From an uncultured beta proteobacterium (GTDB taxonomy: Bacteria; Pseudomonadota; Gammaproteobacteria; Burkholderiales; Burkholderiaceae_C), in assembly GCA_903930255.1 (NCBI GenBank), contig CAIYYA010000249.1, positions 1 to 64,000 on the forward strand: 64,000 nt of DNA. The letters are read 5' to 3'. Shown here piece by piece: positions 1 to 64,000 of this stretch. Every line of letters starts with the position of its first letter. The stretch's first letter is position 1. A program made the translations under genes and the position numbers. The notes under the pieces were generated by a model. The model was not told the origin of the DNA and did no database searches. It saw only the letters and a program-made list of their open reading frames with translations.

Positions 1-2
1 AC

Positions 3-77
3 AAACCGCTCATCCCTATCAAGGATGTCTGGCTTTACCCGTTGAACAAACATTTCCTCTCGGCCTTGCGCCGCTAA
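3..77 (+). CDS. 3' end of an unidentified gene (partial)
   Basis: Frame 3 is open from the window edge to a TAA at 75-77 and reads as a plausible basic C-terminus ending in ALRR. Only about 24 codons are visible, so no family can be assigned. The next 150 bases hold no recognisable gene on either strand. The call rests only on protein-like composition and could be chance. Confidence 0.3.
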   Translation, partial: KPLIPIKDVWLYPLNKHFLSALRR

Positions 78-235
78 CATCCTGTACGGGAAGACCGAAT
101 ACTTACGGAAAAATCAATGACCGAAAACTAGTACGCTCTAAGCTGATGATTTTTAAAGATATTTTTTGGTGGTTGTTAAAGACCGGTTAGGTTTCCCTGT
201 GATACCTTTCTATCATCCATTGCTTCCAGACCAAC

Positions 236-1927
236 TCAAGGAACTGACGTCTTAAATCCGGTGCCGTCAGTTGCAAGGCTACCGACAACAACAAGCCGCC
301 CAGTCGCAGTGCCTGCAATGCCATGAAAGTTATTCGCGCTGTTGTAAGCAACAGTAGTGTCGATGTTCCTAGTAGTCCAGGTCTGCCCGTTAGTGGATGT
401 GTAGATGCGTCTTTGGTTACCGACCACAACGAATTGGGAGCCATCAAAGTAGATTCTGTACGGACGCACGAAAACTCCTCCAGAAGCATCAATGGCGCCC
501 GTTGTCCAGGTCACCCCATCAGTTGAGGTTGCCCATGAACCCAATGCACCAATCGCAACAAACTTGCCGTTGCCGTAGGCCACAGACAGTGCCGAATCTT
601 CGCCGATACCTGAGCCGAGTTGAAACCTTCCATCATGTGTGCCCGGGGTTTGCCCGCAGGTTTTGGAGCCAACCGATGTCCAATTGCTGCCGCCATCGGT
701 CGAACGCCACGCTACACAGTTGGTGGTTGCACCGCCAACTGCCACCAAGGTATTGCCATTTGCCGCAATGCCGGTTAGGCGCAGACTGTTGGCTCCCACA
801 GTGGCGTCGGTAGTAATCTTTTGCGCAGTCCAACTAGCGCCGTCAGTTGAAGAATAGAGGTTGTAGCCGAAGTTGGGTGATGCGGATACGTCCGTTGCCG
901 CAAGGAATTTGGAGCCAGTCCATATGACGGCGTTCATAGTCGTGGGGTACGTAGTTTGGGTAGACTGCGTCCAATCTGTGCCATTCACTGATGTCTGGCT
1001 TTTGCCGCTGGTTCCTACAGCCACATAGCGGCCATTGGCATAAGTTACATCCAGCAAATTGGAGCCGGTAACTGGCTGCGAACCAGCAGACCAGTCCACC
1101 CCATTGCTGGAGGTGCGAATGCAACCGGAATCTCCCACAGCGACCCATGTGCTTCCCCCCTGCACTGCCGCTTTGAAACTTCGACAGCCACTGCCCGCAA
1201 CTGCATTTGCGGCCGTCCAGGTGGTGCCACCTGTGCCACCTGTGCCACCATTGGTCGTTCCAGCGTAGTTCACCCAGAAACCCAACCCCTTTCCAAGCGT
1301 TAAGGCGCCAAAATCCTTGTAATTCTTGGTTTGTATGTAACTTGCCAGTGTGTTGCTGCTGACCAGAGACGGCGCGTAGAAATACCAGGCACTTTGTGCG
1401 TTGTCCCAAGCCCAAAGTGTCGTGATATCGCCGACCCCGGCGGAAAAGTTAGCGGGGCTCAAATCCGAGCCGGAGGCGACCAGATTCCAGCCTTGTTTGA
1501 GCTTGCTGGCAGTCATTTCTGTTGCTTCGCCGCTTAGCACCCCCCGATCGATCGAACTAGCACCACCAACGTTCACCCAGTAACCTTCACCGGGCTCAAT
1601 GCTGGATAGAACAGCATAACCCTTCGAGTCTGCGTATTCTTTCAGCTTCAAAGCGTCCATCGAAGGCGCAAAAAAAGCCCATCTGGCTCCCACCGAATCC
1701 CATTTCCAGATAGTTTGAATGGTGCTCGCGGAGCCAAACGTTGACTGGACATTGATCGAACTGGTCAGGCTATTACCAACCATGTTCCAGCCGGGTGAAA
1801 GCGTCTGTGGGTAACTCAACGGGGCGGTGCTGGCGGAAAACGAAGAGGCTAGCGCTAAGCCAGTCAAAATCGAGACTGATGCACCCTTACAAAGGGATCC
1901 AAAAGAAAACGGTACAGCGGATTTCAC
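236..1927 (-). CDS. secreted beta-propeller protein with Asp-box repeats
   Basis: 563 aa. A basic start and hydrophobic stretch (about residues 8-32) form a likely Sec signal peptide. Residues ~40-220 hold two diverged copies of a ~90-residue unit beginning GWNMVGNS and GWNLVASG, each with a W-W/F-APS core and a GYWVN or GFWVN end. A short Gly/Thr linker (GGTGGTGGT) leads to a C-terminal half with repeated Asp-box-like turns such as STDGASW, STDGGSNW and STNGQTW, typical of sialidase/BNR propellers. No sialidase catalytic set is evident, so binding or adhesion is more likely than catalysis; this is inference. The GTG start at 1927 is chosen because GGAGGAG sits five bases upstream. It stands alone, with remnants downstream on the other strand. 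Confidence 0.8.
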   Translation of the reverse strand: MKSAVPFSFGSLCKGASVSILTGLALASSFSASTAPLSYPQTLSPGWNMVGNSLTSSINVQSTFGSASTIQTIWKWDSVGARWAFFAPSMDALKLKEYADSKGYAVLSSIEPGEGYWVNVGGASSIDRGVLSGEATEMTASKLKQGWNLVASGSDLSPANFSAGVGDITTLWAWDNAQSAWYFYAPSLVSSNTLASYIQTKNYKDFGALTLGKGLGFWVNYAGTTNGGTGGTGGTTWTAANAVAGSGCRSFKAAVQGGSTWVAVGDSGCIRTSSNGVDWSAGSQPVTGSNLLDVTYANGRYVAVGTSGKSQTSVNGTDWTQSTQTTYPTTMNAVIWTGSKFLAATDVSASPNFGYNLYSSTDGASWTAQKITTDATVGANSLRLTGIAANGNTLVAVGGATTNCVAWRSTDGGSNWTSVGSKTCGQTPGTHDGRFQLGSGIGEDSALSVAYGNGKFVAIGALGSWATSTDGVTWTTGAIDASGGVFVRPYRIYFDGSQFVVVGNQRRIYTSTNGQTWTTRNIDTTVAYNSANNFHGIAGTATGRLVVVGSLATDGTGFKTSVP

Positions 1928-2114
1928 AATTTCTCCTCCGTCAGAATTTGCTGTAATGAGCCGGGTTGCAATGATTTACATCGGATTCTAATGAGGACTT
2001 GAAGAATTGTGAAAACCAGTCGAATTTGCTGCAATCTGAGGCTAAAAAAATCAGGGCAGCAACCCAAAAGGGCTGGAAAATTCAAGCATTGAAACAAGCG
2101 ATTAATGCGCGCCC

Positions 2115-2384
2115 ATGAATCCCACCCTGAGTCCCGTTAGCGTACAAAAATTTTACGCACTGCAAGGCGAACTCTTCGGGCTGGTGGAGCGGGACTACAC
2201 GGGCCTGCCCCCCCAAGCTCGAACAAATCATCCGAGCCTTCGAGTTCACGGAAATCGAGTTGGCGGTTTACCGTGTCGGGGCTTTGCGCAAGGTCGTGGC
2301 GTGGGGCAACCGGAGGCGGATCGCTGTGCGCTGGCTTGCGCATTTCTTGCCAAGACGGTGCTGGATTTGAAGACCACGAGGGCG
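2115..2384 (+). pseudogene. transposase N-terminal remnant, frameshifted
   Basis: The ORF opens with protein-like sequence (VQKFYALQGELFGLVERDY), then breaks at a run of seven C (2208-2214). In the next frame the sense continues as PKLEQIIRAFEFTEIE, and it later returns to the first frame as ALACAFLAKTVLDL. These blocks resemble the N-terminus of IS1182/ISNCY-type transposases as I remember them; the exact family is uncertain. Two frameshifts and the loss of the whole catalytic part make it a remnant. It runs straight into the nuclease remnant that follows, so a deletion or insertion probably joined them. Confidence 0.55.
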
Positions 2385-2923
2385 TTGGACCATTTCGAAA
2401 GCATCATTGCTACGCGCCTTGAAGCTGACGGGTTTTGGGTTCGAAGGTCATTCAAAGTCAACGTAACGAAGGAAGAAAAGCGTCAAACTGGAAAGCACTC
2501 AATACCCAGGCCGGAGATTGATCTCGTTGCATTGAATTTTTCCAAGAACGAAGTGTTCGCCTTCGAAGCGAAGTCCTTTCTTGACTCACCGGGTGTGAGC
2601 TCGATCACTTACAGGAGGAGCACGAATTTCCAGAATGAAAAGACAAACTATTTGCCTCTGAGCGTCATCGCACTGTCGTCTTTTCACGGTTGCTTTTAGA
2701 TTTCATCGCCTGCGACATGGCGAATCCAAATACGAAAATCATTCTTGGCCTTGCCGCTGGTAAGGTATACCAAGGGCGAAGTGAGCCACTCAGAAAATTT
2801 ATGGCGGGTAAACACTGGTTATTTTGGTCACCCGTGGACATAAAACAGAAAGTCGTAGCGCTAGCCGAGCGCGGGCACGAGAATGACCCTTCCATCATCA
2901 CTGCCAAGATATTGATGCGATGA
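2385..2923 (+). pseudogene. PD-(D/E)XK-type nuclease-like gene, broken
   Basis: From a possible TTG start (LDHFESIIATRLEADGFWVR) frame 3 runs through EIDLVALNF and FAFEAKS, which fits a D-(x)n-ExK nuclease core. At about 2595 the sense moves to frame 2 and continues as ELDHLQEEHEFPE, meets a TGA at 2636-2638, then goes on as FASERHRTVVFSRLLLDF. The frame-2 ORF listed in the track (2690-2923) supplies the C-terminus ending DPSIITAKILMR. One frameshift and one stop therefore interrupt an otherwise continuous ~178-codon protein. The nuclease assignment rests on the ExK motif only. Sequencing error could explain one lesion but hardly both. Confidence 0.65.
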
Positions 2924-3143
2924 AACATACAGGGGCGACCCACATGTACAAACAACATATGGTCACAAAACCGCCGAGGTGACACCCACGCCACCAGACC
3001 ACCGATCAAGCCACCCCAGCACTGCAGATCGGACAGTTTCGCCCGAGACAGTAGGATTTCTGCATAAAGGCAACCACAGTGCGGCCTGTCACACCGTCCC
3101 CCTTGGCTTAGTCGAGCAGACGAAATCCGCACAAAATCACTCA

Positions 3144-3602
3144 ATGGCCACTACCAACCCCACCCTCCACAATCAGAAAGACCATGGCGCACGAACTCTG
3201 CCCCTAGGCAATGGGACGACACCCAAACTGGACCCAATAACGGGGGCAGGCAGCGGTAGAGTGCAAGAACAGCAAAAGGTCTACATGGCCGTGCTGATCG
3301 AAAAGCTCAACGACTTGCTTCGCTCAGAGTCCAGCGAGCAGGATCAGTTGCGCTATGTGAACGGCACTATCTTGGGCAAAATGGCCGAGTCCGCCACGTT
3401 GCTGCAGCAGTCTGCCAACAGCACCAAAGTGCAGTTTGCCAATTCCCCCAACTTGCAGATCGAGTTGCAAAACGCGATTATTGACTCGCTGGATGCGCAC
3501 ACGTCCATGAGCATCACGGCACTAAATTCACCTGTCGTGATGGATGGGTTGGTGGATATTTTTCTGAACCACTCAGGCTTGTATGAAAGGCTGCAGGAAA
3601 AG
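3144..3602 (+). pseudogene. hsdR: C-terminal fragment of type I restriction subunit HsdR
   Basis: The ORF contains a stretch typical of the HsdR C-terminal helical domain: LDPITGAGSG, IEKLNDLL, YVNGTILGKMAESATL, QFANSPNL and IIDSLDAHTSMS. Only about 130 of the ~1000 residues of a type I R subunit remain. The helicase and nuclease domains, hsdM and hsdS are absent nearby. Past ~3602 the open frame is just antisense to the response regulator gene, so the natural stop is lost. It is best read as a leftover of a deleted restriction system. The first ~55 codons of the track ORF (from 2979) show no family resemblance and are left out. Confidence 0.7.
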
Positions 3603-3663
3603 TGGCTGCGCAACAGAAGAGCATGGGCATCGCCCGCCAGCAATGGCGGACGTGGAATCAAAA

Positions 3664-3684
3664 TCCCCGCCCAAGCGGCGGGGA
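3664..3684 (-). terminator. likely intrinsic terminator after the HD-GYP regulator
   Basis: A perfect 8-bp GC-rich stem (TCCCCGCC/GGCGGGGA, loop CAAGC) is followed on the minus strand by TTTTGATT. It lies about 90 bases past the stop of the response regulator gene. The T-run is short, so termination may be partial. Confidence 0.55.
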
Positions 3685-3770
3685 ATACACCCATAGTGAT
3701 TCAAAAACGGCGGCAGCATCGAATTCTGAATGCTGGGAAATCCCATCAAGCGGCTGCGGGCGCAGGCAAG

Positions 3771-5300
3771 TTACCCGTGCTGCACGGCTTGAATGATGGC
3801 ATCGAGCTTGCCGGCTTGAAAAATTGCTTTGAAAGCATTCACCACCGCAGGGTCAAACTGCTTGCCGGCTCCTTTTTCAATTTCTTGCATGGCCTGCTCT
3901 GGCGGCCACGGCGCTTTGTAGGGGCGCTTGCTGATGAGAGCATCAAACACGTCAACCACGCTGACGATGCGCGTGACCAAATGGAACTCGGCTGAAGGCC
4001 GACCGGCCGGGTAGCCTGTGCCGTCCCAGCGTTCGTGGTGGTGCATAGCGACTTCGCGCGCCAGCTCCAGAAAACGGTCGCGCTCCAAAATGGCACCGCC
4101 CATGACGGTGTGCGTTTTGATGATGGTGTACTCTGCCTCATCGAGCTTGCCTGGTTTGCGCAGCAATAGATCTGAGATGCCAATTTTGCCAACATCATGC
4201 AGCCGACTGGCCTTGCCAAACCAAATGGACTCTTCGGGCGTGCTACCCATTTCAAGAGCCAGTAGCTGGGTATACAGATCGATGCGTTTGATGTGGCTGC
4301 CTGTGGTGTCGTCTTTGAACTCGGCAATCAAGGCCAGCATGTCGATCATGTGATCAAACGACTGAGAGAGCTCAATATGCAGGCGCAAATTCTCCAGCGC
4401 ACTTGAGCATTGTTGCGCCACCACGGAGATCAGGTGCCGGTCAGCCTCATCCAGCTCTTGGGTTGGCTCAATGTAAATGAAGCCGACCGGCTTGCCCTGC
4501 ACCTGCAAGGGCACGACAAAAGCCCCTTTGCGCAGACCATCCGGTATTTGTCCGGTTTGGATCGTTTGGCTGCACTGGGTCCGGATTTCGGCAAAACGTG
4601 CCTGCTTGGTCAGATCGCCTGCACTCGCATGCACCGTGATGTCACTGTCATCAAACGTAGCGATCACGCCACCCATGGTTGAAATGAAGCTGGAATTTGT
4701 GAGGTTGCACAAGCCGACGATTTGCGTCAAAACACCCTGAAAAAATTGTTCTAAAGAGCGGTTGCTGATGCGATAAATATTGGGCGCAGCATCCAGCACC
4801 TGTGCCAGGCCAATGCGGTTGAGGTCGATAGTGCGCAGATCGCGATAGGCTTTAATTCCCGAGCGCACGGCGGTGTAGAGCCTGCCGGCGGTGAGCTCGG
4901 TTTTGTCTTTGTAGTCGTCTATGTCGTAATGATCGATGACAAAGCGCTCTGGCGCCATGCCAGGCTGGCCGGTGCGGATGATCAGGCGCATCATCAGGTT
5001 TTTAAGATCCTTACGAATGTATTCCACCAGGCGCAGACCGGCATCATCAGTCTCCATGACCACATCCACCAGCGCCAACGCGATGTCGTTATGTTGGTTC
5101 AAAACCTCGCGTGCTTCATGGGCAGAGCTGGCTTCGATGATTTCGAGATCACGCTCGGCAAAGCGAAAACCACGCAGGTTAAAACGGGTCAGTTCCCGAA
5201 TATCGGGCTCGTCATCGATCACCAGCAATTTCCAGGTATGGCGTTGACCTTGATCGGGTTCGGTGGCAGCCGGTTGGCCGGTGGAGCGTACAAGTTTCAT
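3771..5300 (-). CDS. response regulator with HD-GYP c-di-GMP phosphodiesterase domain
   Basis: 509 aa from the ATG at 5300. Residues ~20-140 are a receiver domain (VIDDEPDI; phospho-acceptor Asp in LVDVVM near 80). A GAF-like middle section (the DUF3369 arrangement) spans ~150-320. The C-terminus is HD-GYP, with HDVGKIG near 368 and HHERWDGTGYP near 419, so the metal-binding set looks intact and c-di-GMP hydrolysis is expected. The track start at 5426 lies inside the kinase gene; the ATG at 5300 overlaps the kinase stop as ATGA, indicating translational coupling and a cognate pair. A likely terminator lies downstream. Confidence 0.88.
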   Translation of the reverse strand: MKLVRSTGQPAATEPDQGQRHTWKLLVIDDEPDIRELTRFNLRGFRFAERDLEIIEASSAHEAREVLNQHNDIALALVDVVMETDDAGLRLVEYIRKDLKNLMMRLIIRTGQPGMAPERFVIDHYDIDDYKDKTELTAGRLYTAVRSGIKAYRDLRTIDLNRIGLAQVLDAAPNIYRISNRSLEQFFQGVLTQIVGLCNLTNSSFISTMGGVIATFDDSDITVHASAGDLTKQARFAEIRTQCSQTIQTGQIPDGLRKGAFVVPLQVQGKPVGFIYIEPTQELDEADRHLISVVAQQCSSALENLRLHIELSQSFDHMIDMLALIAEFKDDTTGSHIKRIDLYTQLLALEMGSTPEESIWFGKASRLHDVGKIGISDLLLRKPGKLDEAEYTIIKTHTVMGGAILERDRFLELAREVAMHHHERWDGTGYPAGRPSAEFHLVTRIVSVVDVFDALISKRPYKAPWPPEQAMQEIEKGAGKQFDPAVVNAFKAIFQAGKLDAIIQAVQHG

Positions 5301-6859
5301 GGAGAGGGTCTTTGCGCAGCGAAGTCGAATTGGGCCGGAAAGCGAATGGTAAAGCAACACCCGGCCTGCGGTGTGCTTTCGCACACCAGTGTGCCGTGAA
5401 GCTGGCTGGTGACGATGTTGTAGCATAGATAAAGACCCAAGCCAGAGCCACCCTCACCCCGTCGCGTGGTGAAAAACGGCTCAAAAGCGCGCGCCAGCTG
5501 TTGCGCCGACATGCCTGCCCCATCGTCTTTGAATATCAGCACCACTGAGTCGTCTTTTTGACTGACGTTGATTTCGATGGTGCCGCCGATCTTGCCACCT
5601 TCGAACGCATGTTGCACAGCATTCATGATCAGGTTGGTCAATAGTTGCTCTATCAAGCCAGGCATGCTGTGCAAGCGTAGCTTGGTGTCACACATCACAT
5701 TAATTTTGATGGGCAGACGTTTGAGAACATTTTGCAGGGTGTAAAGCACATCCTGAATCAGTTCGTGAATGGCAAAAACGCGCACTTCGTCGGAGCTCTG
5801 GTCAATCGAGGTGCGTTTGAAGCTGTGCACCAGTTTGGCAGCACGTTGCAAATTCGACAGCGCCAGTGCGCCACCCTGGCGCAGGCTGTTGAGTTCAGCG
5901 CGCAACGCGTCTTCGTTGACTTCGTCCTGCGTCAGCATGTGTTCGATGCGCGCTAGCGTTTCTTCATGCTGCGAAACCGCGCCAACGGCCACGCCAACGG
6001 GCGTGTTGATCTCATGCGCAAAGCCTGCCACCATGCGCCCCAAAGAGGCCATTTTTTCACTTTGCAACAGCACGCCTCGGGTGTCTTCCAGTTCGCGCAC
6101 TTTGCCGGCCAATTCAAACCAACGCTTGCGCAGCAGCTCCAGCAGCACCCAACCCAAGAGGGCAATCAGCACAAAAATGCTTGCATGAATCAGGCTGCTT
6201 TGGCGCGTGCTGCTGCTGCTGCTCGCCTGAATGGTCGAATAGCGCTGCGAAACGCTGATGCCGCCACGGACATCACCCAGTTTGTAGCCTTGCACAGCAT
6301 GGCATGGCAAACACGACTTCAAAACAACCAGTGGTGCCATGTAGCGCAGCAATGTCCCATCCTGGCTGGGCTCCATGGTGATCGCTTCTGGCACACCGGA
6401 TTCAAATTCCAACAACGATTTAGCTTCCCAGGGGTCGGGTGCGTTTTCAGGGCGTAAAGGCTTCAGGCTGGTCAGACGAAAGATCGCGCCTGATTCGATG
6501 TTGGCAATTTCACCGATCAAGCGCGTCATGAAAGCGGGGTTGACGAGCGTCAGCGCCATGCCATCTGTGGTGAGCACATCACGCTGGGGATGAATCAGAT
6601 AGGGATTGGGTTGGGTTAACGGCGTTATCGGCACATAAACACCGCCATGGCTGGCATTCCAACTGCGCGACAGAACCACCATGCGAAACATATTGCGTGC
6701 ACCCTCGGTGGCCACCTGAATGCTTTGCTGCTGAATGTCTTGAATATGCGACTGCCACGACAAGCCCACAGCACCTGACCAAAAAAGCAAGGCCAGCCAC
6801 CACCAGCGACGGTCGTTGATGAAAGGCAGGGATTTGCTATGTGGTTCCATTTTGCCCAA
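5297..6859 (-). CDS. membrane sensor histidine kinase with a c-type haem motif
   Basis: 520 aa. There is a first membrane helix near residues 17-35 and a second at ~219-240. The periplasmic part between them resembles Tll0287/DUF3365 sensor domains and carries CLPCHA (near 183-188), a CxxCH haem-attachment motif. The cytoplasmic part has an H-box (FAHEINTPVG, His near 282) and a HATPase domain with DDGAGMS and GGSGLGLYL. The family architecture suggests sensing of redox state or a haem ligand, with phosphotransfer to the adjacent HD-GYP regulator. MEPHSKS, three codons in, is an alternative start. The ligand is unknown. Confidence 0.88.
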   Translation of the reverse strand: MGKMEPHSKSLPFINDRRWWWLALLFWSGAVGLSWQSHIQDIQQQSIQVATEGARNMFRMVVLSRSWNASHGGVYVPITPLTQPNPYLIHPQRDVLTTDGMALTLVNPAFMTRLIGEIANIESGAIFRLTSLKPLRPENAPDPWEAKSLLEFESGVPEAITMEPSQDGTLLRYMAPLVVLKSCLPCHAVQGYKLGDVRGGISVSQRYSTIQASSSSSTRQSSLIHASIFVLIALLGWVLLELLRKRWFELAGKVRELEDTRGVLLQSEKMASLGRMVAGFAHEINTPVGVAVGAVSQHEETLARIEHMLTQDEVNEDALRAELNSLRQGGALALSNLQRAAKLVHSFKRTSIDQSSDEVRVFAIHELIQDVLYTLQNVLKRLPIKINVMCDTKLRLHSMPGLIEQLLTNLIMNAVQHAFEGGKIGGTIEINVSQKDDSVVLIFKDDGAGMSAQQLARAFEPFFTTRRGEGGSGLGLYLCYNIVTSQLHGTLVCESTPQAGCCFTIRFPAQFDFAAQRPSP

Positions 6860-7105
6860 GATTTGCAGTGGGTGTTAGAAAAGTTGGATTCGTGAGAATA
6901 CTCCAATTCAAAGCAATTACCAGCAAAGCGCCATGCTTTAGATTTCGGCTTGATTACTTAACCTATCACATTCATATAAGTTTCTAAGTCATTCATTTAG
7001 AACGATTTTCGGCAGATAGTTACCTTCAAAACAAACGCTAAGTCTTTGATTTCATTGTAAAAAATTGTTTCAAACGGGTTTCCAGATTAGGTTTTTGCTG
7101 ATACA
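6860..7105. other. AT-rich intergenic region between the kinase gene and mraZ
   Basis: No coding potential is apparent. The region should hold divergent promoters for the kinase (minus) and the dcw cluster (plus). TTGTTT-17 bp-TAGGTT near 7067-7095 is a possible plus-strand sigma70 promoter ahead of the MraZ boxes, but it is not strong. Confidence 0.4.
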
Positions 7106-7139
7106 GTGCAAAAAAGTGCAATTTTGTGGTGAATTGTGC
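7106..7139 (+). promoter_or_regulatory. MraZ operator: four GTG boxes at 10-bp period
   Basis: GTGC, GTGC, GTGG and GTGC begin at 7106, 7116, 7126 and 7136, exactly 10 bp apart. MraZ proteins are known to bind direct repeats with this periodicity (TGGGN with 5-nt spacers in E. coli) just upstream of their own gene. The spacing and position make an autoregulatory operator likely, although the repeat core differs from the E. coli one. Confidence 0.75.
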
Positions 7140-7189
7140 TTTTTCATGCGCACTTCCCAGTTTCCCAATTCGGTCAAAGGTCAGCAATC

Positions 7190-7618
7190 GTGTTTCAAGG
7201 GGCTTCCTCATTAAGTCTGGATGCAAAGGGTCGGCTATCGGTGCCGACCCGGCATCGTGACGTTCTGAGCGCGACAGCCAATGGGCAACTCACCATCACC
7301 AAGCACCCACACGGCTGTCTGATGATTTTCGCCCGTCCAGAATGGGAAAAATTTCGCGAACGCATCGGCTCCTTACCGATGTCCGCTCAGTGGTGGAAGC
7401 GCATTTTTCTAGGCAACGCCATGGATGTTGAGCTCGACAGTACCGGTCGTGTGCTGGTATCGCCCGAGCTTCGCGCAAGCGCTGGCATTAGCAAAGAAAC
7501 CGTGCTGCTGGGCATGGGAAGTTATTTCGAGCTATGGGACAAAGCCACCTATGAGGCGCAAGAAGCCCAGGCCATGCAGGGTGACATGCCCGATGTCTTT
7601 AAAGATTTTGCGTTCTGA
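7190..7618 (+). CDS. mraZ: transcriptional regulator MraZ
   Basis: 142 aa, the first gene of the dcw cluster. Two AbrB-like halves each carry the family DxKGR signature: DAKGRLSVP at ~11-19 and DSTGRVLVS at ~83-91. MraZ is a ring-forming DNA-binding protein that represses its own operon. The GTG at 7190 is preferred to the track start at 7136, because AAAGG lies nine bases upstream and the protein then begins [15 protein letters not shown] like other family members. The track start would also place the operator inside the gene. The stop is eight bases from rsmH. Confidence 0.93.
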
Positions 7619-7626
7619 AGGCAGCT

Positions 7627-8574
7627 GTGGCAAGCGCTTGGACACACACCACCGTGTTGTTGAGCGAAGCGGTTGACGCTTTGCTCGAGCCTGCTGGGAG
7701 TGCGCTGCCCGCAGTGCCGGTTTACGTCGATGGTACGTTTGGCCGCGGTGGTCATAGCCGGTTGATTTTGTCAAAGTTGCCAGTCAACGCCCGCTTGATT
7801 GCATTTGACAAAGACCCAGACGCGCTGGCTGAGGCTGCCACCATTGAAGATGCCCGGTTTTCCATACGGCATCAGGGCTTTAGCCAGCTGAGTGAGTTGG
7901 CCGACGCAAGCGTGGCGGGTGTGCTGCTCGATTTGGGTATCAGCTCACCGCAGATTGACAACCCGGCGCGAGGTTTTAGTTTTCGCATGGACGGTCCGCT
8001 GGACATGCGCATGGATTGCACACGTGGTCAAAGCGTGGCGCAATGGCTCGAAGTGGCCGATGTGGCCCAAATTACAGAGGTGATACGTGACTATGGCGAA
8101 GAACGGTTTGCTGGCTCCATTGCAAAGGCGATTGTCGCGCGCCGACAGGCTCGGGGCCCCTTTGTCTCCACCACTGAATTGGCCCAGCTCGTGGCTGACA
8201 CGGTCAAAACCCGCGAGCCGGGCAAGGACCCTGCTACGCGCACATTTCAGGCTTTTCGGATTTTCATCAACGCCGAGCTTGAAGAGCTGCAACTTGCGTT
8301 AAAAGCTGCGCTCAAGGTGTTGTTACCCGGTGGACGCCTGGTGGTCATCAGCTTTCATTCGCTGGAAGACCGCATCGTCAAACAATTTATTGCTGAACAT
8401 TCGCGCGATGTGTTTGATCGCCGGGCACCGTTCGCGGCACCCAAGGTCATGCAGCTCAAGGCGCTGGGGCGCACTAAACCCAGTGCAGCTGAAGTGGCTG
8501 CTAATCCACGCTCACGCAGTGCCGTGATGCGTGTGGCCCAGCGCATGCCCCAATCTGCTGCGGTGCAAGCATGA
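7627..8574 (+). CDS. rsmH: 16S rRNA m4C1402 methyltransferase RsmH (MraW)
   Basis: 315 aa, normal length. SAM-binding elements are visible: [11 protein letters not shown] at the N-terminus, [12 protein letters not shown] as motif I and [26 protein letters not shown] and [12 protein letters not shown] are family signatures. It methylates N4 of C1402 in 16S rRNA. The start is GTG. The stop overlaps the ftsL start (ATGA), typical of this operon. Confidence 0.95.
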
Positions 8575-8900
8575 TGCGCATCAACTTGCTGCTGCTCATG
8601 GGTCTGGTGCTGAGCGCTTTGTATCTGGTTAATTTGCAATATGACTCGCGCAGACTTTATGCCGAGCTTGACCGGGCGCAAAACCAGGCGCGCCGCCTAG
8701 CCACTGAAAACGAGCGCTTGCAGCTAGAGCGGCGCACCCAAGCGACCTCGATGCGGGTTGAAAAACTAGCCAAAAGCCAGCTGCACATGCGCGCTGCAAC
8801 ACCAGCGGTGACAGCCTATGTAGCGTATCCCGCGCCAGTCCAGGCGCAGGCTTCCTCCACAACGACAGCGCAAACATTCGTCCAAGGGCGTTTGCCATGA
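8571..8900 (+). CDS. ftsL: cell division protein FtsL
   Basis: 109 aa. A single N-terminal membrane helix ([15 protein letters not shown]) is followed by a periplasmic coiled coil ([20 protein letters not shown]), the FtsL/DivIC pattern. It would join FtsB and FtsQ in the divisome and help activate FtsWI. Position between rsmH and ftsI is the standard one. ATG at 8571 or 8574 could serve. The end overlaps ftsI by ATGA. Confidence 0.92.
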
Positions 8901-10630
8901 GTCGCAGTGTTGCCTACACGTCAAGTCCGCTGCTGGCCAGTCCGACACCGATTTGGCGCAGCAAATTTATTGTGGCCACGATCGCGCTGGCTTTTGCCGG
9001 TCTATTTGTTCGCTCGGTCTATATCCAGGTGCTGGAAAACGACTTTTTCCAGAAACAAGGCACGGTGCGCTATGCCCGCACCGTGGTGTTGCAAGCCAAC
9101 CGCGGCCGTATCCTGGATCGCAATGGCATCGTGCTGGCTTCCAGCGTGCCAGTTCCCAGCTTGTGGGTCATCCCTGAAGATGTGCCGCGCGATGCGCCAA
9201 CGTTGAAAAAACTCGCTCAATTGCTCGAAATGCCATTGGCTGAGCTCAACAAAAAACTCGAAGACGAAGACAAAAGTTTTGTTTGGCTGAAACGTCAGGT
9301 TGACGAACCGATGGCAGCCGCTGTGATGGCCATGGGGCTTGATGGAATTTATCAGCGCAAGGAATACAAGCGTCAATATCCCGAAGGCGAGGCTGCTGCC
9401 CATGTGGTGGGTTTCACCAATGTGGAAGACAAAGGCCAAGAAGGCATCGAGCTGAGTTTTAACAAAGAGCTCGGTGGCAAAAACGGCTCGCGCCGTGTGA
9501 TTAAAGATCGCATGGGGCAGGTGGTCGAAGATATCGGCGAGCAAATTGCCCCGGTGGATGGGCGCGACCTGCAACTCAGCATTGACAGCAAAGTGCAATT
9601 TTTTGCCTACCAAAAACTGAAGGATGCGATTGAGCAACACAAAGCCAAGGCGGGTAGTGTGGTGGTGCTCGACGTGCAAACCGGTGAAGTGCTGGCACTG
9701 GCCAATTACCCCAGCTATGTGCCCGACAAACGGCAAAACCTGAGCGGTGCGCAGTTGCGCAACCGAGCTTTGACCGACAGTTTTGAGCCAGGTTCAACCA
9801 TGAAGCCGTTTGCCATCGCACAGGCACTGGACAGTGGTCGCATCACGCCGGAGACCCCGATTCAAACGGCACCTGGGCGCCTGACCATTGGCAGTGCCAC
9901 CATCACCGATTCACATCCGCATGGTGTGCTCAGTGTGTCTGAAGTGATCCAGAAATCGAGCAATGTCGGCACTGCCAAAATTGCCTTGCAAGCACCGCCG
10001 CGTGAGATGTGGGAGATGTACAGCAGCGCCGGCTTTGGGCAAAAACCCTTGTTGCCGTTTCCTGGAGCGGTGAGTGGCAAACTGCGTCCTTACAAAAGCT
10101 GGCGCCCGATTGAACAGGCCACCATGAGCTATGGCTATGGTGTTTCGGTGAGCTTGCTGCAATTAGCGCATGCCTATACCATCTTTGGCCGCGATGGCGA
10201 CTTGCCGCCCATCTCGATGCTCAAGGTGGCTAACCCCGTTGCCGGGCACGCGGTGATCGGGCGCACCGCAGCGCACCAGATGCGCGCCATGCTGCACCTG
10301 GTGACCGGCCCGGGTGGCACCGCACCCAAAGCGCAAACCATCGGCTATTCGGTCGGCGGCAAAACTGGCACTGCTCACAAACAAGAAGGGCGTGGCTACG
10401 CTGGCAAAAAATACCGGGGTGTTTTTGCGGGACTGGCGCCCATTGACAACCCACGCATTGCCGTGGCGGTGATGATTGACGAGCCAAGCAATGGGCAATA
10501 TTTTGGCGGCGACGTGGCGGCTCCGGTATTTAGCCAAACCGTGCAGCAAACCCTCAAAGTTCTCGGTGTTGCACCCGACATGTCGGTGAAGCCGCAAGTG
10601 GTCACGGTGCCAGTGGAAGAGAGCTTCTGA
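8897..10630 (+). CDS. ftsI: septal peptidoglycan transpeptidase FtsI (PBP3)
   Basis: 577 aa. There is a membrane anchor near residues 22-42, a dimerisation domain with RGRILDRNG, and a penicillin-binding transpeptidase domain with all three motifs: STMK (Ser near 300), SSN (near 354) and KTGT (near 489). It cross-links septal peptidoglycan together with FtsW. The stop overlaps the next start as TGATG. Confidence 0.96.
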   Translation: MSRSVAYTSSPLLASPTPIWRSKFIVATIALAFAGLFVRSVYIQVLENDFFQKQGTVRYARTVVLQANRGRILDRNGIVLASSVPVPSLWVIPEDVPRDAPTLKKLAQLLEMPLAELNKKLEDEDKSFVWLKRQVDEPMAAAVMAMGLDGIYQRKEYKRQYPEGEAAAHVVGFTNVEDKGQEGIELSFNKELGGKNGSRRVIKDRMGQVVEDIGEQIAPVDGRDLQLSIDSKVQFFAYQKLKDAIEQHKAKAGSVVVLDVQTGEVLALANYPSYVPDKRQNLSGAQLRNRALTDSFEPGSTMKPFAIAQALDSGRITPETPIQTAPGRLTIGSATITDSHPHGVLSVSEVIQKSSNVGTAKIALQAPPREMWEMYSSAGFGQKPLLPFPGAVSGKLRPYKSWRPIEQATMSYGYGVSVSLLQLAHAYTIFGRDGDLPPISMLKVANPVAGHAVIGRTAAHQMRAMLHLVTGPGGTAPKAQTIGYSVGGKTGTAHKQEGRGYAGKKYRGVFAGLAPIDNPRIAVAVMIDEPSNGQYFGGDVAAPVFSQTVQQTLKVLGVAPDMSVKPQVVTVPVEESF

Positions 10631-13587
10631 TGCTGATCTTGAACAGCCCCGAGCAAGCCGCAGCCTGGTTGCGTGCGCACAGCACCGGCACCTTGCGCAG
10701 CGACAGCCGCATGGTGTTGCCAGGCGACGCATTTTTAGCTTGGCCAGGTGCGGCAGTTGACGCCCGTGCGCATGTGGGCGATGTGTTGACCAACGGTGCC
10801 GCTGCCTGTCTGGTCGAGCAAGCCGGGCTGGCCACTTTTGCTTTCGCCGATGCGCGCATTGCTGCCTACGCCGGACTGAAGGCTGATAGCGCGCACATTG
10901 CCAGCCACTTCTTTGGCCAGCCCAGCAGCGAGCTGGTTGTGCTCGCAGTCACCGGCACCAACGGCAAAACCTCGAGCGCCTGGTGGCTGGCTCAGGCGCT
11001 CTCAAATTTAGAGCTGTCTGCGCCCGTCCCTGCTGCGTTTGTGGGCACATTGGGCATGGGTGTTGTGCCTGACGTCGTCAGCACCGGGCTGACCACCCCC
11101 GACCCGGTGGCGTTGCAGGCCGCACTGCGCAAGTTTGTAGATGCGGGTCTGCAAGCCTGCGCCATCGAGGCCTCGTCCATCGGCATCGAAGAGCAGCGCT
11201 TGGGCGGCACCCGCATCCACACGGCAATTTTTAGCAACCTGACGCAAGACCATCTGGACTACCACCATGACATGGCCAGCTATGGCCGAGCCAAGGCCAA
11301 ACTCTTTGCCTGGCCGGGCTTGCAGGCGGCAGTCATCAATATCGACGACCTGTTTGGCGCGGCGTTGGCAGCACAGTTGAATACCAGCCCCCACCCCAAC
11401 CATCTCCCAAAGGGTGAGGGCGTAATACCGGCGCTCGATCTCTGGACGGTGTCAATGTTGCCGGGTGCTGCCAACCAAGCCCGGCTGCAAGCCCAAGACA
11501 TAACGCACAGCAGCCAAGGTGTCGGGTTTACCGTGATTGAAGGGGCCGAGCAGATCAAGCTGGCCACCGGCCTGATTGGCAACTACAACGTGGCCAACTT
11601 GCTAGGTGTGCTGGCCGCTATGCGCAGTCTGGGTGTGCCGCTCGGCGCCGCAGTGCAAGCCTGTTCTAAGTTAACACCTGTGCCAGGTCGCATGGAATGC
11701 GTCAACGTAGCGGGTCAGCCGCTGGTAGCTGTTGATTACGCACACACGCCTGACGCCCTGGCAAAAGCGCTCGATGCCTTGAAACCTTTGGCACAAGCGC
11801 GTGCTGGCCAGTTGTGGTGTGTGTTTGGCTGTGGCGGCGACCGCGACAGCGCCAAGCGTCCGCTCATGGGTGCGATTGCGGCAGGCCACGCTGACCGGGT
11901 GGTGGTGACGAGCGATAACCCACGCAGCGAGGCCATGGACGCCATCATCAGCCAGATTCTGCTCGGGCTGGTCAGTGTGCCTGGGGTGGTGGTCGAACCC
12001 GATCGGGCGCGTGCCATTGCCCAAACCCTGGCGCGCGCCAGCGCAACCGACGTTGTGCTGATTGCCGGCAAAGGCCACGAGGCCTATCAGGAAATCGCTG
12101 GACAGCGTTTGCCATTCCTGGATATGGCCCACGTTCAGAAGTTCTTTGCCCAGCAAACCGTTACTACAGCTGCGGAATTGACCTTGTCGCAAGTCGCAAG
12201 CTGGCTCAACAAGGCTCAAACGGTTGGCTTTGCAGCCAACAGCCCGATCGCCATCACCCGCGTGCACACTGACACCCGCAGCATTGCCCCAGGGGACTTG
12301 TTTGTGGCGCTACGCGGTGAGCGTTTTGATGCCAACGATTTCTTGGCTGAGGCCAAGAACAAAGGGGCTGTAGCTGCCATTGCACAAGGTGACAGCGCTG
12401 CTGCCAAACTGGCTCAAGCGGGTCTGCCCGGCCTGCTGGTTGTCGATGCCCGACTCGCATTGGCCCAACTGGCAACCGGCTACCGGGCGCAGTTTGTCTT
12501 GCCACTGATCGGTGTGACCGGCTCCAACGGCAAAACCACCGTGACGCAAATGATCGCATCGATTTTGCGTGCCTGGCAAGGAGATGCTGCGCTGGCCACG
12601 CAAGGCAACCTGAACAACGACATTGGCGTGCCGCTGACACTGCTGCGGCTGAACCAGACGCACCACTGCGCTGTGGTCGAACTCGGCATGAACCATCCGG
12701 GCGAAATTGCCACGCTGGCCGCCATGGCCCAGCCGACCGTTGCATTGGTGAACAACGCACAACGCGAGCACCTTGAATTCATGCAGACAGTTGAGGCCGT
12801 GGCACAAGAAAACGGTGCCGTTATATCGGCTTTGCCGGCTGACGGGGTTGCTGTTTTTGCGGCGGACGATACGTTCAGCCACGTTTGGACTGGCTTGGCG
12901 GGGAAGCGCCGGATGCTGCGCTTTGCCTCCGAACGCCAAGCTGATGCCGAGGTGTTTGCACTGCAGGCTCAATGGCAAGGGGCTGCCTGGCAAGTCCGTT
13001 GTGCCAGCCCGGCAGGCGAATTGGACTACGCACTGCACATTGCCGGAGCGCACAACGTGAAAAATTCCTTGGCAGCCGTGGCCTGCGCGTTGGCTGCCAA
13101 CGTCCCCCTGGCGGCCATTGTCCAGGGTTTGAATGTATTTGAGCCGGTAAAAGGTCGCAGTCGGGCGCTGCAAGTGATGCACCAGGGTTGCCCCATCACA
13201 CTGGTGGATGACACTTACAACGCCAACCCGGATTCGGTGCGTGCGGCGATTGACGTGCTGGCCGCCTTGCCGGGGCCGCGTATGCTGGTACTTGGCGATA
13301 TGGGTGAGGTAGGTGACCAAGGGCCGGCTTTTCATGCCGAGGCACTCCAGCATGCGGCAGAAAAAAATATAGAAAAAGTGCTCGTTACGGGCTCTGCATG
13401 TGCGCAAGCCGCTATCAATTTCAGTACTGTTGAGGTACATCCGGCGATGACCGATTTGCAAGTGGCCGTGCTCGCTGCCCTGCCCGGAGTGGCCAGTGTG
13501 CTGGTCAAAGGTTCACGCTTTATGAAAATGGAGCGGGTCATCGAGGCGATTTGCGCCGCTACCGAAAAGGGCAACACCCCATGTTGA
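10630..13587 (+). CDS. murEF: bifunctional MurE-MurF ligase (fused)
   Basis: 985 aa in one uninterrupted frame. The MurE half has TGTNGKTSS near 108 and DNPR near 429, the motif of meso-diaminopimelate-adding enzymes. After a short junction near residue 505 a complete MurF begins, with [10 protein letters not shown] near 627. Together they add mDAP and then D-Ala-D-Ala to UDP-MurNAc-dipeptide in the cytoplasm. MurE-MurF fusions are known in Bordetella and related Burkholderiales. A GC palindrome is inserted in frame in the MurE half (separate entry). The 3' end overlaps mraY by 7 bp. Confidence 0.95.
11386..11420. repeat. GC palindromic mini-repeat inside the murE half (copy 1)
   Basis: CCCACCCCAACC is followed by a hairpin CTCCC-AAA-GGGTGAGGG, matching two copies in murD. 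It is in frame and encodes a proline/glycine-rich segment ([12 protein letters not shown]) where MurE proteins normally have a short loop. Confidence 0.7.
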
Positions 13588-14759
13588 TCTGGCTCGCTCA
13601 ATGGCTGCAAACTCTGTCACCCGAACTTGGGTTTTTGCGCGTTTTTCAATACCAGACTTTTCGCGCTGTGATGGCAGCCATGACTGCACTGCTGATGGGT
13701 TTGGCGGCTGGCCCGTGGGTGATTCGCTACCTGACATCGCTCAAAATCGGTCAACCGGTGCGTGGCTACGGCATGGACACGCATCTTGCCAAAAGCGGCA
13801 CGCCCACCATGGGCGGCGTGCTGATTTTGCTGTGCATTGCAATTTCGACCCTGCTCTGGTTTGACTGGAGCAACCGCTTTGTCTGGATCGTGCTGATCGT
13901 CACGCTCGGTTTTGGCGCTATAGGCTGGAGCGACGACTGGCGCAAAGTGGTCAACAAAGACCCCGAAGGCATGCCCTCGCGCGAGAAATACCTGTGGCAG
14001 TCGCTGATCGGCCTGGCGGCAGCGCTGTACCTGGTGTTCAGCATTTCCGAGAACACCAATTACCGCGTGTTGGAACTGTTTTTTACCTGGATTCAGTCGG
14101 GGTTCGACTTGAGCCTGCCGCCCAAAGCCGGGCTGATGGTGCCATTTTTTAAGGAAATTAGCTACCCGCTGGGCGTGTTGGGCTTTGTTGTGCTGACCTA
14201 TCTGGTGATCGTGGGCTCGAGCAACGCAGTCAATCTGACCGATGGGCTCGATGGCCTGGCGATCATGCCGGTGGTAATGGTGGGTGCCTGTCTGGGCATT
14301 TTTGCCTACGTCACCGGCAACGTGGTGTTCGCCCGCTACCTGTTTTTGCCGCACATCCCAGGTGCCGGTGAATTGATGATTTTTTGCTCGGCAATGGCCG
14401 GCGCCGGGCTGGCGTTTTTGTGGTTTAACACGCACCCGGCGCAGGTTTTTATGGGCGACGTGGGGGCTTTGGCCTTGGGCGGTGCGTTGGGCACCATCGC
14501 TGTGATCGTGCGCCAAGAGATTGTGCTGGCCATCATGGGCGGCGTGTTTGTCGCCGAAGCCCTGTCAGTGATGCTGCAAGTGGCGTACTTCAAATACACC
14601 AAAAAGAAAACCGGCACGGGCAAGCGTATTTTGAAGATGGCCCCGCTGCACCACCATTTTGAGAAAAGCGGCTGGAAAGAAACCCAGGTGGTGGTGCGCT
14701 TCTGGATCATCACCATGCTGCTGTGCCTGGTCGGCTTGTCAACCCTGAAGTTGCGCTAA
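13581..14759 (+). CDS. mraY: phospho-N-acetylmuramoyl-pentapeptide transferase MraY
   Basis: 392 aa, polytopic membrane enzyme that makes lipid I from UDP-MurNAc-pentapeptide and undecaprenyl phosphate. Family motifs include GTPTMGG near 70, NLTDGLDGL near 220 and APLHHHFE near 354. The ATG at 13581 is used, overlapping murF by 7 bp; the track start at 13551 would add unrelated residues. The gap to murD is 2 bp. Confidence 0.96.
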
Positions 14760-14761
14760 GC

Positions 14762-16369
14762 ATGAATTACTTACGCGATCAACACGTACTCATCCTGGGC
14801 CTGGGTGTTTCCGGCCTGGCGATGGCGCGTTGGTGCGCGCGCTGCGGTGCGCAGGTGACGATAGCCGACACCCGCACGGAACCGCCGCAGTTGGCCACCT
14901 TGCAACGCGAAGTGCCGCAGGCGCGCTTTGTAGGTGGCGCATTTGCTGCGGAACTGCTTGGGATTTTCGCCTTCCCGCCTTTGGGGGACGGCGGGGATGG
15001 GGGCTTGCAGTTGGGCCTTTCAGTCACGGCCGTGTTCAAAAGCCCGGGTCTAAGTCCTGCTGAAATTGCTATTATTTCAGAAGCTGCTTATGCCCGTCAA
15101 ATAAGCGTCAGAGGTGAATTAGCTTTGTATTCAGAGGCACTTGAGCAGCTCAAAACCAGCCGAGCTTATGCGCCTAAAGTGCTGGCCATTACTGGCACCA
15201 ACGGCAAAACCACCGTGACCTCGCTGACCGGGCAACTGGTCGAACGCGCTGGCAAAAGTGTCGCCGTGGCGGGCAATATTGGCCCTACCTTGCTTAGCAC
15301 GCTGATCGAGCGGCTTGACAGTGACAGCTTGCCCGAGGTCTGGGTGCTCGAGTTGTCGAGTTTTCAGTTGGATGGCGAGCGCAACTTTGCGCCCAGCGCG
15401 GCCAGCGTGCTTAACATCACGCAAGACCACCTGGATTGGCATGGTTCGATGCAGGCTTACGCACAAGCCAAGAGCAATATTTTCGGTGCAACAGGCCTGA
15501 TGGTGCTGAATCGCGAAGACGAATCGGTCATGGGGATGTTGCCTGCGCCCAGCAAAGTCAAGCTTCAAGACGCCACCCCAGCCCTCCCCCAAAGGCGGGA
15601 AGGTGCAAAGCCGCAACGACGCGATTACGTCACTTTTGGTGGTGACATGCCTCAGCGCCCGGGTGACTTTGGCATTCAAAGCGTCAACGGCATGACTTGG
15701 CTGGTGCGTGCGCAAGACAGCGATACGGCAGGTCGCAAGCGCAAAGATGCGCCTGAAGAACTGCACATCCAGCGCCTGATGCCGGCTGATGCCCTGCGCA
15801 TTCGTGGCCGACACAATGCCATCAATGCGCTCAGTGCGTTGGCACTGGCCAGTGCCGCCGGTTGCGCGCTGGCGCCCATGTTGTATGGCCTGCGTGAATA
15901 CACCGGCGAGCCGCATCGCGTTCAGCCGATTGGCATTCTGAGCGGCGTTGAATACTTTGACGACAGCAAAGGCACCAATGTGGGCGCGACTGTGGCTGCC
16001 CTGCAAGGCTTGGGCAGCGAACGCAAGGTGCTGGTCATTCTGGGTGGTGAAGGCAAGGGGCAAGATTTCAGCCCGTTGGCCGCTCCGGTGCAGCGCTATG
16101 TGCGCGCCGTGTTGCTGATCGGCCGTGATGCACCGCTGCTGCGCGCCGCATTGGCGCAAACAGGCGTACCCCTGCTCGATGCCAGCAGCATGGCGGATGC
16201 CGTGCAGCAAGCCAGTGGCCAGGCTCACGCCGGGGATGCTGTGCTGATGTCACCCGCTTGTGCCAGTTTTGACATGTTCAACAACTATGAACACCGCGCC
16301 CATATGTTTGTGGCCGCCGTGCAAGCGCTGGCCTTAGAGCAGGGCGTGGCGCTGGAGGCGGGTCTGTGA
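14762..16369 (+). CDS. murD: UDP-N-acetylmuramoylalanine-D-glutamate ligase MurD
   Basis: 535 aa, longer than the usual ~440-500. [14 protein letters not shown] is the N-terminal nucleotide fold and [11 protein letters not shown] (near 145) the ATP loop; later come SSFQLD and HNAINALSA. Part of the extra length comes from two in-frame GC mini-repeats, which encode [11 protein letters not shown] (~residues 70-80) and [10 protein letters not shown] (~274-284). These should be surface loops if the enzyme works, and the intact frame in an essential gene implies it does. ATG 14762 is chosen from family alignment. The stop overlaps ftsW as GTGA. Confidence 0.94.
14968..15003. repeat. GC palindromic mini-repeat in murD (copy 2, inverted)
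   Basis: The minus strand reads GTCCCCCAAAGGCGGGAAGG, near-identical to copy 3 downstream but in the opposite orientation. It is carried in frame within the N-terminal domain of MurD. Confidence 0.75.
15065..15119 (+). repeat. family-B dispersed repeat, diverged copy in murD
   Basis: Matches the pattern AGC(T/G)-CT--CGC...AAGCG--AGAGG shared by the other copies (AGAAGCTGCTTATGC ... AAATAAGCGTCAGAGG). The encoded residues align with ordinary MurD sequence, so this may be a fully domesticated copy or a partial chance match. Confidence 0.45.
15572..15606 (+). repeat. GC palindromic mini-repeat in murD (copy 3)
   Basis: GCCACCCCAG is followed by CCCTCCCCCAAAGGCGGGAAGG. It shares the last ~19 bases almost exactly with the reverse complement of copy 2, and lies in frame in the central domain of MurD. 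Confidence 0.75.
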
Positions 16370-17619
16370 GCGCCGCTGTTTTACAAGGTCTGCGCGCACG
16401 CTATCAGCGTCTGTTTGCACCGGGTGCCGACGTGCTGCCGGTGCGCTTGGGTGGCTCACGCCTGGGCAGTGTCAATCCGAGCCGTTTTCATGGCTTTGAT
16501 CAGGCACTGGTGTGGGTCACGCTGACTTTGCTGTTGTGGGGGCTGGTGATGGTGTATTCGGCATCGATTGCCATGCCCGACAACCCGCGCTTTGCCCGCT
16601 ACACCTCTCATTATTTTCTGCTGCGACACGCCATGTGGCTGGTGATTGCCCTCCTGGCGGCGGCGGCAGCATACCAAGTGCCTCTGGCGCTCTGGGAAAA
16701 ATCGGCACGCGCGCTGTTTTTGTTTTCCATCGTGCTGTTGGTGCTGGTGCTGATTCCACACATTGGCAAAGTGGTCTACGGTGCCCGGCGCTGGATCGGG
16801 GTCGGGCCAGTGAGTTTTCAACCGTCTGAGCTGGCCAAGCTCACCGTGCTGCTTTACGCGGCAGACTACATGGTGCGCAAAATGGAGGTGAAAGAGCGGT
16901 TTTTCCGCGCTGTATTGCCCATGGGCGCAGCTGTGGCGGTGGTGGGTGTGCTGCTGCTGGCCGAGCCTGACATGGGTGCCTTCATGGTAATTGCCATCAT
17001 TGCCATGGGAATTTTGTTTCTGGGGGGTGTCAACGCGCGCATGTTCTTCTTGATTGCGGCTGTGCTGCTGGTGGCCTTTTCGCTCATGATCGCTTCGAGC
17101 GAGTGGCGTCGCGAGCGCATTTTTGCGTATCTCGATCCCTGGAGCGAAAAAAATGCACTGGCCAAAGGCTACCAACTCACGCATTCGCTGATCGCCATTG
17201 GGCGCGGCGAGATTTTTGGTGTTGGTCTGGGTGGCAGTGTCGAAAAACTGAGCTGGCTGCCCGAAGCGCACACCGATTTCTTACTCGCCGTGATTGGCGA
17301 AGAGTTTGGCCTGGTTGGTGTCACGCTGCTGATTGTGTTGTTCTTCTGGCTGGTGCGGCGCATGATGCAAATTGGTCGTCAGGCGATTGCATTGGAGCGC
17401 GTTTTTGCCGGTTTGGTGGCGCAAGGCGTGGCGATCTGGATGGGTTTTCAAGCCTTCATCAACATGGGCGTGAACCTGGGCGCACTGCCGACCAAAGGGC
17501 TGACCCTGCCGCTAATGAGTTACGGCGGCTCGGCCATTCTGATGAACCTGGTGTCAATCGCCATCGTGCTGAAAATCGACCAAGAAAACAGAACCCTCAT
17601 GCACGGAGGCCGTGTATGA
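16366..17619 (+). CDS. ftsW: septal peptidoglycan polymerase FtsW
   Basis: 417 aa SEDS-family membrane glycosyltransferase with about ten helices. [19 protein letters not shown] and [11 protein letters not shown] are the conserved SEDS blocks. It polymerises lipid II with FtsI. A ~45-residue cytoplasmic N-terminus precedes the first helix. The GTG start overlaps the murD stop. The last codons (LMHGGRV) form part of a strong hairpin and a direct repeat shared with the murG leader. Confidence 0.95.
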
Positions 17620-17630
17620 GGGTTCTGTTT
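17586..17630. repeat. 21-bp-stem inverted repeat at the end of ftsW
   Basis: AAACAGAACCCTCATGCACGG and CCGTGTATGAGGGTTCTGTTT pair along 21 positions (one G-U in RNA) around a 3-nt AGG loop. It covers the ftsW stop codon and a GGAGG ribosome-binding-site-like sequence. No T-run follows, so it is not a standard terminator. Confidence 0.85.
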
Positions 17631-17705
17631 CATCAAAATCGAACCCTGCGCACAGCGCAACAGGACGCGACTGCGGCCTGGCTTATGCACGGAGGCCGCG
17701 TATGA
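17599..17705 (+). repeat. 21-bp direct repeat flanking the ftsW-murG gap
   Basis: ATGCACGGAGGCCGTGTATG at 17599 recurs at 17685 with one change (CGCG for CGTG). The first copy ends ftsW; the second supplies the GGAGG site and the ATG of murG. The 86-bp displacement looks like a tandem duplication that separated two genes that once overlapped. Confidence 0.8.
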
Positions 17706-18781
17706 CAACCGCCAAGGTAGCGCTGGTCATGGCAGGCGGCACGGGCGGGCATATCTTCCCCGGGCTGGCGCTGGCGCATTGTTTGCGTGAGCGTGGTTGG
17801 CGTGTGCATTGGCTGGGGGGCACGGGCTCAACTGCGCAGCCCAGCATGGAAAGCCAGCTGGTTCCCGCCCAAGGTTTTGCCTTTGAGTCGATTGACTTTG
17901 GTGGCTTGCGTGGCAAGGGGCTGAGCACCGTGGCGCTGCTGCCCCTGCGCCTGCTCAAAGCCTTCTGGCAGAGCATTCTTGTGCTGCGTCGGGTGAAGCC
18001 CAACGTGGTGGTCGGTTTGGGTGGCTACATCACCTTTCCGGCCGGCATGATGAGTGTGCTGCTGGGCAAACCGCTGCTGCTGCACGAACAAAACTCGGTG
18101 GCTGGGTTGGCCAACAAGGTGCTGGCAGGCGTGGCTGACCGGGTTTTTACGGCCTTTCCCGATGTGCTTAAGGGAGCCCAATGGGTCGGTAACCCACTGC
18201 GCGCGGCATTTATGCAACAGCCAGCGCCACAGGAGCGCTTTGCCGGGCGCAGCGGCCCGCTCAAATTGCTGGTGCTGGGTGGCAGCCTGGGTGCCAAAGC
18301 TTTGAATGAGATCGTGCCGCAAGCACTTGCCCTGATTCCTGAAGTCAAGCGTCCACAGGTCACCCACCAAAGTGGGGTCAAACAAATTGATGCATTGCGT
18401 ACCAATTACGCGGCGGCGGGTGTGTCTGCCGAGCTCACGCCTTTTATCGACAACACCGCGCAGGCAATGGCCGAGGCTGATCTGGTGCTGTGCCGTGCCG
18501 GTGCCAGCACGGTCACCGAAATTGCCGCGGTGGGTGTTGCTGCGCTGTTTGTACCGTTTCCGTTTGCGGTGGACGACCACCAGACCCGCAACGCACAGTT
18601 TCTGGTTGGGCAAGGTGCTGGATGGTTGGTGCAACAAACCGACTTGAGTCCTGCTGGCTTGGCACAAATGCTACAAACAATGGAGCGCTCTACGCTTACC
18701 ACAAAAGCGCTAGAGGCAAAAAAGATGCAAAAAACTGAGGCCACCCAGCGCATCGTGGCGGCCTGTGAGGAGTTAACTTGA
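17702..18781 (+). CDS. murG: undecaprenyl-PP-MurNAc-pentapeptide GlcNAc transferase MurG
   Basis: 359 aa GT28 enzyme that converts lipid I to lipid II at the inner membrane face. The N-terminal [14 protein letters not shown] loop and the later [24 protein letters not shown] and [12 protein letters not shown] are diagnostic. ATG 17702 is used (GGAGG upstream, family N-terminus); the track start at 17612 would include the duplicated leader. The last ~35 residues coincide with a family-B repeat. The stop overlaps the murC TTG start. Confidence 0.95.
18668..18724 (+). repeat. family-B dispersed repeat in the 3' end of murG
   Basis: GGAGCGCTCTACGCTTACC continues to AAAAGCGCTAGAGGCAAAAA, closely matching the copies at 41.1 and 55.2 kb. 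It is translated in frame ([14 protein letters not shown]). Confidence 0.7.
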
Positions 18782-20211
18782 AACACGCGGTTCGTCATAT
18801 TCACTTTGTTGGTATCGGCGGCTCAGGCATGTCGGGCATTGCCGAGGTGCTGTTCAATCTGGGCTATACCGTGTCTGGCTCTGACCAGTCTGACAGTGCC
18901 ACCTTGCAGCGTTTGGCCGCTTTGGGCATCGCCACCTTTGTTGGTCACAGCGCGGCCAATGTCAGCACGGCCGATGCCGTGGTCACATCCACTGCGGTCA
19001 AGTCCGATAACCCAGAGGTGCTTGCCGCGCGCGAAAAGCGCATTCCGGTGGTGCCGCGTGCGCTCATGCTGGCCGAGCTGATGCGCCTGAAAACCGGCAT
19101 TGCGATTGCCGGAACCCACGGCAAAACCACCACCACCAGCCTGGTGGCCAGCGTGTTAGCCGAAGCCGGACTAGACCCGACCTTTGTCATTGGCGGGCGC
19201 CTTAACAGCGCCGGTGCCAATGCCCGCTTGGGCACCGGCGATCACATCGTGGTGGAGGCCGATGAGTCTGACGCCTCGTTCTTGAACCTGCTGCCGGTGA
19301 TGGCAGTGGTGACCAACATCGATGCCGACCATATGGAAACCTATGGCCATGATTTTGAACGGCTGAAAAAGGCCTTTGTTGACTTTTTGCACCGCATGCC
19401 TTTTTATGGCACGGCGATTTTGTGCACCGACGATGCCGCTGTGCGTAGCATCGTGCCGCAGGTCACCTGCCCGATTACCAGCTACGGCTTCGACGAAGGT
19501 GCCCAGGTGCGTGCCGTGAATGTGCATGCCATCGACGGCCAAATGCATTTCACCGTGCAGCGGCGCAACGGTGTCGTGTTGCCCGATCTGGATGTGGTGC
19601 TGAATTTACCCGGTCTTCATAACGTGCTGAACGCGCTGTCGGCCATTGCAGTTGCGGTTGAGTTGAATATTCAAGACGCAGCCGTGCAACGCGCACTGGC
19701 CGGTTTCAAAGGTGTGGGGCGGCGCTTTCAGCGCTATGGCGAGCAGCCTGCCCGCAACGGCGGCCACTTTACCTTGATCGACGACTACGGCCACCACCCG
19801 GTCGAAATGGCGGCCACGCTGGCTGCTGCGCGTGGTGCTTTTCCGACACGACGCTTGTTGCTGGCATTTCAGCCGCACCGCTACACCCGCACCCGCGACT
19901 GTTTTGATGACTTTGTCAAAGTGATTGCCCGAGCTGATGCGGTGCTGCTCACCGAAGTTTATGCAGCCGGCGAAGCACCCATCGTGGCGGCCGATGGACG
20001 CAGTTTGGCGCGCGCCTTGCGAGTGGCCGGACACATCGAACCGGTTTTTGTGGATGACATTGGAGCCCTGCCGCAAGCCATCCTGGACAGTGCTCGCGCG
20101 GGCGATGTGGTGCTGTGCATGGGCGCCGGCTCAATTGGCAGCGTTTGTGCCAAAGTCGCCGATTTGCTACAAAATAAAAAGCGCCCTACGCAGGAGGGAC
20201 AAGCGCTATGA
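18778..20211 (+). CDS. murC: UDP-N-acetylmuramate-L-alanine ligase MurC
   Basis: 477 aa. [15 protein letters not shown] is the N-terminal UDP-binding loop, [10 protein letters not shown] (near 115) the ATP loop, and [10 protein letters not shown] and DDYGHHPVE further Mur-ligase motifs. It adds L-Ala to UDP-MurNAc. The only well-placed start is TTG at 18778, overlapping the murG stop as TTGA; the family N-terminus ([12 protein letters not shown]) begins exactly there. The 3' end coincides with a family-B repeat that also supplies the ddlB ribosome-binding site. Confidence 0.95.
20163..20207 (+). repeat. family-B dispersed repeat at the murC 3' end
   Basis: TTGCTACAAAATAAAAAGCG leads to CTACGCAGGAGGGACAAGCG. 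Its AGGAGG lies just ahead of the ddlB ATG, so the element appears to carry the Shine-Dalgarno sequence. Confidence 0.6.
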
Positions 20212-21158
20212 GCCCATTTGATCTAAAGAATGAGAAGGTTGCCGTGCTCATGGGTGGCAGTTCGGCTGAGCGCGAGGTGTCGCTGATGTCGGGCTCAGGC
20301 GTGCTGCAAGCGCTGCAAAGTTTGGGCGTGCAGGCGCACCCCTTTGACCCGTCAGAACGCGACTTGGCTGAGCTGAAGAAAGAGGGCTTCACGCGCTGCT
20401 TTATTGCCTTGCATGGCCGCTTTGGTGAAGATGGCACCGTGCAAGGGGCGCTCGAGCTACTTGGCTTGCCCTACACCGGCTCGGGTGTGATGGCATCTGC
20501 GATTGCCATCGACAAGATCATGACCAAACACATCTGGCGCGCCGATGGTCTGCCCACGCCAGCCTGGAAGAAGGTGGACAGCGCTGCTGCGACCTGCGCT
20601 GCGCTGGCTGAGTTGGGCAGCCCAATGATCGTCAAGCCGGCGCGTGAGGGCTCGACCATTGGCTTGACCAAGGTGACATCGGTCGAACAGTGTGTGGAGG
20701 CTTTTAATCTGGTCATGAGCCTGGGTGACGATGTGTTGTGTGAGCAATTCATCGCGGGCGATGAAGTCACTGTGCCGGTGCTGGGCAGTGGCGCACAAGC
20801 GCAGGCGCTGCCGGTGATCCGCATCGTGGCACCGGACGGCAACTACGACTACCAAAACAAATATTTCACCGACAGCACGCAGTATCTGGTGCCCTGCGGT
20901 TTGCCGGCGGGCGAAGAGGCGCACATCCAGCAACTGGTGTTGGAAGCCTACAAAAGCCTGGGTTGCCGGGGTTGGGCGCGTGCAGACGTGATGATTGACG
21001 CGAGCACTCGCAAACCCTATTTGCTCGAGATCAACACCGCACCTGGCATGACCAGCCATTCGCTGGTGCCCATGTCGGCCAAGGCTGCTGGCATCAACTA
21101 CCCAGCGTTGTGTCTACAGTTGCTGGGCATGGCGAGCAACGATTACCTGAAGCCATGA
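20208..21158 (+). CDS. ddlB: D-alanine-D-alanine ligase
   Basis: 316 aa ATP-grasp enzyme that makes the D-Ala-D-Ala substrate of the MurF half. [17 protein letters not shown] is the N-terminal signature, [14 protein letters not shown] the ATP-binding strand, and [15 protein letters not shown] the C-terminal metal and substrate site. The start overlaps the murC stop, and the stop overlaps the ftsQ start, both as ATGA. Confidence 0.95.
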
Positions 21159-21952
21159 GCACAACGACTCCAGTAACCCCCATCGACATTCGCCTGATGA
21201 ATGTTGTCAGTGCCTTGCTGCTGCTGATGTTGGGAGCACTGCTGCTGGTTGCCGGATTGAACTGGGCCATGCAGCAACCGGTGTTTGCGATTCGCGGCGT
21301 TAGCGTTACAGGCGATGTGGCGCATTACAACGCGATTACCTTGCGCGCCAACGTGATGCCGCGCCTGCAAGGCACCTTCTTCACACTCGATGTGAAAGCA
21401 GCGCGCAAAGTGTTTGAGACCATGCCCTGGGTGCGTCGGGCCATCGTAAGGCGCGAGTTCCCGAATCGACTCAAAGTGCAATTGCAAGAACATCAGGCCG
21501 TGGCCTATTGGGGCACCGAAATAGACAACCGCCTGGTGAACAGTTTTGGCGAGGTGTTTGAGGCCAACGTGGGCGAGCTGGAGCAAGAGCAGTTGCCTCG
21601 GCTCAACGCCCCGGACGGGCAGAGCGCTTTGGTGCTGGCACATTATCAAAGGCTTAAGCCACTGTTTGACGCCAAAGACCTGGCTCTGGTTCAGCTTGAG
21701 CTGAGCCCGCGTGGAGCCTGGCGCGCGCAACTTGACAGCGGCGCCGAGCTGGAGCTCGGTGGCGGTAACACAGAGGAACTGTTGGCGCGCACACAGCGGT
21801 TTTTAAGCACGATCACGCAAGTAACGGCTGGCTACAAACGCCTTCCAAACCAATTGGCATCGGTTGATTTGCGCCATACCGATGGCTATGCAATTCGGCT
21901 CGAAGGTGTGAGCACGCTGGAAGAAGTCGACAAGAGAAACACTAGAAGGTAA
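21155..21952 (+). CDS. ftsQ: cell division protein FtsQ
   Basis: 265 aa bitopic protein: one helix (near 17-39), a POTRA domain starting [11 protein letters not shown], then the FtsQ/DivIB beta domain with [10 protein letters not shown]. It bridges FtsL/FtsB to the divisome. ATG 21155 is chosen because it overlaps the ddlB stop; the track start lies 45 bases inside ddlB. ftsA follows after four bases. Confidence 0.93.
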
Positions 21953-21956
21953 AGAC

Positions 21957-23186
21957 ATGGCAAAAGAATACAAAGACTTGGTGGTTGGGCTGGACATTGG
22001 CACATCCAAAGTGATGGCGGTGGTGGCCGAAGTCATGCCCGATGGACAACTGAAGTTGGCTGGCTTGGGAATTGCTCCGAGCAACGGGCTCAAGCGCGGT
22101 GTGGTGGTGAACATTGATGCCACGGTGCAAAGCATTCAGCAAGCACTCAAAGAAGCGGAGCTGATGGCAGACTGCAAGATCACCCGGGTTTATACCGGCA
22201 TCACGGGCAGCCATATTCGCGGTATCAACTCGCACGGTATGGTGGCCATCAAAGATCGCGAAGTGACTGCCGCCGATGTGGCGCGCGTGGTTGAAACCGC
22301 TAAGGCCATCAACATTTCGACAGATCAACGCCTGCTGTTGGTGGAGCCGCAGGAGTTCATCATTGACGGTCAGGACGTGAAAGAGCCCATAGGCATGAGC
22401 GGAATTCGGCTCGAAGCCAAGGTGCATATCGTCACGGGAGCACAAAGCGCGGCCGAAAACATCATCAAGTGTGTGCGCCGCTGCGGGTTGGAGGTAGAGC
22501 AGCTGATGCTTAATCCGCTGGCCAGCAGTCTTTCGGTGTTGACCGAAGACGAGCGTGAGTTGGGTGTGGCGCTGGTTGATATTGGTGCCGGCACCACCGA
22601 TGTGGCCATTTTTACCAATGGTGCCATTCGGCACACAGCGGTGATTCCCATTGCGGGTGACTTGATCACCAGCGACATCGCCATGGCGCTGCGCACACCG
22701 ACCAAGGACGCCGAAGAAATCAAGGTTGAAAACGGCTATGCCAAGCAGCTGCTGGCCGACCCCGAGGCGCAGGTCGAAGTGCCTGGTCTGGGCGACCGTG
22801 GACCGCGCATGCTGAGCCGCCAGGCCTTGGCCGGTGTGATCGAGCCGCGCGTTGAAGAAATTTTCAGCCTGGTGCATCAGGTCATGCGGGAATCCGGTTT
22901 CGAAGAAATGCTCTCCAGCGGTATTGTCCTGACGGGTGGCAGTTGCATCATGCCTGGCATGGTCGAATTGGGTGAAGATATTTTTCTCAAACCCGTGCGC
23001 CGTGGCGTACCCAAATATGTCAGCGCCTTGTCCGACATGGTGGCCCAGCCTAGGGCAGCGACGGTGATGGGTCTTCTGGAGGAAGCCCGCCAAGCACGCT
23101 TACGCGGTTTTAAGGTAGCGCAAAAAAGTGGCTCTATGAAAACTGTCTTTGGCAGTTTTCAGGATTGGGTTGTGAGGAATTTCTGA
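21957..23186 (+). CDS. ftsA: cell division ATPase FtsA
   Basis: 409 aa actin-like protein tethering FtsZ to the membrane. VVGLDIGTSKVMAVV is phosphate loop 1, VDIGAGTTDVAIF the second, and LTGGSCIMPGM the adenosine motif. A C-terminal amphipathic segment (VFGSFQDWVVRNF) is the membrane-targeting sequence. A ribosome-binding site (AAGGTAAAG) precedes the ATG. Confidence 0.96.
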   Translation: MAKEYKDLVVGLDIGTSKVMAVVAEVMPDGQLKLAGLGIAPSNGLKRGVVVNIDATVQSIQQALKEAELMADCKITRVYTGITGSHIRGINSHGMVAIKDREVTAADVARVVETAKAINISTDQRLLLVEPQEFIIDGQDVKEPIGMSGIRLEAKVHIVTGAQSAAENIIKCVRRCGLEVEQLMLNPLASSLSVLTEDERELGVALVDIGAGTTDVAIFTNGAIRHTAVIPIAGDLITSDIAMALRTPTKDAEEIKVENGYAKQLLADPEAQVEVPGLGDRGPRMLSRQALAGVIEPRVEEIFSLVHQVMRESGFEEMLSSGIVLTGGSCIMPGMVELGEDIFLKPVRRGVPKYVSALSDMVAQPRAATVMGLLEEARQARLRGFKVAQKSGSMKTVFGSFQDWVVRNF

Positions 23187-23210
23187 TGCTAAAAACACCC
23201 ATCTGGCTGA

Positions 23211-23231
23211 GTCGCGCAGGACCTCCGCGAC
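23211..23231. repeat. 21-bp near-perfect palindrome between ftsA and ftsZ
   Basis: GTCGCGCAGGACCTCCGCGA plus C reads as an inverted repeat with only one mismatched pair and an odd centre base. It lies in the 138-bp ftsA-ftsZ gap, about 95 bases before ftsZ. It could be a protein-binding site or a weak hairpin. Confidence 0.5.
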
Positions 23232-23324
23232 GCTGGCGCTGTGCAGATCCACCGCCACACGAACGACCCCAAGTTTGCCCATTTTTTGTATTACTTACCC
23301 ATTTTGAATTACCAGGAGATAAAA

Positions 23325-24605
23325 ATGTCCATTGAACTCATCGACGAAGAATCGTTTAACCAAGGCACACAAATCAAGGTCATTGGCGTTGGCGGCGGTG
23401 GCGGCAACGCTGTCGCACACATGATTGCCAGCGCCGTTCAAGGGGTTGAATTCATTTGCGCGAATACCGATGCCCAGGCACTTTCAACCAGCGACGCGCA
23501 CCGCATCATCCAGCTGGGCACCACCGGCTTGGGGGCAGGCAGCAAACCTGACAAAGCCCGCGACGCGGCAGAGCTGGCGATTGAACACATCCGCGAAGCC
23601 ATCGACGGTGCGCATATGTTGTTCATCACCGCAGGCATGGGTGGCGGCACCGGCACTGGCGCCGCCCCAGTGATTGCCCGCGTGGCCCGTGAAATGGGTA
23701 TTTTGACGGTTGGCGTGGTGACCAAGCCGTTTGAGTTTGAAGGCCCACGCCGCATGGCCAATGCCGATGGTGGCATGGCCGAGCTGGAAGCCAATGTTGA
23801 TTCATTGATTGTGGTACTGAACGAGAAGCTGATTGAAGTGCTGGGCGACGACGCCACGCAAGACGAAGCTTTTGCGCATGCCAACGACGTGCTGAAAAAT
23901 GCAGTTGGCGGCATTGCTGAAATCATCAACGTGCCTGGCCATGTGAACGTTGACTTTGAAGACGTGCGCACCGTCATGGGCGAGCCCGGCAAAGCCATGA
24001 TGGGCACCGCACTGGCGGGTGGCCCTGATCGCGCGCGCATTGCGGCAGAACAAGCCGTGGCCTGCCCCTTGCTTGAAGGCATTGACCTTTCAGGCGCCAA
24101 AGGCGTGCTGGTGTTGATCAGCGCGGCCAAGGGCTCGCTCAAACTGAGTGAATCAAAGCTGGCCATGAACACCATTCGTGCTTATGCATCACCTGACGCG
24201 CATGTGATTTACGGAACAGCCTATGACGACAAATTGGGCGATCAGATTCGTGTCACCGTTGTGGCGACAGGGCTCAGCCGCCAAAAGCCTGGCCTGACGG
24301 TGGTGCGTAACCCCGAAGTGGTCAAGCGCAACGGCACCGATGGGTTGGCCTATGGCAACCACACGCCAGCAGTTGCTGGCAACGGCATTCAACCGAGTGG
24401 GATGTTGGGAGGTGGCGCTGGTGTTGGTATTGGCACGATCGGCAGTGCTATTGGGCGCACCCAATCGGACTACGGGTCGTTTGAGAAACCCAGCGTCTGG
24501 CGCAACCGTGACCGTACCTCAGCCGCCGCCAAAGTCGATGCTTTGAGCAGCGGCGGCATGGACGACTTCGAAATTCCGGCGTTTTTGCGTAAGCAGGCGG
24601 ATTGA
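23325..24605 (+). CDS. ftsZ: cell division GTPase FtsZ
   Basis: 426 aa. IKVIGVGGGGGNAV and GMGGGTGTGAAP are the nucleotide-binding loops, and the extreme C-terminus DDFEIPAFLRKQAD is the conserved FtsA/ZipA-binding tail. ATG 23325 has AGGAGATAAAA upstream; the track start at 23241 is spurious. The 138-bp gap after ftsA leaves room for a separate promoter. Unlike the usual order, lpxC does not follow. Confidence 0.97.
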   Translation: MSIELIDEESFNQGTQIKVIGVGGGGGNAVAHMIASAVQGVEFICANTDAQALSTSDAHRIIQLGTTGLGAGSKPDKARDAAELAIEHIREAIDGAHMLFITAGMGGGTGTGAAPVIARVAREMGILTVGVVTKPFEFEGPRRMANADGGMAELEANVDSLIVVLNEKLIEVLGDDATQDEAFAHANDVLKNAVGGIAEIINVPGHVNVDFEDVRTVMGEPGKAMMGTALAGGPDRARIAAEQAVACPLLEGIDLSGAKGVLVLISAAKGSLKLSESKLAMNTIRAYASPDAHVIYGTAYDDKLGDQIRVTVVATGLSRQKPGLTVVRNPEVVKRNGTDGLAYGNHTPAVAGNGIQPSGMLGGGAGVGIGTIGSAIGRTQSDYGSFEKPSVWRNRDRTSAAAKVDALSSGGMDDFEIPAFLRKQAD

Positions 24606-24612
24606 TCCCAGC

Positions 24613-24690
24613 TCATAGATACAGGCTGTAACCGACCCCGCGCACCGAATGCAGGGGTGTCTGTTTTGTACAACGCTGATCGAGACTTTG
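24613..24690 (-). pseudogene. C-terminal tail of an OmpR-type response regulator
   Basis: Twenty-five codons read QSLDQRC...TPLHSVRGVGYSLYL and stop, matching the winged-helix end (TVRGVGY) of OmpR/PhoB-class regulators. A stop a few codons upstream closes the frame and no receiver domain is present. It lies between ftsZ and the acyltransferase gene, marking a rearrangement scar. It is not part of phoB, whose own tail is at 25.6 kb. Confidence 0.6.
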
Positions 24691-24814
24691 GACGCTTCAA
24701 AGCATTCAAAACGACCAACCCACTGGTGACTTAAGCGCAATAAATAGGTAGCGCGATGCGCCTTTATCCCTATTGAACCCAGTCCAACCTCGAAATATTG
24801 ACTGGTTTATAGCT

Positions 24815-25579
24815 TCAAGTCACCGAATGGTGCTCGGGCAAAAGTGCTGCAACTGCGTCGCGTGCGTCAATGGCCCAGGTGCGGCGGTCACGCCCCCGGG
24901 CTTGCTCGATCGCGCCAAAGGTCAATGTCGCACACAGTGCAGGGGCGCTCAGGGTGCGCCAGATCGACCCTAGCAAAGTGTCTTGGTTGATGTAACAAGG
25001 TGCCAAACTAAGTTGGCCTGAAGCCTTATCAAAAAATCGCAAGGCAACCGGCACAATCGGCGCATGCGCTGATAACGCGGCTTGAAACAGGTTGGCATGA
25101 AACGGCAGCACCTGCTCACCATCACTGGTTGTGGCTTCGGGAAATATCACCAAAATAGCGCCGCCGCGCAAGCTATCGACCATTTGATGCACCACACGCA
25201 TCGCATCACGGCGCGATTTGCGCTCGACAAACAGCGTGTCAGCCGCGATGGCCAGCCGACCGATCAACGGCCAATGCTGAATATCCGACTTGGAAATAAA
25301 CCTTCCGTTGCACGATGCCAGCAACAACACAATATCAAGCCACGAAATATGATTCACCACCAGCAGTGCTGGGCCTTGCGTAGTGGGCTTGCCTTTTACT
25401 ACAAGTTGTATAGCTAGCCGCGCAAGCAGGGCAAGCGCCCAGAGTCGAATTCGTTCACGTTTTTGCGGCGCTGAAAGTCCAGGAAAAACAAGCATAACGG
25501 TGACCACACCGTGCACCAGATGCGCCATGACGCTGGCAAACCTGCCTAAAACGCCAAGTTGCCTAAGCAGCCGTATCAA
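24815..25579 (-). CDS. PlsC-family acyltransferase, candidate lyso-ornithine-lipid acyltransferase
   Basis: 254 aa. A hydrophobic N-terminus is followed by the acyltransferase motifs NHISWLD (HxxxxD, near 76) and FPEATTS (near 149). The general family role is acyl-ACP-dependent acylation of 1-acyl-glycerol-3-phosphate. The start overlaps the phoB stop (ATGA), so it is co-expressed with a phosphate regulator. With an olsB-like gene 9 kb away, an OlsA role (second acylation of ornithine lipid) is an attractive inference; ordinary PlsC is the alternative. A family-B repeat lies in the 5' third of the gene. Confidence 0.82.
   Translation of the reverse strand: MIRLLRQLGVLGRFASVMAHLVHGVVTVMLVFPGLSAPQKRERIRLWALALLARLAIQLVVKGKPTTQGPALLVVNHISWLDIVLLLASCNGRFISKSDIQHWPLIGRLAIAADTLFVERKSRRDAMRVVHQMVDSLRGGAILVIFPEATTSDGEQVLPFHANLFQAALSAHAPIVPVALRFFDKASGQLSLAPCYINQDTLLGSIWRTLSAPALCATLTFGAIEQARGRDRRTWAIDARDAVAALLPEHHSVT
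25396..25448. repeat. family-B dispersed repeat inside the PlsC-type gene
   Basis: GTATAGCTAGCCGCGCAAGC runs into AGGGCAAGCGCCCAGAGTCG, aligning with the shared pattern. It encodes part of a hydrophobic segment (ALALLARLAIQLVV). Confidence 0.55.
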
Positions 25580-26286
25580 GCGGACACCAAAGCCTCAGTT
25601 TGGGTCGTGAGCCGGTAGCCAGCGCCGCGCACCGTTTCGATCATGCGCCCGGCGTTGGGGCCAAGGGCTTCGCGCAAGCGCTTCACGTGCACATCGACCG
25701 TGCGCTCTTCAATGAACACATGGTCGCCCCAAACCCGGTCGAGCAATTTAGAGCGGCTGTGCACGCGCTCGGAATGGGTCATCAGGTAATGCAAAAGTTT
25801 GAACTCGGTGGGACCCAATTTCAGCATTTGTTCGTTAAACGAGACCCGATAAGTTTCTGAATCAAGCAGCAAAGCCCCCACCGCGATGCTGCCCTGCACC
25901 CGCTCGGGCGCACGCCTGCGCAATACAGCCCGCACACGCGCCAGCAGTTCTTTGGTTGAAAAAGGTTTTGAAATGTAATCATCGGCACCCGCATCCAGCC
26001 CGGCAACCCGATCCATTTCTTCGCCACGGGCTGTCAGCATGATGATCGGAACCGATTTGGTGCGCGGGTGCGCACGCCAGCGTTTGGCCAGCACCAAACC
26101 GCTTTCGCCGGGCAGCATCCAGTCCAGCAAAATCACATCGGGCAAAACCTCGTCGAGTTCGCGCTGAGCCGAGGCACTGTCCATCGCCAGCGTCAGGCGA
26201 AACCCGTTATGCCGCAGATTGATGGCGATCAGCTCAGCAATGGCGGGTTCATCCTCCACCACCAAAACCCGGGGCTCATGCCTCAT
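25576..26286 (-). CDS. phoB: phosphate regulon response regulator PhoB
   Basis: 236 aa. The receiver has VVEDEP, phospho-acceptor DWMLPGESG (near 54) and the conserved Lys in KPFSTKELL. The winged-helix domain has LGPTEFKLLHYLMTHSERV and TVDVHVKRLREAL. It binds the Pho boxes listed below. The stop overlaps the PlsC-type gene and the start overlaps phoU, both as ATGA. The kinase PhoR, usually next to phoB, is not encoded anywhere in the window. Confidence 0.95.
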   Translation of the reverse strand: MRHEPRVLVVEDEPAIAELIAINLRHNGFRLTLAMDSASAQRELDEVLPDVILLDWMLPGESGLVLAKRWRAHPRTKSVPIIMLTARGEEMDRVAGLDAGADDYISKPFSTKELLARVRAVLRRRAPERVQGSIAVGALLLDSETYRVSFNEQMLKLGPTEFKLLHYLMTHSERVHSRSKLLDRVWGDHVFIEERTVDVHVKRLREALGPNAGRMIETVRGAGYRLTTQTEALVSA

Positions 26287-26984
26287 TTCAGCACCGCTTC
26301 AATTGCTTCCATTGAGGTGTGGCGCACATCCGCACCCTTGACAACATAAATAATCAACTCTGCAATATTTTTCGCGTGATCGCCAATGCGCTCAATCGAT
26401 TTGGCTAAAAACAGCAGGTTCAAACTGGCTGAAATCATGCGCGGGTCTTCCATCATGTAGGTGATGAGCTTTCTCACGAAGCCATCAAATTCTTTGTCAA
26501 TCAGGTAATCATCTTTCATGATCGACACCGCCGCAGCGGTATCAAGCCGGGCAAACGCATCGAGTGCTTTACGCAACAAATTCGAAGCCAGGTCAGAGGC
26601 CACTTTGAGCTCAAGTGATGGCAGGGAACGTGGGGCACCGTTTTCGATGATCAGTCGCACCATGCGGGCAATTTTTTCTGCTTCATCGCCAACCCGTTCC
26701 AGGTTGGCTGTGATTTTAGAAATAGCGATCAGCAAACGCAGATCGACCGCAGTTGGCTGGCGCCTGGCAATGATGCTGGAGAGCTCTCGGTCAATCTCGA
26801 CCTCCATCGCATTCACGCGCACCTCACTGGCGCTGACTTGATTCGCGATGTCAATGCTAAAAATGGACAAGGCATGGATCGCTTGGCGAATTTGCGACTC
26901 GACCAAACCGCCAAGCTCCATCACCCGGCTGGAGACTTCGTTGAGTTCGCTGTCGAACTGCGTGGAAAGATGTTTATCTGGCAT
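26283..26984 (-). CDS. phoU: phosphate signalling protein PhoU
   Basis: 233 aa, all-helical. Two repeated PhoU units carry the metal-binding patterns ERVGDEAEKIARM and ERIGDHAKNIAEL. PhoU links the Pst transporter to PhoR and limits signalling when phosphate is plentiful. It lies between pstB and phoB in one transcription unit. Confidence 0.95.
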   Translation of the reverse strand: MPDKHLSTQFDSELNEVSSRVMELGGLVESQIRQAIHALSIFSIDIANQVSASEVRVNAMEVEIDRELSSIIARRQPTAVDLRLLIAISKITANLERVGDEAEKIARMVRLIIENGAPRSLPSLELKVASDLASNLLRKALDAFARLDTAAAVSIMKDDYLIDKEFDGFVRKLITYMMEDPRMISASLNLLFLAKSIERIGDHAKNIAELIIYVVKGADVRHTSMEAIEAVLK

Positions 26985-27022
26985 GGTTGTTCCTGGCTGT
27001 AGCAGTTTTGCGTTAGTTCTAA

Positions 27023-27802
27023 TTAGCCAAAGCGGCCTGTGATGTAGTCTTCGGTTTCCTTGCGTGCCGGCTTGAAAAACATTTGTTCGGTCGTGCCAAA
27101 CTCCATCAAGTCACCCAGGTACATGTAAGCCGTGTAGTCGCTGCAGCGCGCGGCCTGCTGCATGTTGTGCGTGACGATGAGCACGGTGTAGTCGTTTTTC
27201 AGCTCGGTGATCAACTCCTCGACTTTGGCCGTGGAGATCGGATCAAGTGCCGAACAGGGTTCGTCAAGCAGCAGCACCTCGGGACGAATTGCGATGCCAC
27301 GGGCAATGCACAGGCGTTGCTGTTGTCCGCCAGAAAGACTGGCACCATTTTGCTGGAGTTTGTCTTTGACTTCGGTCCACAGCGCCGCCTTGCGCAAGGC
27401 CCATTCGACACGTTCTTGCATGGCGGTTGTATCGAGTGTTTCAAACAGCTTGACCCCGAACGACACGTTATCAAATATCGACATCGGAAATGGCGTGGGT
27501 TTTTGAAAAACCATGCCTACCTTGGCACGCAGCAGCGCCACATCTTTTTTGCTGGTCAGCAGGTTTTCACCATCGAGCAAAATTTCGCCTTCGGCACGCT
27601 GCTCGGGATACAGCTCAAACATGCGGTTGAACACCCTCAGCAAGGTTGACTTGCCACAACCCGATGGGCCGATAAAGGCGGTAACTTTTTTCTCTGGAAT
27701 TTGCAAATTGATGTTTTTCAACGCATGAAATTTACCGTAATAAAAATTCAGGTTGTTGACTGCAATTTTGGAAGTTTCTTGCGACAAGGTTGCGCTATTC
27801 AT
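27023..27802 (-). CDS. pstB: phosphate ABC transporter ATP-binding protein PstB
   Basis: 259 aa. Walker [11 protein letters not shown]-loop [12 protein letters not shown], signature [14 protein letters not shown] and Walker [14 protein letters not shown] are complete. The ATG at 27802 ([12 protein letters not shown]) is preferred, with AAAGGCAG upstream; the track start at 27919 lies inside pstA. It powers Pi uptake with PstA and PstC. Confidence 0.96.
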
Positions 27803-27837
27803 AAGCTGCCTTTGATGGTTTATTGAGTCAATGCTGC

Positions 27838-28719
27838 TCAAATTTTGTTTCGGGTCAAGATTCTGGCCAAAATATTCAGCCCTAGCACCGCAGCCGTGAT
27901 GATGAACACACCTGCCCAAGCTAATTTTTGCCAGTTTTCATAAGGGCTCATAGCAAACTTAAAGATCGTGACAGGCAAACTGGCCATTGGCTCACTCAGA
28001 CTGGATGTCCAGAACTGATTGCTCAAAGCCGTGAACAAGAGCGGTGCAGTCTCCCCCGCAATACGTGCCACCGCCAGCAAAATGCCGGTTATCACACCGG
28101 CACGCGCTGCTGTCAAAGTAATGCTGATGATCACTTTCCACTTGGGCGCACCCAGCGCATAGGCCGCTTCACGCAAACCAGCTGGCACCAGTTGCAGCAT
28201 GTTTTCGGTGGTGCGAATGACCACAGGAATCACGATCAAAGCCAATGCCATGATGCCGGCGTAGGCCGAAAACGAATTAAAACGCGACACAATCACGGCA
28301 TAAACAAATAAGCCAATCACGATCGACGGTGCAGACAACAAGATGTCATTGACAAAACGCGTGACGTTCGCAAGCCAGCCATGGGTGTCGTACTCTGCCA
28401 GATAAATGCCAGCCATCACGCCAATCGGTGTACCCACGAAAGTTGCCAAACACACCATCAGAAACGAGCCGTAAATGGCGTTGGCCAAGCCGCCAGCATC
28501 GTTGGGCGGTGGCGTCATTTGAGTCAGCGTGTCAAGATTCAGCCCACCGATTCCCAAAATAATAGTCTCAAGCAGAATCCAGAACAACCAAAACAGTCCA
28601 AATGCCATGGCCAGCAACGACATCACGAGCGCAATCCGATTGACCCATTTGCGCTTGGTATATTTATCCATGCGGGACTGCTCAAAAGCAGCGCCGCTCA
28701 GCATTGTTGGTTGGCTCAC
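27838..28719 (-). CDS. pstA: phosphate ABC transporter permease PstA
   Basis: 293 aa with six predicted helices and the permease EAA-loop [15 protein letters not shown]. The sequence around [13 protein letters not shown] and [14 protein letters not shown] is typical of PstA. The start overlaps the pstC stop (ATGA). Confidence 0.95.
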
Positions 28720-29747
28720 GATTTAGCTCCTTCGTTCTTTTTCAATTGCAGCAATAGTATTTTTGAAATACTCAGCACCACGAAGGTAATGAAAAACAGC
28801 ACCAGCCCGAGGTACATCAGCGAGGCCTGGTGCAGACCTTCACCGGCTTCTGCGAATTCGTTGGCCAATGCCGAAGTAATGCTGTTGGCGGCCTGGAACA
28901 AGCTCAGAGAATCAAGCTGATTGAAGTTACCAATGACAAACGTGACAGCCATGGTTTCACCAATGGCACGCCCCAGACCTAACATGATGCCGCCAATGAC
29001 ACCGGTTTTGGTGTAGGGCAAGACAACCGTCGAAACAACTTCCCAGGTTGTCGCACCCAGGCCGTAGGCAGATTCTTTAAGCAAGGTTGGCGTGACTTCA
29101 AAAACATCGCGCATAACCGCAGCAATGAACGGAATGATCATGATGGCCAAAATAATGCCAGCCGACAAAATGCCAATGCCAACCGGCGGACCCGAAAATA
29201 AAGCGCCCAGATAAGGAACACCCGAAAACATGGCCTGCAAAGGCTGCTGAACATAAGTTGACAGCAAGGGGCCAAATACCAGCAAACCCCACATGCCATA
29301 GACAATCGAAGGGATCGCGGCCAGTAGCTCAATGGCGGTGCCCAAAGGTCGCTTCAGCCATGCTGGCGAAAGCTCGGTTAAAAACACCGCAATGCCAAAA
29401 CTCACCGGTACCGCAATCACCAAGGCAATCAGCGATGTCATCAGGGTGCCATAAATCATCACCAAACCGCCGAACTCCTGCTTCACCGGATCCCAAGTCG
29501 TGCTCGCCATAAAGCCAAGTCCATACTTTTCAATGGCTGGCCAGGCGCCCATCGTCAATGAAATCAAAATGGCAAACAGCAGGGCCAGGGTGATCAAGGC
29601 CGCCCCTTTTGCAGCCCAGGCAAACAAGCGATCCGCCAGAGGACCAGAACGAGCCGATTTATTAGTTGGTGGATTGGTCTTGACTCGTTCGAAAGACCGT
29701 TCAGATGCCTGGTTTGGCATCTGGCTCACCGATAAAGTGTTTGGCAC
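28716..29747 (-). CDS. pstC: phosphate ABC transporter permease PstC
   Basis: 343 aa. A ~40-residue polar N-terminus leads into six helices. [15 protein letters not shown] is the EAA loop and [16 protein letters not shown] the family signature. It forms the membrane channel with PstA. It sits 32 bp downstream of pstS. Confidence 0.95.
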
Positions 29748-29779
29748 GCCCTGTCTCCTCTATTAAATGACTTGACGGC

Positions 29780-30823
29780 TTATTTCAGTGCGACTGGTTT
29801 GCCAGCTGCGTCGGTGGTGCTGCCCCAAACCTTCTCGATCGAAGCAATCACGTTGGCTGGCATTGGCACATAGTCCAGATCAGCCGCTGCTTTGCCGCCA
29901 TTTTTGAACGCCCAAGTGAAAAATTTGAAGGTCTCGGTCGCATTCGCGGGCTTGTCTTGCTTGACGTGCATCAGGATAAACGTTGCGGTAGAAATGGGCC
30001 ATGCGTTTTTACCAGGCTGGTCTGTGATCAACTGATAAAACGACTTGTTCCAGTCTGCGCCAGCAGCAGCCGCTTTGAATGCATCATCATCGGGGGCAAC
30101 AAACATACCGTCACGGTTTTTCATCAAGGTGTAAGTCATCTTGTTTTGTTTGACATACGAATACTCAACATAACCGATCGAATTGGGCAGCCGATTAACA
30201 AACGAAGCCACGCCTTCGTTGCCTTTGCCACCGGCACCCACTGGCCAGTTCACCGCAGTGCCTTCACCCACTTTGCTTTTCCACTCAGGGTGGACACGGC
30301 TCAAGTAATTGGTGAAGTTGAAGGTTGTGCCCGAACCATCGGCGCGACGCACCGGCGAAATGTCAGCCTCTGGCAGTGCCAAACCGGGATTCAGTGCCTT
30401 GATGGCAGCATCATTCCACTTGGTGATCTTGCCCAGATAAATGTCACCCAACACCTGGCCATCGAGTTTCATTTGGCCAGGAGCAATGCCCTTGACGTTA
30501 ATCACTGGAACCGTGCCACCGATGACGGTAGGAAACTGAAATTGACCTTTGGTTTTAAGCACTTCGTCAGTCAAAGGCATATCGGATGCACCAAAGTCAA
30601 CCGTTTTGGAATCGATTTGCTTGATGCCAGCGCCAGAACCGACCGATTGGTAGTTCACCTTGACACCCGTTGCTTTGTTGTAGTCAGCCGCCCATTTGGA
30701 ATACAACGGCGCCGGGAAACTGGCACCAGCACCCACAATTTCTTGTGCGCCGGCAAGACTCAAATAAGAACTGGCAAGCACTGCAGCTACGCTGATCGAA
30801 GAGACTTTGAAGCTAAATTTCAT
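29780..30823 (-). CDS. pstS: periplasmic phosphate-binding protein PstS
   Basis: 347 aa. A Sec signal ends near AGAQE; the mature protein starts with VGAGASFPAPLYSKW. SGAGIKQI, DFGASDMPL and RADGSGTTFNF are the phosphate-binding loops. It is the first gene of the pst-pho unit, preceded by a clear Pho box. Its leader has AGGAGAACC-like ribosome-binding sequence on the coding strand region just upstream. Confidence 0.96.
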   Translation of the reverse strand: MKFSFKVSSISVAAVLASSYLSLAGAQEIVGAGASFPAPLYSKWAADYNKATGVKVNYQSVGSGAGIKQIDSKTVDFGASDMPLTDEVLKTKGQFQFPTVIGGTVPVINVKGIAPGQMKLDGQVLGDIYLGKITKWNDAAIKALNPGLALPEADISPVRRADGSGTTFNFTNYLSRVHPEWKSKVGEGTAVNWPVGAGGKGNEGVASFVNRLPNSIGYVEYSYVKQNKMTYTLMKNRDGMFVAPDDDAFKAAAAGADWNKSFYQLITDQPGKNAWPISTATFILMHVKQDKPANATETFKFFTWAFKNGGKAAADLDYVPMPANVIASIEKVWGSTTDAAGKPVALK

Positions 30824-30884
30824 AGGAGAACCTTTTGTTAAATTAAAAAATTGTTCGTCAACCCTGCCAATGTAAGAACCTTGT

Positions 30885-30902
30885 GTGACAGCGATGTGAC
30901 AA
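30885..30902 (-). promoter_or_regulatory. Pho box of pstS
   Basis: The minus strand reads TTGTCAC-ATCG-CTGTCAC, two PhoB half sites 11 bp apart. Ten bases further lies TACATT (30869-30874), a good -10 position for a PhoB-activated promoter. Confidence 0.85.
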
Positions 30903-30940
30903 AGAGTGGGTTGTATAAAAATTTTTACAGAATTTTTTCG

Positions 30941-32803
30941 CTAGCGAGACGCATTCACCAAAATCGCGTCCCGCACATACAAGCCCTCGCCTGCGGTTTT
31001 TGCATCATGTTTAGCACGCGCAGCAACCGAAGCCACCTGCTCGGCTGTGGCAAATTCACAGCATGAAATTTTTACAGCGCCGATCGACAAAGTTGTTAGC
31101 GGAAAAAATCGCGGAACTCCATGTCGATCGTCGGCCTGAATGCCGCCTGCCAGGCGGGCCGATTCATCAAAAAGTGACACGGCCAGTTTGCCAAACTCGG
31201 CGATGATTTCTTGACATTGTGCTTGCCAGTTATCGCTTTGATACAAGATGATGAAATCATCGCCCCCGACATGTCCGACAAAATCGCGCTGCGGATCGCA
31301 ATGCGCGGAAATAATCCGTGCGACCAGCCGAATCATTTCATCACCTCGCCAATAGCCATATTGGTCGTTGAATGGTTTGAAGTTATTCAGATCGGCGTAG
31401 CAAGCAACAAACTCAGTGCCACTGCCCAAGAGTCGTTCAATATGTTGACTAATCGGAATATTGCCCGGTAAAAATGTCAATGGATTGGCGTGCCGAGCCA
31501 CCTCGATGCGCGTCTCGGTGACCGAGCGCACCAGTTGCTCTCCGGTTCCCAAGCCCACATAGCGGCCATTTTCTGTCACGATAAAACCATCGGACAGATA
31601 GCGCTGATCATCCGAGGTCAATATGCCGATCAGTTCATCGACGTTATGGTTGCGCTCAATCAAACGGGGCGCCAAATTGGCATGCACCAGACAATGCTTG
31701 CGCCCCCAAACTTCCCGGTAGTACAACTTGCTAAATTCATTCATGAATTGCGACCGGTTAATGATTCCAATCGGCCGAGTGCCGTCAACCACAGCGACCG
31801 CATGCAGTGTTTCATGCTGCAAGAACAGGCTTGCCAGCTCATCATTGGTGCTGCTAAGGCCAACGCAAGGGGCATCCAACACAGCCAGACGACTGAGCGA
31901 GCCAGCACTGGATGCGCGGCGCAGTTCCGGAAATACAGAAACGCGGCGATCACGCATCAGGCCAAGCACTTTTGCCTCGATATTTGCCAGTGGCATGACT
32001 TCGGGGCGACCCAAAAAATAGCCTTGACCATAGCTAATTCCCAAATCGCGCAAGACACGCATGTCACTCTCGTTCTCTATGCCTTCAGCCACCAGGTCGG
32101 TGTCAAAAATTGCGGCAATTTGTTGCAATGCCTGGATTGTTTTGAGTTTGTCGGCGTGCTGACTGATGTTTTTGGTGAAGTATTTGTCAATCTTCACATA
32201 TTCGGGTTTGAGTTGTGACCAAAGCCGCAAACTCGACCGACCATCGCCAAAGTCGTCCAAAGCGAGTGACACACCCACTGAGCGAATTTCTGCTACCACT
32301 TTTGCTAAGTGATCCATGTCGGCAACCCGTTCGTACTCGGTAATTTCAAGCACCAGCATTCTTGGCATGACACCAAAAGCACTGATGAGTTCGATCAGTG
32401 GCATGGAGCCACAGTGCTTGATGACCTGCACCAGAACCTCTGCACTGATGTTGACAAACAGACGGCCTGACTCACACAAATCACCCCAGCGCACCAGTGC
32501 CGCAGCAACACAGGTGTTCTCGAACTCGAAATTCAACTGCTCTCGGGCAGCAGCAGCTAACAAAAAATCGGGTGTGTGAAACGATGTATTGAGCGGCCCC
32601 CTGATCAACGCTTCATGTGAATGGATGGAAGCATCGGCCAGTGCAACAATCGGTTGAAATACCGGGTAAAGCGCGTTGCTGCGCAAAATTTTGGCCAGTG
32701 GCCCGGTGCCCTGACGCACGGCGAGCGAAGACACCACGCCAGGGATCGATTTGACGAAGAAGTTAGGGGTGATATTGAGCGCTTGCGCAGGTTGACTTGA
32801 CAT
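30941..32803 (-). CDS. EAL-CBS-GGDEF cyclic di-GMP protein
   Basis: 620 aa, cytoplasmic. The EAL domain is N-terminal (HEALIRGP near 63, LALDDFGDG, VAEGIEN), a CBS-like pair occupies ~310-440, and GGDEF is C-terminal (GGDDF near 512). EAL catalytic residues look largely present, so hydrolysis of c-di-GMP is possible; GGDDF departs mildly from GGDEF, so synthesis is uncertain. A Pho box about 150 bp upstream suggests control by PhoB, linking phosphate supply to c-di-GMP. It lies 117 bp upstream of pstS, on the same strand. Confidence 0.88.
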   Translation of the reverse strand: MSSQPAQALNITPNFFVKSIPGVVSSLAVRQGTGPLAKILRSNALYPVFQPIVALADASIHSHEALIRGPLNTSFHTPDFLLAAAAREQLNFEFENTCVAAALVRWGDLCESGRLFVNISAEVLVQVIKHCGSMPLIELISAFGVMPRMLVLEITEYERVADMDHLAKVVAEIRSVGVSLALDDFGDGRSSLRLWSQLKPEYVKIDKYFTKNISQHADKLKTIQALQQIAAIFDTDLVAEGIENESDMRVLRDLGISYGQGYFLGRPEVMPLANIEAKVLGLMRDRRVSVFPELRRASSAGSLSRLAVLDAPCVGLSSTNDELASLFLQHETLHAVAVVDGTRPIGIINRSQFMNEFSKLYYREVWGRKHCLVHANLAPRLIERNHNVDELIGILTSDDQRYLSDGFIVTENGRYVGLGTGEQLVRSVTETRIEVARHANPLTFLPGNIPISQHIERLLGSGTEFVACYADLNNFKPFNDQYGYWRGDEMIRLVARIISAHCDPQRDFVGHVGGDDFIILYQSDNWQAQCQEIIAEFGKLAVSLFDESARLAGGIQADDRHGVPRFFPLTTLSIGAVKISCCEFATAEQVASVAARAKHDAKTAGEGLYVRDAILVNASR

Positions 32804-32953
32804 CGCTTCTTTCTTGCAGTTTTAAGCGCCATACAGCACCAGAGTTGTCGGCTCAAGTTTCAGAAAATTCGATCTGAACAGCACAAACTCCCGGTTTTCG
32901 GTAATGCACCAACAGATGCGTTATCAGCGGAAATTTAACAATAAACACTCAAT

Positions 32954-32971
32954 GTGTCAGCCTCATGACAA
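32954..32971 (-). promoter_or_regulatory. Pho box upstream of the EAL-GGDEF gene
   Basis: The minus strand reads TTGTCAT-GAGG-CTGACAC, 11-bp spacing, and TATTGT lies ten bases downstream as a -10. The leader to the ATG at 32803 would be about 130 nt. Confidence 0.65.
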
Positions 32972-33098
32972 AGCAAAGAAATCCAACCCATTCGTTAAGA
33001 AAAATAGTCGAAATTTGCTGTTTGAACCCATCATTTAGCTGGTGTTTTTAATTCAACCGTATAAACTGTATACCTCGTTTAATTAAAGGAAACTTATC

Positions 33099-33539
33099 AT
33101 GGATAGCACCGAAGTCAAAGCCAGCCCAAGCAGCAGCATCGCACCTGCGGAAAAAGCGCAAACAACCCCAGTCGCTGAAAAAATTGCAGTCAAAACCCCA
33201 GCCAAACAGCCCGCCAAAGCAGCGCCCAAAGTAAGCAGCAAAGCAGCATCCAAAACACCCGTCAAAGCAGCGGTCAAAGCAGCGCCAAAGGTGAAAGCAG
33301 AAAAACCTTTGAAAGAAAAGAAAGCCAAGTTGGTGCGTGACAGCTTCACCATTCCAAAAGCTGAATACGTTGTATTGGATGAATTGAAGTTACGCGCAGG
33401 CAAATTGTCTCGCCAAGTCAAGAAAAGTGAGCTGATCCGGGCAGGCGTCAAAGCACTGGCAGCCATGTCCGATAGCGTCTTCATGGCTGCATTGAAAGTC
33501 GTGCCAGCCATCAAAACTGGCCGACCAAGCAAGGAATGA
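33099..33539 (+). CDS. histone H1-like Ala/Lys/Pro-rich protein
   Basis: 146 aa. The first ~80 residues are a low-complexity Lys/Ala/Pro tail with PVKAA- and PAKAA-like repeats. The C-terminal half (KLVRDSFTIPKAEYVVLDEL ... KKSELIRAGVKAL ... IKTGRPSKE) looks like a conserved folded module seen in Burkholderiales, perhaps a ribbon-helix-helix-like DNA-binding unit. A nucleoid role is inferred from composition. AAAGGAAAC precedes the ATG. A GTATA-5-TATAC inverted repeat lies at 33059-33073 in the promoter region. Confidence 0.8.
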   Translation: MDSTEVKASPSSSIAPAEKAQTTPVAEKIAVKTPAKQPAKAAPKVSSKAASKTPVKAAVKAAPKVKAEKPLKEKKAKLVRDSFTIPKAEYVVLDELKLRAGKLSRQVKKSELIRAGVKALAAMSDSVFMAALKVVPAIKTGRPSKE

Positions 33540-33577
33540 GCGTTTGCAGGCAGCCTCAGACGGTTGTTTGCATCCAT

Positions 33578-34438
33578 TCAAGCTGTAATAGCCTCTTTGC
33601 TGTGTGATGGCACGTGGGTTGAATACACAGGCGCCCACTGCACCAACTCCAGACGACCATCAAAATGCTCAACCAAAGCAGTGCAGCTCTCAACCCAATC
33701 ACCATCATTGCAATAAAGAATGCCGTTGATGGTGCGCATTTCGGCGCGGTGAATGTGCCCGCACACAACGCCCTGATGGCCTCGGCGACGCGCTTCATTG
33801 GCCACGGCTTCTTCAAAGTCAGTCACATACATCAGCGCTTTTTTCACCCTTTGTTTCAGGTAAGCTGAAAGCGACCAATAGGGCAAACCGAGTTTCGCGC
33901 GCCAATGGTTCAGGTGCCGATTGAGTTTGAGTGTGAATTCATACAGGTTATCGCCCAAATATGCGAGCCACTTCGCGCACTGAATGACACCGTCAAAATA
34001 ATCGCCATGTGTAACCCAAAGCTGGCGGCCATCAGCGGTTGTGTGGATGGCATCAGTCAGCACATCAATACCGCCAAACTGGTGTCCGACGAAATGACGT
34101 GCAAATTCATCGTGATTGCCTGGCACATAGATCACCTGACACCCCTTGCGAGCGCGACGCAGCAGTTTTTGCACCACATCGTTGTGTGACTGTGGCCAAT
34201 ACCAACCACGGCGCAATTGCCAGCCGTCCACAATATCGCCGGCCAAATAGAGAAATTCGCTGGGGTGATTTTTCAAAAAATCCATCAAGGCGTCGGCTTG
34301 ACAGCCAGGTGTGCCCAAGTGCAGATCCGAAATAAAAATTGATCGGTATTGCTGCGCGACTGCGTCTTCTGTGTCTGGCTCGCTGGCCGTCTCGGCAGCA
34401 ACATTCCAAGGCCCCATGGCTTGGAAAGCCGCTCGCAT
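33578..34438 (-). CDS. plcP: PlcP-type metallophosphoesterase (phospholipase C candidate)
   Basis: 286 aa, calcineurin-like. Metal-binding motifs are FISDLHLGT, LAGDIVDGW, VPGNHDE and CGHIHRAEM. The signature YWPQSHNDVVQKLLRRARKG is shared, as I recall it, with the family often annotated UDP-2,3-diacylglucosamine diphosphatase that includes Sinorhizobium PlcP, which cleaves phospholipids during phosphate starvation. The ATG at 34438 overlaps the olsB stop (TGATG), so the two are coupled behind a tandem Pho box; this favours PlcP over LpxH. The track start at 34531 lies inside olsB. Confidence 0.78.
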   Translation of the reverse strand: MRAAFQAMGPWNVAAETASEPDTEDAVAQQYRSIFISDLHLGTPGCQADALMDFLKNHPSEFLYLAGDIVDGWQLRRGWYWPQSHNDVVQKLLRRARKGCQVIYVPGNHDEFARHFVGHQFGGIDVLTDAIHTTADGRQLWVTHGDYFDGVIQCAKWLAYLGDNLYEFTLKLNRHLNHWRAKLGLPYWSLSAYLKQRVKKALMYVTDFEEAVANEARRRGHQGVVCGHIHRAEMRTINGILYCNDGDWVESCTALVEHFDGRLELVQWAPVYSTHVPSHSKEAITA

Positions 34439-35286
34439 CAGGCACCCAAAAAGTGTTTGCGATAACGCGGTGGCAAATCGCCAATGCGCATCAGCATGGG
34501 TAAATCTGCCGTATTGAAATCCGGATCCCAAGCGGGTGCGCCCAGCACTTTGGCGCCCAAACGCAAATAACCCTTGATCAGAGCGGGTGGCTCTACGTCT
34601 AAAGTTGCATCGAGTTGTTCCACCGGCAAGGCCAGGCGCGGACGCACATGGAATTCAATCCCAGCGAGATGGCTGGTCTGCAGTTGGCGCCAAATACTCG
34701 CCGCCACATCGCCGCTGACGATGCCGTTGTGCAACATGGGAATGCTGGCGCAACCAATCATGGTGTCGAGCTTGTTGCGCACCATAAACTCAGCCAACGC
34801 GCCCCACAGCGCCATGATGACACCCCCATGGCGATAGTTGGGATGCACGCAACTGCGCCCGAGTTCGACCATGCGCTCACGCAGACTGCGCAAACGGGTT
34901 AAATCAAACTCGAGGTCGCTGTAAGTGCTGCCCACTCGCTTGGCTTGGGCAGGTGTGAGAAGCCGGTATGTGCCCACCACTTGCTGGCTAATCTGGTCAC
35001 GCACCAGCAAATGCTCGCAATAGTCATCAAAGAAATCAACATCGTGATCCGGGATTGATGTGCTCAAACGTGCGCCCATTTCCTGCGCGAAAACCTGGTA
35101 TCTCAGGTGCTGTGCCTGGCGAATTTCGTCCGCATGTCGAGCCCACGAAACCGTGAGACCGCTGCGCTCCATTTGCGGGACCAACGGCTCACTGGCTCCT
35201 TGGAAATGTGTAAAAGGTCGATGAAGTGACCCCCGAGGCATCGACACCAGAGACACCGGAAATGTAGGGTTAGGCAGTTCTTTCAT
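34438..35286 (-). CDS. olsB: OlsB-type ornithine N-acyltransferase
   Basis: 282 aa GNAT-fold protein of the hemolysin-like acyltransferase group. LRYQVFAQEMGA, DYCEHLLVRD, VGTYRLL, VELGRSCVHPNYRHGGVI and MIGCASIPM match OlsB-type enzymes, which make lyso-ornithine lipid from ornithine and 3-hydroxyacyl-ACP. The tandem Pho box ~58 bp upstream and translational coupling to a PlcP-like lipase fit phosphorus-free lipid synthesis under phosphate limitation. Another N-acyltransferase role in the same superfamily cannot be excluded. Confidence 0.8.
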   Translation of the reverse strand: MKELPNPTFPVSLVSMPRGSLHRPFTHFQGASEPLVPQMERSGLTVSWARHADEIRQAQHLRYQVFAQEMGARLSTSIPDHDVDFFDDYCEHLLVRDQISQQVVGTYRLLTPAQAKRVGSTYSDLEFDLTRLRSLRERMVELGRSCVHPNYRHGGVIMALWGALAEFMVRNKLDTMIGCASIPMLHNGIVSGDVAASIWRQLQTSHLAGIEFHVRPRLALPVEQLDATLDVEPPALIKGYLRLGAKVLGAPAWDPDFNTADLPMLMRIGDLPPRYRKHFLGA

Positions 35287-35343
35287 TATTTTTCCTTTAT
35301 TCAGTTAAGGACTGGACTTACCCCCTGATGTTGCTGTGCCTTC

Positions 35344-35383
35344 ATGACGCTCTGATGGCGTCTTTATGGCATTTTGGTGACAC
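35344..35383 (-). promoter_or_regulatory. tandem Pho boxes of olsB-plcP (four half sites)
   Basis: On the minus strand GTGTCAC, ATGCCAT, ACGCCAT and GCGTCAT start exactly 11 bp apart, i.e. two adjacent PhoB dimer sites. CAACAT lies ten bases beyond the last one as a possible -10. Confidence 0.75.
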
Positions 35384-35387
35384 CTCT

Positions 35388-36140
35388 TTAAGCGTTGTCA
35401 AGCCACTGCCGCACCTGTTCAATTACCCAGGGAGCCGCGTCTAGCGGCAGGTCATGCCCGGCAGTGGGATGCAGTCGCAGGGCACATTGCCAATGCTCTG
35501 CCAGCACCTTGGAACAATGGACATTGACCAATTGGTCAGCCTCGCTGGCCAGCAACAAAACGCGCGCAACGCAGCGATCGGGTGTTGCACAAAATCGTGC
35601 GGCAGCAATCAATTGACGAAACGCATTGGCACGCGAAACTGGATGCGCTTGGCGTAATGCCAGCCATTGCGACAGCACGTCGCCATGAGCATGCTGCGTT
35701 GTCATGCGCAAAATAGCGCTTTCCCATTGTTGCGCCGATGTATCCAGCAGGATCAGTTTCAACAGGGTGATGTAATTGGGGCTGCGCAGCCGTTCATAAA
35801 ATGGACTAAATGGGCGCATGCTGGTGTTGATAAGAACATGCGCAGTGACCTCGTGCGGATAGACTTGCGCCCACGCTACAACCACCATGGCACCTAATGA
35901 CATGGCCAAAAAGTGATACGGTGGCGCAACACTTTGCGCCTTCAGTTGCTGTCGACAATGTTCCAGCATGACCTGCACAGACACCGGGCTGCGCTGCTGG
36001 AACAGCTGGCCGTTGCCGGGCAAGTCCAGAGCCGTCACCCGGCTAGCAGGCATTGCTTGCTCAAACTGCGTCAAAAATTCGCCCCAATGGCCACTTTCGC
36101 GCGTCAGCCCGCGTAGCAATATCCAGTTGTGTTGGTGCAT
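35388..36140 (-). CDS. alpha/beta hydrolase
   Basis: 250 aa. The nucleophile elbow is AMSLGAM (Ser near 83) and the late GHDLPLDAAPW supplies the catalytic His; LLLASEADQLV is the acid region. Substrate is unknown. It is translationally coupled to the M14 peptidase gene (TGATG at 36138-36142), so the two likely act together. It ends just before the olsB promoter, on the same strand. Confidence 0.8.
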   Translation of the reverse strand: MHQHNWILLRGLTRESGHWGEFLTQFEQAMPASRVTALDLPGNGQLFQQRSPVSVQVMLEHCRQQLKAQSVAPPYHFLAMSLGAMVVVAWAQVYPHEVTAHVLINTSMRPFSPFYERLRSPNYITLLKLILLDTSAQQWESAILRMTTQHAHGDVLSQWLALRQAHPVSRANAFRQLIAAARFCATPDRCVARVLLLASEADQLVNVHCSKVLAEHWQCALRLHPTAGHDLPLDAAPWVIEQVRQWLDNA

Positions 36141-37153
36141 CAGTACCAGTCTTCCAAAGCTTGCACATGCTGTTGTGCGCGGGCTTCATGGCTGGGCAGC
36201 CACAGATGATGGCCACAGGCTGCGCGCGAAAGAAAATCAAGCAGCAGTTGATGCTGTCGCAGCACCCGCTGTTGGCGATGCTCGATCAAGGGGTTAAAAA
36301 TGCCGTGACGTGAAAACAATTGCCGTGGATTTTTCTTCACCCACAACCAAGAACCCATCTCCAGCGTTAAAGGCAAAAAAATTCGCTCGGCATGCTGACT
36401 TGCTTGCAAATACAAATAGTCCCATACATCGCCATGCGCCAGGTACTGAAGACTTTGCGGCTCAATGATGTAGCGATGATGACTATGCGACTGCACAAAA
36501 ATGCTTTTCAAAGCATGCATCTCTGCCAAATGCGAAATTGGCGCCCGGGTATGTGCAAACGGAAACCAGATGCGGTCGCTGGTGCCAAAACCCGAATGGC
36601 AATCCACGCTCAGACTGAATTTGCGCGACAGTAGTTCGGTGCTCACTACTTCGCACAAAGCCTGATTCTCAAGTTCCATGGCTTTGTTTTTAAGACCCCG
36701 GTACCAAGGTAACCCGGCACTAAAACGCTGACCTCCGACTAAAAATGGCACTTGCTCACGCGCCTCAACTGGTGCGTTTCGCATCAAATCAACACCCAAA
36801 GGATTGGCACGCGTACCCATTGCCATGCCGCCCGGGTTGACGATCGGCATAAAAACGAGACGCACAGATTCAAGCTGACTGCGCAGGCTGCTGTCCCATT
36901 GAAGGCGCATCACCAGGCTTTGCAAATAGGCGATCACCACGCCTGCGCCGATGCGCTCAAGCCCGTGAACACCACCGAAATAGCCAACTGCTGGCACATC
37001 GGGTGAGTCGCTCCCCAAAGTGATCACATGCACCGGGTAAGTTTCACCATTGGGCAAATTGACCACACAGGCAACACGTGCCTGCAACCAACCATCGCCC
37101 AGTTCAATGATGCGCTCCAGAGCGACGAGTTCAGGCAACTTGGATTGATTCAC
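36140..37153 (-). CDS. M14-family zinc carboxypeptidase-like protein
   Basis: 337 aa. GGVHGLERIG gives the HxxE zinc pair and DCHSGFG the third ligand, as in M14/succinylglutamate desuccinylase-like enzymes; TLEMGSW may carry the catalytic Glu. No signal peptide is visible, so it is probably cytoplasmic. Coupled to an alpha/beta hydrolase, it may form a small deacylation or amide-hydrolysis module. The nearby Pho box points the other way and is unlikely to drive it. Confidence 0.8.
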   Translation of the reverse strand: MNQSKLPELVALERIIELGDGWLQARVACVVNLPNGETYPVHVITLGSDSPDVPAVGYFGGVHGLERIGAGVVIAYLQSLVMRLQWDSSLRSQLESVRLVFMPIVNPGGMAMGTRANPLGVDLMRNAPVEAREQVPFLVGGQRFSAGLPWYRGLKNKAMELENQALCEVVSTELLSRKFSLSVDCHSGFGTSDRIWFPFAHTRAPISHLAEMHALKSIFVQSHSHHRYIIEPQSLQYLAHGDVWDYLYLQASQHAERIFLPLTLEMGSWLWVKKNPRQLFSRHGIFNPLIEHRQQRVLRQHQLLLDFLSRAACGHHLWLPSHEARAQQHVQALEDWY

Positions 37154-37159
37154 AATGGC

Positions 37160-37177
37160 TTGTCACACCGTTGTCAT
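37160..37177 (+). promoter_or_regulatory. Pho box reading toward a 39-codon ORF
   Basis: TTGTCAC-ACCG-TTGTCAT on the plus strand is as good as the pstS site. TAACGT lies ten bases downstream, with TATAGC slightly nearer. The only plus-strand reading frame it can serve is the short ORF at 37225. Confidence 0.7.
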
Positions 37178-37224
37178 GGGTTATAGCTAACGTGAACATT
37201 TTCACGATTCAACGCTTACCAACC

Positions 37225-37344
37225 ATGTGGCACAAATCTGTTTTATTTCGATTAATCACCATTTCTGCTTGCCTGGCTTGGGGTTTTCTTGAGTTTCTTG
37301 CTTTGCAGCGCGCACGTTTTGCCTTCCGCCGTCTGAATCAATAG
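37225..37344 (+). CDS. small hydrophobic protein behind a Pho box (39 aa)
   Basis: ATG at 37225 opens MWHKSVLFRLITISACLAWG and ends ALQRARFAFRRLNQ, TAG at 37342-37344. It has a basic start, one short membrane helix (LITISACLAWGFLEFLAL) and a strongly basic tail, the layout of a small inner-membrane protein. It is below the ORF-track cut-off. A Pho box and -10 place the probable transcript start near 37200. No clear Shine-Dalgarno sequence is seen, and no family is recognised with confidence. Confidence 0.5.
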   Translation: MWHKSVLFRLITISACLAWGFLEFLALQRARFAFRRLNQ

Positions 37345-37365
37345 CGGCCGGTTGCAAATTTTCAA

Positions 37366-38409
37366 CTACTCGTTGGGCTGAGAAACCAGCACCGGACTGA
37401 CTTGGAAGAGGTTGCTTGAGTTTGGGTCTACTCTCACGCGCACCCAGTGCAACGACGGGCTGCCAAAAGTTTGCAGACGGGTTAGGTTGGACAGCAATTT
37501 GCCAGGGTTGTAGAGCGGTTTGTCGAGCTTAAAAAAGTGGGTGTCGCCGTGCACAAACAGCACTTGCCCTTTGAACTGCTCGGTTTGCTGCACCAGTTGT
37601 GACATGAAATGGCGATAACCACTCACACCGGGTGCCGTGCTTTCATCGGTATTTTCGGTTTCAGGCAAGTCAAACCCAGGGTCGCCCTGCACCACCAGAA
37701 CCAGACCCAATGCCTTTTGTGCCTTGGCTTGCGCAAAGGCTGCCGTCAGCCAAGTCACATTGGCGGCATCACGTTCGAGGTACTCCGCATTTGCCGCATC
37801 GCATTGCGCTGCGTTGCGCGCGCTTTTGCTGGTGCATTCCTTGGCATTGAGAACCAGGTTGTTATTGCTGCCCGGCATGTTAATGGCTGTAAATACCACG
37901 CCAGAATGTGAGAAACGGGTGTTTTCAACATATTTCTCGCCCTGCTTGCCTTGATGCTCGAGGGCTATTTGTGTTTGTCCCAAGCTGGAGGTCGTAGGGA
38001 ACATCACACGACGGATATGCGCCAGGCGCTCCAGCGGATCCATGCCCCCATTGTTCAACCGGTGGCAATCCGTCCACTCGTTATCACCTAGAACATAAAC
38101 CACCGGCATTTTCATGCTGCCAAACATTTTCAATGCATCGGTGTAGACATCGTCTGTACATTTGGAGCTGCCATCCTTGATGTCACCGTCATACAGAGAA
38201 AACGCAATGTCAGACTGGTTAATGCTCTGCAACACAGCGGGCAGCTTGGGCTCATCTCCGGCTTTTTTGTAGGGCATATCGCCCCACAAACCAAATGCAA
38301 ATTTTTGCGGAGTCGCTGAATCCATCAGCGCTGAGCTGGTCGGTGCAGTGGCAGCACACGATATCAAACCCAGAGCAACAAAAACGGACAACAAACACTT
38401 TTTAAGCAT
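37366..38409 (-). CDS. lipoprotein metallophosphoesterase
   Basis: 347 aa. The signal peptide ends in a lipobox (LISCAA, Cys near 18). Calcineurin-like motifs are FGLWGDMPY, DGDIKDGS, LGDNEWTD and FVHGDTHFF. An outer-surface or periplasmic phosphatase or phosphodiesterase is expected. A Pho-box-like site lies 43 bp upstream of the start, divergent from the 5'-nucleotidase gene. Confidence 0.85.
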   Translation of the reverse strand: MLKKCLLSVFVALGLISCAATAPTSSALMDSATPQKFAFGLWGDMPYKKAGDEPKLPAVLQSINQSDIAFSLYDGDIKDGSSKCTDDVYTDALKMFGSMKMPVVYVLGDNEWTDCHRLNNGGMDPLERLAHIRRVMFPTTSSLGQTQIALEHQGKQGEKYVENTRFSHSGVVFTAINMPGSNNNLVLNAKECTSKSARNAAQCDAANAEYLERDAANVTWLTAAFAQAKAQKALGLVLVVQGDPGFDLPETENTDESTAPGVSGYRHFMSQLVQQTEQFKGQVLFVHGDTHFFKLDKPLYNPGKLLSNLTRLQTFGSPSLHWVRVRVDPNSSNLFQVSPVLVSQPNE

Positions 38410-38451
38410 AAAAACCCAATATCAAAAGGTTTACTATTTTCAAAACTTAAT

Positions 38452-38469
38452 GTGTCAATGTGGTGACAG
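38452..38469 (-). promoter_or_regulatory. Pho box of the lipoprotein phosphoesterase
   Basis: The minus strand reads CTGTCAC-CACA-TTGACAC with 11-bp spacing; the second half is imperfect. Confidence 0.6.
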
Positions 38470-38533
38470 CAGGCCAATTGATTGCACAAGGAAGCGCCAG
38501 ACTTGAACTCGTACACGTCCGGTTTGGCTCGCA

Positions 38534-38551
38534 TAGTCACTGCTTTGTCAT
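38534..38551 (+). promoter_or_regulatory. Pho box of the 5'-nucleotidase gene
   Basis: TAGTCAC-TGCT-TTGTCAT, 11-bp spacing, with TACCAT ten bases downstream as the -10. The ATG at 38601 follows after a short leader. Confidence 0.72.
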
Positions 38552-38600
38552 ATGCCATGCCTACCATGAAAAGCTCTTTTCAACAACTGGGTAATTCAGC

Positions 38601-40835
38601 ATGAGATTTTTGAACATCGGTCGAATTCAATTGACAGCGACTGCTAGCGCAGTTCTGCTGGGCCTTGCCGGTTGTGGTGGTGGCACAGGCCAATCGCAAT
38701 CTCAAGGTGTGTTTCTTGATGCCGCCGTCACCGGCGTTAGTTACAGTGGCGACAAAGGCACCAGCGGCATCACCGCAACGGGCGGCACCTTCAATTACTA
38801 CCCTGGCGAAAACATCACCTTCAGCATCGGTTCAATGGTCTTGGGTACGGCCCCAGGCGCACCGGTATTGACGCCAGTTGCTTTGGATAATTTGGGCGGC
38901 GCCATTGGAGCGCAAGCCAACCGCGTTCTGCGCACGTTGCAAACGCTTGACAGCGACGATGACCCCAGCAACGGCATCACCATTTCTGCAGAGATGCGTG
39001 GTGCTGTCAAAAAAGTTCTTCACCTCTCCAATGCCAGTGAAGTTGATCTTCTGAGTGCGGTACAGCAAGCAAGACCCGCTATCGCTATGAAGAGCGAAGC
39101 TGACTCACTGCAACATTTTGCCGAAACATTGGTTAGCAGCAACATCGTCCTGAAGCCCCCAGTTGCGGCCGCAGGCACCCCAGTCACATTCACATTGATG
39201 CACACCAACGACACGCACTCGCGCATGGAGAGTTTCACCGATACGATTTTGCAAGGTGGCGTAGCCAGACGCAAAACACTGGTTGACCAAGCACGCACCG
39301 AAATCGATCCAGGACAAACCTGCAAAAATCAGATGCTGGTGGATGCGGGTGACTTCTCACAGGGCACCGTGTATTACAACGCCTGGGAAGGTAGCGAATC
39401 GGTGATGGCCATGAACGCCATGAGTTACGACGTGGTCACTCTGGGCAATCACGAATTCGACCTCGGTCCAGCCAAACTGGCGCGCGCACTCAAGGGTGAA
39501 ATAATTGCGATTGCAGGCACCGACTACCCAACTGAAAAGCCAACTTTTGCAGTTGTTGCCAGCAACATTGATGCAACCAAAGAACCCGCCCTGAAAGGTC
39601 TGCTGAAGAAATTCACCATCATTGAACGCTGCGGACAAAAATACGGCGTTATTGCTGCAACCACCGAAGATGTGCCACTGATCGCGAGCCCTGGTGCCAA
39701 CGTTAAATTTTTGGACTATGTCAAAACTGTCAACGCATCTACAGCCCTGCTCAAGGCGCAGGGCATTAACAAAATTATTCTTTTGTCACATTACGGCTAT
39801 AGCGTTGACATTGCCAAAGCGGCTGAACTCTCGGGGGTTGACATCATCGTCAGCGGGCACGACCACAAGCTGTTAGGCACGGCTGATTACATCAACACAC
39901 AGACCAGTTCAGCAACCTTGACACCGGCCTATGTTGGTCAGGGCAGCCTAAGCAGTGGGGCTTACCCGACACAATTGACCAACCGCGATGGTGATGCTGT
40001 TTTGGTCGTGTCTGCTTTTGAGTGGGGTCGCTGGCTAGGACGCGTCGAGGTCAACTTTGATGCCAATGGCAAGGTTTTATCTGGCGTGAATAAATCTAAG
40101 TTTGTTGACGGTCGCAGTGTTGCCGAAGATAGCGCCTTAGCAGCCAAAGTCGCAACTTACTATGCGCCAGTGCAAGCTTCCAGCAGCGTGATTGTCGGAA
40201 CCAGTGGCAGCGCTTTTCCCGCAGACCGTGGCACACTGACACCTGCTTTCACCGTTGGCCTTCGCACAGGCGAAACCACGCTGGGAAATTTGGCTGGTGA
40301 CCTGCTGCAAGCTGCAGCCAAGAGCACAGACGGCACAGTTGCCGCCTTTACCAACGGTGGTGGCTTACGTGCCGCCATACCCGCTGGCACCGTGACTTTT
40401 GGCACCGCCTTGAGTGTTTTGCCATTTGGTAACACCCTGTATGTGATGGATCTGACAGGCCAAGACCTGATCGACCTGATGGAGGCCAGCGCCAGCAAAG
40501 TGGGCGGCGGCGGCTTCTTGCAGCATTCAAAAGAGTTGCGCATGACTTACTGTGCCGATGCCCTCACCTGCACCAATCCATTGAAGACGGGCGGCAAAGT
40601 GACATCAGTTCAGATCAACGGTGTTGCCGTTGAAACGAGCAAACGCTATCGCGTGGCCACCAACAACTTCACGGCTGGGGGTGGAGATGGTTACGATGTG
40701 CTCAAAAATGCTTGCTTGCGCACGGGCAACTATTGCCGCGATACAGGCATTGTGATGTTGGATCTGCTAGTCAACCAGTTGAAGACCAACCAGCCCCTCA
40801 GTGCTCCAATCGACGGACGCATCACCCGACTTTAA
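38601..40835 (+). CDS. 5'-nucleotidase/UshA-type lipoprotein with an extra N-terminal domain
   Basis: 744 aa. A lipobox (LAGCGG, Cys near 25) suggests a lipoprotein. Residues ~35-190 form an extra beta-rich domain (FLDAAVTGVSY) of a kind found in other secreted proteins. The catalytic part follows: LMHTNDTHSRM, VDAGDFSQGT, LGNHEFDLG, SGHDHKL, then the C-terminal substrate domain (GNLAGDLLQAAA, FTNGGGLRAAI). It should release phosphate from nucleotides outside the cytoplasm, in keeping with its Pho box. Confidence 0.92.
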   Translation: MRFLNIGRIQLTATASAVLLGLAGCGGGTGQSQSQGVFLDAAVTGVSYSGDKGTSGITATGGTFNYYPGENITFSIGSMVLGTAPGAPVLTPVALDNLGGAIGAQANRVLRTLQTLDSDDDPSNGITISAEMRGAVKKVLHLSNASEVDLLSAVQQARPAIAMKSEADSLQHFAETLVSSNIVLKPPVAAAGTPVTFTLMHTNDTHSRMESFTDTILQGGVARRKTLVDQARTEIDPGQTCKNQMLVDAGDFSQGTVYYNAWEGSESVMAMNAMSYDVVTLGNHEFDLGPAKLARALKGEIIAIAGTDYPTEKPTFAVVASNIDATKEPALKGLLKKFTIIERCGQKYGVIAATTEDVPLIASPGANVKFLDYVKTVNASTALLKAQGINKIILLSHYGYSVDIAKAAELSGVDIIVSGHDHKLLGTADYINTQTSSATLTPAYVGQGSLSSGAYPTQLTNRDGDAVLVVSAFEWGRWLGRVEVNFDANGKVLSGVNKSKFVDGRSVAEDSALAAKVATYYAPVQASSSVIVGTSGSAFPADRGTLTPAFTVGLRTGETTLGNLAGDLLQAAAKSTDGTVAAFTNGGGLRAAIPAGTVTFGTALSVLPFGNTLYVMDLTGQDLIDLMEASASKVGGGGFLQHSKELRMTYCADALTCTNPLKTGGKVTSVQINGVAVETSKRYRVATNNFTAGGGDGYDVLKNACLRTGNYCRDTGIVMLDLLVNQLKTNQPLSAPIDGRITRL

Positions 40836-40844
40836 GATAGATTG

Positions 40845-40885
40845 AGAGCCCACTCGAATTTCTGATTTGTTAGAAGGTGGGCTCT
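40845..40885 (+). terminator. possible hairpin terminator after the 5'-nucleotidase gene
   Basis: AGAGCCCAC and GTGGGCTCT form a 9-bp stem around a 23-nt loop, ten bases past the stop codon. No T-run follows, so efficiency is doubtful. Confidence 0.4.
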
Positions 40886-41190
40886 AAACCAACTCAAGCA
40901 GCGGCTGATGATAGAAAGCCCGGCTACTCAGGTTTACCGACAGGGACTTGACCCGTGGCAGCAAGGACTGACTGACAAACACGTAGTCGCAGGTGATAGG
41001 TTCGGTGCCGTAGCTGCGGTCAAACAGTCGAAAAGTCGGTGCGTGGGGTGTTTGTCCCAATACCAGTGGCCAGGCATCCTGCAACTGATCTGCTGCACTA
41101 TTTGTAGCTTCTTGTGCAGGTAGTGCAAGCGCTAGAGTCACAAAAGGCTGTTGAATAGCAGGCACTGCCAGCGATGTAACCGCCTTCGGG
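40884..41190 (-). pseudogene. C-terminal remnant of an endonuclease/exonuclease/phosphatase protein
   Basis: The frame reads LQDAWPLVLGQTPHAPTFRL, FDRSYGTEPITCDYVFVS and HQPLLELV, the end of an EEP-superfamily enzyme. The usual catalytic SDH near the end reads FYH here, and the rest of the protein is missing. A family-B repeat interrupts the upstream part. It is not functional as it stands. Confidence 0.65.
41094..41145 (+). repeat. family-B dispersed repeat in the EEP remnant
   Basis: CTATTTGTAGCTTCTTGTGC then AGTGCAAGCGCTAGAGTCAC, one of the clearest copies in the window. Confidence 0.75.
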
Positions 41191-41224
41191 CGCTAGCAAA
41201 TTCGTTCGCGATATGCCTATAAAA

Positions 41225-41314
41225 CGTGCCTTGCTCGATTTGCAGATTGATCGACACCAGCGCGCTGCTGCTATCCCAAGACTTAGAAACGTCCACCAGT
41301 TCAATGGCAGACAT
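41225..41314 (-). pseudogene. N-terminal stub of an ABC transporter ATPase
   Basis: From an ATG at 41314 the minus strand reads MSAIELVDVSKSWDSSSALV, SINLQIEQGTF, the first ~30 residues of a UgpC/MalK-like ATPase up to just before its Walker A. The Walker A and everything after it are gone, and the sequence runs into the EEP remnant. A deletion between a ugp-type operon and its neighbour is likely. Confidence 0.55.
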
Positions 41315-41347
41315 TGGTAAGTTGACAAATCGTTTTTCGGGGATTCA

Positions 41348-43165
41348 TCATGCGTAAGTGATAGCACCGGTAGCTGCGGCCACGGTGATAGTCTTACCCA
41401 CGCTGGCGGCGTAGGTCTTGGCGGTGACGGTGCTCATAAAAACATAATCGCCTTTGACCGCATCCGCTGTGACCGTCATGGCCAGATAGCCGCGTTGCTT
41501 GCTGTCGGTGTAGTTCAAATCATTCACCAAGCCGAGTCCAGCGCCAACTGCGGCTGCGCCAAGCTGAGGCACCAGCGCGCTGCCATCCAGTGCGCCAGCC
41601 AACTCACCCAAACCGACACTTTCAAACCCTGGCGCAGTCACCGAAGAAGCAGCAAACTCTACGCCCACTTTGTCACCCGCCAATGTGGTCAGATTGGCAA
41701 ACCAGGCGTTGTGCGAGTCACCCGTGAGTGCGACCAACTTTTTACCATTGGCTTTGACCGTTTGCAAAATGGCTTCACGGTTGCTGGGGTAACCGTCCCA
41801 GGCATCCAGGTTATAAGGCAGTAGGGGATTGCTGGTGGTGTTGAGCAATGCCGTTTGCGCTGGTGTCAACGCCGGGCCACCCAAAGCAGCCCCTGCACGG
41901 GCACCTTTTGCTCCCACATAGTCAGTGACCGCCGTTTGCACCGCTGCAAGATTGGCAGCAGTTGGGCTGGCTGTCGCAACGCCTTGGGCCTGCAACACGG
42001 AAGCGGGAAACCACATGCGTGCCATGATGTCTTGGTTGCCCAGCAGTTGCCAGGTTGCTTGGGAGGCCGCCATGCCATCGGTAAGCCAGGTTTGCTGCGT
42101 GGTGCTGATCATTTTGCGGGTCGCATCGGAGCCGTTTGCCAGCGCTGTTCCGTAACGCGTCAAGCCTCCGTCTGCGTCGCCAAAACTGTCGTACTGCTGG
42201 TCGCGCCCTTCAATGCGGGTATCGAGCATGTGCAGGGTGAACAGGTTGCCAAAGTCAAAGCGTCGGTAAATTTTGAGCAGATTCGTCACATCGGGCGTGC
42301 GAATCGGCATCCACTCGTGATAGACCTGCGCAGCAATATTTTTTCGAGTTAGCCAACTTCCTTGGGTTGTCGAATTGTGATTTTCGGCACCGCTAACGTA
42401 CGCATTATTGGCAAACTCATGATCATCCCAGACGGTGATCCATGGCATCTTGGCGTGCAAGGCTTGCAGGTTCAAATCTGACTTGTAGAGGGCGTAGCGT
42501 GTGCGGTAGTCACTCAAACTCAGCATGTCGTTGGCGGGGCTGATGACCCGATTGAGCGTCACTGCTGTCGTGACCTTATCAGCATTCGTATTGCCAAATT
42601 TGGCGGGGTCAGAGCCGTACTCGTAAAGGTAGTCACCCAGGTGAATGGCGTACTGCGCATCCGACTTGGCGGCAGCGTCATAAGCATTGAAATAGCCCGC
42701 AGAAAAGAGTGCGCAGGAGAACACGGCCAGTTTGACGCTGACCACGCTGGTGCTGGGCAGCGTGCGGGTGGTGCCGAGCGTAGAAACAGTACCGGCATCG
42801 TCTATGAATCGGTAGAAATAACTGTTGCCAGCAGCTAAGCCTGTGGCATCCACCTTGGCCGTGAAAGCGGCGGTTTCACTGGCGCTGACTCGGCCTGAAC
42901 TAACCACCTTGGTAAACGAACTGTCACTGGCAACCTGCCAAGTCAATGGCACTGTATCGGTACTGTTGGGAAACTTGGCATGAGTCCACAAGATGACCCG
43001 GTCTGTCAGAGGATCACCGCTCGCCACACCGTAACCAAACACAGCTGGTCGGGCATCTGCGCCCCCGCATCCGACCAAACTGCTGCCAATAGTAGAAACC
43101 GCAAGCGCGGTGGATGCCGATTTGACAAGAAAGTCGCGGCGATTACTTTGCTGAGAGTGTGTCAT
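41348..43165 (-). CDS. phoD: PhoD-type alkaline phosphatase/phosphodiesterase
   Basis: 605 aa. A Tat signal (NRRDFLVKSAS) is followed by a hydrophobic run with a possible lipobox (LVGCGG). The PhoD domain shows FGYGVASGDPLTDRVILWTH, SCALFSAGYFNAY, HLGDYLYEYG, WDDHEFANN and LTGDSHNAWF, the Ca/Fe-site residues of the family. It is exported folded and would release phosphate from esters. AGGAT precedes the ATG. No convincing Pho box lies immediately upstream; it may share a transcript with the small gene ahead of it. Confidence 0.9.
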   Translation of the reverse strand: MTHSQQSNRRDFLVKSASTALAVSTIGSSLVGCGGADARPAVFGYGVASGDPLTDRVILWTHAKFPNSTDTVPLTWQVASDSSFTKVVSSGRVSASETAAFTAKVDATGLAAGNSYFYRFIDDAGTVSTLGTTRTLPSTSVVSVKLAVFSCALFSAGYFNAYDAAAKSDAQYAIHLGDYLYEYGSDPAKFGNTNADKVTTAVTLNRVISPANDMLSLSDYRTRYALYKSDLNLQALHAKMPWITVWDDHEFANNAYVSGAENHNSTTQGSWLTRKNIAAQVYHEWMPIRTPDVTNLLKIYRRFDFGNLFTLHMLDTRIEGRDQQYDSFGDADGGLTRYGTALANGSDATRKMISTTQQTWLTDGMAASQATWQLLGNQDIMARMWFPASVLQAQGVATASPTAANLAAVQTAVTDYVGAKGARAGAALGGPALTPAQTALLNTTSNPLLPYNLDAWDGYPSNREAILQTVKANGKKLVALTGDSHNAWFANLTTLAGDKVGVEFAASSVTAPGFESVGLGELAGALDGSALVPQLGAAAVGAGLGLVNDLNYTDSKQRGYLAMTVTADAVKGDYVFMSTVTAKTYAASVGKTITVAAATGAITYA

Positions 43166-43177
43166 AACGGTTGTATC

Positions 43178-43420
43178 CTAAAAAATGAGGGGCTGGAGGG
43201 CTTGGTTAGTGATAACTTTTGGCTTGCAGTCAAAGCAGAAAAACATCAGCGCGGTGGCGTAGCGTTTGAAAATACCATTGCGCCGAACCTTGTGCTTCCC
43301 ACACTTGATGCAACTCATGGTTTCGCCCGATCCGCCGCTGTCGCGGTAAGGCGATCCGCCTTCTTTGGCCGTGTAGCGCAGTCCGGTTGGGGAAATTTTT
43401 GTCGTTTCGGATGTGTACAT
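43178..43420 (-). CDS. small zinc-ribbon-like protein
   Basis: About 80 aa from the ATG at 43420. Two CxxC pairs (CIKCG and CFDC) separated by ~26 residues (HKVRR, KRYATALMFF) suggest a zinc knuckle. A shorter form starting MSCIKCG (43318) is possible. It ends 12 bp before the phoD start. No function is recognised. Confidence 0.5.
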   Translation of the reverse strand: MYTSETTKISPTGLRYTAKEGGSPYRDSGGSGETMSCIKCGKHKVRRNGIFKRYATALMFFCFDCKPKVITNQALQPLIF

Positions 43421-43507
43421 TGAAAGAGTCAATCGTTCTGTGAAAGATTTCATCTTGCCTGAGCATGGTTTCAGTTTTGTGACCATCGTGATGTCTTGCA
43501 AATGGTC

Positions 43508-43525
43508 TTTTCACACTGACGTCAT
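43508..43525 (+). promoter_or_regulatory. weak Pho-box-like site before orf117
   Basis: TTTTCAC-ACTG-ACGTCAT has the 11-bp spacing but imperfect half sites and no clear -10 at the usual distance. Confidence 0.35.
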
Positions 43526-43567
43526 ATTGATCTGCGACGCTTGCGTACAACAGGCGAAAGGCTAAAT

Positions 43568-43921
43568 ATGAACCCATCTACGGCGCAATCTAATCGCGTC
43601 TGCACTGACTTGGATGAGTTGGCGCGGGCTATCCAGCAACTGGCGCTGCATTGCAGTCTCGATCTTAATAACGCACTCGAGGTCAGGCGTTTTCGGGAAG
43701 GTGATTTCTCACTTGAGCAAGCGTTAAGTCGAGACTTTTCGACTTGTCAGGAGCTGCGCACCATGCTCACACTGCAACTACGTCTCGAAGCCAGTAGCAG
43801 CGAGGATATTGGTATCGATGGCCTGAATTTCTTATGGAGTCAATGCGGCAATGTCCTCAAGCGATTCACCGTCGAAGTTCCAGTTCAGTGTGGGATCAAG
43901 CCTAACTTCTCTCAATGCTGA
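43568..43921 (+). CDS. uncharacterised helical protein (117 aa)
   Basis: ATG 43568 has AAAGG seven bases upstream; the track start at 43541 is less likely. The protein is soluble-looking and helix-rich (LDELARAIQQLALHCSLD, QELRTMLTLQLRLEAS) without recognisable motifs. It ends 44 bp from the convergent pyruvate kinase-like gene. A weak Pho-box-like site precedes it. Confidence 0.6.
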   Translation: MNPSTAQSNRVCTDLDELARAIQQLALHCSLDLNNALEVRRFREGDFSLEQALSRDFSTCQELRTMLTLQLRLEASSSEDIGIDGLNFLWSQCGNVLKRFTVEVPVQCGIKPNFSQC

Positions 43922-43965
43922 TCCATGCCGCGAGGCTCGACGGGTCGCTTCTTGCCAGCAACCGA

Positions 43966-45867
43966 CTACTCTGCTAGGGCGGCAAGCACAGGCAAGTTCC
44001 AGGATTTCAAGGCACGCAGCAGGGGACGTTTTTTCGACTGATGTGCCTGCATGCGGCGCAGAATGTTGTCGAGTGTCCGCATGGCATCCAGAATGTGCGG
44101 GCCTTTGTTCAGCATGACGCATTCTGCACGCCCACCCATTGCCGCATCGGTAATTTCTGCGCGTGATGGCAAGCCTGTTTTGGCCAAGGTCTCTAACACC
44201 TGTGTGGCCCAGACCACCGGCATATGCGCGGCCTCGCAGGCCCACAAAATTTCTTCTTGAACTTCGGCCATACGCTCGTAACCGCACTCTACCGCCAGAT
44301 CACCGCGCGCAATCATCACGCCAGCGGCTGGGCCGCACATGGCAGCCAACAACAGCTCGGGCAGATGATCAAAGCCACGCCGTGTTTCGATTTTCAGGAT
44401 CAACCCTACTTGCGGCGCACCCAACTCGGCCAGACGCTGATGCAAAGCCCGCACATCGGCTGCTGACTGGGCAAATGACATGCCGACCAAATCTGCATGT
44501 TTGGCCACCACTTGCAAATCATCCAGGTCTTTGGCTGTCAGCGCGGGCAAATCCAATGCTGTATCTGGCAGGTTGATGCCTTTGTCGGCGGCCAGACGTT
44601 CACCACCATCACGGGCTTCGGTGATCTCTACCTCGATTCCCTTGGCGCCGCCACGACGGATAACACCCCCAATGCGCCCATCGTCAAACCAGATGTGGTC
44701 GCCCTTGCGCACACTGGCCAGCGCTTCTGGCAAGGTGCAGGCAATAGTGGCACGGTGCGCGCGCCGGCTTTTTTCCGCTGGGGTGGCATTGCTGCCCATG
44801 CCTTGTGGCACCACGCGCAAGATATCCCCGCGCTGCAAATGCAGTTGTCCGGCCTGCACCGGAATGTCGGCCAACACAGTTTCATGACCGCCGTGGTGCA
44901 GACGGGTTGCGCTGGTCAGATAAAGAGTGTGAGCGCATTCCAGAATCACACCCGAAGCCTGGCATTGAACCACCGTCAGTCGGCGTTTGGCTTCGCGTGC
45001 ATCGGTCAGATCAATGCGGTCGCCCAGTTGCAAACGCGCCAGCCAAACAGCCTCAACGCCCAAAAACACATCGGTGCCCTCTGTGGCTGCGGTCTCGCCC
45101 ATCGCCCGCAAGCCCAGGCGGGCACAGCGGATGACGTGACCAAAACTGTCGCGCTCCGGTTTGAGCTTGACCACTGCGGGCGCATCGTCGATCGGCCCGG
45201 TGCGCAGTTTGGGGCCACCCAAGTCCATCAAAATTTGCACCGTTTGCCCGGCACGGCGGGCGGCGCTGCGCACACGCTCTGCCATGGAGGCCCAGTCGGC
45301 GGCACCATCATGGGCACAGTTGATGCGGGCAATGTCCATGCCGTTGGCTAGCAAATCTTCAATCAGCTTGTCATCGGCTGCAGCAGCACTGGGCAGGGTG
45401 ACCATGATGCGCACAGCCCGCTTGGCAGGCACCGGGCCAAACAGCGCGTCTGCGTGTTGTGCCAGCAGGCCAGAGCCACTGGTGAAACCCGAAGGTTCGT
45501 CTTCTTGCCGGGGCGTCCAGGCTTGGCCGACGATGTGGTGCAACAGACCCAGCACCTTGTCAACATTCGCCAGCACGTGTGATTCGGCACGCCCCAGTGA
45601 TGACACACCCATTAGCGCGAGCCGATTTTGCAACTGGCGCAGGTCGATTTCACGCATGGCCAGGTAATGCGCCAAATTGATGGCACTGGGATGAAAAGCC
45701 GAATTAATGCCACGCAACCAGGGCGCAAGGCGCGTCTGATGGCTCAGCATCAATTTGCGCAACGCCCAAAGCTCATTGATCAGGATTTCACCGGTTTTTG
45801 CATCCCATGCCTGCAGAGGCTGATGTTCAAGTTTTGATTTCATGGAATGCTTTTGTAGCGCCAACAT
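43966..45867 (-). CDS. pyruvate kinase-like protein without the C-terminal domain
   Basis: 633 aa (625 if the ATG at 45843 is used). A ~145-residue N-terminal extension of unknown role precedes the barrel: VRIMVTLPSA, LANGMDIARINCAHDG, MDLGGPKLRTG, LILKIETRRGF (catalytic Lys region) and VMIARGDLAVECGYERM. The mobile B-domain region is long (~residues 270-420). The sequence stops soon after ECVMLNKGPHI, so the usual C-terminal regulatory domain is missing. It probably acts on phosphoenolpyruvate or a related phosphate, but it is not a standard Pyk. Confidence 0.8.
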   Translation of the reverse strand: MLALQKHSMKSKLEHQPLQAWDAKTGEILINELWALRKLMLSHQTRLAPWLRGINSAFHPSAINLAHYLAMREIDLRQLQNRLALMGVSSLGRAESHVLANVDKVLGLLHHIVGQAWTPRQEDEPSGFTSGSGLLAQHADALFGPVPAKRAVRIMVTLPSAAAADDKLIEDLLANGMDIARINCAHDGAADWASMAERVRSAARRAGQTVQILMDLGGPKLRTGPIDDAPAVVKLKPERDSFGHVIRCARLGLRAMGETAATEGTDVFLGVEAVWLARLQLGDRIDLTDAREAKRRLTVVQCQASGVILECAHTLYLTSATRLHHGGHETVLADIPVQAGQLHLQRGDILRVVPQGMGSNATPAEKSRRAHRATIACTLPEALASVRKGDHIWFDDGRIGGVIRRGGAKGIEVEITEARDGGERLAADKGINLPDTALDLPALTAKDLDDLQVVAKHADLVGMSFAQSAADVRALHQRLAELGAPQVGLILKIETRRGFDHLPELLLAAMCGPAAGVMIARGDLAVECGYERMAEVQEEILWACEAAHMPVVWATQVLETLAKTGLPSRAEITDAAMGGRAECVMLNKGPHILDAMRTLDNILRRMQAHQSKKRPLLRALKSWNLPVLAALAE

Positions 45868-46011
45868 TGGCCTGAGTTATATGACAAATTGAGGTTTAAC
45901 GCTCGTCAATAGTGCACCAATAGCTAGTATATATATAGCACTCGGTTGGTATCAATGGATACTTTGAGCCATTGAATCGAGCGGCTCATGCTTCAGCTTA
46001 GCGTTGCTTTG

Positions 46012-46252
46012 TTACAGATTGATGACCAACGATGCATCGGTCAGAGCATCATCAAAGTCAAAAAGGCTGTTAACGCCCGTGGGGCTTGCGTGAGCAGCAC
46101 TGATTTTGATAGCATCAGAGTACACCTGAAAATGCCACTGCACCAGCTCGGAAGGCAATTTGGCCAGCGCATCAAACAGCGCACGGCTGCCGGGGATGGG
46201 AATGCGCGGGAAGTCAGTGATGCAAGGCTCTGGATATCTCGTGAACCTTGTA
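46012..46252 (-). pseudogene. unrecognised C-terminal gene remnant
   Basis: About 75 codons read smoothly on the minus strand: CITDFPRIPIPGSRALFDAL, LPSELVQWHFQVYSDAIKIS, LFDFDDALTDASLVINL, then TAA at 46012-46014. The composition is convincing, but no start or upstream domain exists (an in-frame stop lies a few codons before). The plus-strand track ORF at 45988 is its shadow. The family is not recognised. Confidence 0.5.
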
Positions 46253-46446
46253 AGTTGTGATTTTTTTACATCAAGGCGTTTTTATGAGTATCACATTGGT
46301 GCCTACCCGTGCTGTGCCAACCGATACTCCAACAAGTTCGCCAACGGGGAGCTGGACGGACATAAAGTAGGGCAGCTTCACCGACTGGCCAATCACCGGA
46401 GCACTGAGTGCTCCCACCAATCCGGCGCAAGTTTGCCCGTCACCTA

Positions 46447-49380
46447 CTAGGGCCAAATAAGAGCCTTGCTATTGTTACTGTCCGGATTGATACAGGCAGG
46501 CTTGAGTCCTCTCAGGGGCGCGGGGCAACCCCATGCACTGCCGAATCCAAAGTCACAGATGCCGGGGGTGTTTCGCGACCCAGCCGGACACGTGCGGTCA
46601 CACTGAAGTCCTGTCTTCGTATAGCCGGCAGCACAGGTTGCGCTGGCCACGTCGCGCACCTTTTCAAGAAATCCCTTGACCTGTCCGCCTACATACTGCA
46701 AACCGTCCACGATTTGCTGGCCGCCCGGCAGTTTTGCGATACCGTCCTTTAACCACGGAGGCATGCTCGTGACGAGACTCGTGATGCCTTTCAAAACAGC
46801 AGCAGGTAGCTGTGAAGGATCCATTGCTACTTCCATCGGAACGGAAACCGATTGTGCTTGACTGAACAGTGTGAAGTTGGCATTCGCCTGACTGCTACGT
46901 GTTGAGTTTTTTACATCGACGCGAGCGGAAACCCCGTTGAAGCTAAAAACCTCCAGAGCCTTGCTGACGACCACGCCAATCCCGGGAATCGCGCTGGCGC
47001 CGCCCTTCACCGCATGGTTGATGGCGTCGAAGTTCGCATCAGCCTGCAGATAACCATTCGGCATACCGTTTAGATCACCCTTCATGATTTTTTCTACATC
47101 ACCCTTGAAATCCGAGTTGATGCGAATGTTGACGCCAGGTGCTGCGGCATTGATGTTGACTCGGATCGTGGGGTCTGGAATGTCGATATGGCCGACTGTC
47201 AGCCCGGTCGGGGCGATGACAATATACGAGTCCTGACTCACCGGTATGTTGGGGTTTGGCAGTTTGTCTATACCCGCAAACAGACTCTTGAAGGGTTCAA
47301 TATTGCCAGTCATCAGGCGATAGATCACCAGTGTGTCCTTCAACCCAGGGGTTCCGCGGGTCTTGAGAACCAAACCTGCACCTGGGCTCACGTCGGCGTC
47401 GACCAAAATCGCGCCATCGACCTGTACATTGTTGGAGCCCAGCCGCCCGTCTTTCAGAGCGGCTTCCACACCGTCCACCACACCACCCTTGACAGTGACT
47501 TTGAGTACACCGCCGGTCGAACGTATCTGGCCCAGTCTCATCACATCCCATGGACCTTGGCAGCTGTTGGGCTCGGTGTCGGGTGTCGGATCACCAGGAC
47601 AGGCGCCTGTGAAGTCGCCACCAAATGTAATACCGCCTTCATTGTCAATCTCCACGACAGGCGTGACGCCGAGCCATGGGTCAAACGAAGTGGGTTTGGC
47701 AAATAGGCGGCCTTCGGCTTCAGCGCTGAAGGAGCGTTGCCGTGTGATCTTATTGATCTTGGCGTGAAGCTTCAGGGTGAGCGTCTTCAAAGCCACCTGG
47801 GTTCGCGCAATCGGAACAATTTCACCAGTCACCCGCCAACCGTCAGCGATCTTGAACGCAATCTCCAGGTCAAGCTCATTGTTTTTGTCAAACAGGGCCA
47901 CTTCCAGCGGAACAGGGTTGGGCGCTCCCAATTTTGCGGCCAATGCGGCTGCGTTTCGCGTCAATATAGCCATGCCACCCGTCGGGTCGGTAAGTGTGGC
48001 AGACTGGTTGCGCACCATAGCCACATTCGAAAAACCACTGGCCAAATCCTTGAAAGGGTTGTTCAAGCGATTTGATGAGGGATTATTCAGCGCACCCACA
48101 CGAGCCCAGTCGAATTTACCCTTGATCTTGAAGAGCTGCGTGCGATCCTCCGATGATCTGGATTCGGCCTCTTCAACCAGGAAAGTCCCTCGGTGCGCTT
48201 CAATAAGGGGCTTGACACTGGGCAACTTGCTGCCAATGTAATCCACGGCATCCACACTGCCGATCTTTGCATTGGTCGCTCCAACGGCGGGTGACGGATC
48301 AAGACCTTCCCTTTGCCCGGTATTGATATAGCCATCGATCGCCGCATCATAGCGGTCTCCCCAGGCCGCTTTGATAAAGCCGTTACGCGCTAAATAGCTC
48401 TTGACACTGAAATTGGCGGCAGAGTCGCGGCCCTCGCTAACACCGTAGCTAAGCCAATGTTGCTGAGCCTTGTACACATTGTTTCCGAATGCAGCCTTGA
48501 GATCCGGATTGGCGTCGAGATACCACGAAGGATTCAGGACATTCAGGCGCCTGCTCCATGTTGCTGGAACGACCTCGCTGTGCGACCCGTCTCCTGAATA
48601 CAGGGTTCCGGCATTGTCAATATTATTGATAACCCAGGGTCGTCCCCTAGCGTCCACGGCGACCCTGATGACGCCTGCGGGCACTTTGTCCCATGTGCTG
48701 CCATTGAGTTTGTACAAGCCAAAACCACCCAACTCGGCAGTGCACCCAACGATCCAGACCGAGCCATCAGCACCCACATTGATATTTTTGGCGCAGCCAG
48801 GAATTTGCACCCAATCGGCCCCGGTACCCCGTGCCGAGCGAAAGATGGCTCCGGTATCTTGAATGCCCCAAATCGATCCCTTGGCATCGACGCCCAGCCC
48901 AACCAAACCACCCGGCACTTTGGTCCAACCGCCGCCATTCCACTTGTAAATTCCATAGCCACCCATTTCCCAGATGGTTCCGACGATCCACACGGTATTG
49001 TCAGCCCCGACTTTGATGTCTCTGCCTGCACCAGGAAGCAGCTTCCAGTCAGATCCATCGCCTTTCGCGGAGAAAAAGATGGTGAAATTGTTAGTGACGC
49101 CCCACAGTGATCCATTCGCATCGACTGCAAGATGGGCAAGTCCACCAGGAACCTTGAGCCAGGTGGACCCATTCCAGCGGGCAAGCCCGAAGCCTGCGCC
49201 TTCAGCAGCCATACCAACGCTCCAGATCTGTCCATTCATCCCCACAGTAATTTCGGTGTGGTTGCCCGAAAGCCGAGTCCACGCTACCGGTGGCGTTGCC
49301 GCAGATGCAGTGCCTGCGCACCAAAGCAGAGCCAAAAAGATCTGAAATAGAGCTTTCCTGATTAAACGAACTGTCATCAC
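46447..49380 (-). CDS. large secreted protein with tectonin-type beta-propeller
   Basis: 977 aa. A signal peptide ends near SAATPP. Residues ~30-290 hold five to six tectonin/TECPR-like repeats (IWSVGMAAEGAGFGLARWNG, VWIVGTIWEMGGYGIYKWNG), a fold that in lectins binds glycans or lipid A sugars. A region of YLDANPDLKAAFG and YLARNGFIKAAWG units follows. The middle (~400-850) is beta-rich and unrecognised. A C-terminal Cys-rich tail (CAAGYTKTGLQCDRTCPAG) may be disulphide-bonded. Likely surface or periplasmic binding; the target is unknown. Confidence 0.8.
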   Translation of the reverse strand: MMTVRLIRKALFQIFLALLWCAGTASAATPPVAWTRLSGNHTEITVGMNGQIWSVGMAAEGAGFGLARWNGSTWLKVPGGLAHLAVDANGSLWGVTNNFTIFFSAKGDGSDWKLLPGAGRDIKVGADNTVWIVGTIWEMGGYGIYKWNGGGWTKVPGGLVGLGVDAKGSIWGIQDTGAIFRSARGTGADWVQIPGCAKNINVGADGSVWIVGCTAELGGFGLYKLNGSTWDKVPAGVIRVAVDARGRPWVINNIDNAGTLYSGDGSHSEVVPATWSRRLNVLNPSWYLDANPDLKAAFGNNVYKAQQHWLSYGVSEGRDSAANFSVKSYLARNGFIKAAWGDRYDAAIDGYINTGQREGLDPSPAVGATNAKIGSVDAVDYIGSKLPSVKPLIEAHRGTFLVEEAESRSSEDRTQLFKIKGKFDWARVGALNNPSSNRLNNPFKDLASGFSNVAMVRNQSATLTDPTGGMAILTRNAAALAAKLGAPNPVPLEVALFDKNNELDLEIAFKIADGWRVTGEIVPIARTQVALKTLTLKLHAKINKITRQRSFSAEAEGRLFAKPTSFDPWLGVTPVVEIDNEGGITFGGDFTGACPGDPTPDTEPNSCQGPWDVMRLGQIRSTGGVLKVTVKGGVVDGVEAALKDGRLGSNNVQVDGAILVDADVSPGAGLVLKTRGTPGLKDTLVIYRLMTGNIEPFKSLFAGIDKLPNPNIPVSQDSYIVIAPTGLTVGHIDIPDPTIRVNINAAAPGVNIRINSDFKGDVEKIMKGDLNGMPNGYLQADANFDAINHAVKGGASAIPGIGVVVSKALEVFSFNGVSARVDVKNSTRSSQANANFTLFSQAQSVSVPMEVAMDPSQLPAAVLKGITSLVTSMPPWLKDGIAKLPGGQQIVDGLQYVGGQVKGFLEKVRDVASATCAAGYTKTGLQCDRTCPAGSRNTPGICDFGFGSAWGCPAPLRGLKPACINPDSNNSKALIWP

Positions 49381-49489
49381 TCATCCTTTGCGAAAAAGTT
49401 TATGGAATGGCGTTGGTACCACTCAGAAAGCAGCCGATTAGAGGGAAGCGCTGGAACCAGAACGAAGCTGAATCGAAGCCAGTCGAGTC

Positions 49490-49806
49490 TTAAACGTCTT
49501 CTAGGTAAACCGGATTGGTGCCGTATTTTCCATAAAGACGCGTCAGATTGATATGGTCCATTTGGACCAGTTTGTTAAGCTTTCAGGTAGTCCCCGCTTG
49601 CGGCACGTCTGCAGTGATCACACCACACGCGGGCAAAACCATGCGCAAAGATGCCGCATTCCAGATATTTTGAAAGGCTTGTCCTTGTCTTGGAACAGGT
49701 CCGGGCGATCGAAATACAGCTGGATATTTGCTGATTGAGCGAGCTTGTTTGCTGGCTTCGCCAAATGTGCGGTCACCGACCGCGCTGATTGATGACCGAC
49801 TGCCAT
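49490..49806 (-). pseudogene. possible remnant of an unidentified gene
   Basis: Two protein-like pieces in different frames on the minus strand: IQLYFDRPDLFQDKDKPFKI near 49.7 kb, and NKLVQMDHINLTRLYGKYGT ending LEDV with TAA at 49490. They could be the ends of one decayed gene. The rest of the 49381-50005 gap shows no gene, apart from promoters that must serve the tectonin gene and lplT. Confidence 0.3.
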
Positions 49807-50005
49807 CGTGCCAAGCCAGGCTTTGTCACATAACCGACACGCTGGCCTGCTTCAATGCGCAGAGATAGGACTTACTCAAAACCGCCCCAGCGTTGTTGCG
49901 CCAACTTGTCGTACCGGATGTACTGCCTGCGTTGGTGTGCCTAGCTGGGACAACTTTGCGTAATTCTCCATTGAGTTCAATCCCACTGACCACGCAACCG
50001 CCTTT

Positions 50006-51268
50006 ATGCCAACTACATTTTTTATAGTTATCGCGGTGCAATTCATATCGACCATTGCCGACAACGCATTCTTGATCGTGGCCATTGCCCGTGTCATTGA
50101 GCTTTCTGCCGGGGCCTGGGTGATCCCGATCCTGAAGCTCAGTTTCACCTTGTTTTATGTGTTGCTGGCGCCGCTGGTTGGGCCGTTAGCCGATGCTTTC
50201 CCAAAGGGCAGGGTCATGGTTTGGGCCAATTTTCTGAAGGTCTGCGCCGTAACACTTTTGTTGACCGGTGTTGACCCGGTGCTGGCACTGGCCTGTGCCG
50301 GTTTTGGTGCGGCCATTTATGCGCCCGCCAAATACGGGCTGATCACCGAGTTGTTGGACGCCAAAGATCTCGTCAAAGCCAATGGCTATTTTGAAGGCAT
50401 CACCGTGAGCGCCGTTTTATTGGGCACTGCCTTGGGCGGAATTCTGGTCAGCCCAGTGATGCCAGTGCTGGATTTGCCCCTTCAGACGCCTTATTGGGCT
50501 AATACCAGCACGACGCTGATCGCTGGCATGTTGTGCCTGTTGGGTATTTACAGCACGGCGACACTGATGAACTTTGGCATCAAAGACAGTGGCGCACGTT
50601 ATTTGCCGCATGACATTCACCCGGTGCTGCTGATCCGTCGTTTCTTTCAAGAAAACCGAGTACTCTGGCGCGACCCGCTGGGCGGTTTGTCGATGTCCGT
50701 CACCACCCTGCTGTGGGGCGTTGGCGCCACCTTGCAATTGATCGTGTTGCGCTGGGCCATTGAATCACTTGGGCTGGCGCTCAACCAAGCGGCCTATTTG
50801 CAAGGCATCACGGCAGTGGGGGTGGTTATTGGGGCCATTTTGGCCAGTCGAAGCGTGACCCTGATGGAGGCGCCCAGGTTGCTGCCCCTGGGGCTGATCC
50901 TTGGGCTCATGGTGCCGCTGATGTTGGCGGTTCATTCCGTCTATTGGGCAGCGGTCCTGCTGGTTCTTGTGGGCGCACTGGCCGGATATTTTGTGGTGCC
51001 GATGAATGCCTTGCTGCAATACCGTGGCTGCACCTTGCTCACGGCCGGCCGCTCGATTGCGGTGCAGGGCTTCAATGAAAACGCCGGCATGTTGGTGATG
51101 TTGGCGCTGTATGCCGTAGCCACTGCAACCCATGCGCCATTGCACATCCTGATCTGGTGTTTTGCCGTGATGGTCACACTCACGATGAGTGCCATCTACC
51201 TTGCACACCGCAAGCTGCCATCCATCATTTGCCGGGTTGAACTGCCGTGTACCCCAAGCCGTGGCTGA
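50006..51268 (+). CDS. lplT: MFS transporter of the LplT (lysophospholipid) type
   Basis: 420 aa, about 12 helices. QFISTIADNAFLIVAIA at the N-terminus, LADAFPKGRVM as the MFS A-motif, YAPAKYGLITELLDAKDLVKANG and GYFVVPMNALLQYRG are characteristic of LplT, which flips lysophospholipids inward for re-acylation. No aas-type acyltransferase is adjacent. It is followed 37 bp later by the glycosyltransferase gene. Confidence 0.85.
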   Translation: MPTTFFIVIAVQFISTIADNAFLIVAIARVIELSAGAWVIPILKLSFTLFYVLLAPLVGPLADAFPKGRVMVWANFLKVCAVTLLLTGVDPVLALACAGFGAAIYAPAKYGLITELLDAKDLVKANGYFEGITVSAVLLGTALGGILVSPVMPVLDLPLQTPYWANTSTTLIAGMLCLLGIYSTATLMNFGIKDSGARYLPHDIHPVLLIRRFFQENRVLWRDPLGGLSMSVTTLLWGVGATLQLIVLRWAIESLGLALNQAAYLQGITAVGVVIGAILASRSVTLMEAPRLLPLGLILGLMVPLMLAVHSVYWAAVLLVLVGALAGYFVVPMNALLQYRGCTLLTAGRSIAVQGFNENAGMLVMLALYAVATATHAPLHILIWCFAVMVTLTMSAIYLAHRKLPSIICRVELPCTPSRG

Positions 51269-51305
51269 ATTTGAATCACTTTGAATAACTAATTGGTCTT
51301 TGCTT

Positions 51306-52514
51306 ATGAACAATAAACTCAAACTTGCGCTGGTGACCGAAACTTTTTCACCCGAGGTCAACGGCGTCGCCATGACCCTTGGCAAATTGGTGGACGGCAT
51401 GCTGCAACGCGGCCACACCGTGCAAGTGGTGCGTCCTCGCCAAAACGACGAAGATGCCTTACTGTCCCGCGACGGCCTGCAGCACGTGTTAGCACAAGGT
51501 ATCCCCATACCCACCTACCCGGAGCTGCGTTTTGGCCTGCCCATCAAGGGTCGGTTGATCCGGCTCTGGCAAGCAAGCCGTCCCGACATCGTGCATGTGG
51601 CCACTGAAGGCCCTTTGGGTTGGTCGGCAGTGGCAGCGGCAAAGCACCTTGGTTTACCGGTATCGAGTTCCTTTCACACCAACTTTCATACCTACTCGCA
51701 GCACTACGGCATCGGTTGGATCAAGAACCTGATTGAGAATTACCTGCGTAAATTTCACAACCGTACCTTGACCACCATGGTGCCCACCCAAGCCATGCTG
51801 CACGCCCTGCAAAGCCGAGGTTTTAATAACCTGAGCTTGCTGTCTCGAGGTGTCGATACCCGGCAGTTTTCACCCGCCAAACGCTCCCACACACTGCGTG
51901 AATCTTGGGGCATTGGCCCCAACGATCTGCTGTGTTTGCACGTAGGACGACTGGCGAAAGAAAAAAATATCGGTGCGGTGATGGCTGCATTTCAGGCCAT
52001 TCAAGCCCATCAGCCGCGTGCCAAACTGGTCTTTGTGGGTGATGGCCCTTTGCGCAAATCGCTGGCGCAAACCCACCCTGACTGCATCTTTAGCGGAACC
52101 CAAAAAGGCGAAGCCCTGGCCACCCACTACGCCAGTGGCGATTTGTTTTTGTTTCCGAGCTTGAGCGAAACTTTTGGCAACGTAGTACCCGAAGCACTGG
52201 CCAGTGGGCTGGCGGTGCTAGCCTTTGCCAATGGAGCGGCGCTGGAACTGATCCGCAGCGAGCACAACGGCGTTGTGCTGCCATTGGCAGATGAGCAGGA
52301 TTTTGTCACCGCAGCCGTGGCTCTAGCCAGCAACCCTGACAAGCTGCAGCGTCTGCGACAAAACGCAGCAGCCAGCGTGGTCCACCTAGGCTGGGATGCC
52401 ATTTATGACAGTTTTGCGCATACGCTATCGGTGCTGGTGCCGCAACACGGCAAAGCACCCATTCAGACATCGGCCACTGGCGCATCGCTCGCCATCAATC
52501 AGACCAGTGCATGA
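51306..52514 (+). CDS. GT4 glycosyltransferase (candidate lipid glycosyltransferase)
   Basis: 402 aa from the ATG at 51306. LALVTETFSPEVNGVAMTL is the N-terminal acceptor-side motif; SSFHTNFHTY, LHVGRLAKEKN, FVGDGPLR and FPSLSETFGNVVPEALASG form the GT-B/GT4 donor site. Related enzymes include mannosyl and diacylglycerol glycosyltransferases, among them Agt enzymes that make glycolipids under phosphate stress. That role is attractive beside plcP, ugd and lplT but unproven; no Pho box is seen. The 3' end overlaps convergent psd by 20 bp. Confidence 0.85.
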   Translation: MNNKLKLALVTETFSPEVNGVAMTLGKLVDGMLQRGHTVQVVRPRQNDEDALLSRDGLQHVLAQGIPIPTYPELRFGLPIKGRLIRLWQASRPDIVHVATEGPLGWSAVAAAKHLGLPVSSSFHTNFHTYSQHYGIGWIKNLIENYLRKFHNRTLTTMVPTQAMLHALQSRGFNNLSLLSRGVDTRQFSPAKRSHTLRESWGIGPNDLLCLHVGRLAKEKNIGAVMAAFQAIQAHQPRAKLVFVGDGPLRKSLAQTHPDCIFSGTQKGEALATHYASGDLFLFPSLSETFGNVVPEALASGLAVLAFANGAALELIRSEHNGVVLPLADEQDFVTAAVALASNPDKLQRLRQNAAASVVHLGWDAIYDSFAHTLSVLVPQHGKAPIQTSATGASLAINQTSA

Positions 52515-53376
52515 GAGCCTGGCCCATGCGAATATTGCTGTCCTGGGTCAACCCATCGCACAAGGTAAAACCCTTGGGTGCCAGCACAATCACCGTTGAG
52601 CCATGCTGAAACCAGCCCATCTCCTGGCCTTTTTTAAAGCCGGCATGGCAGGCGATGACCTTGGGGCCCGCATACTTCAAATGCAGCAGAACATCCAGAA
52701 AATGCAGCCGGATGCTGGCTACCAAGATGGCCGCAACGGGCACCAAGGCAATGCGCTTGCCATGCAGCGAACCTTGACCATCAAGACGCGTTTGAAGATA
52801 CGCCCGCTCGTTTTTACAAAACAGTTTTTCAACCCGCTTCAAGGCAATCGGATTGACGTTCCAGGTATCACCCGAAAAATAGCGCACTTTTTCGACCATG
52901 CAATCAAAGGGGGCATGAAACCGGTGGTACATGCTCGAAGTCAGCCGCAGTGTCACAAAGTAGCCGTCTTGCCAGTCTTCAATGTGCTGCTCATCGCCGA
53001 TCAAATCTTGCAGGGCATACGGAAATCCTTTGGCCTGGAACACTTGGCCGCGCGCAATCGGGCCGTGGGCTCCCACGATGGCATCCACCGGACTGGACAA
53101 ACTATCTACCGCCATGCTGATCGGCCGCACGCCGTCCTTAAGCTCGCGCGTAAAACAGTCGTGCATGCTGGTGAAGTGGCTTTTTTTAGCCTCGCTCAGA
53201 TCAAGCGCCGAAAAAAACTTCCAGATACCAATCGACAGATCACGTACCCAAGGGTGCTCGATTTTGCTGAATCGCCCCATAAATTGGGTCAGCCAGCGAC
53301 GCGGCAGGCGATTGGTCAGCAAAAAGTTCAGGTCTTCCTGACTCAGTATTTTTTGAATGTGGTGGCGAAAGCTCAT
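52495..53376 (-). CDS. psd: phosphatidylserine decarboxylase proenzyme
   Basis: 293 aa. SSPVDAIVGAHGPI, HRFHAPFDC and the autocleavage site FQHGSTVIVL (Ser near 256, which becomes the pyruvoyl group) define the family. It makes phosphatidylethanolamine at the inner membrane. It is divergent from the aminotransferase gene across ~45 bp and convergent with the glycosyltransferase gene. Confidence 0.93.
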   Translation of the reverse strand: MSFRHHIQKILSQEDLNFLLTNRLPRRWLTQFMGRFSKIEHPWVRDLSIGIWKFFSALDLSEAKKSHFTSMHDCFTRELKDGVRPISMAVDSLSSPVDAIVGAHGPIARGQVFQAKGFPYALQDLIGDEQHIEDWQDGYFVTLRLTSSMYHRFHAPFDCMVEKVRYFSGDTWNVNPIALKRVEKLFCKNERAYLQTRLDGQGSLHGKRIALVPVAAILVASIRLHFLDVLLHLKYAGPKVIACHAGFKKGQEMGWFQHGSTVIVLAPKGFTLCDGLTQDSNIRMGQALMHWSD

Positions 53377-53420
53377 GGGGCAAATGCTCGTTGTAAATAT
53401 GACATTGAAAGGTGATATTC

Positions 53421-55115
53421 GTGGATGAAACTATTGGACTGAATTCGATGCTCGTGTACCTTGTTGGCGGCGGCGCACTGGTGGTCGTGTTGGGCAAGTT
53501 GAAAGCTCGCCTTGAGCTTTCGCTGGCCAAACACCGCTCGCTGGCAGGGCACCCGCGCATCGCCAGACGCATCGCAGCACTGCTGCCTGTTTACAGCTAT
53601 GACGCGGCACAGGCTTTTGGACTTGACGGCGCCACGCCAGAAGTTGTTGCGCAGAGAACAAAGGCATTTGATGACTTGACTGCGAAATTCACCCAGCGGT
53701 TTCCCAACAGCGTGAATGCCACTGTTCAGGCGAGCAGCGGACTGTCTGACCTGCAATTCATCAGCGCTTACCGAATCCCGTTCCAGTTTCGGCAATTTGC
53801 AGCAGACCGGCTGAAAATCGGCTCGTTTGTCAAATCCACCGAAGGCGTGACGGTCACAGATTTGGATGACAACCTTTTTTATGACCTGACCGGCTCTTAC
53901 GGTGTCAATCTGTTCGGCAATGATTTCTACAAGGACTGTATCGATCAGGGTGCCGACCTGGTGAGGGCTCTGGGGCCGGTGCTGGGCGCTTATCACCCGG
54001 TGGTGTTGGACAACGTGGCGCGTTTGAAGGCTATCTCCGGTATGGACGAGGTCAGCTTTCATATGTCGGGCACCGAAGCCGTGATGCAGGCCGTGCGCCT
54101 GGCGCGTTACCACAGCGCGCGCGACAAGGTGGTGCGTTTTTGCGGCTCTTACCATGGCTGGTGGGGCGATGTGCAGCCCGGCATAGGCAACCCGATCAAA
54201 GCCCGCGACACCTTCACACTGGCCGAAATGAGCGAGGCCACGCTGCGCGTTTTGCGCAAGCGCAGCGACATTGCCTGCATCTTGATCAACCCACTGCAAG
54301 CGCTGCACCCAAACGCAGCGGCACCGGGCGATTCGTCGCTGCTGGACAGCTCGCGCAAAGCCCGTTTCGACAAACCCGGCTACACCGCCTGGCTGCACGC
54401 TTTGCGAAAAATTTGCGACGACAAAGGCATTGCGCTGATCTTTGACGAGGTATTTGTCGGTTTTCGCCTGGCACCAGCTGGGGCGCAAGAATACTTCGGT
54501 GTGCGGGCAGATATCGTTACCTATGGCAAAACACTGGGAGGTGGGCTGCCCATCGGCGTGGTGTGTGGTAAGGCCCATTGGATGAAGCGTTTTAACGCGC
54601 ATTTTCCAGCCGACATTTGCTTCGCCCGGGGCACCTTCAACGCCCACCCATATGTAATGGGTGCCATGAATGTTTTTCTGAAAAGCCAGGAGCGTGCAGA
54701 AATTCAAGCACTCTATGTCGATCTGGATGCCACCTGGAACCAGCGTGCACAAACGCTCAACCAACGTCTGCGCGACGAAAACCTGCCGCTTCAAGTGGCC
54801 AACTTGTCGTCGATATGGACCGTGCTTTACACCCAACCGGCATGCTACAACTGGCTGTTTCAACACTATTTACGCCTCGAAGGATTGGCATTGAGCTGGG
54901 TCGGCACAGGTCGGATCATCTTCAGTTTGAATTACAAGCAAGAAGATTTCGCTCAGGTGGTCGAACGATTTGTGCGCGCTGCACACAACATGCGTCGTGA
55001 TGGCTGGTGGCAAGCTGCGCCATCCATCACCAACCAGTCAATCAAGAGGCGCATCAGCAAAGAATTACTCCAAGCAAAATTTGGATCGAATCGAAGCGTT
55101 GCTTCTTGCGCATAA
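53421..55115 (+). CDS. membrane-anchored class III aminotransferase
   Basis: About 564 aa. An N-terminal helix (MLVYLVGGGALVVVLG) is followed by a linker and a glutamate-1-semialdehyde aminomutase-like PLP domain: HMSGTEAVMQAVRLAR, FCGSYHGWW, IFDEVFVGFR and VTYGKTLGGGLPIG with the Schiff-base Lys (~368). The membrane anchor is unusual for this fold. GTG 53421 has AAAGG upstream; GTG 53412 and ATG 53448 are alternatives. Neighbouring lipid genes suggest an amine or lipid-linked substrate, but this is inference. Confidence 0.85.
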   Translation: MDETIGLNSMLVYLVGGGALVVVLGKLKARLELSLAKHRSLAGHPRIARRIAALLPVYSYDAAQAFGLDGATPEVVAQRTKAFDDLTAKFTQRFPNSVNATVQASSGLSDLQFISAYRIPFQFRQFAADRLKIGSFVKSTEGVTVTDLDDNLFYDLTGSYGVNLFGNDFYKDCIDQGADLVRALGPVLGAYHPVVLDNVARLKAISGMDEVSFHMSGTEAVMQAVRLARYHSARDKVVRFCGSYHGWWGDVQPGIGNPIKARDTFTLAEMSEATLRVLRKRSDIACILINPLQALHPNAAAPGDSSLLDSSRKARFDKPGYTAWLHALRKICDDKGIALIFDEVFVGFRLAPAGAQEYFGVRADIVTYGKTLGGGLPIGVVCGKAHWMKRFNAHFPADICFARGTFNAHPYVMGAMNVFLKSQERAEIQALYVDLDATWNQRAQTLNQRLRDENLPLQVANLSSIWTVLYTQPACYNWLFQHYLRLEGLALSWVGTGRIIFSLNYKQEDFAQVVERFVRAAHNMRRDGWWQAAPSITNQSIKRRISKELLQAKFGSNRSVASCA

Positions 55116-55189
55116 TTTAACGAGCAATCATTTCAGTGGCGTGACAAGCAGCTCCGGGTGCCTCTTCTTTGAATTCAGTATTTAGCATG

Positions 55190-55243
55190 TTTTATGCCAC
55201 TAGCGCTTATTCCAATTGCGTGAGCAGCTATTAAATTTGAAGC
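55190..55243 (-). repeat. family-B dispersed repeat, intergenic copy
   Basis: The minus strand reads AATAGCTGCTCACGCAATTG then GAATAAGCGCTAGTGGCATA. It lies between the aminotransferase and CorA-like genes and is among the best-conserved copies. Confidence 0.75.
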
Positions 55244-55291
55244 GCAATCAAGCGGGTCTCGGGCACTGGGTAAACTCATACGGCTATCACA

Positions 55292-56626
55292 ATGAATGAC
55301 ACCACCATGACCACGCCTCTCGAAAAAGTTTCAGAAATGCTCAAAAAGCAAAAGCGCGTTCAAGTGCTGGTGCATGGGCAGAGCATGCCGCGTCAAGACA
55401 TCGTTGAAACCCTGCTGCAAAAGCAGCAACTCGCTGAATTACACAACCTGATGTCCCAACTCCCCGCGGCAGAAATTGGCAACATCCTCGAAGCCCTGCC
55501 CCTTGAAGATGCCAAGTTGCTGTGGGCGCAAATTCCAGAGAAACGGGAGAATGACGTGCTTTGGGAGGTATCTGATAGCCGAAGAGCCGATCTGGTCGGT
55601 AGCCGTGAGCCCGCTTTCGACGAAAGTCAGATGAACGCCTTTGAATTGGTGGATGGAAAATTGCGCCAAATTCCCATCGAAAGTCGTAAAAACCTGGAAG
55701 GCTTAAAGCCAATCTGGATTGACCTACTCGGCGCAACAAAAGCCGAACGAGCTTACGTTGGCGCGCATTTCGGCCTCGCACTGCCTGATCCAGGCGACGC
55801 AACCGACCTGGAGGTCAGCACGCGCTTTCACATTGAAGAGAATGGTGAAATCCATCTTCACTCCAACTTCTTGCTTGATCGCGAAGGAAATTCACGCAGC
55901 GTTCCAGTTGCTTTTATCGTTCACATGGGAATCTTGTTTTCATTGCGCAACGAAGAACTGCCGGTTTTTCGGCTGCAGCGGCGCCGCGCAAGAACCCAAA
56001 CCGGTTATGTCACCGATTGCAATGACGTATTGTTAGATTTGTATGGGTCGGATGTCGAATACTCAGCAGACTCACTAGAGGATATTTACGCAACCTTGGG
56101 CAAGGTAGGACGACAGGTTCTGAGTGAAACCATCAGCGATGGCGAAGCTGCCGGTATTCTTGGCGACATTGCCGAAGAGGAGGACTTGAATGGACGCATC
56201 CGTGGCAATATTCTCGACACGCAACGCGCTATCAATTTCCTGATGCGAAGCAAGATCATGTCGCCCATGCAATTTGACGATGCCAAGCAGATATTGCGCA
56301 ACATTGATTCTTTGAACAGCCACACATCTTTTTTGTTCGACAAGATTAACTTCTTGATGGATGCCACCATCGGCTTTATCAACATCAACCAAAATAAACG
56401 CATCAACCAACTGACTGTCTTCGGTGTCGTGTTTATGCCGATCAACATCTTGGCCGGGATGGGCGGCATGTCTGAGTTTTCGATGATGACGCAAGGAATC
56501 CCATGGCCGCTGGCTTATGCGCTTTTCCTGATGGGTGCGAGTTTGATGGGTGTGGCGACATATGCCGCGTTGAAATATTTCGAAAAGCGAAAAGTCAAAG
56601 TTGAAAAAAGCAGTCCATCGCGATAA
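55292..56626 (+). CDS. CorA-family cation transporter with MgtE-N-like domain and altered GMN motif
   Basis: 444 aa. Residues ~15-110 resemble an MgtE N-domain (LHNLMSQLPAAEIGNILEAL). The middle is the CorA cytoplasmic funnel, and two C-terminal helices follow (VFGVVFMPINILAG, WPLAYALFLMGASLMGVATY). The selectivity signature GMN at the end of helix 1 is replaced by GMGGMSEFS (near 388). Mg2+, Ni2+/Co2+ or Zn2+ transport is possible. It ends two bases from the convergent TRAP gene. Confidence 0.85.
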   Translation: MNDTTMTTPLEKVSEMLKKQKRVQVLVHGQSMPRQDIVETLLQKQQLAELHNLMSQLPAAEIGNILEALPLEDAKLLWAQIPEKRENDVLWEVSDSRRADLVGSREPAFDESQMNAFELVDGKLRQIPIESRKNLEGLKPIWIDLLGATKAERAYVGAHFGLALPDPGDATDLEVSTRFHIEENGEIHLHSNFLLDREGNSRSVPVAFIVHMGILFSLRNEELPVFRLQRRRARTQTGYVTDCNDVLLDLYGSDVEYSADSLEDIYATLGKVGRQVLSETISDGEAAGILGDIAEEEDLNGRIRGNILDTQRAINFLMRSKIMSPMQFDDAKQILRNIDSLNSHTSFLFDKINFLMDATIGFININQNKRINQLTVFGVVFMPINILAGMGGMSEFSMMTQGIPWPLAYALFLMGASLMGVATYAALKYFEKRKVKVEKSSPSR

Positions 56627-56628
56627 TT

Positions 56629-58458
56629 TCAACCCACCCATGCAGGCAATCCGGTCGCCAAAATCGGCAACCACGAAATCGCCAGGGTGCCGAGAAACAA
56701 AGCCAGCAGTGCCGGCAGCACTGAGGTAGCCACATAACGGATAGGTTTGCCAAACATGGCAGAAGCAAAATAGAGGTTCATGCCGGCAGGCGGACAAAGA
56801 AATCCCATTTCCATATTGGCCAGAAAAATAATGCCAAAGTGCACCGGATCAATGCCGTAACTCAGACTGACCGGCAGCAACAGCGGTACCAAAAAAACAA
56901 TTGCCGCAAAGATTTCCATCAGCGCGCCGGCAGCCAGCAAAAACACATTCAGCACCAACAGATACACAAACTTGTTGGGGATCACACTTTGCACCCATTC
57001 AATCGCAGCATTGGGCACGCCAGAATCCACCAGGTAATTGGTCAGACCCAGCGCCATGCCCAAAATCAGCATGACACTGCCGATCACCTGAGCGCATTCG
57101 TTGAGGCATTGACTGAGCAAGCGCCAGTTCAGCTCACGGTGCGCCACAGCCTGGGTCAGAATGGCGTAGCCGGCGGTGAGTGCGGCGCTCTCGGTGGGGG
57201 TGGCCAAGCCACTGACGAGTGAACCAATCGCCACCACGGGTGCCAGTATTTCCCATTTAGCGTTCCAGCTGGCTGACATCGCCAGGTGCAAATTGACCCT
57301 GGCGGGCTTTGCCGGTGAAACTTCGAGTCCGCTGCGCTTTAAATAGCCACCCACCAGCACCAAAAATGCCACCATCACGCCAGCGGGCACCAAGCCTGCC
57401 AAAAACATGGTGTTGATCGGCACCCGGGCAATGATGGCGTACATGATCAGTGGCACAGATGGCGCCAGTAGCACGCCCAGAGCGCTGGCACTGGTCACCA
57501 GACTGATGCCGCGCTGCTCAGGCAAACCGGCCTGGCGCAACAGTGGCAACAGCAGCCCACCCAAAGCAAGAATAGTGACTCCGCAGCCGCCCGTAAAGGC
57601 GGTAAAAAATGAGCAGAGAATCGCCGCAGCCAGCACCGTGCCGGTGACACCGCCGCCAAACAAAGCCAGAAACACCGCCCCCAGCCGTTGCGCTGCACCG
57701 GTGCGGGCAAACACCATGCCAGCCAAGGTGAACAGGGGCAGGGCTGGCAACGAAGGGTTCACCGTGATCTGGTAATGCGACAGCGCAACCGAGGCCAGAG
57801 GTTGCCCGTCTTGCCAAAACAGTGCCAGCGCCAGACCACCCAACACGGCAAAGATGGGGGCACCCGACAGCAGCACCGCCAGCAAGCACAGAACCCCTGG
57901 CCAGAGCAAAACGGCACAGCCATCCAACGCATCAGCCAACATGAATCCAGCAGCGGGTAGCCCTAGGCCAAAAGCCAGTTTCAACCCGACTGAGCCAGCG
58001 CAACGCGCGCCCAGTTTGGCACCCAGCAGTAAAAAACCAAATGGCATGCTGGCCTGCACCCACCACACAGGCAAGCCATACGCCAAACTGTGACTGACCT
58101 CGATTTCACTGGCAATAAAACGCCAGCTTGCCAAACCCAGTAGTCCACAAATCAGTGCTGCGCTGCCTTTGGAAAACTTCAGCACGATGGCCTGAAAACG
58201 CGGCTTGCCGATGTGGCCAAGACTGCTGCCCAAGCTGCTCAAATGCCCATGTCGCTCAGCGGCGACTGCGCCAAACATGGCCAAAATCAAACCCAAATGC
58301 TGCACCAGCGCTGAGGCATTCTCAATGCCCCGACCCAGCAGCGGGCGCAGAACAATTTCAACCAGCGGAATCAGCGTCATCAGCAGCAAAGCCGCCGCGG
58401 ACAAGCCCTCGTCAAAACGCCTGAAGCCTTGCAGACGAACTCTCCAGAGCGCTAGCAA
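56629..58458 (-). CDS. dctQM: TRAP transporter fused DctQ-DctM permease
   Basis: 609 aa. Residues ~1-170 are the small four-helix DctQ-like subunit, and ~180-600 the 12-helix DctM (TLAGMVFARTG, GGCGVTILALGGLLLPLL, PPAGMNLYFAS). It would use an ion gradient to import the ligand delivered by the upstream binding protein. A 2-bp gap separates it from dctP. Confidence 0.92.
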   Translation of the reverse strand: MLALWRVRLQGFRRFDEGLSAAALLLMTLIPLVEIVLRPLLGRGIENASALVQHLGLILAMFGAVAAERHGHLSSLGSSLGHIGKPRFQAIVLKFSKGSAALICGLLGLASWRFIASEIEVSHSLAYGLPVWWVQASMPFGFLLLGAKLGARCAGSVGLKLAFGLGLPAAGFMLADALDGCAVLLWPGVLCLLAVLLSGAPIFAVLGGLALALFWQDGQPLASVALSHYQITVNPSLPALPLFTLAGMVFARTGAAQRLGAVFLALFGGGVTGTVLAAAILCSFFTAFTGGCGVTILALGGLLLPLLRQAGLPEQRGISLVTSASALGVLLAPSVPLIMYAIIARVPINTMFLAGLVPAGVMVAFLVLVGGYLKRSGLEVSPAKPARVNLHLAMSASWNAKWEILAPVVAIGSLVSGLATPTESAALTAGYAILTQAVAHRELNWRLLSQCLNECAQVIGSVMLILGMALGLTNYLVDSGVPNAAIEWVQSVIPNKFVYLLVLNVFLLAAGALMEIFAAIVFLVPLLLPVSLSYGIDPVHFGIIFLANMEMGFLCPPAGMNLYFASAMFGKPIRYVATSVLPALLALFLGTLAISWLPILATGLPAWVG

Positions 58459-58460
58459 AG

Positions 58461-59492
58461 CTATTTCCCCTTGCTGGCGCGGAAGACTTTAAGGTGCGCA
58501 AAAACTTCATCAAAAGTCTCAGCAGGAATCATCGTGCCGCGAATGCGCGGGTAGAGTTTTTCGGCCAACTCACTCCATTCGCGCATTTGCTCAGGGTTTG
58601 GACGGTTCACAACCAGGCCACGCTTTTTCATGGCATTCACGGCATCTTCAACCTCCTGGCGCGCCTTAGTGCGTATTTGCAAGCCAGCTTTATCGCCCGC
58701 CGCGCGCACCGCGGCTTGAACCGCAGGACTCATGTCATCCCAGGCTTTTTTGGTCACCACCAGCGCCCCCACGATGGGCGCCCAATTGATCTCCAGCATG
58801 TTGGGTGCGGTGCTGTAAATTTGGCTTGCCAGCGCGAAATATGGTGTGGAGGGCACCACGTTGATCATGCCGGTCTGGATCGCCGGTAATATATCGCTGG
58901 TTTCCAAGGGCACGGGGGTGTAGCCCAAACTCTTCATGATTTCTTGCTGCTCTGATTCAGAGCCCCAGGCAAAAAATTTCATTTTTTTGTAATCGGATGG
59001 GCGAAATGCAGCGTCTTTGGAGAAGAATCGCACCCAACCCGAGTCACCCCAGGCCAGCACCACAAAGCCTTTGTCGAGAAATTTTTTCTCCATGGCTGTG
59101 CGCATTTTTTCGCGCACGTAATCCACTTCTTCCCAACTTTGAAACAGCAGTGGCAAATTTTGCAGCGCACCGATTGATGGCTCAATCTCACGCAGTCCCA
59201 CCACGGATATCAGTGCCCCTTGAAGTTGGCCGATACGCATGCGTCGCGCCAACTCGGCTTCACCCCCTTGGCTACCATCCGGATAAATCAGATATTTGGC
59301 ATTGCCACCTTGAGCGGCACGCCAGACTTCACCGATTTCCTGCAATTGCTGGTGGTAGAGCGAATTTTTTGGTGCCAAAGTACCTATTCGCAACTGTTTG
59401 TCTGCGGCAGATACACATTGGGTTGTCATCACGGCGATGCCAACGAGGCAGCTAACAAGCCATTTCGGCCAGAAAAACATCGGATAGGTCAT
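58461..59492 (-). CDS. dctP: TRAP transporter periplasmic binding protein DctP
   Basis: 343 aa. A signal peptide ends near CVSAADK. The mature part has IGTLAPKNSLYHQQLQEIG, YPDGSQGGEAELARRMRIGQ and ETSDILPAIQTGMINVVPS, typical of the DctP fold. Position with a TatT-like lipoprotein points to the TPR-associated TRAP subtype. The ligand cannot be told from sequence. Confidence 0.92.
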   Translation of the reverse strand: MTYPMFFWPKWLVSCLVGIAVMTTQCVSAADKQLRIGTLAPKNSLYHQQLQEIGEVWRAAQGGNAKYLIYPDGSQGGEAELARRMRIGQLQGALISVVGLREIEPSIGALQNLPLLFQSWEEVDYVREKMRTAMEKKFLDKGFVVLAWGDSGWVRFFSKDAAFRPSDYKKMKFFAWGSESEQQEIMKSLGYTPVPLETSDILPAIQTGMINVVPSTPYFALASQIYSTAPNMLEINWAPIVGALVVTKKAWDDMSPAVQAAVRAAGDKAGLQIRTKARQEVEDAVNAMKKRGLVVNRPNPEQMREWSELAEKLYPRIRGTMIPAETFDEVFAHLKVFRASKGK

Positions 59493-59506
59493 TTTGAAAG
59501 GTCGAG

Positions 59507-60388
59507 TTAAAAAAGATCATCGCTTGTATCAAGCAGCCATTGCGCTCTTTCACGCATGACTTCATTGGGCAAATCGCGTCTGTGCTTGCTGACCTCCAGC
59601 GCTTGCTGAAGCAAAGCTTCAAACGACTGACGGTTACCGCTAGGCAACGCAATGCTTTCGGCTTGGGCCACATAGACAGCAGCACTTTGCCCTGCGCTGA
59701 TTAGCCGTGCCTGATCAAAATAGGCGATCGCTTGTGCGCGCGCGCCACCTGGGCGGGCTGCCTCAAAACTACCCAGCAAACTCGCCAGCGCACCATCGCC
59801 AAAATGGGGTGACGTTTGCCACGCCAAATGTGCCAGCCTTATGGCCAGCGGCAAATCAGCCACGATGTCAGGATCATCCTTGGACAGTGAAATCAAGCCA
59901 CCCCATGAAGCAGCAGCCCAATAAGCCACAGCCACTTGATCTGCAGTCAGTCGAGGCCAACTGGCTGAGTCTGGGCTTTGCAGTGACTTAGCAAACCCAG
60001 GAGACTGCTGCTCCAGCGCAGCCATGGCGTGCCGATGTGCGCGCTGGTAAAGCCGGGCTGCACGGGTGCGCAATTTGGCAGCCGCTTGACTATCCTTGCC
60101 CTCGAGCTTTTCGGCTTCAAATTGAACGAAGGCAAAGGCGTATTGCGTGAATCCGCCCGCCACGGCTTCGGCCAGTTTCAGGTTTGATGGTGTTTCACGC
60201 AACAAGGATTCAGACAGCTTAAGGTAAAACGCACTGGCCTCGCGCGCCAACACCAAATCGGTTTCCTGTGCACTGCCCTGACTGGCCAACTCATTGGCAA
60301 CCCCTTGCACAATCAAATGTCGCGGAGAACAGGCGCTTAAAAATACCACCAGCATCCACCCAATCCATGACACCCGTGTCAATTTCAT
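59507..60388 (-). CDS. tatT: TatT-type TPR lipoprotein of a TRAP transporter
   Basis: 293 aa from ATG 60388, chosen because MKLTRVSWIGWMLVVFLSAC is a lipoprotein signal with lipobox LSAC. The mature protein is alpha-helical (AVAGGFTQYAFAFVQFEAEK, RTRAARLYQRAHRHAM) as in the TatT family, which forms a pored trimer with its DctP partner in Treponema. Upstream in-frame starts as far as 60442 are possible but lack a signal at the terminus. It is followed by dctP and dctQM, giving a complete TPAT system. Confidence 0.82.
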   Translation of the reverse strand: MKLTRVSWIGWMLVVFLSACSPRHLIVQGVANELASQGSAQETDLVLAREASAFYLKLSESLLRETPSNLKLAEAVAGGFTQYAFAFVQFEAEKLEGKDSQAAAKLRTRAARLYQRAHRHAMAALEQQSPGFAKSLQSPDSASWPRLTADQVAVAYWAAASWGGLISLSKDDPDIVADLPLAIRLAHLAWQTSPHFGDGALASLLGSFEAARPGGARAQAIAYFDQARLISAGQSAAVYVAQAESIALPSGNRQSFEALLQQALEVSKHRRDLPNEVMRERAQWLLDTSDDLF

Positions 60389-60438
60389 GGCTGTGGCTGT
60401 GCTCTCGGTCATGAACATGGAAATTGCTGAAACATCAT

Positions 60439-61761
60439 TCAACGGCCAATCGCGTAATATTCAAACCCCATACTGCGTACCCATTGGGGGTCATAGAGAT
60501 TTCGGCCATCGAAAATGACAGGGGTTTTAAGCAAGCTCTTGATGAGCTCAAAATCGGGGCTGCGAAACTCTTTCCACTCAGTGACAATAATCAAAGCGTC
60601 AGCGTCGCGCAGCGCAGCAGTTTGAGAGTCTGCGTATTCAATGCCATCCATCTGGGAAAACGCAAGTTTTGCCTGTTCAATCGCCGCCGGATCGTAAGCA
60701 GACACAGTTGCACCGGCAGTCAGTAAGTCGCGCACAACTGAGAGGCTACTTGCTTCGCGCATATCGTCGGTGTTGGCCTTGAAAGCCAGCCCCCAAATTG
60801 CGAAATGTTTTCCTTCAAGCTGATCGCCAAACCGGGCTTTTACCTTCAAGCCCAGAATGTGTTTTTGAGCTTGATTGGCCTCCTCAACTGCTTGGAGCAC
60901 TTTGAGCTGCAGGCCCCCATCTTGAGCAGCCGATCGGATCAGCGCTTTGACATCTTTGGGAAAACAAGAGCCACCATAGCCCGCACCTGCATATAAAAAG
61001 TCGTAGCCAATACGGGGATCGCTGCCGATACCTTTTCGCACATGTTCTATGTCTGCGCCCAGTTTTTCAGCCAGATTGGCAAGCTCGTTCATAAAGCTGA
61101 TGCGTGTAGCCAGCATGGCGTTGGCCGCATATTTTGTCAGTTCTGCACTGCGAATATCCATCAAAATCAGTCGGTCGTGATGCCGCTGAAAAGGTGCATA
61201 CAGCGCCCGCATGTTCAGAGCAGCCTGCTCATCGTCGCAACCCAGAACGATGCGACCAGGGCGCATAAAGTCTTCGATGGCAGCACCCTCCTTCAAAAAC
61301 TCAGGATTGGCAACCACACTGAAAGGGGTATTGACAGCGCGTAAATCAAGTTCTGCCTTAACGGCCTTGCGTACTGCATCTGCAGTACCAACGGGCACGG
61401 TACTTTTGTCCACCACAACCTTGTAGTCGTTCATATATTTACCGATGTTGCTTGCCGCTTGCAACACATACTGAACATCGGCGCTGCCATCTTCTCCAGG
61501 AGGCGTACCGACTGCGATGAACTGAATTGTCCCAAAGTGGGTGGCTCGTTCAATGTCATCCGTGAAATGCAGACGCCCCCCGTTGACGTTGTGTTTGACC
61601 ATCTCATTCAGACCGGGTTCGTAGATTGGAATGTACCCATCCTGTAATGATTTAATTTTTTGAGGATCCGTATCAAAACAAACCACATCGTTACCGACTT
61701 CAGCCAAGCACGCGCCTGTGACCAGGCCGACATAGCCCGTACCAATGATGGTTATCTTCAC
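60439..61761 (-). CDS. ugd: UDP-glucose 6-dehydrogenase
   Basis: 440 aa. [19 protein letters not shown] is the NAD-binding loop and [18 protein letters not shown] holds the catalytic Cys; [14 protein letters not shown] closes the active site. It makes UDP-glucuronate for polysaccharides or glycolipids. The GTG at 61761 is preferred to the track start at 61800, with AAGGGCAG upstream and the family N-terminus beginning there. A weak Pho box lies 48 bp upstream. Confidence 0.93.
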
Positions 61762-61808
61762 TTTTCTGCCCTTCAGTTTGATGCAACACTGAAGTGTCAC
61801 CAGCAGAT

Positions 61809-61826
61809 GCGAAAGTTTTGTGACAG
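61809..61826 (-). promoter_or_regulatory. weak Pho box upstream of ugd
   Basis: The minus strand reads CTGTCAC-AAAA-CTTTCGC, 11-bp spacing. The first half is perfect and the second matches five of seven positions. Confidence 0.4.
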
Positions 61827-61872
61827 TTCGTTGGCAAAACGATTTGCATTTTTTGTTTTAGCCTCATCTCGC

Positions 61873-61890
61873 TTGTCACCGAAGTGTCAT
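61873..61890 (+). promoter_or_regulatory. Pho box of the 207-aa membrane protein gene
   Basis: TTGTCAC-CGAA-GTGTCAT with TACATT exactly ten bases downstream (61901-61906), the same layout as the pstS promoter. A ribosome-binding site (AAGGAGATGCT) then precedes the ATG at 61959. Confidence 0.82.
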
Positions 61891-61958
61891 GCCCAATTTC
61901 TACATTACTCTTTAGTCGAGGCCAACCCGTGTCGCGACAAGCAACTTAAGGAGATGCT

Positions 61959-62582
61959 ATGGGTGATTTTTTGAAGAAGATTGAGATATTGCAGCAAGAC
62001 GATCATCGTTTCTATCACCAATGCCGTATCAACCAGACGCTGCACTTGATCAGTGCGCTCAGCTTCCTGGTCGCCTATGCCTTGCTTTTTGTTAACCCGG
62101 CAGCAGCCGGCATGGTGGGTTGGCTGGTGGGCATGGTGACGCGTCAATCCGGGCATCTATTTTTTGAGCCACGTGGCTACGACTCCATTAATCAAGCAAC
62201 CTATGCGCACAAGGAATCCATCAAGGCGGGCTACAACATGCGCCGCAAGGCTGTCTTGATTTCGGTATGGTTGGCTCTGCCGACTTTGCTTGCCTTGAGC
62301 CCAAGTTTGTTTGGATCCATCGAACCCGCTGTGGGGCTGAGCGGCTGGATGCATGATGTGGGTCTTTTATGGTTGGCTTTGGGAGCCGGTGGCCTGCTGT
62401 TTCGCACCCTGCATCTGTTTTTCCTGCGCGGCCCAGCATGGGGCATGGCTTGGTTCTGCAAAATTTTGCTAGACCCCTTTCACAATGTAGCCAACTACTG
62501 GAACTCGCCGATTGCCTTGCTCCGCGGGCAGCGCTATGACCCCTTGGATTCATGCAAAAAAGAGCTCCACACCAGCCTGTGA
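61959..62582 (+). CDS. PhoB-regulated membrane protein of unknown function
   Basis: 207 aa with about four helices (LISALSFLVAYALLFV, AAGMVGWLVGMVTRQSG, AVLISVWLALPTLLAL, DVGLLWLALGAGGLLF). It carries several His/Asp residues at membrane edges: GHLFFEPRGYD, NQATYAHKE, RTLHLFFLRG and LLDPFHN. This pattern loosely recalls membrane di-iron hydroxylases or DUF962/Mpo1-like proteins, but no family is recognised with confidence. A near-perfect Pho box and strong ribosome-binding site indicate expression under phosphate limitation. Confidence 0.82.
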   Translation: MGDFLKKIEILQQDDHRFYHQCRINQTLHLISALSFLVAYALLFVNPAAAGMVGWLVGMVTRQSGHLFFEPRGYDSINQATYAHKESIKAGYNMRRKAVLISVWLALPTLLALSPSLFGSIEPAVGLSGWMHDVGLLWLALGAGGLLFRTLHLFFLRGPAWGMAWFCKILLDPFHNVANYWNSPIALLRGQRYDPLDSCKKELHTSL

Positions 62583-62640
62583 CGACGCAAATGCCGAGCT
62601 GTTTTTGAACACCGGCAAGTCCTCAGCGAGCGCCTGTTAC

Positions 62641-63990
62641 CTAGTTTTCAGCCGCTTCGCTTTGTTTGTCAGCATTGCGACCCGTCTGCCAGCGAACCAC
62701 ATTCACATCCTGCCCTAGCATCACTCGCGTCACCAGCGTGATGCCCGAGGCAGTCACGTGAAAACGTTTGCGATCTTCCACCGGATCCAGACCAATGCGA
62801 ATGCCGTCGGGCAAATTGCAGTTTTTATCAATGATGCACTTTTTAAGAATGCAGTTCCGACCTATTTTGACATTCGGCAAAACTATGCTGTCTTCAATTA
62901 AAGAATAGCTGTGAATGTAAACGCCCGAGAAAAGCATCGACCGCCTCAACGTTGCACCGCTGATGATGCAACCACCTGAAACCAGTGAGTCAAAAGCCGC
63001 TCCGCGCCTTGTATCTTCATCAAAAACAAACTTGGCCGGTGGACTTTGCGGCTGCCAGGTCCAGATCGGCCAGTTGGTGTCATACAAATTGAGTTGCGGG
63101 GTGACGTTCATCAACTCCATATTGGCTTCCCAATAGGCATCCAGTGTGCCGACATCGCGCCAATAAACAGGGCTCGCGGAATCACTGACGCAACTATCCG
63201 CAAAATTTTGTGCGTAACAGCGGTGCTGCGTTACGCAGTGCGGGATCACGTCCTTGCCAAAATCGTGACTCGACAAAGGGTCTTCAGCGTCGCGCAGAAG
63301 CTGCTCAAACAAGAATTTGGCGCTAAAAACATAAATGCCCATGCTCACCAAGGCAAGCTCCGGGTTACCTGGCATGGATTGCGGCTGCGCTGGTTTTTCG
63401 ACAAATTGAATGATGCGATGCTGTTCGTCAACCGACATCACACCAAAACTAACCGCTTCAGCGATCGGTACCTCAATGCATGCCACCGTCAAATCGGCCT
63501 GTTTCACGACATGCGCCGCCAAAATGCGCCCATAGTCCATGCGATAAATTTGATCGCCCGATAGCACCAGTACATATTCTGGATCAGTATGGCGTATTTC
63601 TCGTAAATTCTGGAACACTGCATCCGCTGTTCCGCGATACCAGTGAGACTCATTCACTTGTTGTTGTGCAGGCATGATTTCTATGAATTCGCCCAAACGG
63701 CCATCCAAAAAACTCCAGCCCAACTGCAAATGCCGAATCAGGCTTTGCGCCTTGTATTGAGTTGCTACACCGACCCTGCGTACACCAGAGTTCACACAAT
63801 TGGAAAGGGTAAAGTCAATGATGCGAAACTTTCCACCAAATGGAACAGCCGGCTTGGCGCGCCATTCGGTGAGTTCATGCAATCTGCTGCCGCGCCCACC
63901 AGCCAACACCATCGCAAACGTATTTCGGGTGAGCAGGCTGACAAACCGTTGATCCCGTTGTAGTCTTATTGTTTCTTTGTCGTCAGTCAT
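62641..63990 (-). CDS. glgC: glucose-1-phosphate adenylyltransferase
   Basis: 449 aa. [20 protein letters not shown] is the nucleotide loop, [14 protein letters not shown] and [13 protein letters not shown] the substrate motifs, and a left-handed beta-helix C-domain ([20 protein letters not shown]) follows. It makes ADP-glucose for glycogen. ATG 63990 has AAGGG five bases upstream, so the gene is complete; the GTG at 63996 is an alternative. Any promoter lies outside the window. Confidence 0.95.
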
Positions 63991-64000
63991 GAACACCCTT

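Follow-up and report, generated by a model that had tools for sequence, protein, structure and literature searches.

The locus described here occupies positions 61873–62582 of the window, that is, of the whole 64-kb stretch of betaproteobacterial DNA that was analysed, and consists of a promoter and the gene of a membrane protein, with the following features:

61873–61890, + strand: Pho box made of two repeats of 7 bp each in 11-bp phase, 0 mismatches to TGTCAYN5TGTCAY
61901–61906, + strand: −10 element TACATT, ten bases past the Pho box, as in pstS
61948–61953, + strand: ribosome-binding site AAGGAG, from the sequence
61959–62582, + strand: 207-residue membrane protein of what we call a distantly Mpo1-like family

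The Pho box reads TTGTCAC-CGAA-GTGTCAT, and the 207-codon frame opens with the ATG at 61959, 3′ of AAGGAG, and closes at 62582. Since the pstS promoter of the same window reads TTGTCACATCGCTGTCAC-N10-TACATT, the two promoters match exactly in layout and −10 hexamer, and the mirroring of pstS by a PhoB promoter, proposed in the preliminary description, is confirmed with its box, spacing, TACATT and positions. The gene thus has a direct-repeat Pho box at the −35 place, 10 bp before the −10 element, as is used to recognize members of the Pho regulon. The window holds three exact copies of TGTCAYN5TGTCAY, where 0.09 would be expected (none of 100 shuffles reached three), and five copies of the box followed by N10-TANNNT when one mismatch is permitted, where 0.03 would be expected.

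The promoter is conserved among homologues. In the 160 bases 5′ of each of 104 dereplicated homologues (coding strand), a Pho box with at most two mismatches was found for 69, as compared with 2.8 ± 1.6 in dinucleotide shuffles (largest value, 8). With at most one mismatch the count was 26/104 (0.27 in shuffles), and a box with TANNNT 9–11 bases further on preceded 28/104, where 0.09 were expected. Control tiles carried a Pho box in 0.8% of cases when drawn at random from other Pseudomonadota loci and in 1.8% when drawn from elsewhere in the same loci. This conservation carries more weight than the one site in the window, and control of the membrane protein gene by PhoB at low phosphate is well supported by these sequence comparisons.

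The His/Asp clusters that had been described as conserved-looking are indeed conserved: D14, D15, R17, H20, H29, H66, E70, D75 and D172 are invariant among 54 homologues and H16 and H175 nearly so, and in a set of 96 homologues His20, His29, His66 and Glu70 are without variation while His16 and His175 vary rarely. The homologues are ~200 residues long. An AlphaFold model built with 54 sequences (pLDDT 90), which superseded a 14-sequence model (pLDDT 78), predicts an all-helical protein with ~5 membrane-spanning helices. Comparison of this model with solved folds and viral models gave no match at E 0.001, and a sequence search of solved structures returned no relative. A GTDB scan yielded at least 589 confirmed candidate loci, which belong, among the matches listed, mainly to Betaproteobacteria, with additional members in Bradyrhizobium, Sphingomonas and Ectothiorhodospiraceae. 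A very divergent second copy of Bradyrhizobium type (L151) has Tyr in place of His16 (FDDYRFYHQ) and retains His20, His29, His66 and Glu70. Bradyrhizobium plasmids (L206; AP014659.1) carry a copy amid transposases, ~51% identical to the window protein and annotated as ‘Blr4581 protein’. The copies in metagenome bins named Chitinophaga and Opitutus (L038 and L064) nest among betaproteobacterial ones and are probably misnamed or misbinned.

The sole Pfam match of the window protein is to the Mpo1-like family (PF06127, DUF962; 17.5 bits, E 0.0044), below the gathering score of 24 bits, and no NCBIfam model matched it; the initial statement that no family was recognizable was therefore fair. PF06127 is matched by 49/54 homologues, mostly weakly (best E 1.4e-5), and three family members found in whole-genome searches reach 24.0–24.6 bits. 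The likeness lies in a His-X8-His motif followed ~37 residues later by GH-X3-E, between hydrophobic helices: the spacing is HX8H-X36-HX3E in the family and HX8H-X37-HX3E in a short bacterial Mpo1-like protein (L102), and the window protein itself has both HX8H and GHX2-3E at the family spacing. In a profile–profile comparison the His-Asn-His stretch alone aligned (probability 68, P 5e-5) and global alignment failed. Mpo1-like proteins differ in having ~105 residues as compared with the 207 of the window protein, which adds a conserved C-terminal half, and in their promoters, since a Pho box precedes most family members but only 1/43 canonical Mpo1-like genes. We call the window protein a distant relative of the Mpo1-like family rather than a member. 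Yeast Mpo1 is a 2-hydroxy fatty acid dioxygenase; PMC9624242 describes it as a dioxygenase that depends on Fe(II) and acts in fatty acid metabolism.

The fatty acid hydroxylase superfamily (PF04116) shows some resemblance too, its members likewise being membrane proteins with conserved histidines. This superfamily takes in the ornithine-lipid hydroxylase OlsE. The assignment was rejected: Pfam searches at E up to 10 gave no match to PF04116, and of its signature, HX3-4H plus two HX2-3HH motifs, the window protein has one HX3H (residues 16–20) and no HX2HH. A hydroxylase in the usual sense, as had been suggested, is accordingly not borne out, the nearest relatives being, weakly, the Mpo1-like dioxygenases. 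The LpxO/OlsC-type hydroxylase family PF05118, a possible source of 2-hydroxy acids, had no match in the genome, a result to be read with the fact that the control gave no match either.

In relatives, the family gene has two neighbours, which encode a class III aminotransferase of 558 residues and a protein resembling phosphatidylserine decarboxylase. Both are present in the window, 7 kb from the membrane protein:

52495–53376, − strand: pyruvoyl enzyme resembling phosphatidylserine decarboxylase, with the motifs SPVD, YHRFH and HGST, 74% identical to its orthologue at locus L055
53412–55115, + strand: class III aminotransferase, GSA-aminomutase-like, with an N-terminal hydrophobic segment and the PLP-lysine motif GKTLGGG, 75% identical to its L055 orthologue, which matches Pfam Aminotran_3

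The L055 decarboxylase scores above the cut-offs of PF02666 and TIGR00163. The self-cleavage motif HGST is retained in the decarboxylase and the PLP lysine motif in the aminotransferase. Another contig of the genome (C367) has a further, distinct decarboxylase gene, so that the one in the window is a paralogue. The divergent starts of the two genes lie ~35–45 bases apart (53377–53411 in the window, 4098–4142 in L055), mostly without a Pho box.

Of 399 Pseudomonadota genomes, 26 have the family; exactly these 26 have the decarboxylase, and all but one of them, along with a single further genome, have the aminotransferase, i.e. 25 family carriers plus one (Fisher P below 1e-36, uncorrected for phylogeny); since the carriers span 11 genera, independent events must be far fewer than genomes. 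Within a set of 61 near relatives, genomes lacking the family had no close match to either the aminotransferase or the decarboxylase, and the order family gene–aminotransferase–decarboxylase is held from Rhodoferax-type Betaproteobacteria to Sphingomonas. Two genomes (G002 and G023), probably near-copies of each other, contain the family without the other two genes. The window copy falls in a supported subfamily from Betaproteobacteria, whose members often occur as a second copy in addition to the one linked to the aminotransferase; all 20 genomes picked for carrying this subfamily have the aminotransferase. Judged by genome content, the three genes are a near-obligate trio, a linkage that is new in this analysis and goes beyond the preliminary description. 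A literature search found no description of the family or of the trio. In several genomes two family paralogues lie on one contig, with the aminotransferase beside one of them (L007 and L016, L029 and L058, L040 and L082, L034 and L093).

Further genes for lipid metabolism and phosphate response surround the trio in the window:

25609–26274, − strand: PhoB response regulator (TIGR02154, 327 bits, cut-off 296)
33578–34531, − strand: calcineurin-like phosphoesterase (PF00149) downstream of the OlsB-like gene, named PlcP-like by resemblance
34438–35286, − strand: OlsB-like ornithine N-acyltransferase (PF13444; below OlsB model cut-offs), Pho box at 35366–35382
50006–51268, + strand: MFS protein, LplT-like by sequence resemblance alone, a recurrent neighbour in relatives
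51300–52514, + strand: GT4 glycosyltransferase, diacylglycerol-glycosyltransferase-like, orthologue of the L055 GT4, itself below the cut-offs of lipid glycosyltransferase models
60439–61761, − strand: UDP-glucose 6-dehydrogenase (Ugd; Pfam/NCBIfam), divergent neighbour of the membrane protein gene
61809–61836, − strand: divergent Pho-like half-sites in 11-bp phase facing ugd, 2 mismatches

The window also holds pst genes, phosphatases and a 5′-nucleotidase. The OlsB-like and PlcP-like genes (33578–35286, −) probably form a PhoB-controlled lipid-remodelling operon, and both, together with the GT4, Ugd and LplT-like genes, recur around the family when neighbours are located in tblastn searches that use the proteins of the window as queries. 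A methyltransferase gene lies upstream of the family in Bradyrhizobium and Sphingomonas (PmtA-like by resemblance; the Sphingomonas record says methyltransferase). Pho boxes with at most two mismatches precede 33/48 GT4 genes and 8/13 ugd genes (window and relatives), as against 9/33 aminotransferase and 5/56 decarboxylase genes. PhoB therefore seems to gate not the trio as a whole but the family protein together with the genes for glycolipids, and the aminotransferase and decarboxylase are not simply co-regulated with the family. GT4 and Ugd are together needed for glucuronosyl-diacylglycerol (Semeniuk 2014, as cited in PMC6445935 and PMC9239053). Pho boxes, GT4 with Ugd and the nearby OlsB/PlcP-like pair all recall PhoB-controlled lipid remodelling through PlcP/Agt-type glycolipids and OlsB ornithine lipids, but we encountered no aminotransferase, decarboxylase or Mpo1-like component in the literature consulted on those pathways. 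The earlier suggestion of a lipid-modifying enzyme of the phosphate response, for example a hydroxylase, is well supported as regards lipids and phosphate, given the conserved promoter and these surroundings, but not as regards a hydroxylase in the usual sense.

We consider it about an even call that the protein is a PhoB-run integral membrane enzyme, a divergent relative of Mpo1, which oxidizes a lipid in one pathway with the aminotransferase and the decarboxylase. At low phosphate, PhoB would turn on the gene; the product, which is related to the Mpo1-like Fe(II) dioxygenases but is long and divergent, would most likely hold a metal by its invariant His20, His29, His66 and Glu70 and oxidize a membrane lipid or a fatty acyl or head group. 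In the same pathway, the membrane-anchored class III aminotransferase would transfer an amino group and the phosphatidylserine-decarboxylase-like enzyme would decarboxylate an alpha-amino acid. The trio would probably synthesize, or alter, a membrane lipid that carries an amine, within a phosphate-saving remodelling of the membrane and alongside the lipid glycosyltransferase with Ugd and the OlsB/PlcP pair. The promoter with its conservation, the conserved residues, the gene linkage and the co-occurrence are shown by sequence, regulation and lipid context are well supported by genome comparisons, and the helical membrane fold is predicted; the metal, the oxidation, the substrate, the product and the order of steps are what we infer.

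The similarity to Mpo1 being sub-threshold only, the protein might act in the same pathway as a metal-dependent or acid–base lipid enzyme other than an oxygenase, e.g. a hydrolase, isomerase or head-group transferase, that shares an old fold with Mpo1. The ~130 extra C-terminal residues, the further invariant residues K85, E86, K89, R96, K97, R149, K168 and D172 and the failure to find a solved relative would fit such an enzyme; however, the core HX8H...GHX3E spacing is that of Mpo1-like proteins, whose characterized yeast member is an Fe(II) dioxygenase (PMC9624242), and we regard this alternative as rather unlikely. A non-catalytic role, as an anchor, flippase or subunit by which the aminotransferase and the decarboxylase are held at the membrane, would agree with the near-obligate co-occurrence and the predicted helical membrane structure, but the aminotransferase bears its own N-terminal hydrophobic segment, the invariant His/Glu/Asp clusters look catalytic and the PhoB control of the gene is separate from that of its partners, which makes such a role improbable. 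Finally, the density of Pho genes in the window (pst, phosphatases, 5′-nucleotidase) could mean that a phosphate-stress membrane protein with no role in lipids adjoins the lipid genes merely through the clustering of Pho genes. This seems highly improbable in view of the joint travel of the three genes in Bradyrhizobium-type genomes and Sphingomonas, where the surroundings are different.

Replacement of phospholipids decides the life of freshwater and soil bacteria at low phosphate. To our knowledge, the known replacement routes (glycolipids, ornithine and betaine lipids) make no use of the trio. It is tempting to speculate, though we give this broader proposal somewhat less than an even chance, that the trio is an undescribed bacterial pathway to a new amine-bearing membrane lipid and that in Betaproteobacteria PhoB gates its oxidative step by phosphate. 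The family consists of unnamed proteins distributed from Rhodoferax and Rubrivivax to Bradyrhizobium, and the trio offers a concrete, testable gene set for the missing lipid.

Further Pho boxes lie elsewhere in the window. At 37161–37193 (+), a perfect box with N10-TANNNT precedes no convincing gene on the same strand, only a 57-codon frame at 37171–37344, and may drive a small RNA or serve the reverse-strand gene at 36140–37153. A one-mismatch box at 32954–32970 lies ~150 bases upstream of the gene for a GGDEF/EAL-like protein (30941–32803, −; domains named by eye), suggesting that cyclic di-GMP is under phosphate control.
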